Below, in pieces: positions 1 to 64,000 of a stretch of 64,000 bases of DNA (the stretch's first letter is position 1; each line of letters opens with the position of its first letter). Origin of the DNA: Chloroflexi bacterium HGW-Chloroflexi-10 (GTDB lineage Bacteria > Chloroflexota > Anaerolineae > Anaerolineales > Anaerolineaceae); contig PHBZ01000001.1 of the NCBI GenBank assembly GCA_002840755.1, positions 248,001 through 312,000 on the forward strand, read 5' to 3'. The position numbers and the translations under genes were made by a program. The notes beneath the pieces were generated by a model. That model ran no database searches and was not told the origin of the DNA. It was given only the letters and a program-made list of their open reading frames with translations.

Positions 1-2
1 TC

Positions 3-974
3 GGGACCACAATCATGGGCGACTCGTGCGATGTTCTGATCGCCCGCCATCGACAGGATGGCCAGTTAGCCGGGATCGCCTGCCGTGCGGAACGCCGGGC
101 CTATCTGAACGGACAGGAGGCATCTCTTGGGTATATTGGTCAGATTCGTGTAGCACCATCCTTTCGCGGGCATTGGCTTGTTCACCTTGGAGCAGAATTG
201 TTCAGGGAGGCGAGTCCCCCCGGCTTGCTCTATTTCGGAGTTATTGCCAGCGAAAATCCTCGGGCCCGTCAATTGCTCGTTGGTTCGCGACCACCCGGCA
301 ACTTATACACCAGGTACATCGGTGGATTAACAACCTGTGCCATCCTCCTGCGGCCGTTACGCGCGCACCGCACGCCAGGCATCGAGGTGCTTCCTGGTAC
401 ACCGGAAACGCTCACTGAGATCGTCAAATTTCTGCGTCTCAAGGGTCCCCGCCGGCAGTTCTTCCCCGCCTATACGCTCGAAGACTTCACCGGTGGATCG
501 CTGCTTCGTGGGCTCAAACCACAGGATATCATGGTCGCTCGCCGTGGAAAGGTTGTGGTAGGTGTGATGGTTGTGTGGGACCAGGCAGCATATAAGCAGG
601 ATATCGTCGATGCCTATGGGCCAACACTGCGGCGCCTGCGCCCCCTATATAATTTTGCTGCGCGGTTTCTCAGGGCGCGGCCGCTCACCCCACAGGGACA
701 GGCAATCCAACTGGCTTTCGCGTCGTGCATCTGCATTGACGATGATAACCCAGCCATAATGCAAGCTCTGATCTCCGCCTGCACGAAAAACGCATACGAA
801 CGTGGAAAAGCGTTTCTGATGATTGGCTTATCCGATGACGATCCGCTCCTCGCCGTTGCCCGGCGTTATCTCCATGTGAAGTACCACAGCGATCTCTTCG
901 CGGTCTCCTGGTCTGATGAGCCGGTAAAGCAGCTCGATGGACGGATTCCCTATATAGAAATTGCAGCACTATAA
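3..974 (+). CDS. GNAT-like N-acetyltransferase, 5' end beyond window
   Basis: The reading frame is open to the left edge, and the first ATG (position 15) has no ribosome binding site, so the gene probably starts upstream of the window. The visible 319 residues hold a GNAT-like core: a beta-strand reading LGYIGQIRVAPSFRG, where the acetyl-CoA-binding strand/loop would sit, followed by a helix. A second half of about 190 residues has no family I recognise. Family knowledge: GNAT proteins transfer acetyl from acetyl-CoA to amines. The substrate cannot be told here. The permease gene follows immediately, with its likely start 35 bases after this stop, so the two may be co-transcribed. The fold call is moderate and the function is open. 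Confidence 0.6.
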   Translation, partial: GTTIMGDSCDVLIARHRQDGQLAGIACRAERRAYLNGQEASLGYIGQIRVAPSFRGHWLVHLGAELFREASPPGLLYFGVIASENPRARQLLVGSRPPGNLYTRYIGGLTTCAILLRPLRAHRTPGIEVLPGTPETLTEIVKFLRLKGPRRQFFPAYTLEDFTGGSLLRGLKPQDIMVARRGKVVVGVMVVWDQAAYKQDIVDAYGPTLRRLRPLYNFAARFLRARPLTPQGQAIQLAFASCICIDDDNPAIMQALISACTKNAYERGKAFLMIGLSDDDPLLAVARRYLHVKYHSDLFAVSWSDEPVKQLDGRIPYIEIAAL

Positions 975-1008
975 TCAACTACGAGCCATACGCGAAAGGA
1001 TGGAAAAC

Positions 1009-2163
1009 ATGCCAGAAAATCGACTCACACAATGGGAAGCGATCTCGCTCATGGTCGGGGCCGGTGTTGGAGCAGGGATCATGGCTGTTCCATTCCTAAC
1101 CGTACGCGTGGGGCTCATCGGTCTCGCGGTCATTCTGCCTGCAGCATGGGCTGCCAGTTCCCTGATCCATCTCATGCTCGCCGAAGTGCTGTTCCGCACC
1201 GGACGTGACCTCCAGATCGTGGAATTGATGCGGTTATATGTACTGCGTGGCCGCGTCGGCCGTTGGCTGCTGTGGATGGTCTTCACTTTACTGAGCATTG
1301 CCTTTCTGGCTAATCTCGCGGCATATGTTTCCGGTGCGGGAGAAATTTTGGCAGGCCTCATGCAAATTGACCGGCGCCTGGCTGAGTTATTTATCTACGC
1401 CATCTCGGCAAGTGTGGTATTTTTCGGACTCAAAGCAGTCGGTATCGCTGAAAGGTTCGGAGCTCTTGCCCTCATAGGGCTTGTCGTTGCAATCGGGGTT
1501 GGTGCTTTACCGCTGCCTTTCCATATTCAACTAAGCCTGTCGGGCTTACCAACGCAGTGGTTAGCGCTCTATGGGATGGTTATGTATGCATTATGGACAT
1601 TCTACAGTGTGCCCCAGGTCGTGAAAGGTCTCGGTCCGGATCATCGCGGAGCAGTCCGTGCGATTCTTATCGGGCTTGGCATCAACGGAGCTCTCACATT
1701 GGTTGTAGCCTTACTCGCTCTCGGAATCTCAACACAGGTCACCGAAGTCGCGATCATTGGCATTTCAGAACGCATGGGGGCATGGGCAGGCATTGCCGGT
1801 TCACTCTTTATCATGTTCGCCCTGGTGACCAGTTACTGGTCGGTCTCACTCGCTCTTGCAGACATCCTCCGGGAAAGAACCGGGCTCTCGGGAGGGGTAG
1901 CCTGGCTGTTGGCTACGCTCCCTTCGCTTCTGATTTTGTGGGTCGGGGCGTGGCAGTTCCTCGAGTGGCTTCGCCTGGCCGCCGGTGCAACCGCAATCGT
2001 TGTAGCCCTTATAACCATTCCCATGTATTGGCGCGCCCGGCAGAACGGCCCAGTCGGCAACCCCGGCTGGTCACTCGGCAGCTGGGGGAATCCGGCAATG
2101 CTTGCTCTTGCACTCCTCTCACTCGTCTTGATGGCCGTAGGTTCGCTGGTCTCAGTACAGTAG
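1009..2163 (+). CDS. APC-superfamily amino-acid permease-like membrane protein
   Basis: A polytopic membrane protein of 384 residues with about eleven hydrophobic segments. Its first segment contains GAGVGAGIMAVPF, which matches the unwound-helix signature of APC/HAAAP transporters (the aromatic and hydroxy-amino-acid permeases), so import of an amino acid or related solute is likely. The specific substrate is not inferable. The start at 1009 is chosen because AAAGGA at 995-1000 lies 8 bases upstream. The frame remains open to 961, overlapping the previous gene, and ATG 1000 is a possible alternative. It sits directly behind the GNAT gene and ahead of an independently promoted tetR gene. Confidence 0.72.
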   Translation: MPENRLTQWEAISLMVGAGVGAGIMAVPFLTVRVGLIGLAVILPAAWAASSLIHLMLAEVLFRTGRDLQIVELMRLYVLRGRVGRWLLWMVFTLLSIAFLANLAAYVSGAGEILAGLMQIDRRLAELFIYAISASVVFFGLKAVGIAERFGALALIGLVVAIGVGALPLPFHIQLSLSGLPTQWLALYGMVMYALWTFYSVPQVVKGLGPDHRGAVRAILIGLGINGALTLVVALLALGISTQVTEVAIIGISERMGAWAGIAGSLFIMFALVTSYWSVSLALADILRERTGLSGGVAWLLATLPSLLILWVGAWQFLEWLRLAAGATAIVVALITIPMYWRARQNGPVGNPGWSLGSWGNPAMLALALLSLVLMAVGSLVSVQ

Positions 2164-2211
2164 ACGGAATAAACCAGGCTGTCATTGATGCAATAATTGT
2201 GTATATTACTA

Positions 2212-2240
2212 TTGCAGCTTTACCGTCCAGACGGTATACT
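2212..2240 (+). promoter_or_regulatory. Promoter with embedded TetR operator
   Basis: TTGCAG (2212-2217) and TATACT (2235-2240) are separated by exactly 17 bases. A perfect inverted repeat, TACCGTC-CA-GACGGTA (2221-2236), occupies the spacer and touches the -10 box. TetR regulators typically bind such dyads over their own promoter, so autorepression of the following tetR-GNAT pair is the natural reading. The ATG is only 7 bases past the -10 box, so the transcript is probably leaderless. Confidence 0.82.
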
Positions 2241-2247
2241 ATTTGTC

Positions 2248-2805
2248 ATGAAACAAGAAAGTATCTCTCGTTCAACCAAAGAAAACATTCTTAGATCGGC
2301 TAATAAAGTTATTCTGGATAAGGGTGCAGACGCGCTTACTCTTGAGGCGGTCGCGGAGGAAGCGGGCATCAGTAAGGGCGGGTTACTCTACCATTTTCCA
2401 TCGAAGAAGAATCTGATTCAGGGGATGATAGAAAGCATGATCGCTAAAGTAGATTCCGCTCTCGAGGAGGAATTGGTAAAAAGCGGTGGAAATTATCTGG
2501 AGGCGTATATTCGCGCATCTTTCAAAACGGAGTCTGAGCCGGATCAAATTTCTTATGCGCTGTTCGCTGCTATCTCAAACGATCCTGAACTCATCAAACC
2601 GTTACAGGCGCGATTCTTTAAAATGCAGGACGAAATTTCGGCGGCAGCACCATCTGAAGAGATCGGAACAATCATTCGCCTCGCGCTGGATGGATTATGG
2701 ATATCTGATCTGTTCGGGTTTGCCCCTCCCTCTTCTGAATTGAGAGCAAAAATGCTATACAAGCTGGTTGAGATCACCAAAAAACCGGCTGGGAGGGACT
2801 TGTAG
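2248..2805 (+). CDS. TetR/AcrR family transcriptional regulator
   Basis: A repressor of 185 residues. The N-terminal TetR helix-turn-helix is clear: a LTLEAVAEEAGISKGGLLYH segment followed by FPSKKNLI, the classical recognition helix and its tail. The C-terminal ligand domain is family-variable, and the inducer is unknown. I start it at ATG 2248 rather than at the further upstream in-frame codon at 2197, because 2197 would lie upstream of the promoter's -35 element. No Shine-Dalgarno precedes 2248, consistent with a leaderless message. The GNAT gene follows after 2 bases, so the regulator very probably controls that acetyltransferase, possibly with the divergently unrelated permease upstream. 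Confidence 0.9.
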   Translation: MKQESISRSTKENILRSANKVILDKGADALTLEAVAEEAGISKGGLLYHFPSKKNLIQGMIESMIAKVDSALEEELVKSGGNYLEAYIRASFKTESEPDQISYALFAAISNDPELIKPLQARFFKMQDEISAAAPSEEIGTIIRLALDGLWISDLFGFAPPSSELRAKMLYKLVEITKKPAGRDL

Positions 2806-2807
2806 TA

Positions 2808-3434
2808 ATGCAAACTAATCCTGAAGTGGTTAAACTGGATCCCAGTCTAAAGAAAAAGGCATCCGATGTGGTGGCTGCGAGTTTTTTTGATTACCCCATG
2901 TTTGTTTATTATTTTCCGGATATAAAAAAGCGGGCACGCGTTCTACCCTGGTACCTTGGAAATGTGCTCACTTGTGCAATAAAATACGGTGAGGTATTTA
3001 CAACCCCCGAGAGCTCTGGCGTTATCTTTATTTTACCTCCCGGCCACACGAAAATATCCATTGGAGAGTATGTTCAAAACGGTTTTTTGCTTACACCTTT
3101 GGTCATAGGGATACGGGATTACATTCGCTCACAGGAATGTGAAAAATTCGTTGCAGATATGCATGAAAAGATAATGCAGCAGCGCCTCCATTATTATTTA
3201 TGGGGATTGGCGGTAGACCCGGGCCAAAAGCGGAGGGGAATTGGCACCACCCTGTTGAAGCCGGCTCTTGAAAAAGCGGATAAAGAACAAAAACCATTTT
3301 ATTTGGAAACGCATGATGAAAAAAACGTTCCCTATTATCAGAATTTTGACTTCACCCTGGTTTACTCAGGAAAAATCCCCAACCACGAGCCTGAGATTTG
3401 GTGCATGGTGCGTGAACCGGCCAAAATGAAGTAG
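2808..3434 (+). CDS. GNAT family N-acetyltransferase
   Basis: A 208-residue acetyltransferase. The acetyl-CoA pyrophosphate-binding motif A is visible as LAVDPGQKRRGIGTTLL (Q/R-x-x-G-x-G/A type), followed by a strand reading PFYLETHDEKNVPYYQNFDF, which is typical of single-domain GNATs that acetylate small molecules. GGGAGGGA at 2791-2798 is its ribosome binding site, and it begins 2 bases after the tetR stop. Being the only partner of a TetR gene, it is a candidate for inactivating a toxic or signalling amine that is the TetR ligand. That is an inference. Confidence 0.86.
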   Translation: MQTNPEVVKLDPSLKKKASDVVAASFFDYPMFVYYFPDIKKRARVLPWYLGNVLTCAIKYGEVFTTPESSGVIFILPPGHTKISIGEYVQNGFLLTPLVIGIRDYIRSQECEKFVADMHEKIMQQRLHYYLWGLAVDPGQKRRGIGTTLLKPALEKADKEQKPFYLETHDEKNVPYYQNFDFTLVYSGKIPNHEPEIWCMVREPAKMK

Positions 3435-3672
3435 TTTCTGCTTCATTCAAACAGGCTTCACAGCGCATAACTGGGAAAACCACTCAGCTGATCGCTGAAA
3501 AAAGGCTATCATTTTCCAGCACAAGCCAGGTGAGAACAGAGGTTTCCTGCAGCACTGATTCTGGATTCTCGTTGATTTACTGGTTAACAAAATGAATACC
3601 CGTCCATTTCCCAAAACAACTGCTTTTCTATATAATAAAGACATCCACGTTCACACGGAAAGGCAGCCTTCG

Positions 3673-4224
3673 GTGACTTATTCAATAGGGTTATATTTCG
3701 ACCCGCAAACCGAAACGGAAATCCGGCGCATCTGGCAAATTATGGCAGAGAACGCAATAGAGGAATACCTGTATTCCTCTGCCAACCGTCCGCATATTAC
3801 CCTGACCATTTTTGAAGACCTGGATACAAATAAGGCAGAAAACCTGCTGCGTGATTTTGCTTTACGGCATACCCCTTTCCCAATCTCGTTTCAAGCGATT
3901 GGATTGTTTCCTTCCACGGCGGCAATCTTTCTCAATCCGGTGGTTACCGGCCAATTATTGAATATCCAGCGGGAATTACACAATCTTTTGGTCCCTTTTG
4001 CCGCCCTGCCGGAGTTTCCATATTACCTGCCCGATCAGTGGATTCCCCACTGCGGGCTGGCGATTGAAATGCCGCTGAAAAATCTGTTGCCGGCAGTGAA
4101 AACCGCCATAGACAACCTGGTATTGCCTCTCAACGGTGAGGTAATTGAAATTGGGCTTACCAGTTTCCGCCCGGTTGTCCATCTGCTCGGTTACCGCCTG
4201 GGGGGTGAACAATATTGCTGTTAA
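3673..4224 (+). CDS. 2H phosphoesterase / 2'-5' RNA ligase-like protein
   Basis: About 183 residues from GTG 3673, which has GGAAAGG 9 bases upstream and begins with the family-typical YSIGLYFDP strand. The frame extends to ATG 3592 but that start has no ribosome binding site. The first catalytic HxTx motif is clear (PHITLT). The second position reads PHCGLA, so the usual Thr/Ser two residues after His is Gly. Family members hydrolyse or ligate 2',5' or cyclic phosphodiesters using the two His-x-Thr motifs. The altered second motif leaves catalysis uncertain. It stands alone, ending in a 15-bp inverted repeat. Confidence 0.72.
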   Translation: MTYSIGLYFDPQTETEIRRIWQIMAENAIEEYLYSSANRPHITLTIFEDLDTNKAENLLRDFALRHTPFPISFQAIGLFPSTAAIFLNPVVTGQLLNIQRELHNLLVPFAALPEFPYYLPDQWIPHCGLAIEMPLKNLLPAVKTAIDNLVLPLNGEVIEIGLTSFRPVVHLLGYRLGGEQYCC

Positions 4225-4266
4225 TTGACAAGGATAAGTCTTCTTAAAAAAACTTATCCTTGTCAA
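4225..4266. terminator. 15-bp perfect inverted repeat, probable terminator
   Basis: TTGACAAGGATAAGT (4225-4239) pairs perfectly with 4252-4266 across a 12-base loop, immediately after the stop of the 2H phosphoesterase gene. There is no clear T-run after the stem, so this may be a non-canonical terminator or an mRNA-end stabiliser. Confidence 0.55.
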
Positions 4267-4326
4267 TATAATTCCGGACCAGCCCTAGTCCTTCCCTTTT
4301 ATCTCAAAAAACCGGTATACAACCAA

Positions 4327-4355
4327 TTGACATTCACCCGCCGATTCGGTAAAGT
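4327..4355 (+). promoter_or_regulatory. Housekeeping-type promoter of the halogenase-like gene
   Basis: TTGACA (4327-4332), a 17-base spacer and TAAAGT (4350-4355) lie about 55 bases before the ATG at 4410. Spacing and -35 are consensus; the -10 has two mismatches. Confidence 0.6.
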
Positions 4356-4409
4356 TTCAATATTGGCTATTTAGATTATTTTTATCTGCTTTCGTAAAAA
4401 GGTGTTCAT

Positions 4410-5867
4410 ATGTCCACAATTCCTGCAAAAACACAGGTGCTTGTCATTGGTGGCGGGCCTGCCGGTTCCACGGCTGCCACCCTGTTGGCTCGCCAGGGGA
4501 TTCACGTCACTCTGCTGGAGCAATCAAAATTTCCCCGTTACCATATCGGTGAATCCCTGCTGCCCACTATTCTGCCGATTATCGATTTAATGGGTGCGCG
4601 CGAAAAACTTGAATCCTGCGGATTTCAACGCAAACACGGTGCCTACCTGGAATGGGGTACCGAAACCTGGGCACTCAATTTTGGCGAATTGAGCGGCAGT
4701 GCCACCTATGCTTTTCAGGTTTCGCGTGCTGAATTCGACCTGATGCTGCTGGATCATGCCGCGGAACAGGGTGCGCATGTCTTCCAGCAAACGGAAGTGC
4801 GCAGCCTGGAATTTGATGGCGATCGGCCCATTAGCGCATCCTGGGTATACAAAGGCGATAACGGTAACGCCAAACAGGGAAGTATTGAATTTGATTATAT
4901 GATCGATGCTTCAGGACGCAATGGCCTTATGGCCAACCATTATCTGCACAACCGCAAATATCACCAGGTATTCCAGAATATCGGCGTGTGGGGCTATTGG
5001 AAAAAGACCGACCGCATGGTAACCGGACGCGAAGGGGATATTGCTGTGGGCTCCATTCCGGAAGGCTGGTTGTGGGCTATCCCGATGGCGGATGACCTCA
5101 TGAGCGTTGGCGCTGTGATGCATAAAGACAGTATCAAGGAACGCCGCGGCCAGAGCATGGAAGAAATTTACGCTAATGCGATTGAATCCTCGCCACTCAT
5201 TAAGAAGGTCGTTAAAGATGCCGAATTGGTCTCAGGAGTCAAGACAGAAACCGATTATTCGTATGCTTCTGAAAAGTTTTGCGGCCCGGGTTACTTTATG
5301 ACCGGCGACGCAGCCTGCTTCCTGGATCCGCTGCTTTCCAGTGGTGTGCATCTGGCCACATTAAGCGCCATGATGGCGGCTGCCTCCATCACCAGTATTT
5401 ACCGGGAAGAGGTGGATGAAGCCGAAGCACAATCCTTCTTTGAAAACAGCTACCGCCAGGCCTACCTGCGCTTTCTCGTTTTCCTCTCCGCCTTTTATGA
5501 TGTCGGGCGTTCCAAGGAATCCTATTTCTGGGAGGCTCAGCGCATCACCCAGGACGATGTACCGGCCGACTTCCTTAAACTGGCCTTTCTTAACCTGGTT
5601 ACCGGTGTTAAGGACCTGAAAGACGTTCAATCCACCGATACACACCATTTCGTCCTGCAGGAGATGGGCCAACGTATCGATGCCAACCTCAAATACCGCC
5701 AGGACAAAATGAAGCTGGCTTCACTGAAAGGTGAGGAATTGGAAGGCGCGCGCGCCAATGCCAATTTCTTCGACTCGGTTGAAGGGCTCTTCACCCTGGA
5801 CAAAGCCAACGCCGTCAATGGTCTGTATGTCCGTACCGCGCCAAGTTTTGGTTTGAGCAGGGTTTAA
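4410..5867 (+). CDS. Flavin-dependent halogenase-like FAD monooxygenase
   Basis: A 485-residue FAD enzyme. Residues 14-20 form the Rossmann GGGPAGS dinucleotide motif. FPRYHIGESLLP (41-52) follows it. GWLWAIP (219-225) is the WxWxIP motif regarded as diagnostic of flavin-dependent halogenases. GDAACFLDPLLSSGVHLA, near residue 300, matches the phenol/pyrrole-halogenase branch (CndH/CmlS-like, variant B). Such enzymes use FADH2, O2 and chloride or bromide to halogenate activated aromatics, usually carrier-bound. RBS AAAGGTG is 6 bases upstream of ATG. No PKS, NRPS, acyl-carrier or flavin-reductase gene adjoins it; a flavodoxin-like reductase lies at 21.5 kb. Non-halogenating oxidoreductases share parts of this fold, so halogenation itself is inferred. 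Confidence 0.78.
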   Translation: MSTIPAKTQVLVIGGGPAGSTAATLLARQGIHVTLLEQSKFPRYHIGESLLPTILPIIDLMGAREKLESCGFQRKHGAYLEWGTETWALNFGELSGSATYAFQVSRAEFDLMLLDHAAEQGAHVFQQTEVRSLEFDGDRPISASWVYKGDNGNAKQGSIEFDYMIDASGRNGLMANHYLHNRKYHQVFQNIGVWGYWKKTDRMVTGREGDIAVGSIPEGWLWAIPMADDLMSVGAVMHKDSIKERRGQSMEEIYANAIESSPLIKKVVKDAELVSGVKTETDYSYASEKFCGPGYFMTGDAACFLDPLLSSGVHLATLSAMMAAASITSIYREEVDEAEAQSFFENSYRQAYLRFLVFLSAFYDVGRSKESYFWEAQRITQDDVPADFLKLAFLNLVTGVKDLKDVQSTDTHHFVLQEMGQRIDANLKYRQDKMKLASLKGEELEGARANANFFDSVEGLFTLDKANAVNGLYVRTAPSFGLSRV

Positions 5868-5915
5868 TAATAGCAATAAAAAAAGTGGCGAAAGCCACTT
5901 TTTTTATTGCTATTA
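5868..5915. terminator. 22-bp bidirectional hairpin terminator
   Basis: A perfect 22-bp stem (5868-5889 with 5894-5915) closes on a GAAA tetraloop and carries A7/T7 tracts, so it can terminate from either side. It directly follows the halogenase-like gene. Its right edge touches the first copy of the duplicated epimerase 3' end. Confidence 0.88.
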
Positions 5916-6097
5916 GAAGAAAACTTTTACCCACTTCAGCGCCTTTTGCTTCCAGGGCAAACGGTGGGTAACGCCGGTGGATGTTTCGGATCGCAGGCGT
6001 TCAATATTGGCCAGGTACCAGTGATAATTGCGGATCATGGCATCCTTGTTGGAGTATTTAGGTTGGTAGCCCAGTACCCGCTGTGCCTTTTCCACAG
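5913..6097 (-). pseudogene. Duplicated 3' end of the SDR epimerase gene
   Basis: This 185-base block repeats 8587-8771, the last ~60 codons of the epimerase gene, in the same orientation with only a handful of substitutions. The reading frame is intact on the minus strand to the same stop codon, but it has no start and no upstream gene. The copy ends abruptly at about 6097, where chemotaxis-receptor sequence begins. Confidence 0.9.
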
Positions 6098-6098
6098 A

Positions 6099-6688
6099 TT
6101 AAATGTTGCTATTGAAGCAGCCCGCACAGACAAAAACAGCAAAGGATTCTCGGTTGCAACGGATGAGGTTTGCAAACTGGCCGAACGGGCTGCCAATTTT
6201 ACCAAAGAAATCACATTTCTGGTGAAAAACATTCAAAATACCATCGATGAAGCCATGCTTGCCATGGAAACGGTGCCAACGAAGTAAAAAATGGTGTTAA
6301 ACGGACTAACTCAGCCGCTAATGTATTCGATCATATTCTCAAGTCGGTTGAAACCGCCCAGTAGCAAGCCGAAATGGCGTAATAGTGACCCAGCAGATCA
6401 GCCAATTCACCGAGAAACTCGTCTCAGCGGTGGATTCCGTCTTCACGGTTATTGAAAAAATACTGCTTCAACTGAAGAAATGGCTACCAATTAAGGTGAC
6501 TTCCACCAATCAATCATACCAAAGCCAGCATTAGTGAGGAAAACAGTGCTGCCGTCGAATAGATTTCCGCCTCAACTCAGGAAATGAATTCACAAGTGGA
6601 TCTTGTTAACCAATCTGCCCGTGACCTGGAAATGAATTCCGTCACCATGCAGCAAATTGTTGAGAAATTTATACTGCGTTCGTCTTGA
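6099..6688 (+). pseudogene. Methyl-accepting chemotaxis protein remnant (signalling domain)
   Basis: The translated block reads LNVAIEAARTDKNSKGFSVA, then DEVCKLAERAANFTKEI. This is the hairpin tip and following helix of an MCP cytoplasmic signalling domain, whose family consensus is NAAIEAARAGE..GFAVVADEVRKLAERS. It shifts frame near 6275, then runs GANEVKNGVKRTNSAANVF to an internal stop at 6361-6363 and more stops near 6380. It resumes in pieces to a typical MCP C-terminus, SARDLEMNSVTMQQIVEKF, and stops at 6688. The sensory and membrane parts are missing. It is a decayed 3' half of a receptor gene fused to the epimerase duplicate, with no chemotaxis genes nearby. Confidence 0.85.
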
Positions 6689-6708
6689 AAAGCAATTATA
6701 ACCGTTAC

Positions 6709-6758
6709 GGTCACAAATTGCGATTTCTTCTTTAAGAAAAAAGGCGCAATTTGTGACC
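6709..6758. terminator. 14-bp inverted repeat after the MCP remnant
   Basis: GGTCACAAATTGCG (6709-6722) pairs with 6745-6758, and the loop itself contains complementary TTTCTT/AAGAAA. The placement just after the MCP remnant stop suggests the old gene's terminator or 3' stabiliser. It lies 100 bases from the end of the convergent GT39-like gene. Confidence 0.5.
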
Positions 6759-6858
6759 ATGGCCATTATAGAAACCTTGCGAAACTAACCAAGGATCAGT
6801 TATCACCGAACAAAGAGTAGTTTCTGTTTAGAGACATGAATTTTTCTGAAAATAGTAA

Positions 6859-8415
6859 TCACCAATTATGGGCAAGCAATGGACAGATTGCGTGAGTTTC
6901 AATCGTATCTTTCCACATATCAGGAGCAACTGAATAAAAAGCATAGTTGTTGACAATTTTTAAAGGCTGTAAATGTAATTTGCTCTCAACGATATTTTGC
7001 AGTTCAGGTTGTTTAACGACAATATAACTTATTTCGTATTCTCTTATGCAGGCTTTGAATGCATCCAAATCGCTTAGTAAAAGCGACTGGGATTTTCTTG
7101 TGGCCATATCGGGTTCTCTATCATATATGATATCCTTAACATCGTTTGCTCCTATTTGAATAGCAAGATACTGCCAATAAGATAACTCAATTAGCACTGG
7201 TTGCCTTGCCAACTCAGGGTTTTGTTCGCGCAATTCCTTTATCTTTAACCCAACAGCTACCCCATCCGAAGCAGGGTCATTAACAAAATTCAATGTTGTT
7301 TGTATTTGTGTCCAGGTAATTACACCAAGCATCAAAGATAACAGGATTGTAGAGAGCAACTTGGTTTTTGAAAAAAAAGTACTGATTCGATTTATGAAAA
7401 AGCCAAATGCAGGATAAAAAGTGAAGGTAAATGGAGCAAGGTAACGCAGGTAATTTCCTTGCGGTTCAACCTGACCACCATGTAAGAATATAAAACCAAT
7501 TAGGGGAAGCAAAACCACTACACCGTAAAACAGAACAAACGATGATTTTTTATTTTGCCATACACAAAAAAACAAAGCTATTATGCCTGAAATGGTTAAA
7601 TAAGGATCTAGCTTTAAAAAAGTATTCCAATAGTTGAGATAAGATATACCTTGACCATAAAAAGTAAGTTTATATGTTTTTATAGCCGATAACATAAAAA
7701 ATGGATTACCAGTTTCTAGGTAGTTTCCAATTATCCAGGCACAAGGAAATATCCAGGGAATAATAGCCGTCACGCCTAAAATTATTTCATTAGTGCGTAA
7801 ACTCTTTTTTGACAAAAGCTGCATCATTTGTGAACCCATTAAAAAAGCACTAAAAATTCCTGTTATCAACCAAGCTTCAAAACGAAAACCATTCACCAAG
7901 ACTAATGCAAAAGCGCTAAAAAAGAGATAAACTCGTTTTTGATTACCGAGATAAGTAACAAAGAGCCATAAAAACGCAAGAATTAATAAATAATAAGGTA
8001 TTTCAGTAAGTGGGGTAGAGCTAAGCCAAATAAATGCTGGATTTAAAGAAAACAAAGCAGCACTTACCAATGCTACTCTCGAGTCATTAAATAATTGTTT
8101 AGTCAACAAATACATGATACATATTGACAATAACCCACAAACTATTACAATCCCTCTTGGAACCCATAACAAATTCCAATAGACCTTTAATACTGTCCCA
8201 AATAGATACATATAAAATGGCAGCCACATACCAGACCATGAAGCATAAGGGTCTTGGCTCCATTCTGCAGCCTGAATTACTCGTCCAAACTCATCAGCAG
8301 TAATAGACAAAAAACCATTCTTATATAGAATGATCTGTATACATATTCGGAACACCACCAATAATAAGATTGTTAAATATTCAATTCTTGAATTTGATAA
8401 AGATAATTTTTTCAT
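6859..8415 (-). CDS. GT39/ArnT-type integral membrane glycosyltransferase
   Basis: About 518 residues with ten or more membrane segments. The first extracytoplasmic loop reads SITADEFGR, an acidic Asp-Glu pair in the place where PMT_2/ArnT-like glycosyltransferases bind the polyprenyl-phosphate sugar donor. A large soluble C-terminal region follows. Enzymes of this type transfer a sugar from an undecaprenyl carrier to a glycan or protein on the outer face. ATG 8415 is preferred to an in-frame TTG at 8475. The gene is strikingly AT-rich compared with both flanks, and it lies inside a segment bounded by 185-base direct repeats, so recent acquisition is likely. Confidence 0.75.
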   Translation of the reverse strand: MKKLSLSNSRIEYLTILLLVVFRICIQIILYKNGFLSITADEFGRVIQAAEWSQDPYASWSGMWLPFYMYLFGTVLKVYWNLLWVPRGIVIVCGLLSICIMYLLTKQLFNDSRVALVSAALFSLNPAFIWLSSTPLTEIPYYLLILAFLWLFVTYLGNQKRVYLFFSAFALVLVNGFRFEAWLITGIFSAFLMGSQMMQLLSKKSLRTNEIILGVTAIIPWIFPCAWIIGNYLETGNPFFMLSAIKTYKLTFYGQGISYLNYWNTFLKLDPYLTISGIIALFFCVWQNKKSSFVLFYGVVVLLPLIGFIFLHGGQVEPQGNYLRYLAPFTFTFYPAFGFFINRISTFFSKTKLLSTILLSLMLGVITWTQIQTTLNFVNDPASDGVAVGLKIKELREQNPELARQPVLIELSYWQYLAIQIGANDVKDIIYDREPDMATRKSQSLLLSDLDAFKACIREYEISYIVVKQPELQNIVESKLHLQPLKIVNNYAFYSVAPDMWKDTIETHAICPLLAHNW

Positions 8416-8546
8416 ATTTTTCAGCCCGCTTAAGCAACTTAAAATTATAACGGGGAACAGAACTCTTATAAGCAAATTTCTAAAATGTCAGTATTAGAAC
8501 ATTCTCAACTCAACAAAAACAAAAAGTTAAAACAACCTACATTAAT

Positions 8547-8590
8547 CTAAAAAAATTAAACCAGCCGCACGGCTGGTTTAATTTTTTTAG
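8547..8590. terminator. 20-bp hairpin terminator of the epimerase gene
   Basis: A perfect stem (8547-8566 with 8571-8590) has a GCAC tetraloop and A7/T7 tracts. Its right arm overlaps the epimerase stop codon (minus strand). It can serve both that gene and any plus-strand transcript. Confidence 0.87.
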
Positions 8591-8771
8591 AAGAAAACTT
8601 TTACCCACTTCAGCGCCTTTTGCTTCCAGGGCAAGCGGTGGGTAACGCCGGTGGATGTTTCGGATCGCAGACGTTCAATATTCGCCAGGTACCAGTGATA
8701 ATTGCGGATCATGGCATCCTTGTTGGAGTATTTGGGTTGGTAGCCCAGTACCCGCTGTGCCTTTTCCACGG
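8587..8771. repeat. Second copy of the 185-bp direct repeat (partner 5913-6097)
   Basis: The matching segment starts at the same four bases (TTAG) as the copy at 5913, and both are in the same orientation 2674 bases apart. The pair brackets the MCP remnant and the AT-rich GT39-like gene. Confidence 0.9.
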
Positions 8772-9630
8772 ATACAAATGAATCCTTGGAAGCAGTCTCA
8801 TAAATCCACGGGTAGAGCGGCGAAAGTTTTAACACTTCCAGAATGCGCAGCGCCAGGATGACCGGGCCAGCCGGGAAGGGGATGATCTTCTTGCCAAAGC
8901 CGGCTTCATCCAGCACAGCCTGGTAGTCTTCTTTCATGGTGGTGAACTCAGTGGCAGCCACATTGAACGTATCGTTAATCGCGCCTTCATCCAGAGTCAG
9001 GCAGGCATAAATGGCGTCGCACAGGTCTTCTACAGCCAGCAGCTGGTAGCGGTTATTGCCGCTGCCAATATTGGGGAAGTTCTTCCCCTCACTGGCCCAT
9101 TCGTAAAAGATGGCAAACACACCCAGGCGTTCGGGGCCGACAAACGATTTGGGACGGATCACCGGTACGCACAGTCCCTTTTCGCGGAATTCTGTACACA
9201 CCGATTCAGCTTCCACTTTGGCTTCACCGTACGGGCCTACACCGATCATCGGGTCGGTTTCAAACAAGGGGTGATGGTCGGGCACGCCATAGACGGCCGT
9301 GGAGGAAATATGCACCACACGCTTCACGCCCATCGCCTGGGCGGTCTGCAAAACCAGGCGGGTGCCAATTACATCGGTTGAATAAATTTCTTCCGGTGTA
9401 TATAAAGGCAAAGCCGCCGCCGTGTGAACCACCAAATCCGCACCCTGCATACTGCGGCGCAAATCCGCTTCATTGCGGATATCTCCCTGGTAAAACTCAA
9501 TCCGGTCGCGTTCCGGATAGGTAAAATCTACCAGATCAATCCCGCTGATATCGGTATACCCTTTTTCCAGTAAATATCGCACCAGATTAATACTTAAAAA
9601 GCCGCTGATTCCGGTTATGTAAATTTTCAT
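8587..9630 (-). CDS. Extended SDR: NAD-dependent sugar-nucleotide epimerase/dehydratase
   Basis: 347 residues from ATG 9630; the longer open frame to 9999 runs antisense through the Nudix gene and is not credible. The NAD-binding loop reads TGISGFLS (6-13), so the third Gly of GxxGxxG is Ser. STAVYG carries the active-site Ser/Thr region, and Tyr134-x-x-x-Lys138 (YGEAK) is the catalytic pair. Members act on UDP- or GDP-sugars, and sometimes on sterol or flavonoid substrates. A minus-strand TATAAT (complement of 9661-9666) precedes it, and GAAAGG is the likely ribosome binding site. Its 3' end is duplicated at 5913-6097. It could feed surface glycan synthesis, but no glycan cluster is present. 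Confidence 0.86.
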   Translation of the reverse strand: MKIYITGISGFLSINLVRYLLEKGYTDISGIDLVDFTYPERDRIEFYQGDIRNEADLRRSMQGADLVVHTAAALPLYTPEEIYSTDVIGTRLVLQTAQAMGVKRVVHISSTAVYGVPDHHPLFETDPMIGVGPYGEAKVEAESVCTEFREKGLCVPVIRPKSFVGPERLGVFAIFYEWASEGKNFPNIGSGNNRYQLLAVEDLCDAIYACLTLDEGAINDTFNVAATEFTTMKEDYQAVLDEAGFGKKIIPFPAGPVILALRILEVLKLSPLYPWIYETASKDSFVSVEKAQRVLGYQPKYSNKDAMIRNYHWYLANIERLRSETSTGVTHRLPWKQKALKWVKVFF

Positions 9631-9765
9631 ACACACCTGCCTTTCATTTTCATGGTTTTGATTATACCCAACTTGGTGAAAAGTGGCACAGATCAGGCGC
9701 TTTTCAAAATTGTCGGTTCGGAGGTAGAATAAATTCAGCATTCCGAAAACCAATGGGAGGTCCGC

Positions 9766-10377
9766 ATGAATGATCTGTTCACCCTGCTCGACGAAATCCA
9801 GACGATTGCCCGTAACGGGCTGCTGTTTGCCGACAACCTCTACGACCGCGAACGCTACGAGAAGCTCATGTCCGCTGCCGAACGCGAATACAGTCAGGCT
9901 CTTGAACTGCCGTTGGACGGCATGCGCGAACGCTTCCAAAAAGAACTGGGCTACATCACCCCCAAGCTGGGTGCGGATGCGGCTATCTTTAATGAACACA
10001 ACGAAATCTTATTGCAGGATCGCGCCGATGGCAGCGGCTGGTGCCTGCCCTGCGGCTGGGTGGAACCCAACGAGAAACCCGCCCAGGCCGCCATTCGCGA
10101 AACACGGGAGGAAACCGGTCTGGAAGTAGAGGTAGTGCGTTTCGTTGGTATCTTCAGTCGCCATGCCAACAGCGGTTACGGACCGCACAGCATGATCGCC
10201 ATCGTCCATCTCTGTGAGGTGATTGGCGGCGAAATGTGCCTCTCGCATGAAGGACTCGGACTGCGTTACTGGCCAATGGATGCCGTCCAGCGCTGGCATG
10301 CCAACCACCAGCGCCTTGCCCAGGCCGCGCTGGACTGCCGCCTGGCAGGCGACTCCTGGCAGGCCGTCTCGGATTAA
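9766..10377 (+). CDS. Nudix hydrolase with N-terminal NUDIX_N domain
   Basis: 203 residues. The N-terminal ~60 residues are helical and resemble the NUDIX_N domain of YjhB/ADP-ribose-type hydrolases. Residues 97-119 form an exact Nudix box (G-x5-E-x7-REUxEExGU: GWVEPNE...RETREETGL), so Mg-dependent cleavage of a nucleoside diphosphate linked to another moiety is expected. The substrate may be ADP-ribose, a nucleotide sugar or an oxidised nucleotide. RBS GGGAGG (9755-9760) sits 5 bases before ATG. It is transcribed divergently from the sugar-nucleotide epimerase, with a plausible TTTCAA-17-TAGAAT promoter at 9702-9730. Confidence 0.92.
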   Translation: MNDLFTLLDEIQTIARNGLLFADNLYDRERYEKLMSAAEREYSQALELPLDGMRERFQKELGYITPKLGADAAIFNEHNEILLQDRADGSGWCLPCGWVEPNEKPAQAAIRETREETGLEVEVVRFVGIFSRHANSGYGPHSMIAIVHLCEVIGGEMCLSHEGLGLRYWPMDAVQRWHANHQRLAQAALDCRLAGDSWQAVSD

Positions 10378-10564
10378 ACAATGGGAACCAAACCAAAATC
10401 GATTCCGTCTGAAGTCTATCAAAATAATTTCAAAGCCAATGCCTTAAGCAATTGATAGGAATTGTTTACCGTAATCCTCTCTGCCTGGTTTTTGCACATT
10501 TGTCAGAATAAATAGGTTGATTCCAAATCCTTGCATAGCGTAAACGAATTGGAGGGAACAATTC

Positions 10565-13500
10565 ATGAAAAGATCTTTTCAGCCGCTTTGTCAAAAGGTA
10601 ACCCTGTGGATAGGCTTCTTGGGATTTTCATTGATTCTGACGGCATGTTTAGCACAGAAAAATCCGCAAACAGTTTCTCCGGAAATTAAGTTCACGGCGG
10701 AACAGACGAAGCCAGTTATCACACAGCAGATTCCACTCGCGCCTGCTACTTCCGAACCAACTACAGTCCCATTAGATCGTTTAATGGCTTCCTTTGGACG
10801 GCATTGGTCGGCGCGGCTGGCTGTATCCAGTGATGGAAAGAACCTGGCAATAGCATTTGGAAATGAACTATGTCTCTATACTCTACCCAATCTTCAACGG
10901 ACCTGGTGTACCGTGGTCGACCGGACAGCTTCCGGCTATTTATGGGCGCTTGCGTATCAACCGCAGGCACAAATGCTGGCAATGGGTCTGGCAAACGGTC
11001 GGATCGTGTTGGTAGAATCCGGAACCGGTACTGTGCAGCGTGTTATTCAGGCTTCAGTGGACAACATCCGTTCATTGGCATGGTCGCCTGATGGTGAACT
11101 GTTAGCGTCTGGCTCTGATGCGGAAGAAGTGAAAATTTGGAATACCCGCAGCGGGGAGGGCTGCAACCCTGTATTTGATGGTCTGGTGACAAGACTTGAT
11201 GGGAAGACACTCGTAAGGCTGGGTGAGTGGGATGCCGGGAATCCGGTTCATGCGTTAGTTCTGAGTCCGGATGAAGCTGAGGTGGCGGTCAGGCCCGCGA
11301 ACGGTGCATTGCAGCTGCTCTCCGCCGATTTAAGTAAGCTTAAGGACCAGACAAACAATGCCTGGAGTGAAAGTGGTTTAGCGTGGCTGCCCAGCGATGA
11401 ATTGTTTTTTCTGAGCCGGATAAGAGTGGAAGAATTAGGGGTGGATTTATCCCGCTTCCCGGCAAATATGGCACCGGACCATCTGATCCGTTGGAATCCT
11501 GCCTCCGATCACCGCGATGAGATAATCCTTCCAGGTGAAGAATCGGTTTTTGGGCCAATCTGGACGTTGGATGGAAGCATTATTTCAGCGGGAACACCAT
11601 CCGGAAATATCTTGCTCTGGAATATACCATCTGGTTCTCTGTTTACACAATTAATCGGAAATAGCGGTTTCAGCCCGGGGGCGTGGTCTCCGGAAGGCAG
11701 GCAGTTTGCCCGTCTTGGAGAGACTGACAACATCATGCTCCTCAATGCCGCCACCTGGGAAGTGGAGCAGGCGATGGAAGCCAGCACTCGCCCTCCACAG
11801 CGTTTACTGTGGTCTCCTGACGGAAAGTGGCTGGCAGGAGCCGAATGGGAAAATGTTACCGTTTGGAATGTAGAAAACGGGGAAATCATATTCCGGAAAC
11901 CTACACTTTCATCCAGTGCGGTGGACTTCTCACCGGATGGCAGCCGGTTGGTAGTGGCAGCTGGTGACGAAGGCTCCCTGATGCAAATATGGGAAGTACA
12001 CGCCGGCCAGCTTGTGCAAGTGATGCAGACTTCAGGATGGATCACCAGCCTGGATTGGAATGCAAGTTCAAATGGCGAGCATATTGCAGTTGCCCAGGGA
12101 GGATGGGCAGAAGTTTGGGATGTTGAAACAGGGGAAAAGCTCTTGCAGATTTCGTCCAGTGATGCCGGACACAGTTGGGGTATTGATCAGGCAGCTCTCA
12201 GCCCAGATGGTACCATACTGGCAACGGCAGCAGCCGAGATCATTTTGTGGGACATAGCCAGTGGAGAAAAGCTGGAACGGCTGGAAGGACATACCGAGGC
12301 GGTGACCGGCCTTAGTTTCAGCTCAAACGGAAAACATCTGGCATCTGCCTCACGCGAGGGTGTCGTCATGGTTTGGGATATTGAATCAAATACAACTTTG
12401 CCCACCCAAACTGCAAACAGGGCCGCCACCATCACCCCGCTGCCTACCAGAACCACCCCTACCGTTTACCCACCCTACGAAGCGCCGTCCGATTGGCCGG
12501 TGTTCCGCAGCGAGAGTTTCGGCATCCAATTTAGCTACCCACCCAACTGGCAGGTTATCTCAGATACCGAAATCCGCGGTGAGGATGGGAGTGTGATTCT
12601 CAGCAGTCTTACTCAGGATCAGTCCAACCTGTACACCTGGTGTCAGACAGAGGTCAATGCGGGCATCCCGTCGCGCTACAGCAATGTTTCACATCTCAAC
12701 ACCATATGGACGGAAAACCATTTTTCAGGCTGCGCCATTACTCTGCCAGACGCCTCGCCATCCACCCGTGGCACCGTCTTTGTCTGGTACCCCAATGATT
12801 ACATTGGCAGAAATATCCTGGAAGTACAAATTTCGACAGCTTTTCAGAATGTAATTCTGGGCAGTCTGAGTCTTCTTGAAGAGAAACCATTAGAGACTCT
12901 TTCAGTCGATTGCACGCCAAAACCCAGTGAGCCGCAGCATATACAGTTCTCCGGGCTGGACATCACCATCTATACTATTCCCTCTTTTAGCTGCAGTAGT
13001 GATGCAGACGCCGACGCCGAAGCCATTGCCAGCCTGCTGCCTAATGAAGCACGGCAGCAAGCCAGCAAACTGCGTCTACTTTCTGCACAACAGTTAAAGA
13101 TGATCAACCAGCAGTTGGCGCCGTTTCAGATTCGCCTGGAAAACAACCAGATCTACCGGCAGGGCGAGAAACTGATCGAGAGCGGCTTCACCTGGGCTGG
13201 CCTTCCGGTGATCAACCAATCCGGCAATGAATTCTATATGCCTTTAATGGATAATTCGCTTGCCAACACATCCTACCTGATCAGTAAAGACAGGGTCGAA
13301 GAACTTAAATTTGATCCCTTTTTCTCCAGCCTGGGCTATGTTCCCCGGCATGCCTTCCTGGGTGATGACCTGCTGACCGTTGAATTTGAACCCGTTCAGC
13401 ATTCCATGTTTGTTAGTCCCAGCAGTGTCTCCGTCAAACGTAATGGAAAAACCATTTTCACCTATACAACATTTCCCATCACACCGGCAGCCAACCCGGT

Positions 13501-13855
13501 GCGTGGGTTTCATGTCTGGAACGGACACTGGATTCTGGAACTGCCGGATCTGATTCTTCAGGATGGTGTCGCGATCCATGAAGCGCTGGATGCCTCGGCG
13601 GCTTACACATGGAAGCTCATCGACGACAAACCATTCTTTTTCTACCGCCAGGCGAACCAGGTTCATATCTCGTACGACGGACAAACCCTACCGCTCAGTT
13701 TTACGCACATCTACCATGAACCGGCATGCTGCTCCGGTGGATTGATGAACATGACCCTCGGCTACAACGGCCTGGGGTTTTATGCCAAACAGGATGGGCA
13801 AATAATCTATGTTGTCATTCAGCCGGAAAACGGAACTGCACTTGCTGGGCATTAA
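10565..13855 (+). CDS. Large WD40-repeat lipoprotein
   Basis: 1096 residues. An N-terminal signal peptide ends in the lipobox LTAC (Cys at about residue 28), so the protein is lipid-anchored outside the membrane. Residues ~70-610 form WD40 blades (recurring WSPDGKWLA, SFSSNGKHLASAS, VMVWDIES). A Pro/Thr linker (ITPLPTRTTPTVYPP) follows, and then a ~440-residue C-terminal part that begins with an FGIQFSYPPNWQV motif like PsbP-type or lipoprotein carbohydrate-proximal domains and is otherwise unrecognised. GGAGGG lies a few bases upstream of the ATG. It is probably a cell-surface scaffold or ligand-binding propeller. No enzymatic motif is seen. Confidence 0.8.
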   Translation: MKRSFQPLCQKVTLWIGFLGFSLILTACLAQKNPQTVSPEIKFTAEQTKPVITQQIPLAPATSEPTTVPLDRLMASFGRHWSARLAVSSDGKNLAIAFGNELCLYTLPNLQRTWCTVVDRTASGYLWALAYQPQAQMLAMGLANGRIVLVESGTGTVQRVIQASVDNIRSLAWSPDGELLASGSDAEEVKIWNTRSGEGCNPVFDGLVTRLDGKTLVRLGEWDAGNPVHALVLSPDEAEVAVRPANGALQLLSADLSKLKDQTNNAWSESGLAWLPSDELFFLSRIRVEELGVDLSRFPANMAPDHLIRWNPASDHRDEIILPGEESVFGPIWTLDGSIISAGTPSGNILLWNIPSGSLFTQLIGNSGFSPGAWSPEGRQFARLGETDNIMLLNAATWEVEQAMEASTRPPQRLLWSPDGKWLAGAEWENVTVWNVENGEIIFRKPTLSSSAVDFSPDGSRLVVAAGDEGSLMQIWEVHAGQLVQVMQTSGWITSLDWNASSNGEHIAVAQGGWAEVWDVETGEKLLQISSSDAGHSWGIDQAALSPDGTILATAAAEIILWDIASGEKLERLEGHTEAVTGLSFSSNGKHLASASREGVVMVWDIESNTTLPTQTANRAATITPLPTRTTPTVYPPYEAPSDWPVFRSESFGIQFSYPPNWQVISDTEIRGEDGSVILSSLTQDQSNLYTWCQTEVNAGIPSRYSNVSHLNTIWTENHFSGCAITLPDASPSTRGTVFVWYPNDYIGRNILEVQISTAFQNVILGSLSLLEEKPLETLSVDCTPKPSEPQHIQFSGLDITIYTIPSFSCSSDADADAEAIASLLPNEARQQASKLRLLSAQQLKMINQQLAPFQIRLENNQIYRQGEKLIESGFTWAGLPVINQSGNEFYMPLMDNSLANTSYLISKDRVEELKFDPFFSSLGYVPRHAFLGDDLLTVEFEPVQHSMFVSPSSVSVKRNGKTIFTYTTFPITPAANPVRGFHVWNGHWILELPDLILQDGVAIHEALDASAAYTWKLIDDKPFFFYRQANQVHISYDGQTLPLSFTHIYHEPACCSGGLMNMTLGYNGLGFYAKQDGQIIYVVIQPENGTALAGH

Positions 13856-13937
13856 TCGCTAAACCAAAATGACTGATATTTCTGAAGTAGCGTTAGCGAC
13901 GACGGGATCTCTACCGCAATAAATCAGATAGCATGCT

Positions 13938-14912
13938 TTACTGACTGGCCGGCAAATGAATAGCAAAGCGGCAGCGCAGATCGCCTTTCAGCACCGATTC
14001 AAGCACATCTACCTCAATCTTCTGATCGAAGATCAACTCCCAGCGCTTTTTATGAAAACCGGCGCTGCAATTGCAGAAACTTGCCGGCACTTCGGCATTG
14101 TGTAACCGAATCGCTTCGCGTGCCCACGGGCAGTGGCAATAATAATAGCGCTTGAGCGTCTCATCCTGCTCGTTGATATATTTGTGTGTCATAAAGGGGA
14201 TTTTTACTTCATAATAAATATTTCCCTTGCGTTCCCCGCGGGTTATTTCGGGATGCTCTCGCAAATAGTCCATCACTTCTTGGGTGATCGGTTGGGCAAA
14301 AAACGGTTTACCGGACTCCTTTAAGTCTTCCAACTGCGTTAGAAAAGCCTCGCTCTGCTGATCCAGAAAGGCATCCAGGTCACCGGCGGCTGCATACTGT
14401 TCCTTAATATTGCCATGCATCGAATCCGGCAAGGTGCGCAGGCTGTCTTTGATCAAATCCTTGCAGCCAGCTTCGTCAAACTTCTCCGCCAGACGCTTCA
14501 TTACCGCTTCCATATAACGTGGCTTCTCACCGGTCGGGGTGCCCAGTGGCGGTACACCCCGGTCTGCGAAGACATATGCCTGCATCTCGGCGCCGTACAG
14601 ATCGCCCAGCTTATGATGCAGGTTGGTCAACACCTCTTCCCCATCCAGCATCTCAAGGAAACCCACATAGGTAACATCGTCTTTGGTATAAAAACCATAG
14701 CGCAGCAGTGCCAGATAATTATCATAATGATTATCCCCACTGGAAACCAGCTGCTCGGAGAACACCCAGGTATCTTCAGTGGTTAATGCACGTCCCTGCA
14801 AATAGATATTCAGGAACTGCTCATAGCGTTCCACGATGGTCACCGCTGCCGCAATACCGGCTTCATCCATATTACGGGTCCTCAAATACGCCGCAAACCC
14901 TTCTTGATCCAT
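13938..14912 (-). CDS. Conserved hypothetical protein with C-terminal Cys motifs
   Basis: 324 residues, soluble, no signal peptide. I do not recognise the family with certainty. The C-terminal part contains a Cys/His cluster, YYYCHCPWAREAIR then FCNCSAGFHKKRWE, spaced like a metal-binding or thiol-based active site, after an otherwise helical N-terminal region. GGGAGGGA is the ribosome binding site, directly ahead of the ATG at 14912. The ASCH gene lies downstream of it only on the opposite side (14931), reading in the same direction towards it with 18 bases between, so ASCH and this gene form a minus-strand operon. Confidence 0.7.
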   Translation of the reverse strand: MDQEGFAAYLRTRNMDEAGIAAAVTIVERYEQFLNIYLQGRALTTEDTWVFSEQLVSSGDNHYDNYLALLRYGFYTKDDVTYVGFLEMLDGEEVLTNLHHKLGDLYGAEMQAYVFADRGVPPLGTPTGEKPRYMEAVMKRLAEKFDEAGCKDLIKDSLRTLPDSMHGNIKEQYAAAGDLDAFLDQQSEAFLTQLEDLKESGKPFFAQPITQEVMDYLREHPEITRGERKGNIYYEVKIPFMTHKYINEQDETLKRYYYCHCPWAREAIRLHNAEVPASFCNCSAGFHKKRWELIFDQKIEVDVLESVLKGDLRCRFAIHLPASQ

Positions 14913-14930
14913 AGGTCCCTCCCAAAAAAA

Positions 14931-15299
14931 TTATGCTAAAACTTTAACCCGTTCAAAATAATAAGCCGCAAACTCAAAATCATCGGCTGGATTCTCAAAA
15001 AAGCCCAAATGATCCTCACGGAATTCATCGGCGTTGTCGTTGGTTTCCCCGCGCCACAAACGCTCGGGGATCGCATCCCAGCGGCATAGTTCCATTGCCA
15101 ATACGCGGATCACCACCCGCGGCTGCTTCTGGCTGTCATACACTGTGTAGTGCCAACCCACCACCAGCGGGCTGTCGTATTCTTCTTCTTCCAGCAGACT
15201 TTCCAGCGTGGAAACGGATGCTGTCTTACGCCCTTCAATAATCTGCTCCACCAAATTGTCGGAAACAAAGGTCATGCGGTGTTCAATGGTTGGTTCCAT
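14931..15299 (-). CDS. ASCH domain protein
   Basis: 122 residues from ATG 15299 (RBS AAAGGA). The ASCH fold signature is visible: an N-terminal basic GRKTAS segment, a VVIRVLAMELCRWDAIPE strand-helix, then GETNDNADEFREDHLGFF. ASCH domains are PUA-like and bind RNA or modified nucleosides, and some bacterial members act as amidohydrolases on N4-acetylcytidine. Which applies is unknown. It begins the minus-strand pair with the Cys-motif protein downstream. Its upstream region (15328-15393) is similar to the region upstream of the serine hydrolase gene. Confidence 0.82.
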   Translation of the reverse strand: MEPTIEHRMTFVSDNLVEQIIEGRKTASVSTLESLLEEEEYDSPLVVGWHYTVYDSQKQPRVVIRVLAMELCRWDAIPERLWRGETNDNADEFREDHLGFFENPADDFEFAAYYFERVKVLA

Positions 15300-15327
15300 G
15301 GGGGTCCTTTTTGAGAAAATGATTACC

Positions 15328-15393
15328 TCCAGCATAGCCTATTCCGCATTGTTTGTGAATTACCCGGTTGACCAATTCCCGCTTGGCCGGATA
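15328..15393 (-). repeat. 66-bp imperfect repeat, upstream of the ASCH gene
   Basis: This block aligns without gaps to 17281-17346; the most conserved stretch is CCCGGTTGAC and the ends CCGGATA and CTCCAGC. Read on the minus strand it contains TTCACA-17-TATGCT, a plausible promoter for the ASCH operon. The partner block holds the same position before the serine hydrolase gene. Confidence 0.65.
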
Positions 15394-15403
15394 GGTAGAT
15401 ATT

Positions 15404-17224
15404 TTATGGACATAGCGGTTTAATTTTATCCGTTTCCCTCAGGGCTGCATCCCAGATAAACTCCTGATTATCGCTAAAATAGTAATAAGTGATACCGTTG
15501 GGAAACAAGGCCACAACATTGCCACTGACACCCTGCATCTCTATGGTCCAGATCTCACAGGCAAAAGCGCCAGACTTGGGATAACGGTTGGCCCAAAAAG
15601 CGTTGTTGTACATACTCTGAGAATTGATTTTTACCCCTCGGTCCTTTGGGTCCTGCTGGAGCGCAGCCGCAAGTAATCCGGAATGCAGGATTTGTTCGTC
15701 ATTAATTCTCCCGCCGTCGACAATCAGGAAGGTAGCTAATTTGGCAATGTCATCCGGAATCCACCATTGGCCGTACCCTCCTTCGGCCTGACCTTGCCAA
15801 TCGTTATCAGCGGTACGCAAGGTGGAGAATGCGCCTGGGCCAAGCCCAAGCGGACGGTATACCTCATCCACGACAAACTGGTAGATATCGGCGTCCGTTC
15901 CCTCGCGGGTTTGCAGGTAGTTATGCATAGCGCGAGTCAGGATAAATGTATCGCTGGTGCGGTAGACCCAGCGGGTGCCGGGCTCAGCGGCATGCGGGAC
16001 GTCAAATGCCGCCTGGATACGTTCCGCATAGGGCTGCGCGCCAAAAAATACACCCATCTTTTCACTATTGTCATCGGCCATGAATCCCGGAGAGACGTAA
16101 TTTCCGGTTGACATATCCAGTGCATGATTAAAAGTTACCGTTTCCCAATCGCCTGGACTGGTGACGTACTCAGGGACATAATCCTTGATGAGCAAGTCTG
16201 CCACCTCCACACCGTATTTTTGTGCAAGGAGCATCAACGCAACACTGGTGAAGGCAGATTTGGCGGTTGAGTAAGAGGTGGCTCGCATCGATTCGCAATA
16301 GGGATACAAGCCGAAACGCGTCTGGCAGCCGCCCAAGTAGTTTACGCCATTTACTACAACCCCGTACCAGGTCATGTGTTCGGGAGTCACACCGCGCCCA
16401 AAGGCCGAAATATCCACGCCGGGATAATCCTCAGCCAGCGCTGCGATGGGCTTAACCGGCAAGCGTGCAGCCAATTCGGCAGCGAAATCCTCCCGAATTT
16501 GCTGCACTCCGGCCACTTTTCCGGGATGATAGACAGCATCCAACTGCCCCCATAGGTTAGCGCGCGTATAACTGGTGGTCTCTTGTGTAACCTGATACCA
16601 TATCTTTGAAACCTGCTGGTCATTAAACAGGAAGGTCAGCGTGCCATTGAAGGCAGCGTTACTTCCTTTGACAGTCAGTGCAAATGGCAGCGAGGCGCGT
16701 GAGTAGCCACCATCCCCGGCTTCCTGCCAGACACGACCCGGCTCGAGGATGTAATTCCACTGTGGGTGATCGGCAATTATCAGCCCGCGCTCCACAGGAA
16801 TCAGGTAGCCATCACTTTGTACGAATTCAAAGTCAAATTCTGGCAGCCAGGAAAATTCCGGCTCTAATTCTCCGCGCAGAATTTTGATATTCCCGTTCTT
16901 TTCTTCGCCAAGCAGTTCCAGACGGCCCTCAAAGGTGTGCGAGGTGACAGCAGCACCACCAGGCATCGTCAAGGCTGATTCATCCAGGGGTCCATCGGAC
17001 ACGAAGCCATTCATCAACATTTCGGCAGTCAATAATGTGCGCGTAGACTCAGTTGATGAAGAAGTAGTAGGCGGTAAGGTAGGAATAGGCTGGGTATGTT
17101 GCGTGGTAGGTAAAGGCGCTTGCGTGTTGGCAGTTGGAAAGGTTGAAACAGAATTTCCTGGCAGGCAACCAGATATAACCATTGTCAGCAGAAAAAAAAT
17201 GATAATCGCGTTTTTGATTTTCAT
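15404..17224 (-). CDS. Beta-lactamase-fold serine hydrolase lipoprotein (family S12)
   Basis: 606 residues from ATG 17224 (GGAGGG 6 bases upstream). The signal peptide ends in lipobox ISGC, giving an extracytoplasmic lipid anchor. A Thr/Ser-rich linker and a ~200-residue N-terminal domain precede the catalytic domain, where Ser319-Thr-Ala-Lys322 (SxxK) and a YRTSDTF (YxS) motif match class C beta-lactamase/esterase-like hydrolases. No clear KTG/HTG triad motif stands out. Family members include D,D-peptidases, esterases and aminohydrolases; true beta-lactam resistance is unlikely from sequence alone. It is divergent from the carboxylesterase gene. Confidence 0.84.
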   Translation of the reverse strand: MKIKNAIIIFFLLTMVISGCLPGNSVSTFPTANTQAPLPTTQHTQPIPTLPPTTSSSTESTRTLLTAEMLMNGFVSDGPLDESALTMPGGAAVTSHTFEGRLELLGEEKNGNIKILRGELEPEFSWLPEFDFEFVQSDGYLIPVERGLIIADHPQWNYILEPGRVWQEAGDGGYSRASLPFALTVKGSNAAFNGTLTFLFNDQQVSKIWYQVTQETTSYTRANLWGQLDAVYHPGKVAGVQQIREDFAAELAARLPVKPIAALAEDYPGVDISAFGRGVTPEHMTWYGVVVNGVNYLGGCQTRFGLYPYCESMRATSYSTAKSAFTSVALMLLAQKYGVEVADLLIKDYVPEYVTSPGDWETVTFNHALDMSTGNYVSPGFMADDNSEKMGVFFGAQPYAERIQAAFDVPHAAEPGTRWVYRTSDTFILTRAMHNYLQTREGTDADIYQFVVDEVYRPLGLGPGAFSTLRTADNDWQGQAEGGYGQWWIPDDIAKLATFLIVDGGRINDEQILHSGLLAAALQQDPKDRGVKINSQSMYNNAFWANRYPKSGAFACEIWTIEMQGVSGNVVALFPNGITYYYFSDNQEFIWDAALRETDKIKPLCP

Positions 17225-17280
17225 AACATCCCTCCAATTACTATATTTCACTCACTCCCAAAGAGAAAGCATATTTCTAC

Positions 17281-17346
17281 TCCAGCGTACCGGATTCCGT
17301 TTAATTTGAAAATTGCCCGGTTGACTAATTTCTCTATAGCCGGATA
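17281..17346 (-). repeat. 66-bp imperfect repeat, upstream of the serine hydrolase
   Basis: Partner of 15328-15393 with no length difference. Read on the minus strand, a TACGCT -10-like box aligns with TATGCT of the other copy. Read on the plus strand, TTGACT (17321-17326) could be the -35 of the divergent esterase gene. Confidence 0.65.
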
Positions 17347-17387
17347 AAGGGTATGATGTATATCATCTGCTTTCCACACGAGGTTTT

Positions 17388-18149
17388 ATGACAGACACTC
17401 AAATCCTACCCAATGCCCATAGTTTCTTCCATCCTGGTGGTCCTACTGGCTGCATCCTGATGCACGGCTTCAGCAGCTCACCGGAAGAAATCTTCCCGTT
17501 GGATGCCTGCCTCACCCAGTTGGGTTACACCACTCTGGGCGTGCGCTTTGCCGGCCACGGCACCACCCCCGCCGATATGAAAAATGTTCGTTGGACGGAT
17601 TGGCTGGCCAATATCGAAGATGCTTTTCATATTCTCCAGGGTCACTGCCAAAAAATCGTTCTTATCGGGCAATCCATGGGCGGCATGCTCAGCCTCACCA
17701 CCGCCGCTTATCTGCCAGTAGACGCTGTGATTGCCCTCTCCACGCCTTACTGGATGCCTTCCCAACAGGAACAGATCATTAATCGTCTGACTGCCCTGGT
17801 TCGTCCCAATATCCGTAAGCGCAACGTGCAGCCGCATCCCCAATGGGGCATCCGCCGTGAAGCCGGTTATCCGGCTTATTGCGGGTACCCTGCCAAAATC
17901 CACCACCAGACCGATTTACTGATCAACGCTATGGTTAACAGTCTGCCCCGCGTAACCGCCCCGGTGCTGCTGATCCAATCTCACCAGGATGGATTGATTC
18001 CCCCCATCAGTCTGGAAAAAATTCAATCCGGCCTGACAGCATCCCGTGTTACACCAGTTTGGATCGAGGGACTGGGTCACAGTATCACGATGGATCCCCT
18101 GGCAGAGAAAGCCTTTTTACCCATCCGGGAATTTCTGGAAAAGTTATAA
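17388..18149 (+). CDS. Alpha/beta-hydrolase carboxylesterase (Est30-like)
   Basis: 253 residues, cytoplasmic. The nucleophile elbow GQSMGG places Ser96; the oxyanion-loop MHGFSSSPEE, the acid-bearing LLIQSHQDGLIPP and the GLGHSITMD histidine complete the triad in the order seen in Geobacillus Est30-type carboxylesterases, which are of the same size. Family role: hydrolysis of short and medium acyl esters, or monoacylglycerols. It is divergent from the serine hydrolase lipoprotein and ends in a shared bidirectional terminator with the TolB-like gene. Confidence 0.9.
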   Translation: MTDTQILPNAHSFFHPGGPTGCILMHGFSSSPEEIFPLDACLTQLGYTTLGVRFAGHGTTPADMKNVRWTDWLANIEDAFHILQGHCQKIVLIGQSMGGMLSLTTAAYLPVDAVIALSTPYWMPSQQEQIINRLTALVRPNIRKRNVQPHPQWGIRREAGYPAYCGYPAKIHHQTDLLINAMVNSLPRVTAPVLLIQSHQDGLIPPISLEKIQSGLTASRVTPVWIEGLGHSITMDPLAEKAFLPIREFLEKL

Positions 18150-18180
18150 AAAAACGAGGGATTCCAATCCCTCGTTTTTT
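18149..18180. terminator. Bidirectional rho-independent terminator
   Basis: A 15-bp perfect stem (18149-18163 with 18166-18180) with A6/T6 tracts sits between the convergent esterase and TolB-like lipoprotein genes. Confidence 0.93.
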
Positions 18181-18184
18181 AAAG

Positions 18185-19414
18185 TTACTGTATCGGTTTC
18201 CAGGCCGGCATCCAGCCCTCACCTATCATCTGGCTGGTTCCATCGGCAAAATTGACCAGCACAATTTGCGAAACGTCATAATGGCCTGCCGCTGCCGCCA
18301 GCCATTCACCATCCGGCGACCAGACCACACTGCTGATATTTTCGTTTTCCAACAGCGTGCGCGCCTCACCGCCGCCAACTGGCTGCACCACCAACTGGTA
18401 TAATGCCGGCTCATTGAACGCGGTGCTGGTTAGATAGGCCAGGTAAACCCCATCCGGTGAGAAATGTGGCCCAAAGGCATACGCATTCTCCAGCAGCGGT
18501 GTGGGTGAAAATGTTGCTTCATTACCGCCTTGCAGGTTAGCCATGAATATCCGTTCTTCACCGTTGGGGGTGTAAGTCAGGTTGTCATAGGCCAGCAGGC
18601 TGCCGTCCGGCGCCAGGTCGTACCCGCCCACCGGTTTTCCCCAGGAAACATATTGCTGTGCTTCCAGGTCATAATAGGCAAACTGCCCGCTGCCTTCCAT
18701 CAGGTAAACCTCATTGAAGGTCACCATCCGACCATCCACCGACCAGCGCGGCAGCACCAGGGAATAGCCCTGCGGCGCTACGATGACCTGCTGTTCACCG
18801 CTTTCCACGTTAATAGACTGGATTCCTTTCGCCAAAGCCGCATCCACAACGCCTCTGCCGGTAAAGTAATTGGGGTCGGTAGAAAGCGCAAAACTGATCT
18901 CATGCGTACCTGGCCGCCAGTTGAACCCGGCCAATAGCTGGTTCTCCAAAACGGGGCGTATTTCCTGCGTTTCAATTTTATAAACCATCACACTGTCCTG
19001 AAAATCGGCGCGGTCAGACAGAATAGTCATGCGCTGCATCGCGAACGCCAGATAACGTCCATCACTGGACCATTTCGGGTCAGAATAACGCACACTGGTT
19101 TCACCGACTGCAACTGCCTGTTGAGCGCTGCCATTCAGGGTAACCGCTTCTTTCGTTCCGGATTGCACATCCATCAGCCAGATATTAGAATCCGGACCGG
19201 CATACGCCAGCCAGGCTGCTTGTGCTGCTGCTTCAGTTTCGGTAGGCAGTACAACTTCTTCCGTGGCTGCCGGCGGTTGGGTAGCAGCTACTGTAGTGGT
19301 ATTTTCCACAACGGGCAGGGTCGAAATCACTTCTTCCTGCGGTGCTGGTTCCAAAGGTGCGGAACAGGATGTCAGTAATAAAATCAGCAATAAACTTAAC
19401 AAAATATGTTTCAT
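18185..19414 (-). CDS. TolB/PD40-type beta-propeller lipoprotein
   Basis: 409 residues. The signal peptide ends in lipobox LTSC, followed by a ~50-residue Pro/Thr/Glu linker and a propeller of PD40 (WD40-like, TolB-type) blades: DPKWSSDGRYLAFAM, PRWSVDGRMVTFNE, DLAPDGSLLAYDN, HFSPDGVYLAYLT, VWSPDGEWLAAAA. Such proteins are surface propellers of binding function. No partner Tol/Pal genes exist here. The C-terminus ends right at the terminator. Calling it a sensor or a scaffold would be a guess. Confidence 0.85.
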   Translation of the reverse strand: MKHILLSLLLILLLTSCSAPLEPAPQEEVISTLPVVENTTTVAATQPPAATEEVVLPTETEAAAQAAWLAYAGPDSNIWLMDVQSGTKEAVTLNGSAQQAVAVGETSVRYSDPKWSSDGRYLAFAMQRMTILSDRADFQDSVMVYKIETQEIRPVLENQLLAGFNWRPGTHEISFALSTDPNYFTGRGVVDAALAKGIQSINVESGEQQVIVAPQGYSLVLPRWSVDGRMVTFNEVYLMEGSGQFAYYDLEAQQYVSWGKPVGGYDLAPDGSLLAYDNLTYTPNGEERIFMANLQGGNEATFSPTPLLENAYAFGPHFSPDGVYLAYLTSTAFNEPALYQLVVQPVGGGEARTLLENENISSVVWSPDGEWLAAAAGHYDVSQIVLVNFADGTSQMIGEGWMPAWKPIQ

Positions 19415-19460
19415 CTCTTCTCCTTATTGACATACAAAGAAGACGAATTTACTCCGAAAT

Positions 19461-19596
19461 TGGTTCCCGGCAATTTGGGTTATTCAGGATGGCGGCGTGC
19501 TGAAAAATGCCCATCTTCCCCGGTTATCCTGCTTTACAGCAGGCGGATCAGAAAAAACCGGACGGAGGTTAAAATAAAAATCCATGTATCCTCAGG
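19461..19596 (+). repeat. 136-bp copy of the flavin-reductase leader (partner 21378-21513)
   Basis: It aligns gap-free with 21378-21513 at roughly 85 percent by eye. It carries the same ribosome binding site (ACGGAGG) but the ATG is changed to ATA at 19575, so it cannot start the gene. Sequence similarity stops inside the first codons, where GGDEF-domain sequence takes over. Confidence 0.88.
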
Positions 19597-19687
19597 ACGC
19601 AGCACGCCGGATGCTTTGATCACTGCCGTCGATATGGTGCTTTATTTTGCCAAACACAACGGCCGCAACGGGTGGAAACATGTATAA
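19589..19687 (+). pseudogene. GGDEF (diguanylate cyclase) C-terminal fragment
   Basis: The in-frame peptide PDALITAVDMVLYFAKHNGR matches the last helix of GGDEF domains (consensus ..LL..AD.ALY.AK..GRN). A nearby intact relative is the GGDEF-EAL protein at 50877, where the same region reads DILRDADIAMYRAKNQGRN. There is no start codon and no catalytic part, so this is a relic of another cyclase gene joined to the copied leader. Confidence 0.8.
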
Positions 19688-19858
19688 GGGAAACTTAACA
19701 GTCTTTTTGATGGACTTGTCATGGATTGTGGAAACTAATTTTCCGGTCTGGTTCTGATCAGTATCAGAATAGCACCAATTATCGCAATCTGGCAATAATA
19801 ACTGTTTTCAAACAGACTTTACCGGGCATTACCCAAAAAAATGATTTTACCTGGTTGT

Positions 19859-21220
19859 TTAATGCAGTAAAACCAACATGAATAATATCGTCAGGCCACC
19901 GGCAAGGCAACCTGCAACCGCCGCAAATCGCTGGGGGTAATGGTCCATCCAGGCAGTAAGGCCCAAAGAAAAACCGGGAACGGCTGCTAATAGGACCGTG
20001 GATTCCACCCAACCAAAAGCGAGTGGATCCATAATCGGAGCCGGAAATGCACCTGGGATTTTTCCGCCAATAAAAAGGGAAGAGAAAAAAACAAAAGGCA
20101 GCATTCCAAGCAGGAAGGAAAGAAATGGAAAAATCTGTTTTTCACGGGTATCTTCCATTTGACTGAAATCCCCCCATTCTTTACGGGCCAACCAATACAA
20201 TTCTATGTAGGTAATTCCCAGGTAAATATCCAGGTATGTCAGCAAACTATATTGCCGGGCATCAAAAAGTGCATTAGCAAAACCGGCGAATAAAAATGTC
20301 GTGATCATTGTGATCAGAATGGCTGATTGGTGAAAATAGAAAGCAAACAAGCCAATCAATATTAAAAGTGCACCAACAAGGGAAATTCCATTCACGGCAA
20401 TCATATGTGCAATACCAAGCACCAAACAGGTATATTGTATAATCCTGGCGTTAATTTGTTTGGAGAATTGTTTTTTTTCACCAGTCTTAAACCCTAGCAA
20501 CAATGGTGTTGGTATTGGTCTTTCAACGTTATTATCTACAAAACGCAAGAAACTTTCCAAAAGTTTTTGTATTCCAATCACTATTATTGCCATACCGGCT
20601 ATATTCAGAATGGTAAGTTTTAAGAGGCTTCCCAATAAAATTAACCCGATCCAATATCCCCAGCTTTGTTTTACCAGAATATTGGTTTTAAATTCTCTAA
20701 GGGTTTGTTCAGCCTCTGAGCCTGATACAGGGGGCGTGACCGGAATATCCTTCTTTAGCTTTTCCAAGAGCGGCCCTGCTTCAGTCAAGCCCTGGCGCAT
20801 AAAAAAGGCAAAATGAGTACCATCTGCAAGGATTACGTCGATGGTATTTACCCATTTGTGTAATTCCGATCGAGAATCCAGACTGACAATTTGGGAAAAT
20901 GGAATTTTAAGATCAACCTGTCGGAGATCACTGAACATATAACGTGCCTGAAAACAAATTTGCCGATTTAAAAAATCGAATTGCAAATTGCTGCGAAGGG
21001 GATACATATTAGAAATCAATAATGCTAAGAGGATCAGAAGAATTCCAAATAAACTGTTGATTCCCTTTTGGATTATTACAAAGCCAGCGATGAATAAAAT
21101 TATGCTGACCGGAACTGTCAATAACCAGTATTTCGTGGATGAAAGGATTGTGAGTTCATTGGTATCATTACTTTGCATTCTGGCAGACGGTATGCGATGC
21201 GTGGTGACGTGTTTGGGCAT
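19859..21220 (-). CDS. Polytopic membrane protein of unknown function
   Basis: 453 residues. Two N-terminal membrane segments are followed by a ~120-residue soluble domain with a PH-like pattern (LRSNLQFDFLNRQICFQARY, then VILADGTHFAFFMRQG), and then eight or nine further hydrophobic segments. The N-terminal half resembles bacterial PH-domain membrane proteins, but no family can be named firmly. GGGAGAG precedes ATG 21220. It is more AT-rich than its neighbours. It is divergent from the flavin reductase gene. Confidence 0.7.
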   Translation of the reverse strand: MPKHVTTHRIPSARMQSNDTNELTILSSTKYWLLTVPVSIILFIAGFVIIQKGINSLFGILLILLALLISNMYPLRSNLQFDFLNRQICFQARYMFSDLRQVDLKIPFSQIVSLDSRSELHKWVNTIDVILADGTHFAFFMRQGLTEAGPLLEKLKKDIPVTPPVSGSEAEQTLREFKTNILVKQSWGYWIGLILLGSLLKLTILNIAGMAIIVIGIQKLLESFLRFVDNNVERPIPTPLLLGFKTGEKKQFSKQINARIIQYTCLVLGIAHMIAVNGISLVGALLILIGLFAFYFHQSAILITMITTFLFAGFANALFDARQYSLLTYLDIYLGITYIELYWLARKEWGDFSQMEDTREKQIFPFLSFLLGMLPFVFFSSLFIGGKIPGAFPAPIMDPLAFGWVESTVLLAAVPGFSLGLTAWMDHYPQRFAAVAGCLAGGLTILFMLVLLH

Positions 21221-21377
21221 GCTGACTCTCCCACCTTTTGTATAGTTTGGATAAAATTAATTATACAGGAACGAAGCTGACTATCAAAATGAAAATTCAA
21301 AAATATTGGCCTGTCCATCCAATGCCCTGATATAACAAATAAATTTTACGGGTATTATCTGTGAAAAAAGCTAAAAA

Positions 21378-21513
21378 TGGTTCTCGGCAATTTGAGTTAT
21401 TCGTGATGGCGGTGTGCTGGGAAATGACCATCTTCCCCGGTTACACTGCTTTACAGCGGGAGGGTCGGAAAGAATCGCACGGAGGTTAAAATGAAAATCC
21501 TTGTATTCGTAGG
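21378..21513 (+). promoter_or_regulatory. Structured leader of the flavin reductase gene
   Basis: The 5' region of the gene at 21491 is the intact partner of the copy at 19461. Two stems are possible in both copies: GATGG with CCATC, and CTGCT with AGCRG across TTAC (a G-U pair in this copy). ACGGAGG lies at 21478-21484, 6 bases ahead of ATG 21491. Whether the fold regulates expression is unknown. Confidence 0.45.
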
Positions 21514-22279
21514 CAGTTACCGGCGCAATGGAAATACGGACCAGGTCACAGGGTTGATCAAAGAGCATTTGCACAAGCAAGCTGAGCAGCACCGGACGCC
21601 GCTTGAGATCGAGACCATTTATCTCGGTCAACAGAATTTACAGTTCTGCCGCGGCTGCAGGATTTGCTACGACCGCGGTGAGGAACACTGCCCGGTGAAG
21701 GATGATTTGCTGGCGATTAAAGCCAAAATGCAAGCCGCGGATGGAATCTTGTTGGCTAGTCCGGTGTATGTGGATGATGTCAGCGGAATTACCAAGAACT
21801 TTATCGATAGGCTGTGTCATGTGTGCCATCGCCCGCAGTTCGCCGGCAAGGTAGCCTATGTCGTGGCAACTACCGGTGGTTCGCGAACGGGTAAAACGCT
21901 GGAAACAATGACAATGGCGCTGCGCACCTGGGGCTTTCATATCGCCGGTCAGTCGGGCTATAAGATGGGCGCGCTGATGAAACGCGACAAATCGCGGGCG
22001 CAATTCGACACCCGGGCTGCGCAAGCCGCCAGACAATTATTCACAGCCATTCACCAGCACCGCTATAAGCAGCCGTCTTTCTTTTCACTGATGATGTTTA
22101 AGATCCAACAAATGTCCTGGCAAACGGACGGTATACCTGGCACGCCGGACTACCACTACTGGGAGCAGCAGGGCTGGTTTCATTCTAAACGGTCGTTCTT
22201 TATCCCCCATGAAGCCAAATGGCTGAAAGTGGCCCTGGCGCGCTTCACCGGAATTGTTATTTCAAAATTCGTGAATTAA
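21491..22279 (+). CDS. NADPH-dependent FMN reductase / flavodoxin-like protein
   Basis: 262 residues. The FMN-phosphate loop reads VGSYRRNGNTDQ at the N-terminus. C-x2-C residues (FCRGCRICYDRGEEHC) give a cysteine-rich segment like that of iron-sulfur flavoproteins and NADPH:quinone reductases of the WrbA/FMN_red superfamily. SPVYVDDVSGITKNFIDR is the second flavin-binding stretch. A ~70-residue C-terminal extension is unusual. Role: two-electron reduction of quinones, or supply of reduced flavin. It could in principle serve the halogenase-like enzyme 16 kb away, but nothing in the sequence links them. Confidence 0.87.
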   Translation: MKILVFVGSYRRNGNTDQVTGLIKEHLHKQAEQHRTPLEIETIYLGQQNLQFCRGCRICYDRGEEHCPVKDDLLAIKAKMQAADGILLASPVYVDDVSGITKNFIDRLCHVCHRPQFAGKVAYVVATTGGSRTGKTLETMTMALRTWGFHIAGQSGYKMGALMKRDKSRAQFDTRAAQAARQLFTAIHQHRYKQPSFFSLMMFKIQQMSWQTDGIPGTPDYHYWEQQGWFHSKRSFFIPHEAKWLKVALARFTGIVISKFVN

Positions 22280-22314
22280 AACAATTTCCAATTCGTTTCT
22301 ACATCAGCATGCGC

Positions 22315-22320
22315 TATACT
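22315..22320 (+). promoter_or_regulatory. TATACT -10 box of a leaderless-type gene start
   Basis: TATACT ends 7 bases before ATG 22328. The stretch around it (TATACTATTGGTCATG) is nearly identical to that before tetR (TATACTATTTGTCATG). No Shine-Dalgarno fits between. A -35 box is weak (TTCGTT, 17 bases upstream). Confidence 0.65.
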
Positions 22321-22327
22321 ATTGGTC

Positions 22328-23170
22328 ATGCAAATTTCCTTTTCTACCGCCAATCTATACTTAAGACCTTTTGAAGAGGTCGTAGATATGATCGCCGCAG
22401 CCGGTTTTGCCAATATCGAGCTGGACTTGTTCTGGGAACGCAAAGAATGGGCCATGGCCCAGCACCTCAAAGATGTGCCGGTTAAGCGTGTGGTAAAGCT
22501 GGTTGAGCAGGCCGGGCTGCATGTTAGCAGTATTCATGACGGCGGCGGTGTGTTAGAGGAACCCGGTTCAATTCGTGGTTTCATCAACCCGAGTCTGGAC
22601 GACTATCTGGACGCTTTGGGTTATGTACCCGAAGCTCTGGTCTTCCATACCCCGCATATTGAGGGGGAGCACCGCAACGGTTGGTGGCCGCGCTTAGCCA
22701 ATCATATCGTGTCTGCGCTGGAACCCTACCGCAGGCTGTGTGACTGCGTGACCGTCGAGAATATGCCCGCCTTCCCCGGTTACACTGTGCCGTTGATTAC
22801 CCCGGAGGAACTGAACGACTTTGCGCGGCAGTATGGCTTGGGAATCACCTTCGACACTGTTCATTACGCCCAAATTGATATAGATATCAATGAGGCAGCC
22901 CGCAAACTGGCCGGGCAAATCCGCACCATCCACCTCAGCGATTATTTGGCCGGACGTACCCACGTCTTCATTGGCGAAGGTAAGCTGGATTTCCCGGCTT
23001 TTTTCACTCAGCTTGACCCAGGTGTACTGCAAGCTGTCACCCTGGAGTGCTCCATCCCGGCTGCCGGGCAAAACCAGCAGGAGATGAGCCGCGTCAACCT
23101 GGTGGATCGTATGCGCACAGCGCATCTTCGGCTGCAAGGCTGGCTGGAAAATTCAATCGTGCTTGAGTAA
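22328..23170 (+). CDS. Sugar phosphate isomerase/epimerase-like TIM-barrel protein
   Basis: 280 residues of the xylose-isomerase-like/AP-endonuclease-2 superfamily: MQISFSTANLYLRPFEEVVD opens the barrel, and FANIELDLFWE, SSIHDGGGVL, ENMPAFPGY, ITFDTVHYAQ, TIHLSDYLAG and LECSIPA mark successive strands carrying the usual metal ligands (Glu, Asp, His, Glu). Members isomerise or epimerise keto-sugars or inosose, or act as endonuclease IV; the sugar type is more likely from its size. ATG 22328 is preceded by a -10 box, implying leaderless translation. Its 3' end overlaps the convergent membrane-protein gene by 18 bases. Confidence 0.84.
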   Translation: MQISFSTANLYLRPFEEVVDMIAAAGFANIELDLFWERKEWAMAQHLKDVPVKRVVKLVEQAGLHVSSIHDGGGVLEEPGSIRGFINPSLDDYLDALGYVPEALVFHTPHIEGEHRNGWWPRLANHIVSALEPYRRLCDCVTVENMPAFPGYTVPLITPEELNDFARQYGLGITFDTVHYAQIDIDINEAARKLAGQIRTIHLSDYLAGRTHVFIGEGKLDFPAFFTQLDPGVLQAVTLECSIPAAGQNQQEMSRVNLVDRMRTAHLRLQGWLENSIVLE

Positions 23171-23695
23171 ATCAGCAGCCGCTCTAACGCGTGTGGCCTG
23201 GTGATAAGCTTCTTCCTTCTGATTGTTTCGATCCCTGTAATAATTAAAATTCACATTCACCTGAATGAAATCACCCGGGTTCTCAACGACAAGTGGATAG
23301 CGAAAGTTCTGGGTTGCGCCGGCATCCACCCAGTAGGGGTCGCGTGGGTTGTGAACAATATTGTGCCAGGAGATTAACTCTCTGCTGAAGCGCACACGTT
23401 CTTTATTCTCCAGCGCCGTCTGAATATTTTCTGCCGTCAGTGATTTAACGTGGATGTTGATCTCGGGAAAAGATTTGCGTATTAGCCCGAGATTGTGAAC
23501 GGTGATTTCAATGTCCAGCAGGTAGGTATCTTTCATGCCGGGCAGGGGACGCAGGCTGAAATCTACATCCAATTCGATCTTGGCAGAAAATCTACGGAAA
23601 CGCCGGTATTCGTACAGGGCGTACAGACCACCCAGAATGAGGGCGCTGGTTTGGATGAGGGTGGCGGCCAGTTCAATCCATTCTTTGGTAGACAT
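23153..23695 (-). CDS. Small single-pass membrane protein, unknown function
   Basis: 180 residues from ATG 23695. One N-terminal hydrophobic helix (WIELAATLIQTSALILGGLY) is followed by a soluble domain with beta-rich character (IELDVDFSLRPLPG, LLDIEITVHNLGL) and a long charged tail. No family is recognised. The start lies 5 bases after the stop of the uracil-DNA glycosylase gene on the same strand, so they are likely co-transcribed. A 153-base longer frame upstream overlaps that gene and is rejected. The topology suggests anchoring of a cytoplasmic or periplasmic beta-domain. Confidence 0.68.
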   Translation of the reverse strand: MSTKEWIELAATLIQTSALILGGLYALYEYRRFRRFSAKIELDVDFSLRPLPGMKDTYLLDIEITVHNLGLIRKSFPEINIHVKSLTAENIQTALENKERVRFSRELISWHNIVHNPRDPYWVDAGATQNFRYPLVVENPGDFIQVNVNFNYYRDRNNQKEEAYHQATRVRAAADLLKHD

Positions 23696-23699
23696 GCGC

Positions 23700-24350
23700 T
23701 TAGTTCCTTTTCCCGGCTGTCTCGCACCACAGATGGTACAGCAGCCCGGAGGCTTTTTTGATGCGTGGCTGGTTGGCGGGGTTCTTCCACCAGGCGCTGG
23801 CTGGGGAGGCATGCGGCAGACAGATGGTGGTGTACGTTTTGCCGGCATCTTGCCAGGATAGCTGTTCGCCGATCACTTCTTCCAGGGTGCTGACTTCAGG
23901 AAAAAACCATTGGATAGCCATTTTACCCATCGGAACCAGCACAAGCGGTTGGACCACTGCGATCTGTTCGGTCAGGAAATGAGCACACAGGTCAATTTCG
24001 GCCTGGCTTGGCCGCCGGTCTTTGCCATGTAGCTGGCCAGGATAGCACTTGGTGATGGATGTTTTGAAAAAAAGTTCGCGAATTTGTTCCAGGCTAAACC
24101 CGGCTTCCAGCAGCCATTTTTCCCAACCGCGTCCGGCTCTTCCCTGAAAAGCCTTCCCACTTTGTTGTTCGCTCAGCCCGGGTGCCTGCCCAATCAGCAT
24201 TCCCCAACGCTGGGGTGTTGTCCGTTGAAACTTCTTTGGGTCCCAGGCCGGTTGGACGGCTATTACAAAATAACCTTTATCACTGCAAGCCGTGCAATCA
24301 AAAATAGCTTCATGGATTTTTTGGAACGCTGAAATCGTATCGTTTGTCAT
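23700..24350 (-). CDS. Uracil-DNA glycosylase (family 4/5 type)
   Basis: 216 residues from ATG 24350, with GAGGAGG 6 bases upstream. Cys19-x2-Cys22 begins the Fe-S type ligand set (CTACSDKG), with further cysteines at KCYPG and DLCAHF. Motif 1 reads IGQAPGLSEQQSGKAFQGRA, and the late motif is LPHASP. Together these mark the thermophile-type UDGa/UDGb group, which excises uracil from DNA. The family-specific catalytic Asp/Glu cannot be fixed without alignment. It heads a two-gene minus-strand unit with the small membrane protein. Confidence 0.83.
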   Translation of the reverse strand: MTNDTISAFQKIHEAIFDCTACSDKGYFVIAVQPAWDPKKFQRTTPQRWGMLIGQAPGLSEQQSGKAFQGRAGRGWEKWLLEAGFSLEQIRELFFKTSITKCYPGQLHGKDRRPSQAEIDLCAHFLTEQIAVVQPLVLVPMGKMAIQWFFPEVSTLEEVIGEQLSWQDAGKTYTTICLPHASPASAWWKNPANQPRIKKASGLLYHLWCETAGKRN

Positions 24351-24595
24351 TGGCATCCTCCTCTGTGGAAAACGGGTAGCGCGGTGGATTTCTGAAAAAA
24401 TGGAAATCCCGGCAAAGGGTGATTGGCGGAGTTGGATGCAAACGCATTCAGAATGAGCAGTTATGCCCGCAGCCTGATTGTACAACCTTTTATAAGGCGG
24501 TTTCAAGCCACCCATTTTTCGGGAGAGTCGGCTTCCTATCCACCAGGATAGGAACAAACCGGCTTGTGGCGGGGTAGAATTGAATGACTTGCTTT

Positions 24596-24601
24596 TATAA
24601 T
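24596..24601 (+). promoter_or_regulatory. TATAAT box before the CPBP-like gene
   Basis: TATAAT lies 20 bases before ATG 24621, with AGGAGAGGA between as the ribosome binding site. No convincing -35 is visible, so activator control is possible. Confidence 0.4.
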
Positions 24602-24620
24602 CAAAGGAGAGGAAATAATT

Positions 24621-25343
24621 ATGTCAACGAAAACTACTCCATGGATTTTATTGTTTGGCCGTACGCTATTATTTATCTTTTTCCAGTCCCTGTTTGCGCT
24701 TGGCTTTTGGCTCAGCGGATCGGCAGCTTCCTGGCAGGTTGGGGCCGCCTGGTGGCCGTTCGCTGTCACACTCACCAACCTGGTTTGTCTGGCGCTTATG
24801 ATCAGCATGTTTCGCCAGGAGGGCAAACGCTACTGGGATATTTTCCGCATTCAGCGCGGAACGGTTGGTAAGGATTTACTGGCCTTACTGGCCAGTTTTG
24901 TGGTGATTGGTCCGCTCGGTTATTTTCCGAATGTTTTGCTGGCCGGCGTTTTATTTGAAAACCCGGAGACAGCCCTGAATCTACTGGTTGCTCCGTTGCC
25001 GTTGGCTGCGGTGGTCGCCAGTATCGTCTTGTTCCCGCTGACGCAGGGCCTGGTGGAACTGGCGCTCTATTTTATCTATGTCATGCCGCGCCTGGATGCG
25101 CGCCCCTTTCCCAACCTGCGCCCGCTGATCTTGCCGGCACTGTTCTTGGGCTTGCAGCACCTGGCTGTGCCGCTGCTCTTCAATCTCCCCTTCATCCTGT
25201 GGCGCGCCCTCATGTACCTGCCTTTTGCCATTGTCGTTGGTCTTTTGCTGCATTGGCGTCCACGGTTGCTGCCGTATTTGGCCGTGGTTCATTTCCTGAT
25301 GGATCTCTCTTTCGCATTTATGTTTTTGACTGCGGCCTATTAA
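24621..25343 (+). CDS. CPBP-like intramembrane protein
   Basis: 240 residues, seven or eight membrane segments. The pattern QGLVELALYFIYV, then LGLQHLAVP (FxxxH-like) and VVHFLMDLS (HxxxD) fits the CPBP/CAAX-protease fold, but the first motif lacks the doubled Glu (EExxxR) of active intramembrane proteases. Proteolysis is therefore doubtful; related proteins protect against bacteriocins or process peptides. The last 13 codons and the following hairpin region are repeated at 28811-28859 beyond the TIR-WD40 gene. Confidence 0.7.
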   Translation: MSTKTTPWILLFGRTLLFIFFQSLFALGFWLSGSAASWQVGAAWWPFAVTLTNLVCLALMISMFRQEGKRYWDIFRIQRGTVGKDLLALLASFVVIGPLGYFPNVLLAGVLFENPETALNLLVAPLPLAAVVASIVLFPLTQGLVELALYFIYVMPRLDARPFPNLRPLILPALFLGLQHLAVPLLFNLPFILWRALMYLPFAIVVGLLLHWRPRLLPYLAVVHFLMDLSFAFMFLTAAY

Positions 25344-25362
25344 ACCCCTTTTTCAGGTGGGG
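25314..25362 (+). repeat. Direct repeat: 3' tail of CPBP-like gene (partner 28811-28859)
   Basis: About 49 bases covering the end of the gene, the stop and a hairpin (ACCCC...GGGGT) recur after the TIR-WD40 gene with about seven substitutions. The repeat pair brackets the TIR-WD40 gene. Confidence 0.8.
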
Positions 25363-25485
25363 TGGAGCTGTAGATTCAAACCTGAGGAAAACTTGAGTTT
25401 GAAAATAGCCCAAGGTGCCAACCCACGGATTGTACCATTGGAGTATAATGTACTTAGGTATAGTTTAAATTTATTCTTTTCCCAA

Positions 25486-25513
25486 AATTTGTAAAGATAA
25501 ATTTGTAAAGACA
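25486..25513 (+). repeat. Tandem 14-bp repeat ahead of the TIR-WD40 gene
   Basis: AAATTTGTAAAGAT occurs twice head to tail (second copy ends AC), about 100 bases before ATG 25611 and just after a TATAAT (25444-25449). It may be a regulator-binding iteron or simple duplication. Confidence 0.45.
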
Positions 25514-25610
25514 CTGTTCATTCAACCCAAGTTGGATGTTCAATGTCATCATTTTTTAAGCGCTATTTTTGCTTAAATTTATCGCGTCTCTGAGGGTAGG
25601 GTGATTCATA

Positions 25611-28600
25611 ATGAGTGACGTGTTCCTTTCGTATTCCCGTAAAGATACCGAATTTGTTCATGAAATCTTTGAATCGTTTAGCGCACGCAATCGGGAAGCC
25701 TGGATCGATCTGCATGGTATTGAGTATTCATCCAAATGGTGGGAAGAGATCTGTGGCGGAATAGATAGCGCGGATAACTTTGTATTGTTTGTCAGCCAAA
25801 ATTCACTTGAATCACTGTTCTGTCATCGGGAGATTCAACATGCACTCAAGCACAATAAGCGGATCATCCCTTTCCTGTTTGGGCGGATAGATCAGCAGGC
25901 CATGTTCCAGGCGTGGAAAAACAGCCCGGATTTATCTAAATATGAACAACTTGCGCACGAGAACTGGGAGAGTATCCAGTCTATTCAATGGATTGATTAC
26001 ACTCAGATCAATGACGTTAACCTGGCTGTTGACGCGCTTCTGGCAACGGTGGATACCGATCCGGACCGTGTTAAGCTCCATACGCGTTTGCTGTTGCGCC
26101 TGCGCGATTGGGAGAACCAGGGCCAGAATCCAAGTGGGTTGTTGCGCGGGGATGAGTTGACGCAGTATGAGAAGTGGTTTAGCGAATCACATAAGAAAGA
26201 AACGCCTCCTTATCCAACGGATGGCCAGGAAGCGTATATTGGCGAAAGTCGTCGCGCTGAAAACGAAGCGGAGGCGAAAAGGCTCCAACGTGAGCGTCTG
26301 GTTAGCCGGTTCAAAACAGCATCTGCTGTTTTGGGAGGGTTCTTCATTCTGGCATTGATTGCTACGATCATAACAATCAGGTTTGCCAACAATGCAGTCG
26401 CTGCCCAGGAAGCCTCGATCGCCAGGGAAGGGCAGGCAAATACACAGGTCGCGCAGTCCAGGGTTACCTTACAGGCAGGGAGTACACTCATCGCCGACGG
26501 TAATATGCAGATAGCTGTCATTGGGCAAACCCTGACGCCTATTCCTCCCACATTGACCGCGGTCGCGCAGACTGTCGTTGCCGGTAGTTATATGATTGAA
26601 TCCCTCAAAAACTCAGCGTCAGCCAACGGCATCTTGCGAACCGAGGGTGGCAATGCCGAGACTGCTGCGCTATTAAGCATTCGGGTCTTGCGGAAGATCT
26701 ATCTGGAAAGTGCGGATGGTGCTTTGGTAGATGCGCTCAATCGCCTCAAGGTAGTTCCCCAGGAGTTCCAGGTTGAACAGGGTTTCGTACAAATCGTCAC
26801 ATTTTCTCCGGATGGAAAAACATTCTTATTGGGTATTAACGGCGCTGATAACCCCAATACGGGTGGTGCGGAGTTAAGAGACACGGCCAGCGGAAAAGTC
26901 ATCTGGACGCGCGCCATGCAGTCACCCAACATCAACAGTCTGGCCTTTTCTCAGGATGGAAAACTGGTTGTGGCGGCGGGCGGGGATCACACCGCGATAA
27001 TTTTGGATGCGGCCAATGGAACGACAGTCCGGGTCTTGCAGGGTCATGGCGATGCTGTAATGTGCGCCGTCTTTTCTCCCAACGGGAAGACAATCCTTAC
27101 GCTGGGGGGAGGCAATGACCGGACGGCTCGTCTGTGGGAGGTCGGGACGGGCAAGCAGATCTACTCCGTCACATCCGGTGGAGGCTTCTCCTCCCTCTTC
27201 TTTTTCCCGGATGGTCAGACCTTTTATGCAGCCGATAAAGTCTATAATGTCTCCGATGGACAGGTTAGCCAGGATAGTAGAGTGGGCGGGGGAACCCTGG
27301 CTATTTCACCGGACGGTAGAATCGCTGTTTCCGGGATTAACCCAACCGCCAGAATTTATGATACCAGCAGCGGGCAGGAAATCCGCTCTCTCTCCGGGCA
27401 TACCGATTCGGTTGTGAGTGCCGCGTTCTCAGGCGATGGTAAATGGTTGGTCACCGGGAGCTGGGACAACACAGCCCGGGTGTGGGAGGTCGCCACCGGT
27501 AAATCTATGCTTCTTCTTTCCGGTCGTGCTTTTTCGACGGGGGCAGTTGCTTTTTCTCCGGATGGAACGAAAGTGCTTACCGGTTCCAATACCGCACGTT
27601 TGTGGAGCATCACAATGGATAAGCAGCAGCAAACCATTTCTGCGCCGGCGGGCGTCACCACCTTTGCCCTTTCCCCGGATGGAAATACGATTCTGGTTGG
27701 CGATGTGGATGGCAACACGGGTTTGTGGGATCTGGGTACGGGGCAGCTGCTGCGCAATTTTTCAAATGGAGGTGCGAACATAACCTCCGTAGCGTTCTCG
27801 CCTGACGGCAGTCTGGTGGCAGTTCCTGCGCTTAATATAAACAGTGCTTCGGTTAAGTTGTATGATCCGTTGACCGGAGAACTCTTGAAGACATTCACTG
27901 CCGATTCTCTTCAACCGCAAATCGGGGTCCTTTCTTTTTCATCGGATAGCAAAATGATCTTCGTATCCTATTTTGACAGCACCGCGCGATTGTGGGACAT
28001 CGCCAGTGGTCAGCTATTGCGCCTATTCAATGGGAACGATCCGTTAAATCATGGTTCATTTACCTATTCACCCGATGGTAACCTGGTAACGCTCGCCAAT
28101 GGAAGTATCTGGTGGGATATATCCACTGGAGGGGAAATGGATTTTCCGGCCGAGATGAAGATAGGCCGGACCGTATTCTCAGGGGATGGAAGCCTGGTTG
28201 CCATCTCTGAAAATTTCCATACCATTGCTGTTTGGAATGTGTCGACCCGCCAAATCATCAATCGCTTTTCCGATCCCGGCGGCAATATGGCAATATCGCC
28301 TGATAACAGACTGCTGTTAACCAGCAGTGACAAAACGGCGCGCTTGTGGGATATTTCTACCGGGCAGCAGCTCCGTGTTTATAGCGGTCATACTGCTGTG
28401 ATTAGCAGTGTCTCGTTCACCCCGGATGGTAAAAGAATTGTCACAGGAAGCCTGGATAAGACCATCCGCACCTGGATTACCGATTACAATGACTTGTTGT
28501 CTTATGCCTGTTCACGGGTTGTAATTGACCTGAATTCAGGGGATCGATCCTTCTACGAAGTTTCGGACCAGGAACCGACCTGCCCGCAGTTTGGCGATCA

Positions 28601-28697
28601 ATCTCAACCTTTATTGCCGACCACAACACCCATGCCGACCCGTACACCACAGCCAGCCTGGACACCCATCCCAACACCAACCGCAGACGGTTCCTGA
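25611..28697 (+). CDS. Transmembrane TIR-WD40 receptor-like protein
   Basis: 1028 residues. Residues 1-150 are a TIR domain: MSDVFLSYSRKD is box 1, and SLFCHRE places Glu74 where TIR NADases carry their catalytic Glu. One membrane helix lies near 236-257 (VLGGFFILALIATIITIR). A linker follows, then about fourteen WD40 blades (VAFSPDGSLVAVP, TARLWDISTGQQLRVYSGH and others), and a Pro/Thr-rich tail ending TPIPTPTADGS. With the usual charge rule the TIR is cytoplasmic and the propeller outside. Bacterial TIR domains often cleave NAD+ or make cyclic-ADP-ribose signals; the WD40 part would sense or oligomerise. Single gene with its own hairpin terminator; ATG start as usual, though the ribosome binding site is weak. 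NADase activity and defence are inferences. Confidence 0.82.
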   Translation: MSDVFLSYSRKDTEFVHEIFESFSARNREAWIDLHGIEYSSKWWEEICGGIDSADNFVLFVSQNSLESLFCHREIQHALKHNKRIIPFLFGRIDQQAMFQAWKNSPDLSKYEQLAHENWESIQSIQWIDYTQINDVNLAVDALLATVDTDPDRVKLHTRLLLRLRDWENQGQNPSGLLRGDELTQYEKWFSESHKKETPPYPTDGQEAYIGESRRAENEAEAKRLQRERLVSRFKTASAVLGGFFILALIATIITIRFANNAVAAQEASIAREGQANTQVAQSRVTLQAGSTLIADGNMQIAVIGQTLTPIPPTLTAVAQTVVAGSYMIESLKNSASANGILRTEGGNAETAALLSIRVLRKIYLESADGALVDALNRLKVVPQEFQVEQGFVQIVTFSPDGKTFLLGINGADNPNTGGAELRDTASGKVIWTRAMQSPNINSLAFSQDGKLVVAAGGDHTAIILDAANGTTVRVLQGHGDAVMCAVFSPNGKTILTLGGGNDRTARLWEVGTGKQIYSVTSGGGFSSLFFFPDGQTFYAADKVYNVSDGQVSQDSRVGGGTLAISPDGRIAVSGINPTARIYDTSSGQEIRSLSGHTDSVVSAAFSGDGKWLVTGSWDNTARVWEVATGKSMLLLSGRAFSTGAVAFSPDGTKVLTGSNTARLWSITMDKQQQTISAPAGVTTFALSPDGNTILVGDVDGNTGLWDLGTGQLLRNFSNGGANITSVAFSPDGSLVAVPALNINSASVKLYDPLTGELLKTFTADSLQPQIGVLSFSSDSKMIFVSYFDSTARLWDIASGQLLRLFNGNDPLNHGSFTYSPDGNLVTLANGSIWWDISTGGEMDFPAEMKIGRTVFSGDGSLVAISENFHTIAVWNVSTRQIINRFSDPGGNMAISPDNRLLLTSSDKTARLWDISTGQQLRVYSGHTAVISSVSFTPDGKRIVTGSLDKTIRTWITDYNDLLSYACSRVVIDLNSGDRSFYEVSDQEPTCPQFGDQSQPLLPTTTPMPTRTPQPAWTPIPTPTADGS

Positions 28698-28711
28698 CCT
28701 GATTCATTATT

Positions 28712-28752
28712 GGTTCAGGCTGTTCTCTTTTAACAGCTTGAACCATTTTTTT
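28712..28752 (+). terminator. Terminator of the TIR-WD40 gene
   Basis: GGTTCAGGCTGTT (28712-28724) pairs with AACAGCTTGAACC (28732-28744) except for one G-T position, followed by a run of seven T. It sits 15 bases after the stop codon. Confidence 0.92.
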
Positions 28753-28810
28753 GCCTGATTAGGCTATGTTTCACAATACGGTTTCAAGCCGGTCTTCAAT
28801 TCTACCCACT

Positions 28811-28859
28811 GCGTTTATGTTTTTGGCTGCGGCCTATTAAACCCCTCCTCCAGGCGGGG
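28811..28859 (+). pseudogene. Tail fragment of a second CPBP-like gene
   Basis: The end of the CPBP-like frame, stop codon and hairpin of 25314-25362 recur here without the rest of a gene. It is a relic of a duplicated gene, or the second end of an insertion that placed the TIR-WD40 gene. Confidence 0.78.
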
Positions 28860-28967
28860 TTGGAACCCTGCTGGGGGAGCATGTGCGCCTCCATTCTTTA
28901 AGTTATCCTATTCCTTGGAAAATGGGATTAATCCGCTTTTCCCCAATCTTATTTCAAGGAAAAAACA

Positions 28968-29729
28968 ATGATCGAAACACAATTCTTAACCCGTAAATTT
29001 GGCAGCCATACGGCTGTCGATAACCTTAACCTCCTGGTTCAACCGGGAGAGTTGTTCGGCTTCCTCGGGCCCAATGGCGCCGGTAAAACCACTACCATTC
29101 GCATGTTGATTGGTCTTCTCCAACCAACCAGCGGTACGGCACGCATAGCCAACCTGGACCTGAAAGCCCATTCCCGTGAGATCAAGCGGCTGGTCGGTTT
29201 CATGTCCGAAGAGACCCTCTTCTATGAAAAGCTGAGCGGTGAGGAGTTTTTGCGTTTCATCGGTGGGTTGTACGGCCTGTCGGATCGCGAGGTCTCCGCT
29301 CGTGGACGCGAATTCCTGCGCCAGTTGGACATGCAAGATAAAGCCGCCAGTCCGATCCAGAGCTATTCCCATGGCATGCGCCAGAAGTTAGCCTTCTGTG
29401 CTGCCATGCTCCATCAGCCTTCCGTCCTGCTGCTGGATGAACCCTTCTCCGGCCTCGATCCACGCGGCGCGCGCCTGATGAAGGATATGCTGCGCGACTT
29501 TTGCCGCAAAGGCGGCACTGTGCTGCTTTCCACGCATACATTGGAAATTGCCGAACGCATCTGCGATCGGGTAGGAATTTTGAACCGCGGTCGCTTGATT
29601 GCCACGGGCAGTATCCAGGATCTGCGTGGGCAGGCGCACACGGATGAAGCCGCCACATTGGAGGATCTTTTCCTGCAGTTGACCGGTGGGCGTGAAGTGG
29701 CCGAAATGGTCGCCACCCTGGGAGAATAG
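28968..29729 (+). CDS. ABC transporter ATP-binding protein
   Basis: 253 residues. Walker A GPNGAGKTT (34-42), ABC signature SHGMRQKL, Walker B VLLLDEPF and an H-loop LLSTHTLEIAERICD are all intact. The order and length fit ABC-2-type exporters (CcmA/YadG-like ATPases). It starts an operon with the membrane protein 5 bases after its stop and the histidine kinase/response regulator pair behind, so a regulated exporter is expected. The substrate is unknown; lipids, antibiotics or peptides are usual. Confidence 0.93.
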   Translation: MIETQFLTRKFGSHTAVDNLNLLVQPGELFGFLGPNGAGKTTTIRMLIGLLQPTSGTARIANLDLKAHSREIKRLVGFMSEETLFYEKLSGEEFLRFIGGLYGLSDREVSARGREFLRQLDMQDKAASPIQSYSHGMRQKLAFCAAMLHQPSVLLLDEPFSGLDPRGARLMKDMLRDFCRKGGTVLLSTHTLEIAERICDRVGILNRGRLIATGSIQDLRGQAHTDEAATLEDLFLQLTGGREVAEMVATLGE

Positions 29730-29734
29730 GAGCC

Positions 29735-31378
29735 ATGATGGTGCGCAATATTCTATCTATTCGTGTATTGCTGCTTGTCAAACAGTTCCGTGGTTTTTCC
29801 CGTCGGGAAAATATCATTAATATCGGTTTTTTGGTTCTCCTTCTGGGTGGCGTTGGTTATGGTCTGGCTTGGCTGGGCAAGCGCTTTGCCGAACCGGGTG
29901 GCGAAGGCATGTTGGCCGCATTGTTGCCTACCCTGTTGATGAGTTTACTCTTCTTTACGCTCATTCAACTGGCCGATACGCTGCACCAGTTATTTTTGGC
30001 GCCGGATTTACAATGGCTCCTCCGCGCGCCGCTGACGCATTCAGCCATTTTTCTGGCTAAGGTGATTGAGTGTACTTTTTCCCTGTGGCTGCCGGCCCTC
30101 ATCATGACGGCGCTGTTGCTTACATTGGGGGTCGCCCAGTCTGCGCCGCTGCTGTATTTTCCGCTGATCCTGGTCGCTATTCTGAGCCTGGTATTGGGTG
30201 TGACTGCACTGGGTATGCTGCTCGTCTTTCTGTTGGGTGGTCTGTTTCCGCCGAAAAGGCTGCGTGAGCTGCTCCCGATTGGTTTTGCATTCGCCAGTAT
30301 TGGCGGCATCCTTGGTCAGCAATGGATGTTGGAACGTCTGGCTACCTGGAGCATAGCGCTAAAAGTGATGCTAACCGCTTTGCTGGACACCACCCAGATG
30401 TTCTGGTTAACCATGATTCTTGTGGTGTGTGCTGTGTTGGTCTGTGGCCTTACCTATGTAGCCTTCCGTGGGTTCTATTTTCCCCTATTCAGCCGGCTGC
30501 AAGTGGTGGATTCCCCAATGCGACTGGGGCGCAGAAACGGCAAGCTGAATGGCAGTGCGAATGCCCATGCGCGTTCTTCCGCCGGGTTCTTTGCAGCTTT
30601 TCCCGCATCCGCTCGTTTTATGCTGGAGAAAGAATGGTTTGCCCTGACGCGTGAACCGCGTCAGATGAGCAACCTGGTTGTCATTCCATTACTGACTGTG
30701 GTCATGCTCCTGCCTATGTTGCGCATGGAAGGGCCGCTTCGTCCATTACTCTTCTGGTTGATTATGGTTTACAGCGGCATGTTTGGAATTAATTCCGCGG
30801 AAGGGCAGGCCCTCTCTTCGTTTGCCCTGGAAGGACGCCGCTTTGTTTTCTACCGCGTTGCGCCGGTTAATCTTTCCGCTGTGATGTGGAGTAAGTACTG
30901 GATCAGTTGGCTGCCCGCGGCAGTGCCCTGGGTCCTGGTATTGGCCCTGGGTGGCTGGCTTTTGGGTTTTCCGCTTTGGCAAACAGGCACACTGGTCGCA
31001 TTCATGCTGCTCTTATTGGCCGGTACGGCTGCGGTTTGTATTCCAATCAGCGCACAGGAAGCCGATCTTTCTGCGGAATCAACCAACCCAAAAATGAGCG
31101 GTCCGGCTCCTTGGATTGCACTGGGCCTTGGTCTGACCTGGATGCTGTTGCTGTTGGTAATCGTTATTGGTGTTTTCTTTCAATGGGCAGGTGAAAGTGA
31201 ACTTGTAGTGGCTGTGTATAGCATCGCTCGTGCTGTGCCTTTGATCAGTCCTTTATTTCCTGCCAATGGGCTGGTATATCTGGTTGTTGGGTTTATCGGT
31301 GTATTAATTTTTGGATTAATCTTGAGGCGCATGTGGTTAGCGGCAATTCACCGTTTGGAAAACTGGGAAATGGCTTAA
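29735..31378 (+). CDS. ABC-2-type exporter membrane subunit
   Basis: 547 residues with twelve or so hydrophobic segments in two blocks separated by a soluble stretch around residues 245-300 (basic and Ser-rich). It matches large ABC-2 permeases that pair with a single ATPase. AGGAG lies just before ATG-ATG at 29735. It belongs to the 28968-33535 operon. No known substrate-binding protein is present, so export is more likely than import. Confidence 0.82.
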   Translation: MMVRNILSIRVLLLVKQFRGFSRRENIINIGFLVLLLGGVGYGLAWLGKRFAEPGGEGMLAALLPTLLMSLLFFTLIQLADTLHQLFLAPDLQWLLRAPLTHSAIFLAKVIECTFSLWLPALIMTALLLTLGVAQSAPLLYFPLILVAILSLVLGVTALGMLLVFLLGGLFPPKRLRELLPIGFAFASIGGILGQQWMLERLATWSIALKVMLTALLDTTQMFWLTMILVVCAVLVCGLTYVAFRGFYFPLFSRLQVVDSPMRLGRRNGKLNGSANAHARSSAGFFAAFPASARFMLEKEWFALTREPRQMSNLVVIPLLTVVMLLPMLRMEGPLRPLLFWLIMVYSGMFGINSAEGQALSSFALEGRRFVFYRVAPVNLSAVMWSKYWISWLPAAVPWVLVLALGGWLLGFPLWQTGTLVAFMLLLLAGTAAVCIPISAQEADLSAESTNPKMSGPAPWIALGLGLTWMLLLLVIVIGVFFQWAGESELVVAVYSIARAVPLISPLFPANGLVYLVVGFIGVLIFGLILRRMWLAAIHRLENWEMA

Positions 31379-31389
31379 AATAATAGCAG

Positions 31390-32868
31390 ATGAAAAATAC
31401 CCTCGGCCCTTTTCAACGTTTGCAGTGGAAGCTGACTCTCTCGTATACCCTGGTGACGGTGGTCACGATCTTTGTGTTGACGTCAATCATGATGGTGGTG
31501 ACCAATCAGTTCAATGCCAGTTCAGACCAGTTTGGTGTAACTCTGGCGCTGGCTTTACAGGACTCAACGCTGCAAATTGCGGAAATTTTCCAGGCGCCTA
31601 TCCGGGATGAAGAATTGCAAAAGTGGGTGGATAAGAGCGTTATAGGTAATTCTGTTCTGCTGAATAATTTGGATATCGCTGATGGCAATGGCATTTCCTT
31701 TGTCACCGTTAGTTCTCAGGAAACACTGTTAGCGATTGTTGATAGCGATGGACAGACATTGGCAGCCAATCACCCGGAGCTTGAACTGCGTGGAAAACGC
31801 TTGTCCAATGCGCTGACACCTCGCTCAGTGGAACTCCTGCAGACTGCGCTGAATTCCGGATCAGCCCAGCGCCTGTGGTATCGCGAAGCGCATCAGATTT
31901 TCGCAGCGGCGCCTATTTTGGGCGCGGATGGGCGCGTGCTCGGAGCCGTTTTTATGCGTTTTGTGCAGGCCAGCCAGCTTACCTTGCTCGGTATTAGTTT
32001 GCTTTCAATCCTCCCTGTGATGCTGCTGGTGACAATTGGCGCCGGTATAATTGGCACCTTGTTTGGCGCATTGAATGCGCGCAACTTAACCCGTCGTCTC
32101 GTCGCGATTGCACAGGCTACAAAGGCCTGGGGTATGGGTGACTTTTCAACCCGAATTAAGAAGACAGCACCCGATGAGATCAGCCAGCTTGCCAATGAAC
32201 TAAACCACATGGCGGATGATCTGCAAACCCTGGTGCAAACGCGGGAAGATCTGGCGGCAGCCGAAGAACGCAACCGCCTGTCGCGTGACCTGCACGACAG
32301 TGTTAAGCAGCAGGTGTTTGCGATTCGGATGAACCTGGGCGTGGTGAAAACCCTCTGGAATCGCCAGCCTGCCGAAGCGCTGGATCACCTGGAGAAAGCT
32401 GTTGAACTGGTGGGGCAGGCGCAGCATGAACTGAGTGCCCTGATCCGCACGCTGCGTCCCGCTCAATTGGAAGAATTGGGATTGGCCGCGGCTTTGCGTG
32501 AAATTGCCGAAGGTTGGCAGGGGCAGAGCGGTATGGCCATCCGCTGCCAGGTTCAAGAGAGGCTGTCTTTGACGAAAGCGACGGAAAGCGCGCTATACCG
32601 CATTGCGCAGGAAGCGCTAGCCAATGCTGCCCGCCACAGCCGGGCAAATTTGGTCGAATTATCGCTTACGGCCAATTCAGGCGAAGCTTGCCTGCAAATC
32701 CGGGATGATGGACATGGTTTTGATCCTATGGCGGCTACACAGGGGTTGGGGTTGCATTCCATGCGTGAACGCGCTCAGGCATTGGGTGGAAGTTTCCATA
32801 TCGAGAGCGGCCCGAAAGGCACCTTACTCGAGGTAATTTTGCCGGAAAAGGAAAAAACCAATGAGTGA
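31390..32868 (+). CDS. NarL-type sensor histidine kinase (HisKA_3)
   Basis: 492 residues. The first hydrophobic segment is near 17-38, a ~170-residue extracytoplasmic domain follows, the second segment is near 200-225, then a HAMP-like linker. LSRDLHDSVKQQ carries the phospho-accepting His302 of the HisKA_3 type; N box ANAARHSRAN, G1 DDGHGF and G2 GLGLHSMRERA complete the ATPase. It starts 11 bases after the exporter gene and overlaps its response regulator by 8 bases. A kinase coupled to an ABC exporter in this way commonly senses the drug or envelope stress that the exporter relieves. Confidence 0.94.
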   Translation: MKNTLGPFQRLQWKLTLSYTLVTVVTIFVLTSIMMVVTNQFNASSDQFGVTLALALQDSTLQIAEIFQAPIRDEELQKWVDKSVIGNSVLLNNLDIADGNGISFVTVSSQETLLAIVDSDGQTLAANHPELELRGKRLSNALTPRSVELLQTALNSGSAQRLWYREAHQIFAAAPILGADGRVLGAVFMRFVQASQLTLLGISLLSILPVMLLVTIGAGIIGTLFGALNARNLTRRLVAIAQATKAWGMGDFSTRIKKTAPDEISQLANELNHMADDLQTLVQTREDLAAAEERNRLSRDLHDSVKQQVFAIRMNLGVVKTLWNRQPAEALDHLEKAVELVGQAQHELSALIRTLRPAQLEELGLAAALREIAEGWQGQSGMAIRCQVQERLSLTKATESALYRIAQEALANAARHSRANLVELSLTANSGEACLQIRDDGHGFDPMAATQGLGLHSMRERAQALGGSFHIESGPKGTLLEVILPEKEKTNE

Positions 32869-33535
32869 TACCCAAAAAAGTACTAATCCCATCTCAATTT
32901 TGCTGGTGGATGATCATGCGGTGGTGCGTTATGGGTTGAAGGCCTACCTGAATGCTCAACCGGATTTTGTTGTCTGTGGTGAAGCCGGGTCAGGCGTCGA
33001 AGCAGTGCGCCTGGCGGAAGAATTGGCACCGGATGTGGTTTTGATGGATTTGTCCATGCCCGGTATGGATGGCATTGAAGCCACAGCCCGTATTCGCCGC
33101 ATCAGCCCGCATTCGCAGGTGGTGGTGCTCACCTCCTTCCATGCCGATGCGCATATTTTTCCGGCAATCAAAGCCGGCGCACTTTCCTACTTACTCAAAG
33201 AAGCCGGGCCGGAAGAGGTAGCCGAGGCAATTTTGGCAGCCGCGCGTGGGGAGGCAATTCTCCACCCGCAAGTCGCCGCCCGCCTGGTCCAGGAAATGCG
33301 CGGTACCCGTGGGCAATCAATCAATCCCTTTACCGGGTTAAGCGAACGTGAGCAGGAAGTACTCCACATGCTGGCCGAGGGCCTCAGCAATAAGGAGATC
33401 GCCGAGAAGCTGGTATTGAGCGACAAAACCGTCAAAGGTCATGTCAGCAATATCCTCGGCAAACTCCACCTGGCCGACCGCACCCAGGCCGCCGTTTATG
33501 CCTGGCGTGAGGGGATGATAAGGCGCGAAGAATAG
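32861..33535 (+). CDS. LuxR/NarL-family response regulator
   Basis: 224 residues. The receiver domain has the acidic pair DDH near 17-19, phospho-acceptor Asp63 (LMDLSMPG), Thr in LTSF, and Lys in LLKEAG. A LuxR-type HTH follows: GLSEREQEVLHMLAEGLSNK, then IAEKLVLSDKTVKGHVSNIL. Its ATG overlaps the kinase stop, implying coupled translation. It should be phosphorylated by that kinase and activate the operon or a distant regulon. Confidence 0.95.
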   Translation: MSDTQKSTNPISILLVDDHAVVRYGLKAYLNAQPDFVVCGEAGSGVEAVRLAEELAPDVVLMDLSMPGMDGIEATARIRRISPHSQVVVLTSFHADAHIFPAIKAGALSYLLKEAGPEEVAEAILAAARGEAILHPQVAARLVQEMRGTRGQSINPFTGLSEREQEVLHMLAEGLSNKEIAEKLVLSDKTVKGHVSNILGKLHLADRTQAAVYAWREGMIRREE

Positions 33536-33566
33536 ATATAAATCAAAATGGCACTAACCGCAACAA

Positions 33567-33595
33567 TTGAAATTTTGGGACTGATTCTGTAAAAT
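33567..33595 (+). promoter_or_regulatory. Promoter of the four-helix membrane protein gene
   Basis: TTGAAA (33567-33572), exactly 17 bases, then TAAAAT (33590-33595). It gives the next gene its own promoter separate from the ABC-kinase operon. Confidence 0.72.
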
Positions 33596-33667
33596 TCAGA
33601 TCAGTAATGATTTTGAATGATTAAATAATATCTGGCAGCCTGGTAACAAAAATAAAAAGAGGTTATC

Positions 33668-34123
33668 TTGAATAGAATATTGGCTATTTTATTACCCGCA
33701 AAAATCGACAACACAATCCATGGAATGAAATTACCATATTATGTTTTTGCCATTTATGCTGTTCTCAGTGCTGTTCGCAGTGTTATTCACCTGCTTGCTC
33801 CGGATGGCGGCGCAGGTAGCATTGCCGGGATGGATCTCTCAGTGGCCGGTGCGGATGGAATTATCTTTGCCTTTGCACTGTGGGGCAGTTCACAATTGTT
33901 ATTTGCTATCATTCAGTTGTTGGTCGTCTTACGTTACCGTTCTCTGGTGCCGTTGATGTACCTGATGCTTATCCTGGAAGTTCTGTTGCGCCAATTGGTT
34001 GGCATGATGAAGCCGGTGACCTTTGCCCACACGCCACCCGGTGCAATTGGTAATCAGCTCGTTCTACCGCTGGCTGTGTTGATGTTGGTATTGGCGCTAT
34101 GGCAAACTGAGAAAAATAAATAA
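33668..34123 (+). CDS. Small membrane protein, unknown function
   Basis: 151 residues, four hydrophobic segments (LPYYVFAIYAVLSAVRSVIH first). It begins at a TTG with AGAGG about 5 bases upstream; the next in-frame ATG is at 33725. No family is recognised. It lies between an exporter operon and a convergent ABC system and has its own promoter, so it is not clearly part of either. Confidence 0.68.
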   Translation: MNRILAILLPAKIDNTIHGMKLPYYVFAIYAVLSAVRSVIHLLAPDGGAGSIAGMDLSVAGADGIIFAFALWGSSQLLFAIIQLLVVLRYRSLVPLMYLMLILEVLLRQLVGMMKPVTFAHTPPGAIGNQLVLPLAVLMLVLALWQTEKNK

Positions 34124-34173
34124 ATCACAGAAAATATTTGCCTGAATAAATTTTTTAAGCATCCATTGTATGA

Positions 34174-34938
34174 TCAGAATTTCATTTTGGCTAACAGCGC
34201 GGTGAGATGTTCTTCGCGGGCTTTGAGATCGTCTTTAGTTTCATCGTATGCGCCAGCCAAATACTCTCCGGCAATCTTCCCATCGAACATGAACAGCACC
34301 CGTTCGGTTTTGGCGGCCACTTTAACATCATGCGTAACCAACAGAATCGTCGTGCCAGTCCGGTGAATCTCGCTCAGCAGTCTCATAATTTCATTGGCAG
34401 ATTTTGAATTCAAAGCACCGGTCGGCTCGTCTCCGAAAATAATTTTCGGATTGCTCATCAGTGCCCGGCATATTCCTGCACGTTGAAGCTGTCCTCCCGA
34501 AGCCTGTGTAATATTGCGTTTTTCCAGTTCCGTAATGCCCGCCTTTTCCATAAGTGTCCTTGCTTTTTCAGTAATCTTTGCGGCATTTTCTCTGTTGTTG
34601 TGCATGGACGGCAGAATGATGTTGTCGAGGATATTAAGGTTTTTTAGCAAAGTTGGCTGCTGAAAAATAAAACCCATTTTTGTTCTGCGTATGTCGGCAA
34701 GCTCATTTTCTCTGAGTGTTGATAAATCCTTGTCATCAAAAGCGACCTTTCCCTCGTCAACGCCGTCCATTCCGCTCAGCACAAACATCAGTGTCGATTT
34801 TCCCGAGCCGGAAGGTCCCATAATCGTTACAAACTCGCCCTCGTTGATTTCAACCGAAACGCCGTCGAGAACGTTGCGCTTTTCATCACCCTCGCCGAAA
34901 GACTTTACGATATTCTCACAGGCAATAATCTTCTTCAT
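34174..34938 (-). CDS. MacB/LolD-type ABC ATPase
   Basis: 254 residues. Walker A MGPSGSGKSTL, signature SGGQLQR, Walker B IIFGDEPTGALN and the H-loop LLVTHDVKV are intact; the GDEPTGALN form marks the MacB/BceA/LolD-like group, which works with FtsX-type permeases to move peptides or lipoproteins or to sense them. A ~30-residue charged tail (YDETKDDLKAREEHL) follows. Preceded by the permease gene with 3 bases between. The protein reads like clostridial homologues. Confidence 0.93.
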   Translation of the reverse strand: MKKIIACENIVKSFGEGDEKRNVLDGVSVEINEGEFVTIMGPSGSGKSTLMFVLSGMDGVDEGKVAFDDKDLSTLRENELADIRRTKMGFIFQQPTLLKNLNILDNIILPSMHNNRENAAKITEKARTLMEKAGITELEKRNITQASGGQLQRAGICRALMSNPKIIFGDEPTGALNSKSANEIMRLLSEIHRTGTTILLVTHDVKVAAKTERVLFMFDGKIAGEYLAGAYDETKDDLKAREEHLTALLAKMKF

Positions 34939-34941
34939 AAC

Positions 34942-37260
34942 TTACTCCTTAATATTTTCAGATATTTTTATTTGTCCCGCGTCCCATGTGCCGAAAGTTG
35001 TTGCCATAAGGACAAAACTGACCATCAGCAGCGGGCAAAGCAGGTATGCCGAAAGCGGGTTAATCTCAAATTGAAACGACGACGCGCCAAACGTAGCGAT
35101 AACCGCGCCTGCGAGGTACTCGCCCACTGTGTTTGCCAGAAGCGTGCCGAGAAAAATTCCGGCTATCAGTACGAATACCGCACGCGAGAGATACTGCGCC
35201 TTAATATCCGCATTTGTAAAACCGAACGCTTTCATTACGGCAATGGAATATCTATCCTTTGCGACCAGCATTTTCATAAACAGCACGGTAACCAGTACGG
35301 TGATAATCAATGCAGCAGTAATGGCGGCATAGGAAGCCTTTCCAATGGATCGTATTGTTGAGCCGAATGTCTGTTGAATATATCCATCAATTCCCGAAAT
35401 CTTTGCAAATTCAAACCTGTCCGCAATTTCTGTAATCTTACTGCTTACAAGAGATTTATCCGCAAGCTCCGCGCTGATAACGCTCCACATAATCTCCGCC
35501 GAATTATCGCTGAAAACTGCCTTTGCGGTTTTGCCGCCATTGGTAATGTCGGAATAAATTCCGCACACCGTGAGTTGTTTCTCTTTTCCATCAACCACCA
35601 GTGGTATCACATTGCCGGTCTTTTTGCCCAGCTCATCGGCGTTCATCACCGAAAGCGCAATTTCGTCTTCAGTGGCGGGTGCTCTGCCTTCGGAATATTT
35701 TACGGGGAATACCGAATGGTCGCCCAGCTCAATCTTGATGCGTTCCTCCGAACCGTCATCCATCTTGGCGTTGAATGTTTTGGTCGTTAGCACAACATAT
35801 TTAGATATGGATCTGTCGTTCTCCAGCACCTTTGCAATTTCCGCTGTTTTTTCGAAAATATGGTCGGTCTGCTGAATGTCGATGCGGATATCGCTTTTTC
35901 CTATTCCCATATAAGTGCTGAAGCTTTTTGAAGAAATTGTGTTGTATAAATTCTGCGGAACGATGATGATAAATACCAAAATCACTAGCACCGCAAACAT
36001 TGTGGCGTAAAGCTTTTTCCTTGTAAGAACATCTTTAATTCCGAGAAAAATATTTGTATCAAGCAGCCTGTTTTTGCTCAGATGGAAACTCTTTGCTGTA
36101 CTGGTTTTTTCCTGGGATGTTCCAAAACGGATAGCCTCCGCGGGGGATATCTTTCGAAAGCGCTTCAGCACGCCGTTCACATAAGCAATAATCGCAAGGA
36201 ATATCAGCAGTACGCTAATGATTCCGAAAAGCAAGGCAGCAGAAGGATTTTCGCTTTCACCCATAAAAAGCCGGATATTTTCAAGGAGCATGCCTCTGAA
36301 CGCAAATGAAAGCGAAAATCCGAGAATACAGCCCGTCGCCGCAATCGCAGCGTATTTTGCAAGATAAATTTTCTGTATGTCGGCAACGCGCAGCCCTATC
36401 GCTTTCATCACCCCTATTTCACGGTAATCATCCTCGATTTTTGCCAGAAGCGTGAAGCGTATGCACATAAAAGCGATTGCAACGAAAAGCGCGCTGACCA
36501 GCAGAATAACTGCAATCATCAGCCCGTCAGAAATGGCATTAATCGTCTTGAAAAGCGGATAGGTAATCGTCGGTCCGTTTGCGTCGAGCCCTGCGGAGGT
36601 GTAAGCGGTTTCAAATGCGCCCAGTGCAGAAAGATCCTTTAATCTGAACTCAATCAGATATTCCGTGTTTCCGAAATCCTTTATTTCCGTGTAGTCATTT
36701 TTACTCACAAGAAATCGCTTGGACGAGGCAAGCAGCGAATTCATCTGTGAATCGCGTAAAAATCCCGCAACGCGAAACGTCTTTCCGAACAGTTCAACTT
36801 CGTCGCCGATCTTTGCGGTGCCATCCTGCATATAGCATATCGGAACATAAAGCTCACCATCGGATACACTGATAACCTTTCCGTCAAGATCGAGCAGATA
36901 ATCGAATTTTTCGCTCTGTACGGAGAATCCGTTATCCTGAACACTATCCGCGAGCGAACTTTCTTCAAAGATTATTCGCGCACCGTCAACGTTGAGAAAT
37001 TCAAGCACCTGAAATTCATCGATATCGCCATTCTGCTCCGCAAAGGCTGTAAGCTGCATGGTGTCAATTTCACCCGAATGCATCTGCATAAAATGCGGAG
37101 TTTTCGCCTGAGTCATAAGCGTATCGATCGCACCCGTAAGATTTACAACCAGTATCGCCGCCAGCGAAACAAGCATAGCCGCGGTAGCGATAAATATCAT
37201 TGTTGTCAGTGTTATCGCTTTGTTCTTTGAAATATCATTGCGGATCGTTCGGTAATACAT
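34942..37260 (-). CDS. FtsX-like ABC permease (MacB/BceB type)
   Basis: 772 residues. Start YYRTIRNDISKNKAI leads into the first membrane helix; a ~200-residue extracytoplasmic domain; three helices near 250-370 with the FtsX pattern (DDYREIGVMKAIGLRVADIQ); a second extracytoplasmic domain; and a repeat of the FtsX pattern near the C-terminus (DRYSIAVMKAFGFTNADIK). Two FtsX units in one chain are typical of Firmicutes peptide-sensing or lipoprotein-type transporters. It is encoded upstream of its ATPase. Codon choice and wording resemble Clostridia-type genes, so transfer is suspected. Confidence 0.88.
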   Translation of the reverse strand: MYYRTIRNDISKNKAITLTTMIFIATAAMLVSLAAILVVNLTGAIDTLMTQAKTPHFMQMHSGEIDTMQLTAFAEQNGDIDEFQVLEFLNVDGARIIFEESSLADSVQDNGFSVQSEKFDYLLDLDGKVISVSDGELYVPICYMQDGTAKIGDEVELFGKTFRVAGFLRDSQMNSLLASSKRFLVSKNDYTEIKDFGNTEYLIEFRLKDLSALGAFETAYTSAGLDANGPTITYPLFKTINAISDGLMIAVILLVSALFVAIAFMCIRFTLLAKIEDDYREIGVMKAIGLRVADIQKIYLAKYAAIAATGCILGFSLSFAFRGMLLENIRLFMGESENPSAALLFGIISVLLIFLAIIAYVNGVLKRFRKISPAEAIRFGTSQEKTSTAKSFHLSKNRLLDTNIFLGIKDVLTRKKLYATMFAVLVILVFIIIVPQNLYNTISSKSFSTYMGIGKSDIRIDIQQTDHIFEKTAEIAKVLENDRSISKYVVLTTKTFNAKMDDGSEERIKIELGDHSVFPVKYSEGRAPATEDEIALSVMNADELGKKTGNVIPLVVDGKEKQLTVCGIYSDITNGGKTAKAVFSDNSAEIMWSVISAELADKSLVSSKITEIADRFEFAKISGIDGYIQQTFGSTIRSIGKASYAAITAALIITVLVTVLFMKMLVAKDRYSIAVMKAFGFTNADIKAQYLSRAVFVLIAGIFLGTLLANTVGEYLAGAVIATFGASSFQFEINPLSAYLLCPLLMVSFVLMATTFGTWDAGQIKISENIKE

Positions 37261-37942
37261 AAGTTGCCTCTGATTTCAAACTGTTAAAGTTGGATAAGCT
37301 TTTTGGTTGCTATGAGTGTATCGTCGATAATTTGACCTGTCGCCTATCCTGAGATATGTTCATAGGGTAGGCTTTTATAACGGGTTTTGGTATGAAGGAT
37401 GTTTTACGCGTTCGTTATAGTCCTTTAGAGATATATACGAATCAATTCTCAAATCCGTTTCTTAGTACAAAATAATCTTTTTTGAGAATATAGTATGCCC
37501 GTGACGGGTATAGAGGTTATTATATGGTTGGAAATTTATATCGTCCCTCTTCAATAGGATTGAGTTCAGTCGACGAAAGACGAAAAACCACCTGTTCTAT
37601 TGGCCAGGAAAGAAATTTTATTAACAATTAACCGGAATTTAGGAAAATCACTACGGAACAATTTCCAGGAACCTACACCACCTGCAAACCGTGCAAATCC
37701 CCAATTCACCCTTTAATTTTGTCCGCTAAACTGAGGGAAGATTAAAAGTCCGCTTGCTAGGCATTCTGTACTGGCGAGGCAAGAAATAACCCGATGCCTC
37801 ACCCTCCCGCTTTACCGCCGATCAAGCGCTATGCACAGAATTCCGAAAAACGGACCGGCCATGCTAATTATCTATGGTCGGTTGATTTCATTCCCGTGTC
37901 GATCATCGGAGTACAATTAACGAAAGGATTGCAAGTGCAAAT
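37261..37942. other. 682-bp gene-free region between divergent genes
   Basis: It holds an imperfect hairpin at 37342-37372 followed by TTTT, an 11-bp palindrome CCCGTGACGGG around 37499-37509, a TACAAT box (37912-37917) near the BTAD gene, and one short copy of the dispersed palindromic repeat (37761-37812). I see no gene. Confidence 0.6.
37761..37812. repeat. Dispersed palindromic repeat, internally shortened copy
   Basis: Starts CATTCTGTACTGGCGAGGC and ends GATGCCTCACCCTCCCGC. Compared with the copy at 41552 it lacks about 20 central bases, as if the hairpin tip were lost. Confidence 0.75.
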
Positions 37943-39868
37943 ATGAACTCGTCTGACAAGGTCATCCTGCTGCTTGAAGAAAGCCGTGCATTTGAACGTG
38001 GTGGTGAAATCGCGGCTGCCATCCGCTGTGGACAGCAAGCGCGCCAGTTGACACAGGCACTAGATGATTCAGATGGCGAAGCGGATGCGCTCAATGTGCT
38101 GGCCTATGCACACATCCGTTTGGGGCACTATCACCAGGCGCAGGAATTTTGCCGCCAGGCATTAACATTGGCAGGGGTAGACTCTCATGGCCGCGCAGAG
38201 GCGCTGCTCAATTTAAGCATATGCGCCAATGAAACCAATGATTTGAATGCCTCCGAAGCATACAATCTGCAGGCTGTAGATTTGGGCCGTCAAATTGGGG
38301 ATGATCGTATCCTGGTTCGGGGTCTGCATTCCCTTTCCTGTGGAATTTACATGCCGCGCGGTCAGTTCGCCCTTTCGCTGGCTGCCGACGAGGAAGCGAT
38401 CCATATCGCCCGCTCGCGTGGTTTTCCAGAGTTCGCCTGGGGACCGCTGCTGACAATTAGTTGGGTTTACTGGTTGACCGGGCAGCGTCATCTGGCTGAA
38501 GCCCGATTGAAGGAACTGCTTCAAGTCATTTCCTCCGGCTCGCTTGGAGATGGCTACTGGCATTTTATTCATGCCAGCCTGGCGTTGGATGCCGGTGAAT
38601 ACGAAACCGCCAGAGATTTATTCAGCAAAACGTTTTCGATCGCCGAAAGCAACGGCATCGCCGAAAATTTGTTCTTTGCCCGCATTGGCTTGAGCCGCTT
38701 GAGTCGCACAATAAATGATGCCTCCGCAGCTTTTTCCTGGGCAAGTGAAGCCCTGTCCATTGGGGAACGCATTGGTTATCACCACCTGCAAGGAATTGCT
38801 TATATTGAACGAGCGCGGGGCGCCTGGGCATTGGGCAACTTGTCTGCTGCTAAAGATGATTTGCATTCCGCCATTCATCGCCTGGCTCCTCTGCGCCTGG
38901 ATTATGATCTGGCCCTGGCCGAGTTGTTGCTCGCGGCGCTGCTTCGTCAACAAAACCAGCTAAATGTCGACGCAATCTGGCAGCAATCTGCGCGCCGGCT
39001 GGCGCAGGGCGGTTTTGCTTACCTGGCTGAGCGCGAACGGGCTCTGGCCTTCCCATTAATCGCCGCAGGCCTCACCAGCAGCGATGCGCCTACCGCACAG
39101 GCGTCGGCTATTCTGCTGGAGCATCTGCAGCGTGTCTCACCCGCACCGCTGAAAATAGTCACGCTGGGGGGCTTGCGGGTGAAGGTGGGGGGATACGTGG
39201 TTGACAGCCAGACACTGCGCCAGCGTCGTGCGGGTGAATTATTGGGGCTATTACTCGTCAGCCCGGGTCGTTCGCTCTCGGTGGAGCAGGTAATCGATGC
39301 TCTCTGGCCCGAAAAGGAACCTGCTGCGGCTCAAGTTCTCTTTCACCATGCCACTTCCACTCTGAGACGGGCGTTGGAACCTGACTTGCCGGATAAGTTC
39401 CCATCATTTTACCTGGAAGTGAAAGAAGGAAAGGTGAACTTACGCCTGCCGCCCCCCTCAACGGTTGATTTCGAGACCTTCGAGGCGCATTACCGCCGTG
39501 AAGAATGGGCCGCTGCCCTGGCATGGTGCGGTGGGGAATTCCTGCCAGAATATCGCTATGCCGATTGGTCTGCCTCCAGACGGCAATGGTTGGCACAGGA
39601 TATTCAACGCGCCGAGCTTGAAATGGCCAAAATCTGGTTGGCTGAAAACGAATGGTTTAAAGCACTGGAAGCCTGCCGAAAGGTGCTGGCCATTGAGCCC
39701 TGGCAAGATCAGGCCGTACTGTTGGGCATGCGCGCTTGCCTTGGAATAGGAGATCGCTCAGGTGCGCTGCGCCTGTATAAATCACTGGAAAAGATACTGC
39801 ATGACGAGTTGGGGATTCAACCGCCGGTGGAATTGCAGGAATTGGCCCGCACTTTGCGAAAGCCCTGA
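37943..39868 (+). CDS. TPR-BTAD transcriptional regulator (SARP-like)
   Basis: 641 residues. Residues 1-390 are helical TPR-type repeats. The C-terminal part has a winged-helix OmpR-like DNA-binding domain (LGGLRVKVGGYVV; ELLGLLLVSPGRSLSVEQVI; ALWPE) followed by the BTAD helices (FKALEACRKVLAIEPWQDQA; ALRLYKSLEKILHDELGI). SARP-type proteins usually have the DNA-binding domain first; here TPRs precede it, an arrangement frequent in Chloroflexota. It likely activates the downstream 69-residue ORF and secreted propeller, or distant genes. ATG 37943 has no strong ribosome binding site. Confidence 0.87.
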   Translation: MNSSDKVILLLEESRAFERGGEIAAAIRCGQQARQLTQALDDSDGEADALNVLAYAHIRLGHYHQAQEFCRQALTLAGVDSHGRAEALLNLSICANETNDLNASEAYNLQAVDLGRQIGDDRILVRGLHSLSCGIYMPRGQFALSLAADEEAIHIARSRGFPEFAWGPLLTISWVYWLTGQRHLAEARLKELLQVISSGSLGDGYWHFIHASLALDAGEYETARDLFSKTFSIAESNGIAENLFFARIGLSRLSRTINDASAAFSWASEALSIGERIGYHHLQGIAYIERARGAWALGNLSAAKDDLHSAIHRLAPLRLDYDLALAELLLAALLRQQNQLNVDAIWQQSARRLAQGGFAYLAERERALAFPLIAAGLTSSDAPTAQASAILLEHLQRVSPAPLKIVTLGGLRVKVGGYVVDSQTLRQRRAGELLGLLLVSPGRSLSVEQVIDALWPEKEPAAAQVLFHHATSTLRRALEPDLPDKFPSFYLEVKEGKVNLRLPPPSTVDFETFEAHYRREEWAAALAWCGGEFLPEYRYADWSASRRQWLAQDIQRAELEMAKIWLAENEWFKALEACRKVLAIEPWQDQAVLLGMRACLGIGDRSGALRLYKSLEKILHDELGIQPPVELQELARTLRKP

Positions 39869-39973
39869 GCTTTCGCTTTACTTCCTGTATGCACTTCGTG
39901 TGCAGGGATGAAATAATCGTCATAACGCCCGTATTTGTAAGTATTCTGGCAGTCCCAATGGGTATAAAAAGGT

Positions 39974-40183
39974 ATGCGAACCATTTATACCTTTATTTTG
40001 CGTTTGCTGGTCGATAGCGCAGATCCAGAAGCGTTCCGCGGTGCGCTGCAGGTTGCGAGTCAAAATCTGGAACCCCAACCCTTCAGTAGCGAAACCGCTC
40101 TGCTGGGTCTACTCAAATGCCTGGTTTCACTGGAAGGGCAGCCGGGCAGTACGAATCAAGATCAAGAGGAGAACAATTTATGA
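39974..40183 (+). CDS. 69-residue ORF coupled to the secreted propeller gene
   Basis: The start MRTIYTFILRLLVD and the following acidic stretch show no known family. Its stop (TGA) overlaps the next start as ATGA at 40180-40183, and AAGAGGAGAAC lies within its last codons, serving the next gene. That overlap supports real translation. It comes 105 bases after the BTAD regulator. It may be a coupling leader or a small regulatory protein. Confidence 0.55.
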   Translation: MRTIYTFILRLLVDSADPEAFRGALQVASQNLEPQPFSSETALLGLLKCLVSLEGQPGSTNQDQEENNL

Positions 40184-41361
40184 AAATCGCATCTTTTTTG
40201 GCTATTCTGACTTTTTTTCTACTGGCACCTGTTTATGCTCAAACTACTGCTCAATCCGCTTATAGGGATTGGGAAATTCTAACGGGAGATGATCCACAAG
40301 CTCAGGATAACCAGGGCGCCACTCAGGCAGCCGCCGTGGCCGTCTGGCGTCCCATGAATGGCACGGGGCTGCCGCCTCTCACCCAACTGAACATCAACGT
40401 GATCTTGGCGGATCCGATCAATCCAAAAATCGTTTACCTCGGTACGTCGGCTGACTATGGGGAATACGGCGGCGTATACCGCACGACAGATGGAGGTTTA
40501 AATTGGTCGCCATTCAACACCGGCATAGCGGCCCATGCAGCCATCGATATGCTGGCCATTACACCGGATGGTGGCGTATTGTATGGTCGTGATAGTAATT
40601 ACGCGAGCGTTGGTCTGTTCCGCACCACAACAGACAGCGCCAACTGGACGAAGTTGACCACCCCCATCGCGAGCGACGCTAACGATATTCATTCGATGTA
40701 CGTCGATTCCGACTACATTTATATCGGGCTGTACGCAAATGGGATGTATAAGAGCGGTAACCAGGGGGTTGACTGGAGTCAAATGGAGCACGCCCCGATA
40801 AATACGATCGGGGTCATCGCGGGTGTTTCCACTGACAGCGATCTACTGTACGCAGTAGTTGTTACTCCCTATAAAACCATCGACGGCGGTGAAACCTGGG
40901 AGTATCTCACCAGCTTTAATGTCGGGGTAAACCCATGCGAAAGCAGGGGCTATGTCGATACCATCTCGATCGACCCGACCAACACCGATGTATTCTTAGT
41001 TGGAGACGACTATCAATGCCTGGTGCGCAGCGATGACGGCGGTGCGACTTTGACCAAGGTCTATGAAGGCGCAGGGGTGAATCGTGTGATCTTCGATCCG
41101 CGCGATCCCAATCTGGCATATCTATCTGCCATTACTCGCGGGATAACTCACGATGGTGTGATGATGAGTAGCGATAACGGCAAAACCTGGGTGGACTACA
41201 ACAGCGGTTTGCCGTGGATGGGCACCAACGGGTTCGAGCTGGGGCCTGGAGCTGCCGGAAAGCCTTCCGTTTTGTATGCGGGTATGACCCGTAAAGGGAT
41301 CTACACAACCGCTCCATCTGCCTCCCAACACGCGGTATTCTTGCCCGCGTTAAGACGGTGA
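40180..41361 (+). CDS. Secreted BNR/sortilin-type beta-propeller protein
   Basis: 393 residues. The signal peptide is cleaved near VYA-QTT, with no lipobox. The mature part is a propeller of BNR/Asp-box type blades (YRTTDGGLNWSPF, YKSGNQGVDWSQ, YKTIDGGETWEYL, VRSDDGGATL, MSSDNGKTWVDYN), as in sialidases and plant photosystem-factor-like propellers, without the sialidase Arg/Glu signature that I could confirm. It ends HAVFLPALRR, the same kind of tail as the protein at 44270-46345. The start is ATG 40180, overlapped by the upstream ORF. Confidence 0.8.
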   Translation: MKIASFLAILTFFLLAPVYAQTTAQSAYRDWEILTGDDPQAQDNQGATQAAAVAVWRPMNGTGLPPLTQLNINVILADPINPKIVYLGTSADYGEYGGVYRTTDGGLNWSPFNTGIAAHAAIDMLAITPDGGVLYGRDSNYASVGLFRTTTDSANWTKLTTPIASDANDIHSMYVDSDYIYIGLYANGMYKSGNQGVDWSQMEHAPINTIGVIAGVSTDSDLLYAVVVTPYKTIDGGETWEYLTSFNVGVNPCESRGYVDTISIDPTNTDVFLVGDDYQCLVRSDDGGATLTKVYEGAGVNRVIFDPRDPNLAYLSAITRGITHDGVMMSSDNGKTWVDYNSGLPWMGTNGFELGPGAAGKPSVLYAGMTRKGIYTTAPSASQHAVFLPALRR

Positions 41362-41410
41362 GCTTTTTATTCGTGCCATCGCCAATTATCACAATGTTTC
41401 GGCCAGTTCA

Positions 41411-41441
41411 CACCATACCCGGTGCCTCGCCCTCCCGTTTG
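41411..41441. repeat. Right half of the dispersed palindromic repeat
   Basis: Only the ACCCGGTGCCTCGCCCTCCCG part is present; the left arm is missing. Confidence 0.6.
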
Positions 41442-41472
41442 TTAATAGCCGGGCAGACTTCTTAAAACAAGG

Positions 41473-41625
41473 ACGGAACCTCGGCCCCTTGGCCCCTCAC
41501 TGCCGTTCCTCGTTGGGGTGGACATGCGCCCACCCTTCCCTACGCATCCCCGCATTCTATAAGGGCGAGGCAAGAAGAATAATCACTCCCGGTTCAACAC
41601 CCGATGCCTCGCCCTCCCGCTTTTT
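41473..41625. repeat. Long copy of the dispersed repeat (module plus hairpin)
   Basis: The left module (41473-41551) matches 50313-50382; the core 41552-41625 has left arm GGGCGAGGC and right arm GCCTCGCCC, complementary over nine bases, ending with CTCCCGCTTTT. Confidence 0.8.
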
Positions 41626-41946
41626 GTTTATGTACCCGCGGGCAGACGATCTATCCCTTATTATTGTTATGGTTGCAATACCTGCTTTAGCTGCTTCTAC
41701 CCTGTTTACTGAGATGATACAAAATATGCGCGGCATGACAAAACAATGCTAAACTCAACAAAGTTTCGCCAAAATTTTCACCCGTTTGGGTGTCCTCACA
41801 CCGCTCTATAGCAACCTGGATTCGAGCGAATAAAGGAATTCAGTAATTGCATAAGTATTGTTCAAAGTCGCTGTAATAGCACCTGTATGGAGACAGAATC
41901 TGCTAAACGAAGATAGAAAGAAAAAGTCAAAAACAGGAGAGATATT

Positions 41947-44202
<2,256 letters not shown>

Positions 44203-44269
44203 TTCAACCTGATAATTTCGTGCCCTTAACCCGTCTCAATCTGCATGCCCATGATCAAAAAAGCTGCCT

Positions 44270-46345
44270 CTACCGCATCAGCAGTGGAAGGAAGATTTTT
44301 TCGTTCTGCACGTTGACAACCATCACTCCGCTTTCATTCGAGACAGTCAGCACCTGGTTGGCTGTGCCGGCACGAATGTGGTGCATGGTTCCAGGCAATT
44401 CGATTTCGCTGGTCTTCGCCGGGGCGATCGCGTCCGCAGAAATATCGTACGCCTCCACCCCGCCAATCCGGGCGATGTAGAGTCGGTCGTCTTTCACCAG
44501 CAGATCTCTCGCCGTACCAGCATTATCAATCGTCCCTTTCTGTCCCTCGCTAAAGTCCCTTGGATTGTAGACGGCGATGGTGCTGCAAGAGTCAATGCAC
44601 ATATAAAGTTCCGTGGGCGAGCCGCTCAACAGGCCTTGCGAGGTATTGGAAGCAGCCAGGAAATACACTTTCTTGCCACCAAAGTTAACCTGTTCGACAA
44701 GGGTCATGTCCGCTGGATCGGTGACATTCAGAACCTTAATGCCGTTATCATATAATGCCACGTATGCCCTGCGGTTCGCTTTCAGGGTCATCCCGGGACC
44801 AAAGGAAAACCATGTAAACAATTCCAGATCTTTCACGGTCTCAGTCATTACATCCTGATCCTTCAGGGCAAAAACTGTGGGGTTGTTGAGATCGAAGCTG
44901 ACCAGTTGGTTGTCACCCGGAATCAGATCGATGAGCAGGAACAGTATGGTTCCTGCCATTTCCATGTCGATGACATTGCCGCTAATGGTGATTGTGCTGG
45001 CCTGGCTGATATTATCCGGGTTATTTACATTCAACACTCGAATTCTACTATCACCATCCTGCACCACCGCGTATTTCATCTGGTTGGCGGTAAAGGGCCG
45101 CACCTGCCGGAAATCTCCCGCAAAAGTGTCACGGACTGTGGATGAATCGTAGATGGTGAAATTGGCCTGGTCGGTAATGTAATATAAGCTGTCAACCTTA
45201 GCCACATCGGTTATCGGCAAGAAATCGTACAGCAGCCCGCCGCTCAAGGTAATCTCAGTCACGGTTTGGTTCAGGATGCGCAGCCCGCCCGAGAACGCGG
45301 CGTAAATCTGCCCATTGAGCAGTTGCACCTCGTCGGCGGACTGCTGGTCTATCCCGGTCGTATAACAGATGGGGCTGCCGGAAAAAACGCCCGAGTCCGA
45401 GACGGCAATCCGGCAGGCTCCGCCCTCTCCTTTGGGATATATAGCCGTGCCGTCACCCATCGCCAGGTAGGCTGTTCCATCACTCACCTGGATATCCTGA
45501 ATACCGTTGTAGAAGCTGGCCGGAGTGAGATCGAGATCGGTGACTTGTGTGATACTGGCTAGGTTACTGACATTAAAGCTGGTCATAGAACCCGAGGTAT
45601 CGCCCATGTAGACGGTATTGCCCGATTTGACGATGCTGCGGAAAAAATGCCCCGCGACCGCTACGGAGACCGGAGTAGGGATGCTGGGTGGGCTGCTGTT
45701 GAGATAGTTGAGATCGAAAACGACCAACCCATCTTCCCCACCAGCCGCATATAAAAAGTTGTCTTCCACATCCAGTACCAGGGAATAGAAGGAATAAAGA
45801 TCGTTATTCAAATAGTTGAAGATATCATCGGGGTTTGTCGGATCGCTTATATCAACGAAAAAAACCCCGTACGATTCGGTGCTCAAGATAGCCATATCGC
45901 CGGATAAGATGATATCAAAAAAGTGGTTGGGAAAGTAATAGGTGCCCACTTCGTGCATGTTCGCCGGGTCAGAGACATCCACAATGATCATTCCGGCGCG
46001 GTGGGCGGCGATATAAGCATAGCCGTCGCGTACCACGATCGCCTCGATCTGCCCATGCAGCGGTTCGCTGACCCAATAATTGACGACGTGCCCCACATCG
46101 GTGTGGATGTCGGCAATCACCAACCGCGGGCCCATCCCAAAGTACGCGTACTGCCCGGCAGCATCGACAAAGAGGCCTTTGCTTGAACCGCCAAACTGAT
46201 CGGCCAGGGTTGCATGGTCAGACCATGTTACCGGATAGGGTGGTAATTCCGCTGCAACGTGTTTTGTTGGAACTAGGCTGAATACAATCAGGGCGCCAAA
46301 CAGGAGTTTGACGATCTTCATCCAGTGGGAACTTTTATGTAACAT
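44270..46345 (-). CDS. Secreted LVIVD-type beta-propeller protein
   Basis: 691 residues. N-terminal signal peptide (IVKLLFGALIVFSLVPTKHVAA), no lipobox. Repeats of the LVIVD type fill the rest: AGMIIVDVSDPANMHEVGTY, GVFFVDISDPTNPDDIF, GIKVLNVTDPADMTLVEQV, IRVLNVNNPDNISQAS. Such propellers are surface-exposed in Chloroflexota and related bacteria. It ends EKIFLPLLMR. GAAAGGGG precedes ATG 46345. No enzyme motif is seen; binding or adhesion is guessed. Confidence 0.83.
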   Translation of the reverse strand: MLHKSSHWMKIVKLLFGALIVFSLVPTKHVAAELPPYPVTWSDHATLADQFGGSSKGLFVDAAGQYAYFGMGPRLVIADIHTDVGHVVNYWVSEPLHGQIEAIVVRDGYAYIAAHRAGMIIVDVSDPANMHEVGTYYFPNHFFDIILSGDMAILSTESYGVFFVDISDPTNPDDIFNYLNNDLYSFYSLVLDVEDNFLYAAGGEDGLVVFDLNYLNSSPPSIPTPVSVAVAGHFFRSIVKSGNTVYMGDTSGSMTSFNVSNLASITQVTDLDLTPASFYNGIQDIQVSDGTAYLAMGDGTAIYPKGEGGACRIAVSDSGVFSGSPICYTTGIDQQSADEVQLLNGQIYAAFSGGLRILNQTVTEITLSGGLLYDFLPITDVAKVDSLYYITDQANFTIYDSSTVRDTFAGDFRQVRPFTANQMKYAVVQDGDSRIRVLNVNNPDNISQASTITISGNVIDMEMAGTILFLLIDLIPGDNQLVSFDLNNPTVFALKDQDVMTETVKDLELFTWFSFGPGMTLKANRRAYVALYDNGIKVLNVTDPADMTLVEQVNFGGKKVYFLAASNTSQGLLSGSPTELYMCIDSCSTIAVYNPRDFSEGQKGTIDNAGTARDLLVKDDRLYIARIGGVEAYDISADAIAPAKTSEIELPGTMHHIRAGTANQVLTVSNESGVMVVNVQNEKIFLPLLMR

Positions 46346-46511
46346 TTTATCCCCTTTCAGGTGTGCATTTCTATTGAATCAAGTTTGTCGGTTTGAACGT
46401 TAGAAGATATAGATTTATTATATCATCTTCAACTAAATGCCCATTTAATAATGACAGTATTCCCGTCATTACCTTTTCCTCGGCTGTGCCAACGCTGTTT
46501 TAACCCTGTCC

Positions 46512-46652
46512 ATGAAACGTATCACGGATGCTTATGTAGCCGTATCACCGGAAGAACGCAATTCACCGATCCTTATTGAGAAGCATTGTTTTGATGAAAC
46601 AGTCCCCGCAGTTCTTGAGGACATAACCATACCGAAATATCAAAGACTGTGA
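46512..46652 (+). CDS. Possible 46-residue ORF or gene relic
   Basis: ATG to TGA in one frame: MKRITDAYVAVSPEERNSPI and on to PKYQRL. The frame stays open upstream without a start or ribosome binding site, and a terminator follows 19 bases after the stop, which suggests the end of a once longer gene. No family is recognised. Confidence 0.3.
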   Translation: MKRITDAYVAVSPEERNSPILIEKHCFDETVPAVLEDITIPKYQRL

Positions 46653-46670
46653 AGAACGAAAGTCCAATAT

Positions 46671-46694
46671 AGCCCACAAAGCGGGCTTTTTTTT
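46671..46694 (+). terminator. Rho-independent terminator
   Basis: AGCCC (46671-46675) pairs with GGGCT (46683-46687) over a 7-base loop, followed by eight T. Confidence 0.7.
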
Positions 46695-46826
46695 CAGCTA
46701 CAGGGGGCTTCGCTTGGAAATTAAGACTTTCCTCTTTACTCTGTGGTCCCCGCGGCTCTGCGCGAGCCTAGTAAAAATCCCCAACAAATCATGCCGTAGG
46801 GTATCCCGAAATCCCTGCTCATCCCC

Positions 46827-46899
46827 ACATGCTGTACGGGAGAGGCAAGAAGAATGATCACTCCCGGTTCAATACCCAATGCCTCGCCCTCTCGTTTTT
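46827..46899. repeat. Dispersed palindromic repeat, full copy
   Basis: Left part GCTGTACGGGAGAGGC, right part AATGCCTCGCCCTCTCG. The GGGAGAGGC arm has drifted from GGGCGAGGC and the right arm to CTCTCG, so pairing is weaker than in other copies. Confidence 0.78.
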
Positions 46900-46929
46900 C
46901 AATCAAAATACAATATCTATAATACTACC

Positions 46930-46958
46930 TTGACAGACATAGTAATATGTCGTATAAT
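46930..46958 (+). promoter_or_regulatory. Consensus promoter with PadR-type operator
   Basis: TTGACA (46930-46935), 17 bases, TATAAT (46953-46958). The spacer contains GACATA-GTAA-TATGTC (46936-46951), a perfect dyad, so the regulator would sit between -35 and -10. This is the usual autorepression design for PadR proteins. Confidence 0.88.
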
Positions 46959-46978
46959 ACCAATCGAGAGGTGATCCT

Positions 46979-47308
46979 ATGAGCGAGAATAAAATTACAT
47001 CCGACCTGTTGCGCGGTCATACCGATACCATGATTTTACGGCTCTTATCCGAAGCTGATCGCTACGGCTACGAGATTGTTAAGCTGATTGCCGAACTCTC
47101 GGGCGGTGAGTATGAATTAAAGGAAGCCACCATGTACTCAAGCGTCCGGCGCCTTGAGGCAGATGCGGATATCGAGTGGTACTGGGGCGATGAAACTCAG
47201 GGCGGACGGCGTAAGTACTTTAGGATTACCGAAAAGGGTAGGCGCACCTACGCCAACAACAAAAGCAACTGGGAGTACGCAAAGCGCGTGCTCGATAATT
47301 TATTGTAA
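46979..47308 (+). CDS. PadR family transcriptional regulator
   Basis: 109 residues with the PadR winged helix: DTMILRLLSEADRYGYEIVK, then GGEYELKEATMYSSVRRLEA and a GGRRKYFRITEKGRR wing. PadR-s2-type small regulators sense phenolic or drug-like ligands and repress the neighbouring exporter. GAGAGGTG is 5 bases before ATG. The downstream three genes follow with 15, 12 and 0 bases between, making one operon. Confidence 0.94.
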   Translation: MSENKITSDLLRGHTDTMILRLLSEADRYGYEIVKLIAELSGGEYELKEATMYSSVRRLEADADIEWYWGDETQGGRRKYFRITEKGRRTYANNKSNWEYAKRVLDNLL

Positions 47309-47323
47309 AGGAGAATTGATGTT

Positions 47324-48193
47324 ATGAACGAGAAACTGACAAACTATTTGAACGGCGTTTTTGCGCCATACGATGGGGTAAAAAGCGTCGCCGAACTTAA
47401 GGCCGATCTGCTCTCCGATTTGCAGGAGCGCTTCAATGAACTCAAAGCCGAAGGCAAGGACGATGAAACGGCTTTTAAGATGACCGTCGATAGTATTGGC
47501 GACATTGAGCAAACGGTACAGGAGGTCGCCAATCTCTCCCGCTCGCTGGAGCGGCAGGTGCTGACAAACTTCAGCGCCAGCAACCTTCCGCAGAGCGACT
47601 TCGCGGGCGTTACCGCGCATAAAGCGAAATTTGAAGCGAGCGCGCTGCGCGGCTCCGATTTTTCGGGCGCAGACCTGACCGGCAGCTTATTCAAAGCCAG
47701 CGACGTGCGCGAAGCCAATTTTGACGGCGCAAATCTGACAGACTGCACCCTCTCCGTCAGTGACTTTACGGATGCGAGCTTCCACAAAACCATTCTTGTA
47801 CGCACCAACTTCAGCATGTCGGGGCTGGACAGGGCAAAATTCCGCAATAGTAACCTGATCGACGTCAAGCTGACCAAGACCGACCTTAGAAAAACAATCT
47901 TTGAGAACTGTATCTATAACGGCGTTGATTTCAATTTGTGCGATCTGCGGGGGATTCGTTTTGACGGGCAGACTTTCATCGGTGTCAAGTTTGACAAGTC
48001 CGCGATGAATGACGTTTCGTTTCGGGGAGCGACACTCAAGAACGTGTTATTCACGGTACCTTTCTCCCTGACAAACAGCTCTTACCTGGCCATGAAAACC
48101 ATCAGCTTTGACGGCGCGATGATGGATAAGCTGACCTATGCTGCGCTTAAAGGCTTATGGGTCATCGATTTGTCAAAGGTTACGCTTATCTAA
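47324..48193 (+). CDS. Pentapeptide-repeat protein with permease-prefix-like domain
   Basis: 289 residues. Residues 1-75 form the helical domain (LTNYLNGVFAPYDGVKSVAE, then DLQERFNELKAEGKDDETAF) seen at the N-terminus of certain ABC permeases and of proteins controlled by PadR. The rest is a right-handed pentapeptide helix with A(D/N)LxX steps (ALRGSDFSGADLTGSLFKAS, EANFDGANLTD, DLRGIRF). Such helices mimic DNA or form scaffolds; Qnr-like members shield topoisomerases from drugs. It is located between PadR and the ABC genes, so a self-protection role in the drug response is an attractive inference. Confidence 0.87.
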   Translation: MNEKLTNYLNGVFAPYDGVKSVAELKADLLSDLQERFNELKAEGKDDETAFKMTVDSIGDIEQTVQEVANLSRSLERQVLTNFSASNLPQSDFAGVTAHKAKFEASALRGSDFSGADLTGSLFKASDVREANFDGANLTDCTLSVSDFTDASFHKTILVRTNFSMSGLDRAKFRNSNLIDVKLTKTDLRKTIFENCIYNGVDFNLCDLRGIRFDGQTFIGVKFDKSAMNDVSFRGATLKNVLFTVPFSLTNSSYLAMKTISFDGAMMDKLTYAALKGLWVIDLSKVTLI

Positions 48194-48205
48194 GGAGTGA
48201 AGAAT

Positions 48206-48967
48206 ATGCAAAACGATTCAATTCAAGTAAAAGGATTGCAAAAATCCTACAAGAAACTTCATGTTCTAAAGGGCGTAGATTTTGAGGTGAAAAAAGGCAG
48301 TGTTTTCGCTCTGCTCGGCTCCAATGGTGCGGGCAAGACCACAATGATCAAAATTCTCACCACGCTGCTCAAACAGGATAGCGGAACTGCCACAGTCAAC
48401 GGCTTCGACGTTGCGGCAAAGCCTGAAGATGTGCGTCAGTCGATCAGCCTAACCGGGCAGTTTGCCGCTGTAGACGAGATCTTAACCGGGCGAGAAAATT
48501 TAATCATGATCGCCAGGCTGCGACACCTCAAAAATCCGCGTCAAATCGCGGATGATTTACTAAACCGCTTCGGCCTGACCGATGCCGCCGGCCGCAGAGT
48601 TTCCACCTATTCGGGCGGTATGCGCCGCAGACTCGACATCGCCATGAGCCTGGTAGGGAAACCGCAGCTCATTTTCCTCGACGAACCGACCACCGGGCTG
48701 GACCCCGAAGGACGCATCGAGGTTTGGAAGACGATCAAAGAGCTTGCTGATAATGGCACAACGGTATTTCTGACGACACAGTATTTGGAGGAAGCCGAAC
48801 AGCTCGCCGATAGAATCGCCATTCTGCATGAAGGAAAGATTATCGCCAACGGCACCCTCGCGGATTTGAAAAAGCTGTTCCCACCCGCAAAGGTGGAATA
48901 TGTGGAAAAACAGCCGACATTGGAGGAGATATTCCTCGCCATCATCGGCAAAAAGGAGGAGAAGTAA
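48206..48967 (+). CDS. Drug-type ABC exporter ATPase (DrrA-like)
   Basis: 253 residues from ATG 48206 (AAGGAG 7 bases upstream). Walker A GSNGAGKTT, signature SGGMRRRL, Walker B IFLDEPTTGLDPEGR and the H-loop LTTQYLEEAEQLADR are the DrrA/daunorubicin-exporter pattern. Its length is short of the long DrrA tail, ending EEIFLAIIGKKEEK. It is followed directly by the membrane subunit. Confidence 0.94.
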   Translation: MQNDSIQVKGLQKSYKKLHVLKGVDFEVKKGSVFALLGSNGAGKTTMIKILTTLLKQDSGTATVNGFDVAAKPEDVRQSISLTGQFAAVDEILTGRENLIMIARLRHLKNPRQIADDLLNRFGLTDAAGRRVSTYSGGMRRRLDIAMSLVGKPQLIFLDEPTTGLDPEGRIEVWKTIKELADNGTTVFLTTQYLEEAEQLADRIAILHEGKIIANGTLADLKKLFPPAKVEYVEKQPTLEEIFLAIIGKKEEK

Positions 48968-49735
48968 ATGGAAACGCACAATAACCACTTTTTAAGCGAT
49001 ATGGGCGTTATGCTTGGACGTTCCATGCGCCATATTTTTCGCAGCATGGACACCATTATCACCGTCACCATCACCCCGATCGCGATGATGCTGCTGTTCG
49101 TCTATGTGTTCGGCGGTGCCATTCAAACCGGCACGGACAACTATGTGAATTACCTGCTGCCCGGCATCCTGCTGATTGCGATTGCCAGCGGCATCGCCTA
49201 TACGGCTTACCGTCTGTTTATGGATATGCAAAGAGGCATCTTCGAACGCTTCCACTCCATGCCGATTGCGCGTTCGGCCGCGCTGTGGGGGCATGTGCTC
49301 ACCTCACTGGTATCCAATGCGATTTCGGTTGTCATCATCATTCTCGTAGCGCTCATTATGGGCTTCCGTTCACCGGCAGGCGTATGGTCGTGGCTTGCCG
49401 TGGCCGGTATCCTCGCCCTGTTTACCCTCGCCCTGACATGGATCGCGGCGATTGCCGGACTGACCGCAAAATCGGTGGACGGTGCAGGCGCCTTTTCCTA
49501 CCCGATTATCTTCCTGCCATTTATCAGCTCGGCCTTCGTGCCCACCGAATCGATGCCGTCAGTCGTCCGCGCCTTTGCCGAAAACCAGCCGGTCACCTCA
49601 ATTGTGGAAGCCATCCGTGCGTTGCTGTCTAATCAGCCGGTTGGTAATGAAATATGGATAGCACTTGCCTGGTGCATCGGGATTATGCTCGTGGCCTATA
49701 TCTTTGCCATGCGCGCCTATAAAAATCGGGCGTGA
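48968..49735 (+). CDS. ABC-2 exporter membrane subunit (DrrB-like)
   Basis: 255 residues, six membrane helices; GILLIAIASGIAYTAYRLFM and ERFHSMPIARSA are typical of DrrB-type ABC-2 permeases. The gene starts on the base after the ATPase stop, with AAAGGAGGAGA as its ribosome binding site. With the ATPase it should form a 2+2 exporter for hydrophobic drugs, controlled by the PadR protein. Confidence 0.93.
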   Translation: METHNNHFLSDMGVMLGRSMRHIFRSMDTIITVTITPIAMMLLFVYVFGGAIQTGTDNYVNYLLPGILLIAIASGIAYTAYRLFMDMQRGIFERFHSMPIARSAALWGHVLTSLVSNAISVVIIILVALIMGFRSPAGVWSWLAVAGILALFTLALTWIAAIAGLTAKSVDGAGAFSYPIIFLPFISSAFVPTESMPSVVRAFAENQPVTSIVEAIRALLSNQPVGNEIWIALAWCIGIMLVAYIFAMRAYKNRA

Positions 49736-49771
49736 AGAACAAAACTTCGCCAAAAATAGGCAGATGAGGAA

Positions 49772-49828
49772 AGGCTTTTTGTAGTAGAGTAGAAGTCAGC
49801 CAGGACCGAAACTCACTACAAAAAGCCT
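49772..49828. repeat. 14-bp inverted repeat after the PadR-ABC operon
   Basis: AGGCTTTTTGTAGT (49772-49785) pairs with ACTACAAAAAGCCT (49815-49828) across 29 bases. No T-run follows the stem, so it is a weak terminator or a short palindromic element. Confidence 0.5.
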
Positions 49829-49920
49829 GCGAATTTAGCCTATAATAGCCTATCGCTGTCAATCCTGACGCCCCAATGAACAGAGAAACCACTTTTAGGC
49901 ATTAAGCATAGAGTACTGCA

Positions 49921-50250
49921 ATGATTTCCTCCCCAACACCCACCAATCGCTTATCCCTGATCAGCTTCCTATTAGCTGTGCTGACGGTGTTATTCTTTTG
50001 TATTGGCTTTGTACCCTTCTTGCCAATGACTGCGCCGTTCTGTTACCCGGCGGCTGTCCTGACAGGGACGGCGGCGCTCGTTTCAGGCGCTTTGTCCCTG
50101 CGCCAGGTGCGCACTAGCGGGGAAAATGGCCGAGCCATGGCTTTGATTGGCATATGGACAGGAGCGCTATCAATTCTTGCAGTGATTTGCGCTACAACCA
50201 TTACCGTCCTCGCGCTGGTTTATGGTTTTGACTATTTCAAAAATTACTAG
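49921..50250 (+). CDS. DUF4190-like small membrane protein
   Basis: 109 residues with three hydrophobic segments: LISFLLAVLTVLFFCIGFVP, then a Pro-rich loop and AAVLTGTAALVSGALSL, followed by GRAMALIGIWTGALSILAVI. The glycine-rich spacing and GxAMALIG motif fit DUF4190/DUF4064-type proteins of unknown role. No ribosome binding site is obvious. TATAAT at 49841-49846 may be its -10 box. Confidence 0.65.
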   Translation: MISSPTPTNRLSLISFLLAVLTVLFFCIGFVPFLPMTAPFCYPAAVLTGTAALVSGALSLRQVRTSGENGRAMALIGIWTGALSILAVICATTITVLALVYGFDYFKNY

Positions 50251-50876
50251 TCACAGTTTCAGCTATCAGGCGCCTCTTTCACGCTGATAACATTATCTTC
50301 CTGGCCGGCAGGTCGGAACCTCCGCCCCTCAATGCCATCTTCTTGTTGGGGTGGACATGCGTCCACCCTTCCCTGCTCATCCCATTCTGTACGGGCGAGG
50401 CCGGAAGAATGTTCACCGCCCGTACAACACCCGATGCCTCACCCTCCTGCTTTTCGGCGCGCTTTTCTCTTTGGGGAAGGTCAGACCTCGGCATCAAATT
50501 AAGGGCAACCCATCTCTAAACCGTATTAACGAAGTTCCGAAGTTTTTTTGTGAGGAAACCGGCGTCGTTCTTTAGCGTCGGGACGAAGTCCCGATGCGCT
50601 CTTCCATCTGTATGACTCCATATCCCCGCTTCACTGTGTGGTCTCAGCGGCTCTGCGCGGGACCAAAGGTGTGGAACCCGCGAACACCACAACAACACCA
50701 ACCGGTACCCTTCAAACCCAACGGTATTGAACCATGAATATTGGAAGCGCGAAAAAGGGGAAAATTTGTAGACGGTTTTCTTTGCAATTCTACAAAAAAG
50801 TTTGCCGGCGTTGAGCTCTGAAATGGTGATAATATAGATATGGAAAGGGTCGGCTCTTGACTTTAGAAATCCTCAT
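50251..50876. other. 626-bp gene-free region with repeat copies
   Basis: It contains the module plus core of the dispersed repeat (50313-50454), a hairpin AGCGTCGGGAC/GTCCCGATGCGCT near 50574-50600, and modules (50634-50690) shared with the 46.7 kb region and with the tandem array at 53.3 kb (GTGTGGAACCCGCGAAC). No gene is supported. Confidence 0.6.
50313..50454. repeat. Long copy of the dispersed repeat (module plus hairpin)
   Basis: The module includes GTGGACATGCGTCCAC, a perfect six-base hairpin. The core (50383-50454) begins CATTCTGTACGGGCGAGGC and ends GATGCCTCACCCTCCTGC. Confidence 0.82.
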
Positions 50877-52880
50877 ATGAACAAAAAAAATTCTCACATT
50901 GTTTCATCTTACCCTTCTGACCCCTCTGGTCATGACAAACGCAGCGTTTGGCAAAGGCTGGTGGAACCGGCAGCGACAATTACTGAAGTCTGCGAGCGCC
51001 GCCAGGCCAGCTTGGTGTCAGCCTTGCTTTTCGTCTTGGTCCTTACCATGCTTACTGGTGTGGTTTATATGGGGTTCTTTTCCTCAAGCCCGACCGTTGG
51101 AATTGTTTTGGCCGGTGCAGATATCGCTATAGGATTCACATATTTCCTGAGTCGTACCCGCTATTACCGGTTTGCCCCGCTCTTATCCCTTATTGTTTTG
51201 GCCCTCATACCCATTATGAATGTCGGACTTGAAACTGATCACAGCCCTGAGAACCTTCTCCTTTTACTCATTTGGAATAGTTTGACGATACTCCTCAGCA
51301 GTGCAATAACGTCCTTCCGCAATACAGTCGTGTTTGTCGTTGTCAATATTTTGACTTTCTTGCTGCTGCCTGTATTCATCCCAACTGTGTCATTTATCAA
51401 TATGACGTTTCCACTAATCTTTAATGGAGTCAATTCACTTACTATTCTGGTCTTTACACAGCACCGTAACCGGATGGAAAAAGATCGGTTGTTAGAAATG
51501 TCGAGAGTCAACCAGCAATTGCAGGTTGAACTCTCGGAACGTAAAAAGGTGGAAGAGCAACTGGCCCACACCGCATTACATGATCCGTTAACGGACCTGC
51601 CTAATCGTGTTTTATTTACAGATCGCTTACGCCATGTAATGGAACGCGCCAAACGTAAAAAGAATTTATTGTTTGCCGTTTTCTTCTTGGATTTGGATCG
51701 TTTCAAGGTAGTGAATGATAGCATGGGCCACAATATCGGGGATTTGTTACTCATCGAAAGCGCACACCGTTTAAAATCCTGCTTGCGTAACCAGGATACT
51801 GTCGCGCGTTTTGGGGGCGATGAGTTTGTTATCCTGCTTGAAGACATGGAATATCCTACGGATTACAAAATCGTTGCGGATCGGATACTGCAAAGCTTAC
51901 GTTTACCTGCCGATTTGGGAGGTTACAAGGTTTTTATTTCCGTAAGCATCGGCATTGTGCTCAATGATGCCAGATATGAACGCGGGGAGGATATCTTACG
52001 CGATGCGGATATTGCAATGTATCGTGCCAAGAATCAGGGCCGGAATTGTTATGAAATTTTTGATCCGTCGATGCTCGCTGGTGTGATGACCCACCTCGAA
52101 TTGGAGACTGATCTGAGAAGAGCTTTAGAAAATCAGGAGTTTATTGTTCACTACCAGCCAATCCTGAATATGGAAGCCCGGCGGATTAACGGATTTGAGG
52201 CGTTGGTGCGCTGGCAACATCCAACACATGGGCTGACCGCTCCGGCAGAGTTCATACCAACCCTTGAAGAAATGGGCCTCATTGTTCCCATGGGTTACTG
52301 GGTTCTGGACGAGGCATGCCGGCAGATTCGCGCCTGGCAGGTGCAGTACCCTTCCGATCCACCGTTAACGGTTAGCGTGAATTTGTCTACCAGGCAATGT
52401 GCCCAAGCGGATTTGGTACAAAGGATTGCTGAGATCTTGCAAAAAAATAAATTGGATGCTGGCAGCTTGAAATTGGAGCTGACGGAGAGCTTAATTGTGG
52501 AAAATGCCGTATCTACTTCGAACATGCTTTCAAATTTGCGTGAAATGGGCATACAGGTACAAATTGATGATTTTGGCACCGGATATTCATCATTGGCTTA
52601 TTTGAACTCTCTGCCAATTGATACACTGAAGATAGATCGCACTTTCATCAGCCAATTAGGAGCCACTGGTAGCGGTTTAGAGATCGTTCGGACGATTTTA
52701 GCACTGGCGCACGGTTTAGAAATGAATGTGATTGCAGAAGGTGTAGAGACAGACGACCAATTGTCCATATTACTGGCGATGGGCTGCGAGAATGTGCAAG
52801 GATTTCTCTTTGCGAAACCGGTTAGTCATCAGGAGGCAGGCGTCCTGTTGGGAAAGTCATTTGCCGCGCTCAAGGATTAA
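50877..52880 (+). CDS. Membrane-anchored GGDEF-EAL c-di-GMP protein
   Basis: 667 residues. Five or six membrane helices lie in residues ~40-190, then a GGDEF domain with the intact catalytic motif GGDEF near residue 313 (DPLTDLPNR, DLDRFKVVNDS, FGGDEF) and an EAL domain with FEALVRW near 440, plus DDFGTGYSS and the later NVIAEGVE. The cyclase motif is complete; the EAL domain also looks complete, so this may be bifunctional. It is likely a sensor of an envelope or redox signal. No other c-di-GMP gene is near, apart from the GGDEF relic at 19589. Confidence 0.92.
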   Translation: MNKKNSHIVSSYPSDPSGHDKRSVWQRLVEPAATITEVCERRQASLVSALLFVLVLTMLTGVVYMGFFSSSPTVGIVLAGADIAIGFTYFLSRTRYYRFAPLLSLIVLALIPIMNVGLETDHSPENLLLLLIWNSLTILLSSAITSFRNTVVFVVVNILTFLLLPVFIPTVSFINMTFPLIFNGVNSLTILVFTQHRNRMEKDRLLEMSRVNQQLQVELSERKKVEEQLAHTALHDPLTDLPNRVLFTDRLRHVMERAKRKKNLLFAVFFLDLDRFKVVNDSMGHNIGDLLLIESAHRLKSCLRNQDTVARFGGDEFVILLEDMEYPTDYKIVADRILQSLRLPADLGGYKVFISVSIGIVLNDARYERGEDILRDADIAMYRAKNQGRNCYEIFDPSMLAGVMTHLELETDLRRALENQEFIVHYQPILNMEARRINGFEALVRWQHPTHGLTAPAEFIPTLEEMGLIVPMGYWVLDEACRQIRAWQVQYPSDPPLTVSVNLSTRQCAQADLVQRIAEILQKNKLDAGSLKLELTESLIVENAVSTSNMLSNLREMGIQVQIDDFGTGYSSLAYLNSLPIDTLKIDRTFISQLGATGSGLEIVRTILALAHGLEMNVIAEGVETDDQLSILLAMGCENVQGFLFAKPVSHQEAGVLLGKSFAALKD

Positions 52881-52940
52881 AATGATCGGCTAAAGTAACA
52901 CGGCAGCTTTGTTTCTACTAAACCATTAAGCCAGATTCCG

Positions 52941-53275
52941 GCCAAATCCGTCTAAATCCCCATTTTGCTCAGCATTTTGTACGGGCGAGGCTGAAAGAAT
53001 CATCACAGCCCGTTCAATACCCGAAGCCACGCCCCCGGCCAAATCCGTCTATATCCCCATTTTGCTCAGCATTTTGTACGGGCGAGGCCGAAAGAATCAT
53101 CACGCCCGTTCAATACCCGAAGCCTCGCCCCAGCCAAATCCGTCTAAATCCCCATTTTGCTCAGCATTTTGTACGGGCGAGGCTGGAAGAATTACCACTG
53201 CCCGTACAACACCCGATGCCTCGTCCCCAGCCAAATCCGTCTAAATCCCCATTTTGCTTAGCATTCTGCGCAGGC
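52941..53275. repeat. Tandem array of the dispersed repeat (95-97 bp units)
   Basis: Units begin GCCAAATCCGTCTA at 52941, 53038, 53133 and 53230 (97, 95 and 97 bases apart). Each contains CATTTTGCTCAGCATTTTGT, then ACGGGCGAGGC, and the GAAGCCTCGCCCC or GATGCCTCGTCCCC right arm. The fourth unit is partial and leads into the 84-base array. Confidence 0.87.
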
Positions 53276-53295
53276 GGACTTCTTGAAACAATGCC

Positions 53296-53548
53296 GGGGA
53301 GGGTGGGACTTTGGCACCTCAATGATGTAGAACCCGCGAACAAAAAAAGCCCGCTTTTCGGCGGACTTTTCTCTCTGGCGGGGAGGGCGGGACCTTGGCG
53401 CCTCAATGGTGTAGAACCCGCGAACAAAAAAAGCCCACATTTCGGCGGACTTTTTTCTCTGGCGGGGAGGGCGGGACTTTGGCACCTCAATGGTGTAGAA
53501 CCCGCGAACAAAAAAAGCCCGCGTTTCGGCGGGCTTCTTGGAATAAGG
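53296..53548. repeat. Tandem 84-bp array of tRNA-Ser 3'-end and terminator
   Basis: GGGGAGGG occurs at 53296, 53380, 53464 and 53550 (intervals 84, 84, 86). On the minus strand each unit begins with the end of the tRNA-Ser (CCCGCCCTCCCC), then a spacer with GTTCGCGGGTTCTACACC and a terminator-like hairpin with T7. The last period is the real tRNA-Ser 3' end. No spacers differ, so it is not a CRISPR array. Confidence 0.87.
53510..53536 (-). terminator. Terminator of the tRNA-Ser cluster
   Basis: Minus-strand stem AAGCCCGC/GCGGGCTT (53515-53522 with 53529-53536) followed by seven T. Three more copies, decayed by one or two pairs, lie in the 84-base array. Confidence 0.88.
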
Positions 53549-53638
53549 CGGGGAGGGCGGGATTCGAACCCGCGGTCGAGTTTATCACCCGACAACCACT
53601 TAGCAGGCGGTCCCATTCAACCACTCTGGCACCTCCCC
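53549..53638 (-). tRNA. tRNA-Ser(GCT)
   Basis: 90 bases, minus strand. Acceptor GGGGAGG pairs with CCTCCCC; the anticodon loop reads CTGCTAA, giving anticodon GCT; a long variable arm and T-arm GCGGGTTCGAATCCCGC are present. CCA is not encoded. It is followed by the terminator. Confidence 0.95.
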
Positions 53639-53665
53639 GGGTGCAAATGGATATTAAGATTTCAG

Positions 53666-53750
53666 CGGAAGGAGAGGGATTCGAACCCACGGTAGGTTGC
53701 CCTACACCTGTTTTCAAGACAGGCGCCTTAAACCACTCGGCCATCCTTCC
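53666..53750 (-). tRNA. tRNA-Ser(TGA)
   Basis: 85 bases, minus strand. Acceptor GGAAGGA pairs with TCCTTCC; the anticodon loop reads CTTGAAA (anticodon TGA); variable arm and T-arm GGGTTCGAATCCC are present. It is transcribed before tRNA-Ser(GCT). Confidence 0.95.
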
Positions 53751-53781
53751 TGGCGGGAATCGTTTCTCCCTGCGATCGAAA

Positions 53782-53810
53782 ATTGTATCACAAGAATCGG
53801 CTCGGGGCAA
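53782..53810 (-). promoter_or_regulatory. Promoter of the two tRNA-Ser genes
   Basis: Minus-strand TTGCCC (complement of 53805-53810), 17 bases, TACAAT (complement of 53782-53787). It is 31 bases from the first tRNA base. Confidence 0.75.
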
Positions 53811-53878
53811 GAATCTTTTTGTTTTCAAACAGCAAAATTGGCATTACCCGGTGTCTTTGTATCATCGGAATCATGTAA

Positions 53879-53946
53879 GTTGTATAGACAATATGCCTAA
53901 AAGTGCAGGTTTTTGTCTATACAACCTGCCTATTTAGGCAGGTTGT
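53879..53946. repeat. Overlapping palindromes, possible mutually exclusive hairpins
   Basis: GTTGTATAGACAA (53879-53891) pairs with TTGTCTATACAAC (53913-53925). A second perfect 12-bp stem with a TT loop occupies 53921-53946 and shares the last five bases of the first. Both cannot form together. Confidence 0.75.
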
Positions 53947-54450
53947 CAAACCGGAGCAACTCTGTCATACTGGTTATAAAACATAAATTCTAAAAAAGGG
54001 AGTTCGAAAGGTAAAGAACATGAATCCAGCCTTACATCCGCACCAATTATCCCATCCTTATAATCCTGTTTGCCGCATCCCCGCTCCCATCTCTTCCGCA
54101 TCACAGTTCTTCCCCAATTCCCATTTCCTGCTTCAGCATTCGTCCCCCATTCGTTCCAAAACGAATACATGCCACAAACCACCGCATCTGTTCTTCCCGC
54201 CGCAGGCACCCCCACCCATGCCGGTCATTTCCCGGAAAATCATTCGTTCCGATTGGAATTTTTCTCAACCAAATACGAATGAACGAATAGCAACGCACAC
54301 CAGGAAGATTCCCGATAAATCGTGTACGGGCGAAGCATTTGCAAAAGACCTTCTGGGTTCCAATCTACACTCACCTGCAAATGCTTCGCCCCTCCGCCCC
54401 CCTCCAACCGATGCACCCGGACCTCGCTCCGGCGCGCAGCAAATCACCCC
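53947..54450. other. About 500 bp without a supported gene
   Basis: The stretch is rich in CCCC runs and CGAATGAACGAATAG-type words. It holds a 16-bp inverted repeat (54328-54391) and no credible gene. Open frames here have no ribosome binding site or family signature. Confidence 0.6.
54328..54391. repeat. 16-bp inverted repeat, relative of the dispersed repeat
   Basis: GGGCGAAGCATTTGCA (54328-54343) pairs perfectly with 54376-54391 across 32 bases. It begins GTGTACGGGCGA like the dispersed family, but its arms end in a different word (AAGCATTTGCA). Confidence 0.75.
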
Positions 54451-54482
54451 TTGACTTTCAACCTGACTTGAAGGTGTAAGAT
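54451..54482 (+). promoter_or_regulatory. MerR-type promoter of the metal ATPase
   Basis: TTGACT (54451-54456) and TAAGAT (54477-54482) are 20 bases apart, the stretched spacing of MerR-activated promoters. The 22-bp dyad ACTTTCAA-CCTGAC-TTGAAGGT (54454-54475) overlaps the -35 and fills the spacer, as in ZntR/CadR sites. No MerR gene is within the window. Confidence 0.83.
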
Positions 54483-54511
54483 GAACCAACACCAGCAAAG
54501 AGGATGGCAGT

Positions 54512-56707
54512 ATGAGTGAAAACAATGTAGAAATTTATCAGATCAGCGGTATGGATTGCCCGGATTGCGCGCGTAAGGTGGCTGATGGGGTCAAAAAGCT
54601 GCCCGGCGTGCTTCTGAGCGAACTAAACTTTACCACTGGCAAGTTAACCGTGGTCGGTCCAGCGCAGCGCGCCGTGGTGACCGAACGCGTGGGGAACCTG
54701 GGCTATGCTGTGGTGCCGTCCGCTGTAGCCGGTGAAGCAGCCCCAAAGCCCAGCCGCAATTTTTTCGCTTTTCTCTGGAAACGTACCGAAACTCGCCTGG
54801 CTCTGCTGGGTATGCTCTTAATCTTGCCCGGATTGCTGCTCAACGAGTTGTTGCAGCGCGAGGCCGCCTGGGTAAATGTTTTATCACTGGGTGCGCTGCT
54901 GGCGGCCGGTTGGCCGGTGGTGCGCGGCGCCTGGCGCAGTTTGCGTTTTAATCAACGTGTAGATATCAATTTTCTGATGAGTATCGCCGCGGTTGGTGCT
55001 GTGGTAATTGGCGCCTATACCGAAGCCGGCATGGTCATGGTGTTGTTTGCCCTCGGTGAGGCCCTCGAAGGCTACACCGCTGAGCGCGCCCGTGCTTCCA
55101 TTGAAAGTCTGATGGATGTGGTACCCCAGACGGCTGCCCGGCTGGTGGATGGCCGCGAGGTGGAGGTCCCCGTGGATGTGTTGGCGGTTGGCGATCGTAT
55201 TCTGGTTCGCCCCGGTGAACGTATCCCCATGGATGGACAGGTTCTGGAAGGTGAGTCCAGCGTCAATCAAGCCGCTATCACCGGTGAATCGCGCCTGGTG
55301 CAAAAACGGCCCGGAGAGTCAGTCTTTGCTAGTTCGTTGAATGGCGCCGGAGCCCTGGTGATTGAGGTAACCCACCTCAGCACCGAGAACACAATCAGCC
55401 GTGTGGTGAAACTGGTGCAGTCGGCCCAGAACAATCGCGCCCCGGCCGAGCGTTTTATTGATCAGTTTGCGCGCTGGTACACACCCGCTGTGGTGGTGTT
55501 GGCTGCCTTGGTCGCGGCCGTCCCTCCGCTTTTCTTTGGTCAGCCTTTCCTCAACCCGGCGGATGGTACCCTCGGTTGGCTTTATCGTGGGTTGACCCTC
55601 TTAGTCATCTCCTGCCCATGCGCCCTGGTGATTTCCACACCGGTGACGATTATCGCGGCGGTCAGTAATGCGGCGCACCATGGCGTCTTGTTTAAAGCCG
55701 GGTTGCATTTGGAAACCCTTAGCAAAGTGAAAGCGATTGCTTTTGATAAAACCGGTACATTAACCGCTGGGCGACCCCAGGTCACCTCGTCGCGCAGCCT
55801 GGCGCACCGTGAGTTCTTGCCCATTTCAGGTTCGTGTGCAGACTGTACCGACCTGGTAGCCCTGGCGCACGCAGTAGAACGCCGCAGTCAGCATCCTCTG
55901 GCGGTGGCAGTGGCCGAAGTCGCCGCTCAATTGCAGGTGGCAGAGCGTTACAGCGCCGCCACCCAGGTCACCAACTTGCCCGGGTTAGGCGTGAGTGGCT
56001 GGGTGGATGGCCGTACCGTGCAGATCGGTTCCCACCGCATGATGGATAGCGGTGTCCCGCATTCCACCACGGATTGCGCCGAGATGCAGGCGGCTGAAGC
56101 CGGCGGCGGCAGCCCCATCCATGTGGCAGTCGATGGAAAAATGGCTGGCACACTGCTGGCGGAAGATCAACTGCGTCCAGGTATCCGGCAGGTGGTTGAC
56201 AGCCTGAAAGCTGCCGGTATGCAGCACCTGGTGATGTTAACCGGCGACCAGCCCGTTACTGCGGAACAGGTTGCCAGCTCGGTCGGCCTGACCGATTTTC
56301 GGGCGCAGCTTCTGCCGGAGGATAAGCTGAACGCCGTGACCGCCTTACGTGAGCGCTTTGGTGTGGTCGCTATGGTCGGGGATGGCATCAACGATGCCCC
56401 CGCGTTGACCATGGCCGATGTGGGTATTGCCGTGGGCGGCGCAGGCAGTTCGGCCCAGGCAATGGAAAGCGCTGATATAACCCTGATGCAGGCCGGTTTG
56501 GAGCAGTTGCCCTTTGCTGTACGCCTCAGCCGTAAGGCTATGAACACCGTGCGCTTTAATATCGCCTTTGCTATTGCCGTCAAGGTCGGTTTTATGGGGC
56601 TCGCCGCTGCCGGGTTGAGCAGTATGTGGTTGGCCGTGGTTGCAGATATGGGTATCTCCCTGCTGGTGACCCTAAATGGCATGCGTCTATTGAAGGCAAA
56701 TGCCTGA
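54512..56707 (+). CDS. Zn/Cd/Pb-type heavy-metal P-type ATPase (P1B-2)
   Basis: 731 residues. N-terminal HMA domain with MDCPDCARKV (Cys-x2-Cys), eight membrane helices, SCPCALVIS with CPC at 368-370, the phosphorylation motif DKTGTLT at Asp412, HP (QHPLAVAV), and GDGINDAPAL. The CPC plus a Lys/Asp pattern typical of zinc exporters points to Zn2+, Cd2+ or Pb2+ efflux rather than copper (no copper-type residues stood out). It has its own MerR-type promoter; GGATGG is a poor ribosome binding site. Confidence 0.95.
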   Translation: MSENNVEIYQISGMDCPDCARKVADGVKKLPGVLLSELNFTTGKLTVVGPAQRAVVTERVGNLGYAVVPSAVAGEAAPKPSRNFFAFLWKRTETRLALLGMLLILPGLLLNELLQREAAWVNVLSLGALLAAGWPVVRGAWRSLRFNQRVDINFLMSIAAVGAVVIGAYTEAGMVMVLFALGEALEGYTAERARASIESLMDVVPQTAARLVDGREVEVPVDVLAVGDRILVRPGERIPMDGQVLEGESSVNQAAITGESRLVQKRPGESVFASSLNGAGALVIEVTHLSTENTISRVVKLVQSAQNNRAPAERFIDQFARWYTPAVVVLAALVAAVPPLFFGQPFLNPADGTLGWLYRGLTLLVISCPCALVISTPVTIIAAVSNAAHHGVLFKAGLHLETLSKVKAIAFDKTGTLTAGRPQVTSSRSLAHREFLPISGSCADCTDLVALAHAVERRSQHPLAVAVAEVAAQLQVAERYSAATQVTNLPGLGVSGWVDGRTVQIGSHRMMDSGVPHSTTDCAEMQAAEAGGGSPIHVAVDGKMAGTLLAEDQLRPGIRQVVDSLKAAGMQHLVMLTGDQPVTAEQVASSVGLTDFRAQLLPEDKLNAVTALRERFGVVAMVGDGINDAPALTMADVGIAVGGAGSSAQAMESADITLMQAGLEQLPFAVRLSRKAMNTVRFNIAFAIAVKVGFMGLAAAGLSSMWLAVVADMGISLLVTLNGMRLLKANA

Positions 56708-56743
56708 CCAGATCAACTTACGGCAGCTGGCCCCACAATAGTA

Positions 56744-57673
56744 TTAATTGAGCAGCTTTCTCCAGGGCTCCGAAAGCGTGTACTGCGTAAAACCCAACGA
56801 ATTATATAAAGCGTGAGCAGCCGGAGAATAAGAGCCAACCGCGGCCAGGGTGGCCCCCAATGTTTTTACACGGTTCAGCCCTTCAGTCATGATCGCCTTT
56901 CCCAGACCCAACCGTTGGTAGGCCGGGTGAGTACCCACAGGTTCAAACGCAGCGCTGCGCGTGGCGTCATCAAACCACAGGGTGCAAAAAGCGGCCAGTT
57001 CGCCATTCGGAGCCACAACGACCAGGTCCAGGTCGCGCCGGTAGAGCGGGGCGCGTTGGATGTTGTGGTACCACGGGGATGGGTCGTAGTTGCTCTCCGG
57101 TTCATCGGCGTGGAAGGCTTTAAAAGAAACCCAACTGCGCGCGGGGAATTCATCCACATCACCCAGTGGCCGGATACTAAAGCCTTCTGCTAACGGCACA
57201 TTCCTGATCGGCTGATTCAGTTCGCGGAAGCGCTGATATTCTGCGCCTGCTTGGCGGATGTAACCGTGATTAGCGAGTAATACCTGGCGTTCACTATCCG
57301 CTGATTGTGCCCACACTCTTAATGTGTGGCTGCCATCCGGGCGGGTAAGCGTAAGGTGTTCTTCGGCTGTTTGCAGCATTTCTTCTTCCAATGCCATATC
57401 ACGAAAGGCAAGGTGGGTATGAAAATGAGCTTCACCGGTGTTTTCAGGGGTCAGCAAGGCGGCAACGCGTCCTTCCGGTGTTTCCCAGATAAAAATATTT
57501 TCATTCAGGGGTAAATGATGGATGTTCTCATTTACATGCCACATCCAGTAATCCCAGCGATACAGAGGCCAGGAATGTTCCCGGCGGCCGTTGATCAAAA
57601 ATACCTCCCGGAAAAACTGGCGGATGCGCCAGTAGTCTTTCTCATCACGGTATGGTCTTACCAATAATTTCAT
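56744..57673 (-). CDS. GNAT acetyltransferase, tandem-domain type
   Basis: 309 residues. The C-terminal GNAT domain has motif A: FEPVGTHPAYQRLGLGKAIM, and the closing AHALYNSLGFTQYT strand-helix. The N-terminal ~150 residues look like a second, degenerate GNAT fold (RPYRDEKDYWRIRQFFREVF). GGAGAG precedes ATG 57673. The substrate is unknown. It is next to the ParB-like gene on the same strand. Confidence 0.88.
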   Translation of the reverse strand: MKLLVRPYRDEKDYWRIRQFFREVFLINGRREHSWPLYRWDYWMWHVNENIHHLPLNENIFIWETPEGRVAALLTPENTGEAHFHTHLAFRDMALEEEMLQTAEEHLTLTRPDGSHTLRVWAQSADSERQVLLANHGYIRQAGAEYQRFRELNQPIRNVPLAEGFSIRPLGDVDEFPARSWVSFKAFHADEPESNYDPSPWYHNIQRAPLYRRDLDLVVVAPNGELAAFCTLWFDDATRSAAFEPVGTHPAYQRLGLGKAIMTEGLNRVKTLGATLAAVGSYSPAAHALYNSLGFTQYTLSEPWRKLLN

Positions 57674-57700
57674 AGTCTCTCCAATGAACTGCTTCAGCGA

Positions 57701-58258
57701 TTAGATTAAGGACTGTACTAATCCTGAGCGATTAGCTGGTTCAGGAATGCTGACTACTTCTTCTGCCGTTTTCCAGATGGTGACTTCGGCATCAATAAAG
57801 GATTCGCGCAGAGTGCGGGCTACCGAAATGCGGTGGTGACCATCGACTACAAAATACTGTTCGCCGCGTTGGATCAGTTTTACTGGTTCCAGCGGAATGT
57901 GCATCAGGCGGGCAATGGCAATACTCACCCATCGGTCGCGCATTCGCTCACGAAGTGGATGAAAATGGGTATCGAAATCCTGATCGCGGCCGAGAGTACC
58001 CTGGACCTGATTGATGGATACGGGTTGAATACCGGCATAATGGCGGTTATCCGATGGCGATTCTGGCAATGTTTCCAGGTTTATTAATTGGACTGGTTTG
58101 TTTTGAATACGTCGGATTAGGCGGTAAAATCTGCCGTTCCCGTGTGCGTGTTGAAATAAAGCCAGACTGCGTTTCAGCAGCATGGCGTGACTTTGCCCGG
58201 GGTGATTTCCCCGATCATTTATTATATTTTCCAGTTGGCATTGACTAAAATCCAGCAT
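57701..58258 (-). CDS. ParB/sulfiredoxin-fold protein
   Basis: 185 residues. The diagnostic stretch is QYFVVDGHHRISVARTLRES, the ParB-N/Srx-type loop (G-H-x-R-x-x-A). It carries no ParB HTH or C-terminal dimer domain. Such stand-alone ParB-N proteins bind nucleotides (CTP) or act as adaptors; a chromosomal partition role is unlikely. AGGAGA is the ribosome binding site. It may be co-transcribed with the GNAT. Confidence 0.8.
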   Translation of the reverse strand: MLDFSQCQLENIINDRGNHPGQSHAMLLKRSLALFQHAHGNGRFYRLIRRIQNKPVQLINLETLPESPSDNRHYAGIQPVSINQVQGTLGRDQDFDTHFHPLRERMRDRWVSIAIARLMHIPLEPVKLIQRGEQYFVVDGHHRISVARTLRESFIDAEVTIWKTAEEVVSIPEPANRSGLVQSLI

Positions 58259-58356
58259 TTGTTATTCTCCTGTTACAGTACCAGTTTACTTTGCTATGGA
58301 TTTTTAATCCCCATACAGCGGTTGGGTTGCCTCCTGTCCAAAAGGATGGTTTAAAG

Positions 58357-58989
58357 TTAGACCAGTTTTTTGTGAATCGCCATTGTCACCGCGGCCACAC
58401 GGTTGTCCACTTCCAGTTTCATCAGGATATTACCGATATGGTATTTGACGGTGGAAACACTCACCACTAGATTATGCGCTATTTCAGCGTTGTTCATCCC
58501 TTCCACCATCAGTTTTAACACTTCCCTTTCCCGTTCTGTAAGCAGATTGGTTTCTTTGGGTTGTTGGCTGGCTCGTACCAGTACCTGGGCGGCCTCGGGG
58601 GAAAGGGTCATTTTACCTTCTTTTGCAGCAGCAATGGCCACGCTCAGTTCGCGGGCGGTTACGTTTTTCATCAGGTACCCTACCGCGCCGGATTTAAGCG
58701 CATTCTGCACCAATTCGTCTTCCTGAAAGCTGGTCAGGGCGATAATTTGAATGGCAGGGTTTTCATTTTTAATGGCCTGAATGGCAGTTACACCATCCAT
58801 TACCGGCATCATTAAATCCATAAGAATCACATCCGGTTTTAGCAGGCGGGCGCGCACCACAGCCTGTTCACCATTTTCAGCTTCGGCTACCAGTTCCAAT
58901 CCGGGCGCCACGGATAAGAACGCGCTTAATCCGGAACGGACTACGGCGTGGTCATCCACAATCATGATACGAATTTTTGTTTCTGTCAT
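58357..58989 (-). CDS. LuxR/NarL-family response regulator
   Basis: 210 residues from ATG 58989 (GGAGGAG upstream). Receiver: VDDHAVV, Asp58 in LMDLMMP, LTSF, LMKN. HTH: LLTEREREVLKLMVEGMNN then AEIAHNLVVSVSTVKYHIGN. It follows the propeller sensor kinase by 25 bases on the same strand, so they form a two-component system; the ATG lies downstream of the kinase stop. Confidence 0.95.
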   Translation of the reverse strand: MTETKIRIMIVDDHAVVRSGLSAFLSVAPGLELVAEAENGEQAVVRARLLKPDVILMDLMMPVMDGVTAIQAIKNENPAIQIIALTSFQEDELVQNALKSGAVGYLMKNVTARELSVAIAAAKEGKMTLSPEAAQVLVRASQQPKETNLLTEREREVLKLMVEGMNNAEIAHNLVVSVSTVKYHIGNILMKLEVDNRVAAVTMAIHKKLV

Positions 58990-59014
58990 TGCTCCTCCAA
59001 TTTGGTAAGCGGGA

Positions 59015-62000
59015 TTATTGCCAGATAAATGAGATTTGAGTTCCGTCGCCGGGTTCGCTGTATACACTGAATTTAGCGCCAATTGCCTCGGCGCGTTCCC
59101 GCATAATCTTTAACCCGAGGTGGTCAGCAGTAACCTCCGCAGGGTCAAAACCCTTACCGTCATCCTCAATTGTCAGACGTACGATATCACCCAGTCGCAG
59201 ATTCACAATAGCCTGGGTGGCTTTGGCGTGCTTGCCGATATTGTTGAGTGCTTCCTGGGTAACGCGGTAGAGCCCCACTTGTACCTCGGGTGGTAGTTTA
59301 CGATCGCCTTCAATGTTTAACAGGATGTTGACCCGGGTACGTCCAATCATCGCTTCGGTGAGTTGCCGCAAGAGGATGGGCAAGGGGACTTCTACCAGGG
59401 CGTTGGGGCGTAATTCTACCAGCAAGGTGCGCATTTCGGCCAGTGCACCGCGGGTGAGTTGGCGCAGTTCTTCCAGACGGCGCAGGCCTTCTTCCTTATT
59501 AAGATGCCAGATATCCGGCAGCACATCAGCAATCATCGTTGCCGAAAAGAGCGTCTGGGTAACTGCATCGTGTAATTCGCGTGCCAATCGTGTGCGTTCA
59601 CTGGTTACAGCTTCCTGGGCAGCCTTCTTTTGTAGTAGTTCATTAGCTTTATTCAGTTCTTCGGTGCGTTCAGCAATCCGCTGCTCCAGGGCGCGCCGGT
59701 ATTCGGCTTCCTGAGCGATCAGTTTTTCGGCAGCCTGTTTTTCCTCTGTGATGTCTTCAATCATTCCTACTACGTAAAGTGGTTTGTTGTTTGCATCCCA
59801 CACTGCCGCAAAATTGACCCTGCCCCAAAAAACATGGCCGGCTTTATGGATATAGCGTTTTTCGATGGTATATTGTTTGCGTTTGCCCTCCATCAATTCA
59901 GCGAAGAGGTCGTGATCGATGGTGCGGTCAGCTTCCACGGCCAGATTGGATACGTTGATCTTGCTGATTTCACTGGAGGAATAGCCGGTGATCAGGCTGG
60001 CAGTCGGGTTGATCTCCACGATGTGGCGGTCGAGCGTCATGATAGCTACACCTACGGCTGTATTATCAAAGACAGCCTGGAAGCGGGCGTGAGAATGCTG
60101 CAATTCTTCGGCTGCGCGGCGGGCTAGTTCGGCTTCAGCCGTTTTACGCAATTCCACTTCTTTTTCCAATTGCTCGTTGGAAAACGATAAGTCGGCAGTT
60201 TTTTGGGTGATCAGGTCTGCTAGTTTTTCGGCATTCTGGTTTACAGCCTTTACGCGCCACTGAAAACCAGCAGCGACGATACCGGCCAAAAGCACCACGG
60301 CAGAAAGCATGAATTGCCAGGTTTGCCAGAAAGGCGGAATTATTTTTAATGGTACCTGTAGGTCTTCTTCACTCCAGTTACCATTACTGCCGGCAGCCTT
60401 GACCAGAAACACATAATCACCGCCGGGCAAATTGGTGTAGCTGGCATAACGCCGCGTACCAGAGTAGACCCAATCTGGGTCAAAATTTTCCAGTTTATAA
60501 GCATACACATTCTTCTCAGGGGCACGGAAATCCAAAGCAGCAAATTCAAAGGAAATAAAATTTTGATCGTAATTTAATTGCAAGGGTGTATTTTGCTGGA
60601 TTTCGTAAATATGTGACTCGTTGAAAATTTTAAAATCCGTAATGACAATAGCCGGAGAAGGTGAATTTTTCATTGTAGAGAGGGGATTAAATATATTAAA
60701 TCCGGCGGTTCCACCTATGTAAAAGTTGCGATTGGTTGGGCTTTTATAAAAAGCATTGGAGTTAAACTCGTTACTTTGCAAGCCATCATTTTTATCAAAT
60801 ATCTGAAAGGTTTCTTTTTGCGGGTCAAATTTTGCCAGTCCATTGTTGGTTGTAATCCACAAATAACCATAGTCATCTTCTAGGATTCCCAGAATTGTAG
60901 TATTACGCAAACCATTCTTTTCAGTATATGCGGTAAATATGCCGGTTCTTGGATCGTAGCGGTTTAAACCACCCTGTGTTCCTAGCCAGTATAGGCCATC
61001 AGCAGATTTGTGGAAGCACCAGATGCTGTTATCATTGATGGCATCCGGGTTGTTTTCATCTGTTTGAAAGTGTGTAAAGATGGCCTGATCTGGGAGCAGG
61101 TTTTTGGGGTCCGATATGTCCATTCGGGCTGCTCCACCTCCCCAGGTACCCAACCAAAGCAGGTCACCATCAATCAGAATTGATACGGGCGGTTTTTCTG
61201 CGGTGACAGGAAGGTTGGGGTAATTGACAAAATTCTTCTTGCCGGGATCCAAACGAGAAATACCACCCATGGTGGTAATCCATAAACGCCCGGTTCCATC
61301 CATATCCATAGAGGTTACCTGATTGTCTACCAGGCTGGTGGGATCTTGTGGGTTATGCTGAAAGCGTTGGAATTGCTTGGTTTTTGGATTAAAGTGATTG
61401 AGACCGCCGCCCAGTGTTCCCACCCACAAACTGCCGTCCGGGTCGGCAAACAAAGACATGACCAGGTCACTGCTAAGGCTGGTTGGATCGCGTGGATCAA
61501 ATCGGTACGGTTCAAAGGTACCTTCAAATACGTTAAAAAGTGATAATCCGGTTTCCCAGGTGCCCACCCACATGCGCCCATCACTGGTTTCGGCAAAGGA
61601 GCTGATATGGTTGCTGCTGATACTGCCTGGCATGGCCGGGTTGTGCTGGTAGGTCCGAAAAATGAGGGCGTCCGGGTTGAGCTTGTTGATTCCAGCATTT
61701 AAAGTGCCTACCCAGAGTACACCGGAATGGTCTTGTAGAAGGGAGTAAACACTGTTGCTGGAGAGACTATCCGGGTCGGAGGTATCGTGTTTGATTTGTT
61801 GAAGTTGACCAATCGTATTGGGTTCCATGTGAAAAAGACCGCCGCTCCAGGAGGCAATCCAAAGACGTTCTTCATTATCCAGTAGAATCTGCGTGACATT
61901 ATTATCGATGATTTGACCATTGCTCAGCGCAATATCAAAGTGCTGGCAAATACCGGACTCAGGAAAGTAATGATCGAAGCCATTGCCAGAAACACTATAT

Positions 62001-62791
62001 CCGCCATAACTGATCCACAAGCTGCCATCCTCAGCTTCTATTAAAGAAGAAACATTGGCTAAGCTAAGGCAATTATTGTCCCTGGGTGCGATCCGTTCTG
62101 CGGTTCCGTTTTGTGGATCAAACAAGTTTAGTCCGGTTCCTTCTACGCTGTAAGCGCCGGTACCTACCCATAATTTTCCGTCTTCGGTTGGCAAAATGCT
62201 GGAAACTGCGTTGTTGCTCAATGTATTTGGGTTGTCCGGGTCATTGCGGAAATGAATAAATTTACCCGAACCGGTATCAAAAAGATCCAGACCGTTCATG
62301 GTGCCAATCCACAACCTGCCCTGAGCATCCTGGACAATGTCCGTCACAATTCCGCTGGCTAGGCTGCTTTCATCTTGTGGGTCAGGCAAGAAACGGTCAA
62401 ACTGCCCGGATGTTTGATCATAACGGTTCAAACCACCACCCCAGGTTCCAAACCATAAATAGCCTTCCTGGTCTTCATAAATGGAGATGATGCTGTTATG
62501 GCTGAGTGTGTTGGGATTTTCCTTGTCGTGTTTGAATTGGGTTATGCTGTATCCATCGTAACGATTTAATCCATCCTGTGTACCAATCCAAAGGTAGCCC
62601 TGACTGTCCTGCAGCATGGCTAGTCCGGCATTCTGTGAAAGACCATCATCGATACTGATTTTTTCAAAGCGGATGCTGACACCTGGATAGAATGCAATCC
62701 CTGTTCCCGTATTAGGCGCAGAATGCACTGGTTGGATGATGAACAGAGAAAAGATAAGTAGAAATGTGATGAGTAGAGGGATGCGGCGCAT
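59015..62791 (-). CDS. Two-component-propeller sensor histidine kinase with PAS
   Basis: 1258 residues. Signal peptide and start near residue 1-25 (LLITFLLIFSLFIIQPVHSA). About fourteen Reg_prop blades follow (LWIGTQDGLNRYDG, LWFGTWGGGLNRYD, LWVGTLNAGINKL) and a Y_Y_Y-type domain, forming a periplasmic propeller pair as in hybrid two-component systems of Bacteroides. A membrane helix lies near 810-835. A PAS domain (FQAVFDNTAVGVAIMTLDR) is followed by coiled coil, HisKA_3 with His1074 (ARELHDAVTQT), and HATPase motifs (LNNIGKHAKAT, DDGKGF, GLKIMRERA). It is a membrane sensor whose ligand is probably a polysaccharide breakdown product or other solute. The partner response regulator is next. 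Confidence 0.93.
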   Translation of the reverse strand: MRRIPLLITFLLIFSLFIIQPVHSAPNTGTGIAFYPGVSIRFEKISIDDGLSQNAGLAMLQDSQGYLWIGTQDGLNRYDGYSITQFKHDKENPNTLSHNSIISIYEDQEGYLWFGTWGGGLNRYDQTSGQFDRFLPDPQDESSLASGIVTDIVQDAQGRLWIGTMNGLDLFDTGSGKFIHFRNDPDNPNTLSNNAVSSILPTEDGKLWVGTGAYSVEGTGLNLFDPQNGTAERIAPRDNNCLSLANVSSLIEAEDGSLWISYGGYSVSGNGFDHYFPESGICQHFDIALSNGQIIDNNVTQILLDNEERLWIASWSGGLFHMEPNTIGQLQQIKHDTSDPDSLSSNSVYSLLQDHSGVLWVGTLNAGINKLNPDALIFRTYQHNPAMPGSISSNHISSFAETSDGRMWVGTWETGLSLFNVFEGTFEPYRFDPRDPTSLSSDLVMSLFADPDGSLWVGTLGGGLNHFNPKTKQFQRFQHNPQDPTSLVDNQVTSMDMDGTGRLWITTMGGISRLDPGKKNFVNYPNLPVTAEKPPVSILIDGDLLWLGTWGGGAARMDISDPKNLLPDQAIFTHFQTDENNPDAINDNSIWCFHKSADGLYWLGTQGGLNRYDPRTGIFTAYTEKNGLRNTTILGILEDDYGYLWITTNNGLAKFDPQKETFQIFDKNDGLQSNEFNSNAFYKSPTNRNFYIGGTAGFNIFNPLSTMKNSPSPAIVITDFKIFNESHIYEIQQNTPLQLNYDQNFISFEFAALDFRAPEKNVYAYKLENFDPDWVYSGTRRYASYTNLPGGDYVFLVKAAGSNGNWSEEDLQVPLKIIPPFWQTWQFMLSAVVLLAGIVAAGFQWRVKAVNQNAEKLADLITQKTADLSFSNEQLEKEVELRKTAEAELARRAAEELQHSHARFQAVFDNTAVGVAIMTLDRHIVEINPTASLITGYSSSEISKINVSNLAVEADRTIDHDLFAELMEGKRKQYTIEKRYIHKAGHVFWGRVNFAAVWDANNKPLYVVGMIEDITEEKQAAEKLIAQEAEYRRALEQRIAERTEELNKANELLQKKAAQEAVTSERTRLARELHDAVTQTLFSATMIADVLPDIWHLNKEEGLRRLEELRQLTRGALAEMRTLLVELRPNALVEVPLPILLRQLTEAMIGRTRVNILLNIEGDRKLPPEVQVGLYRVTQEALNNIGKHAKATQAIVNLRLGDIVRLTIEDDGKGFDPAEVTADHLGLKIMRERAEAIGAKFSVYSEPGDGTQISFIWQ

Positions 62792-62880
62792 TGGCACCTC
62801 GCAGGAATTAAATTAATTATAACGAATTTCTCAGGGCGGTAGTGAAGAAATGATTAAGAGAATGGCAATACATCAAAAAC

Positions 62881-64000
62881 TTATTGAAACCATTGCATGT
62901 TTGCCCATAAGACCTCCCAGGATTGGCGCGGCTGGTGACAGATAAACAGGCTCGTGTGAAAACTGGATTCTTCGTTACGTACACTGTATTGGTTGCTGAC
63001 CGTTCCCACCTGTTTACAAACTTTAAAAAAGTGGTCAGCGTATTGGCGTTCAAATCCGACCACGATTACACTCTCGGGTTCAAAATTGCCATAACCGCGT
63101 TGCCACAGGCTGTTAGACCCGCTGATGACGGGGGGCAGATCATATTCGGTGCCGTATAGGTCCAATGCGCCGGCCTCACCATAATTGCCAGCCAGGATAA
63201 CTGTTTTTGGTTTTTCAAGCTGGGGGATATCTGCGTAGATTTGGGCAATTTGGGCAGTCAGTTCTTGCCAGCCGATCATTTCGACCACATTATCATTGAT
63301 GTCGGATGTGATCGGCCAGAGGGTAGAGTTAATCGGAACGACTGGTTTCATAATCACAACGGCTGTTACAAAGCTGATGGACAGGGTGATCCATGTTGCC
63401 TGCCAACCTGGACTGAAGGGTCTTACCGAACGCTGTGCAAGCCAGTATTCCCACCTGGCTGATCCGGCAGCCAGCAGCATGGCATAAGCCGGGGCAAGGT
63501 AATAACCGCGTCCGCGACTGACAAGCAGGAGAAAAAAAGTGGTGAGAAACAGATATGCCAGTGGCCGGTAGGTTTTGCCGTTGTTGGAAAATAAACAAAA
63601 GAACAACCCGATAACCCATAAAGGTAGGGTAGTGGGGTAGGTGGTGGCATACAACTGGTCGGTCAGGAAGCCTTCTGTACGTCCCCAGGCGATATCGCGC
63701 GCGTGAATGGCTGCCAGAAAATCCAAAGAAATAAAATTATGTTGAATCTGCCAGATCAGGTTGGGTAAGTAAATCAACAAAGCCAGCGCGGCGCCCAGCC
63801 ACAGCCAGCGGGAGCGCAAATACCGGCGCAGCGGGGTAGCTAACGCCGCGACAACCACACCGGCGGCCCAGAAGACCATAGTGAATTTGGTCATCATTCC
63901 CAGACCAATACCGGCGCCAATCCCCAGCCACCAACGTGGGTCCGTGGTTTTGATCAGGCGCACCAGAAAGAAAGCGACAACCACCCACCAAAAGTAATCA
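62881..64000 (-). CDS. GT39/ArnT-like membrane glycosyltransferase, 5' end off window
   Basis: At least 372 residues; the frame is open to the right edge (DYFWWVVVAFFLV), so the N-terminal donor-binding part is outside the window. The visible part has about eight membrane segments (MMTKFTMVFWAAGVVVAA, LLIYLPNLIWQIQHN, PLWVIGLFFCLFS) and a C-terminal soluble domain. IAWGRTEGFLTDQLYATTYP lies in an extracytoplasmic loop. It belongs to the PMT_2/GT39-GT83 superfamily. It differs from the AT-rich gene at 6859 in composition and is not its duplicate. Confidence 0.78.
   Translation of the reverse strand, partial: DYFWWVVVAFFLVRLIKTTDPRWWLGIGAGIGLGMMTKFTMVFWAAGVVVAALATPLRRYLRSRWLWLGAALALLIYLPNLIWQIQHNFISLDFLAAIHARDIAWGRTEGFLTDQLYATTYPTTLPLWVIGLFFCLFSNNGKTYRPLAYLFLTTFFLLLVSRGRGYYLAPAYAMLLAAGSARWEYWLAQRSVRPFSPGWQATWITLSISFVTAVVIMKPVVPINSTLWPITSDINDNVVEMIGWQELTAQIAQIYADIPQLEKPKTVILAGNYGEAGALDLYGTEYDLPPVISGSNSLWQRGYGNFEPESVIVVGFERQYADHFFKVCKQVGTVSNQYSVRNEESSFHTSLFICHQPRQSWEVLWANMQWFQ

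Follow-up and report, generated by a model that had tools for sequence, protein, structure and literature searches.

We describe here a transmembrane TIR protein with a WD40 ectodomain, encoded at 25611-28697 (+) of a 64,000-nucleotide stretch of DNA from Chloroflexi bacterium HGW-Chloroflexi-10, a member of the Anaerolineae (the window), and the family of TIR-linker-TM-ectodomain proteins to which it belongs, which is large, patchily spread and hardly described. Beginning with an ATG, the ORF codes for 1028 aa. An N-terminal TIR domain is joined by a helical linker to a single membrane helix, beyond which come a stalk, a propeller part of about 14 WD40 blades and a Pro/Thr tail. The protein could be a self-contained single-pass receptor of immune type whose TIR domain cleaves NAD+ upon engagement of the ectodomain, a reading for which we see the balance as even, and we judge it just as evenly balanced whether the protein takes part in defence or in a programmed arrest of the cell. 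The gene and its parts are as follows.

25611-28697 (+): TIR-linker-TM-stalk-WD40 gene, 1028 aa (ORF, Pfam, relatives, purifying selection)
25611-26054 (+): TIR domain, residues 1-148, very probably cytosolic (PF13676, E 8.7e-20; AF2; PDB matches to RUN1/SARM1 with Z 16-18)
25830-25832 (+): codon of Glu74, putative catalytic residue (aligned on the SARM1 WVHKEI Glu; invariant in 35/35 and 45/45)
26055-26318 (+): helical linker, residues 149-236, common to nSTAND1-TM proteins (invariant D150, W167, L178; linker matches in nSTAND1 proteins)
26220-26498 (+): single predicted helix, residues 204-296, made of juxtamembrane part, TM and stalk (AF2, 45-sequence alignment)
26322-26378 (+): membrane helix, residues 238-256 (KD 2.43, K/R-rich N flank)
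26550-26744 (+): helical segment before the propeller, residues 314-378 (full-length AF2, pLDDT ~80-90 from residue 330)
26763-28478 (+): WD40 propeller region, residues 385-956, 13-14 blades, very probably extracytoplasmic (Pfam, motifs, strands, PDB double-propeller matches)
28509-28583 (+): C-terminal pair Cys967...Cys991, candidate disulfide (tail pair recurs in relatives)
28599-28694 (+): Pro/Thr-rich tail, residues ~995-1028, predicted to be disordered over 997-1028 (sequence; pLDDT <50)
28711-28745 (+): hairpin resembling an intrinsic terminator, 14 pairs followed by a T run (suggests that the transcript ends with the gene)

The ORF is far above chance, as follows from its open length of 1028 aa, the Pfam E-values, relatives with 62-66% identity and the substitution rates. 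Compared with the 66%-identical relative on L002, dN is 0.24 and dS 1.23, which by sequence comparison places the gene under purifying selection, the TIR domain being 76% conserved and the propeller 62%. The GC content is 0.517 for the gene and 0.499 for the window. Contamination as the origin of the gene was considered and dropped, given the 391-kb contig and the similar GC, yet the contamination estimate of 6.7% for the assembly leaves some doubt. The protein is the only TIR_2 protein of its genome.

TIR_2 (PF13676) was matched by Pfam at residues 4-96 with 71.9 bits against a curated cut-off of 28 (E 8.7e-20). In a sequence alignment, Glu74 (motif SLFCHREI) falls opposite the catalytic Glu642 of SARM1 (motif WVHKEI), and Glu74 is invariant in two homologue alignments (35/35 and 45/45 sequences), as are F5, S7, Y8, R10, W31, D33, S68, C71 and K83. 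The initial annotation, which had put the Glu of SLFCHRE in the NADase position, is borne out here. A missing NAD pocket, which it had named as a refuting result, was not seen in the AF2 model of residues 1-297 (alignment of 45 homologues, mean pLDDT 93.8), the TIR fold of which matches NAD(P)-bound TIR structures. With VIA-align, the best structural match was the TIR domain of RUN1 (Z 18.2 in the NAD-bound form and 18.1 with NADP+; rmsd 2.4-2.5 over ~150 residues), and other matches were SARM1 (Z 16.6), the TIR-APAZ of SPARTA (16.6) and AbTir (15.7), so that the modelled fold is of the NAD-binding type, with SARM1 and those plant TIRs that bind NAD(P) as its nearest counterparts.

With the fold and the Glu at the catalytic position both present as in TIR NADases, sequence and model indicate that the TIR domain is likely an active NADase. 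We keep the claim at this strength because C-x-x-E also occurs in TLR6 at the place equivalent to Glu74, and because the position four residues ahead of the Glu, a Trp in SARM1, holds Phe here and Val/Ile in most relatives. The TIR domain of TLR6 is to our knowledge not an NADase, and the Glu by itself is therefore no proof of such activity; a Trp of the SARM1 type is not required in every TIR enzyme. Matches to the TIR profiles of PADLOC were weak (best E 1.6e-6), as were those of the ThsB profiles of PADLOC and Pfam.

Behind the TIR domain, AF2 predicts two helices (151-169 and 180-195) and then an unbroken helix from 204 to 296, and the linker residues D150, W167 and L178 are invariant in the 45-sequence alignment. 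The single membrane helix of the initial annotation was found again as the only strong hydrophobic helix of the protein (residues 238-256, KD mean 2.43). The window protein thus combines the features that define the family, namely a TIR domain with CxxE, the D150/W167/L178 linker and a single TM after the linker. When linker-TM alone was used as the query, nSTAND1 proteins were found that carry an NTPase in the place of the TIR domain, followed by the same linker, the TM and a WD40 or SBP part, e.g., nSTAND1-linker-TM-SBP_bac_1 on L081, where a solute-binding domain sits on the same linker-TM. No P-loop NTPase was matched by Pfam in the window protein. Three TIR-linker units stand in tandem before the membrane helix in proteins from Bernardetia (L065, 5329-7836) and Kovacikia (L066, 4687-7836, ending in CHASE2). 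Judged from these sequences, the members of the family are built on a common membrane chassis, on which both the cytosolic and the outer parts can be exchanged. As side observations, the gene on L081 (1-3363, -) looks like one for a STAND receptor of an outside small molecule, and in L005 and L006 a domain resembling a cyclic-nucleotide-binding domain seems, by eye, to lie N-terminal of the TIR domain.

The C-terminal two thirds are covered by many WD40 models of Pfam. A regular expression found 15 WD-type motifs, and full-length AF2 predicts 53 strands between residues 385 and 956, which together give 13-14 blades, in keeping with the propeller of about fourteen blades noticed from the sequence at the outset; the Pro/Thr-rich tail (~995-1028) was also recovered. 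The full-length model (pLDDT 68, pTM 0.49) is too weak for placing the propellers, and Foldseek returned only generic multi-propeller matches for it. The window encodes a second long WD40 protein of 1096 aa (10565-13855, +), which starts with the lipoprotein-type signal LILTACLAQ and on this basis likely lies outside the membrane, too.

A sensor outside and a TIR domain inside had been proposed by the charge rule, and this orientation, which we regard as highly probable, is now supported by four lines of evidence, i.e., charge bias, Cys parity, the domains following the TM in relatives and the SBP on the linker-TM of L081, none of which points to a cytoplasmic propeller. A single TM was counted in the window protein as well as in 24 full-length relatives. 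Over 15 residues, the N flank of the TM contains 4.5 K/R and the C flank 1.8, and the N side has the more positive net charge in 43 of 45 homologues. An even number of Cys was counted in 40/45 ectodomains with any Cys and in 12/45 cytosolic parts of the same proteins, which served as the control rather than soluble WD40 proteins. With one vote per 60%-identity cluster the parity still held in 19/24 (p 0.007), while collapsing to 9 broad clusters, which has less power, removed significance. The window ectodomain holds three Cys, the pair 967/991 and a lone third one; a tail pair spaced by 20-31 residues occurs in 31 of 46 relatives, and C991 is nearly invariant in A3. As for the domains beyond the TM, relatives carry SH3b with a Pro/Thr-rich stretch (L046 and L050), WD40 with an SH3b-like end as read by eye (L047), CHASE2 after the TM and three TIR-linker units (Kovacikia L066) or an M23 peptidase C-terminal to WD40 (Agrobacterium plasmid protein L067, 4956-7889).

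Since a search with the whole protein is swamped by WD40 matches, the N-terminal 290 residues (TIR-linker-TM) were used as the query, and this search, following up the suggestion to look for homologues with the same TM-WD40 order, revealed the large TIR + linker + TM + ectodomain family. Matches were present in 93 of 396 sampled genomes of the class, often several per genome, with the weaker ones covering the TIR domain only. Nearer to the window genome, they occurred in 4/147 genomes of its taxonomic family and 1/8 of its genus, and a peptide-pattern scan of genome contigs gave only two close relatives. Relatives from Tolypothrix, Bernardetia, Kovacikia and Agrobacterium are plasmid-borne, which, together with the patchy spread, is what one expects of an accessory gene. 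The statement of the initial annotation that most TIR-WD40 proteins are soluble does not apply to the TIR-linker-TM family, as the TM is present in 45/45 homologues measured. Its view of a little-described system holds insofar as no description of a TIR-TM-WD40 protein was found, but not in the sense of a lone oddity, considering the matches in 93/396 class genomes. Our full-text literature search for TIR with WD40 or TM returned no description of a TIR-TM-WD40 protein with an outside propeller, a result that is no proof of absence, with subscription papers outside its scope; in databases such proteins already bear the name 'TIR domain-containing protein'.

At its locus, the gene is separated from the upstream ORF by 267 bp, and this gap together with the hairpin after the stop codon makes it probable that it is transcribed alone. 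It is preceded by a gene for a polytopic membrane protein without a Pfam match and followed by genes for an ABC ATPase, a permease, a histidine kinase and a NarL-type regulator. Neither a defence island nor a known defence gene or partner gene was found around the window copy, nor a ThsA-type partner gene among its neighbours. SLATT_1 is absent beside the window copy and from its genome (with positive controls in relatives), STALD gave no match in the genome in a search without positive control, and TPR-S gave only a sub-threshold match away from the gene. When the flanks were compared within the genus, no clean empty site emerged; none of the seven other genus members has a counterpart of the downstream permease, and the upstream gene has only distant relatives.

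That no effector gene lies next to the gene, as initially noted, is correct for the orphan window copy, but relatives elsewhere belong to an operon that also holds predicted effectors. Nine genomes that belong to the same order but to another family carry SLATT_1 after the TIR-TM-WD40 gene, with a C39-like/SH3b gene in 8/9 and a TPR-S gene in 8/9 of them, in the cluster C39/SH3b - TIR-TM-WD40 - SLATT_1 - TPR-S (L060, L061, L063, L093, L094, L095, L096, L098, L100), except that the C39 gene was not seen on L100 and the TPR-S gene was not found in L096; in the window, adjacent SLATT_1 and TPR-S genes are absent. SLATT_1 is the SMODS and SLOG-associating 2TM effector, and the names SLATT and TPR-S go back to predicted conflict-system roles. 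The N-terminal part of the TPR-S protein reads, by eye, like a deoxyribosyltransferase/DRHyd-type domain. This setting, by its sequence a conflict-type operon in the relatives, gives the best clue to what the family does. Eight of the nine clusters also contain a conserved facing ORF of ~160 aa with no assigned kind. Right after the closest relative, L002 encodes a protein of 599 aa (4134-5933, +) that ends in a TIR domain (PF13676), has no Pfam match in its N-terminal part and is a possible partner of that relative, and on L003 (2766-8585, +) three tandem genes after the relative read as kinase-TM-formylglycine-type proteins.

In the mechanism that we propose, the outside WD40 propellers would bind a ligand, which might be a phage particle or product, a peptide or damaged envelope, and binding or clustering would move the continuous juxtamembrane-TM-stalk helix and bring TIR domains together in the cytosol. 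The assembled TIR would then cleave NAD+ at Glu74, whereby the cell would be stopped or killed, or an NAD-derived signal would be made. The same inside mechanism might instead serve a physiological or developmental signal such as envelope state, cell contact or programmed death in filaments. The variety of ectodomains (SH3b, CHASE2, M23, WD40) would suit wall and small-molecule cues, and caspase-CHASE2 proteins of like plan have been considered in the context of cell death (PMC3501461), but the patchy accessory spread and the SLATT_1/TPR-S setting of relatives fit conflict systems better, and we consider this reading somewhat unlikely.

The remaining alternatives concern the TIR domain and its orientation. 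A non-enzymatic receptor, whose TIR domain, like that of animal TLRs, serves as a platform for assembly and recruits a cytosolic partner on engagement, would agree with the C-x-x-E motif shared with TLR6, the missing Trp and the SLATT_1 and TPR-S genes as possible partners next door in relatives; it is nevertheless unlikely, since Glu74 does not vary among 45 divergent sequences, the best structural matches are SARM1 and plant TIRs with enzyme activity, and the window copy has no partner gene, in a genome with no SLATT_1 and one TIR_2 protein only. Even less probable is a Thoeris-like system in which the TIR domain makes a nucleotide signal for a distant receptor protein: the weak ThsB matches of PADLOC and Pfam point this way, and the TPR-S protein next to relatives could be the reader, whereas the lack of STALD matches in the genome (without positive control), the sub-threshold TPR-S match elsewhere and the orphan gene with its own terminator-like hairpin argue against it. 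A reverse topology with the propeller in the cytoplasm and the TIR domain outside, or a soluble protein with a buried hydrophobic helix, would be in line with eukaryotic WD40 proteins, which are mostly cytosolic, but is very improbable given the charge bias, the Cys parity, the SH3b, CHASE2, M23 and SBP domains that relatives carry at this position and the cytosolic nature of NAD+.

Bacterial TIR defence proteins known to us sense infection inside the cell. We tentatively suggest that the NAD+-cleaving receptor proposed here stands for a widespread class of transmembrane TIR receptors which, on a chassis shared with nSTAND1 proteins, turn an outside cue into NAD+ loss, amounting to a surface immunity that arose independently of Toll-like receptors; the outside sensors (WD40, SH3b, CHASE2, M23-linked) would, equally tentatively, be exchangeable within this class. 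If this is true, a large family, with the sensor outside and the NADase-type TIR inside, would amount to bacterial receptors that couple the cell surface to an immune effector, and the reaction of bacteria to phage or rivals at the envelope would become testable. With TIR and nSTAND1 replacing each other on a single membrane chassis, the family also lends itself as a modular system to experiments on trans-membrane signalling, and the interest of the single gene comes from the family that it revealed.

Among known systems, the nSTAND1-TM-WD40 STAND proteins (PF20703) agree in plan from the helical linker through membrane helix and stalk to the WD40 ectodomain, but there an NTPase stands where the TIR domain is found here, and the P-loop domain is absent from the window protein. 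TIR joined to NBD-WD40 (PMC9153377) and WD40-kinase fusions (PMC5587647) have been described before. The caspase-TM-CHASE2 protein of Trichodesmium, described as a membrane receptor (PMC3501461), likewise combines a cytosolic death-type effector, membrane helices and an outside receptor domain; it differs in having a protease instead of a TIR domain, several membrane passes and CHASE2 instead of WD40, although CHASE2 is also present, with three TIRs, in the relative on L066. SARM1 and the plant TIR NADases (RUN1, RPP1) share the TIR fold and the Glu at the catalytic position, but are soluble with other regulators, and the Trp of SARM1 is absent from the window TIR. Thoeris ThsB is alike in its TIR domain, with weak profile matches, while the window protein has a membrane receptor architecture and no ThsA-type partner. 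Animal Toll-like receptors resemble it in crossing the membrane once, in having a repeat sensor outside and a TIR domain in the cytosol, and in C-x-x-E (TLR6), whereas here the order is reversed with the TIR domain at the N-terminus, WD40 takes the place of LRR, and the nearest structures are NADase TIRs, so that the likeness is one of layout, without evidence for common descent of the whole protein.
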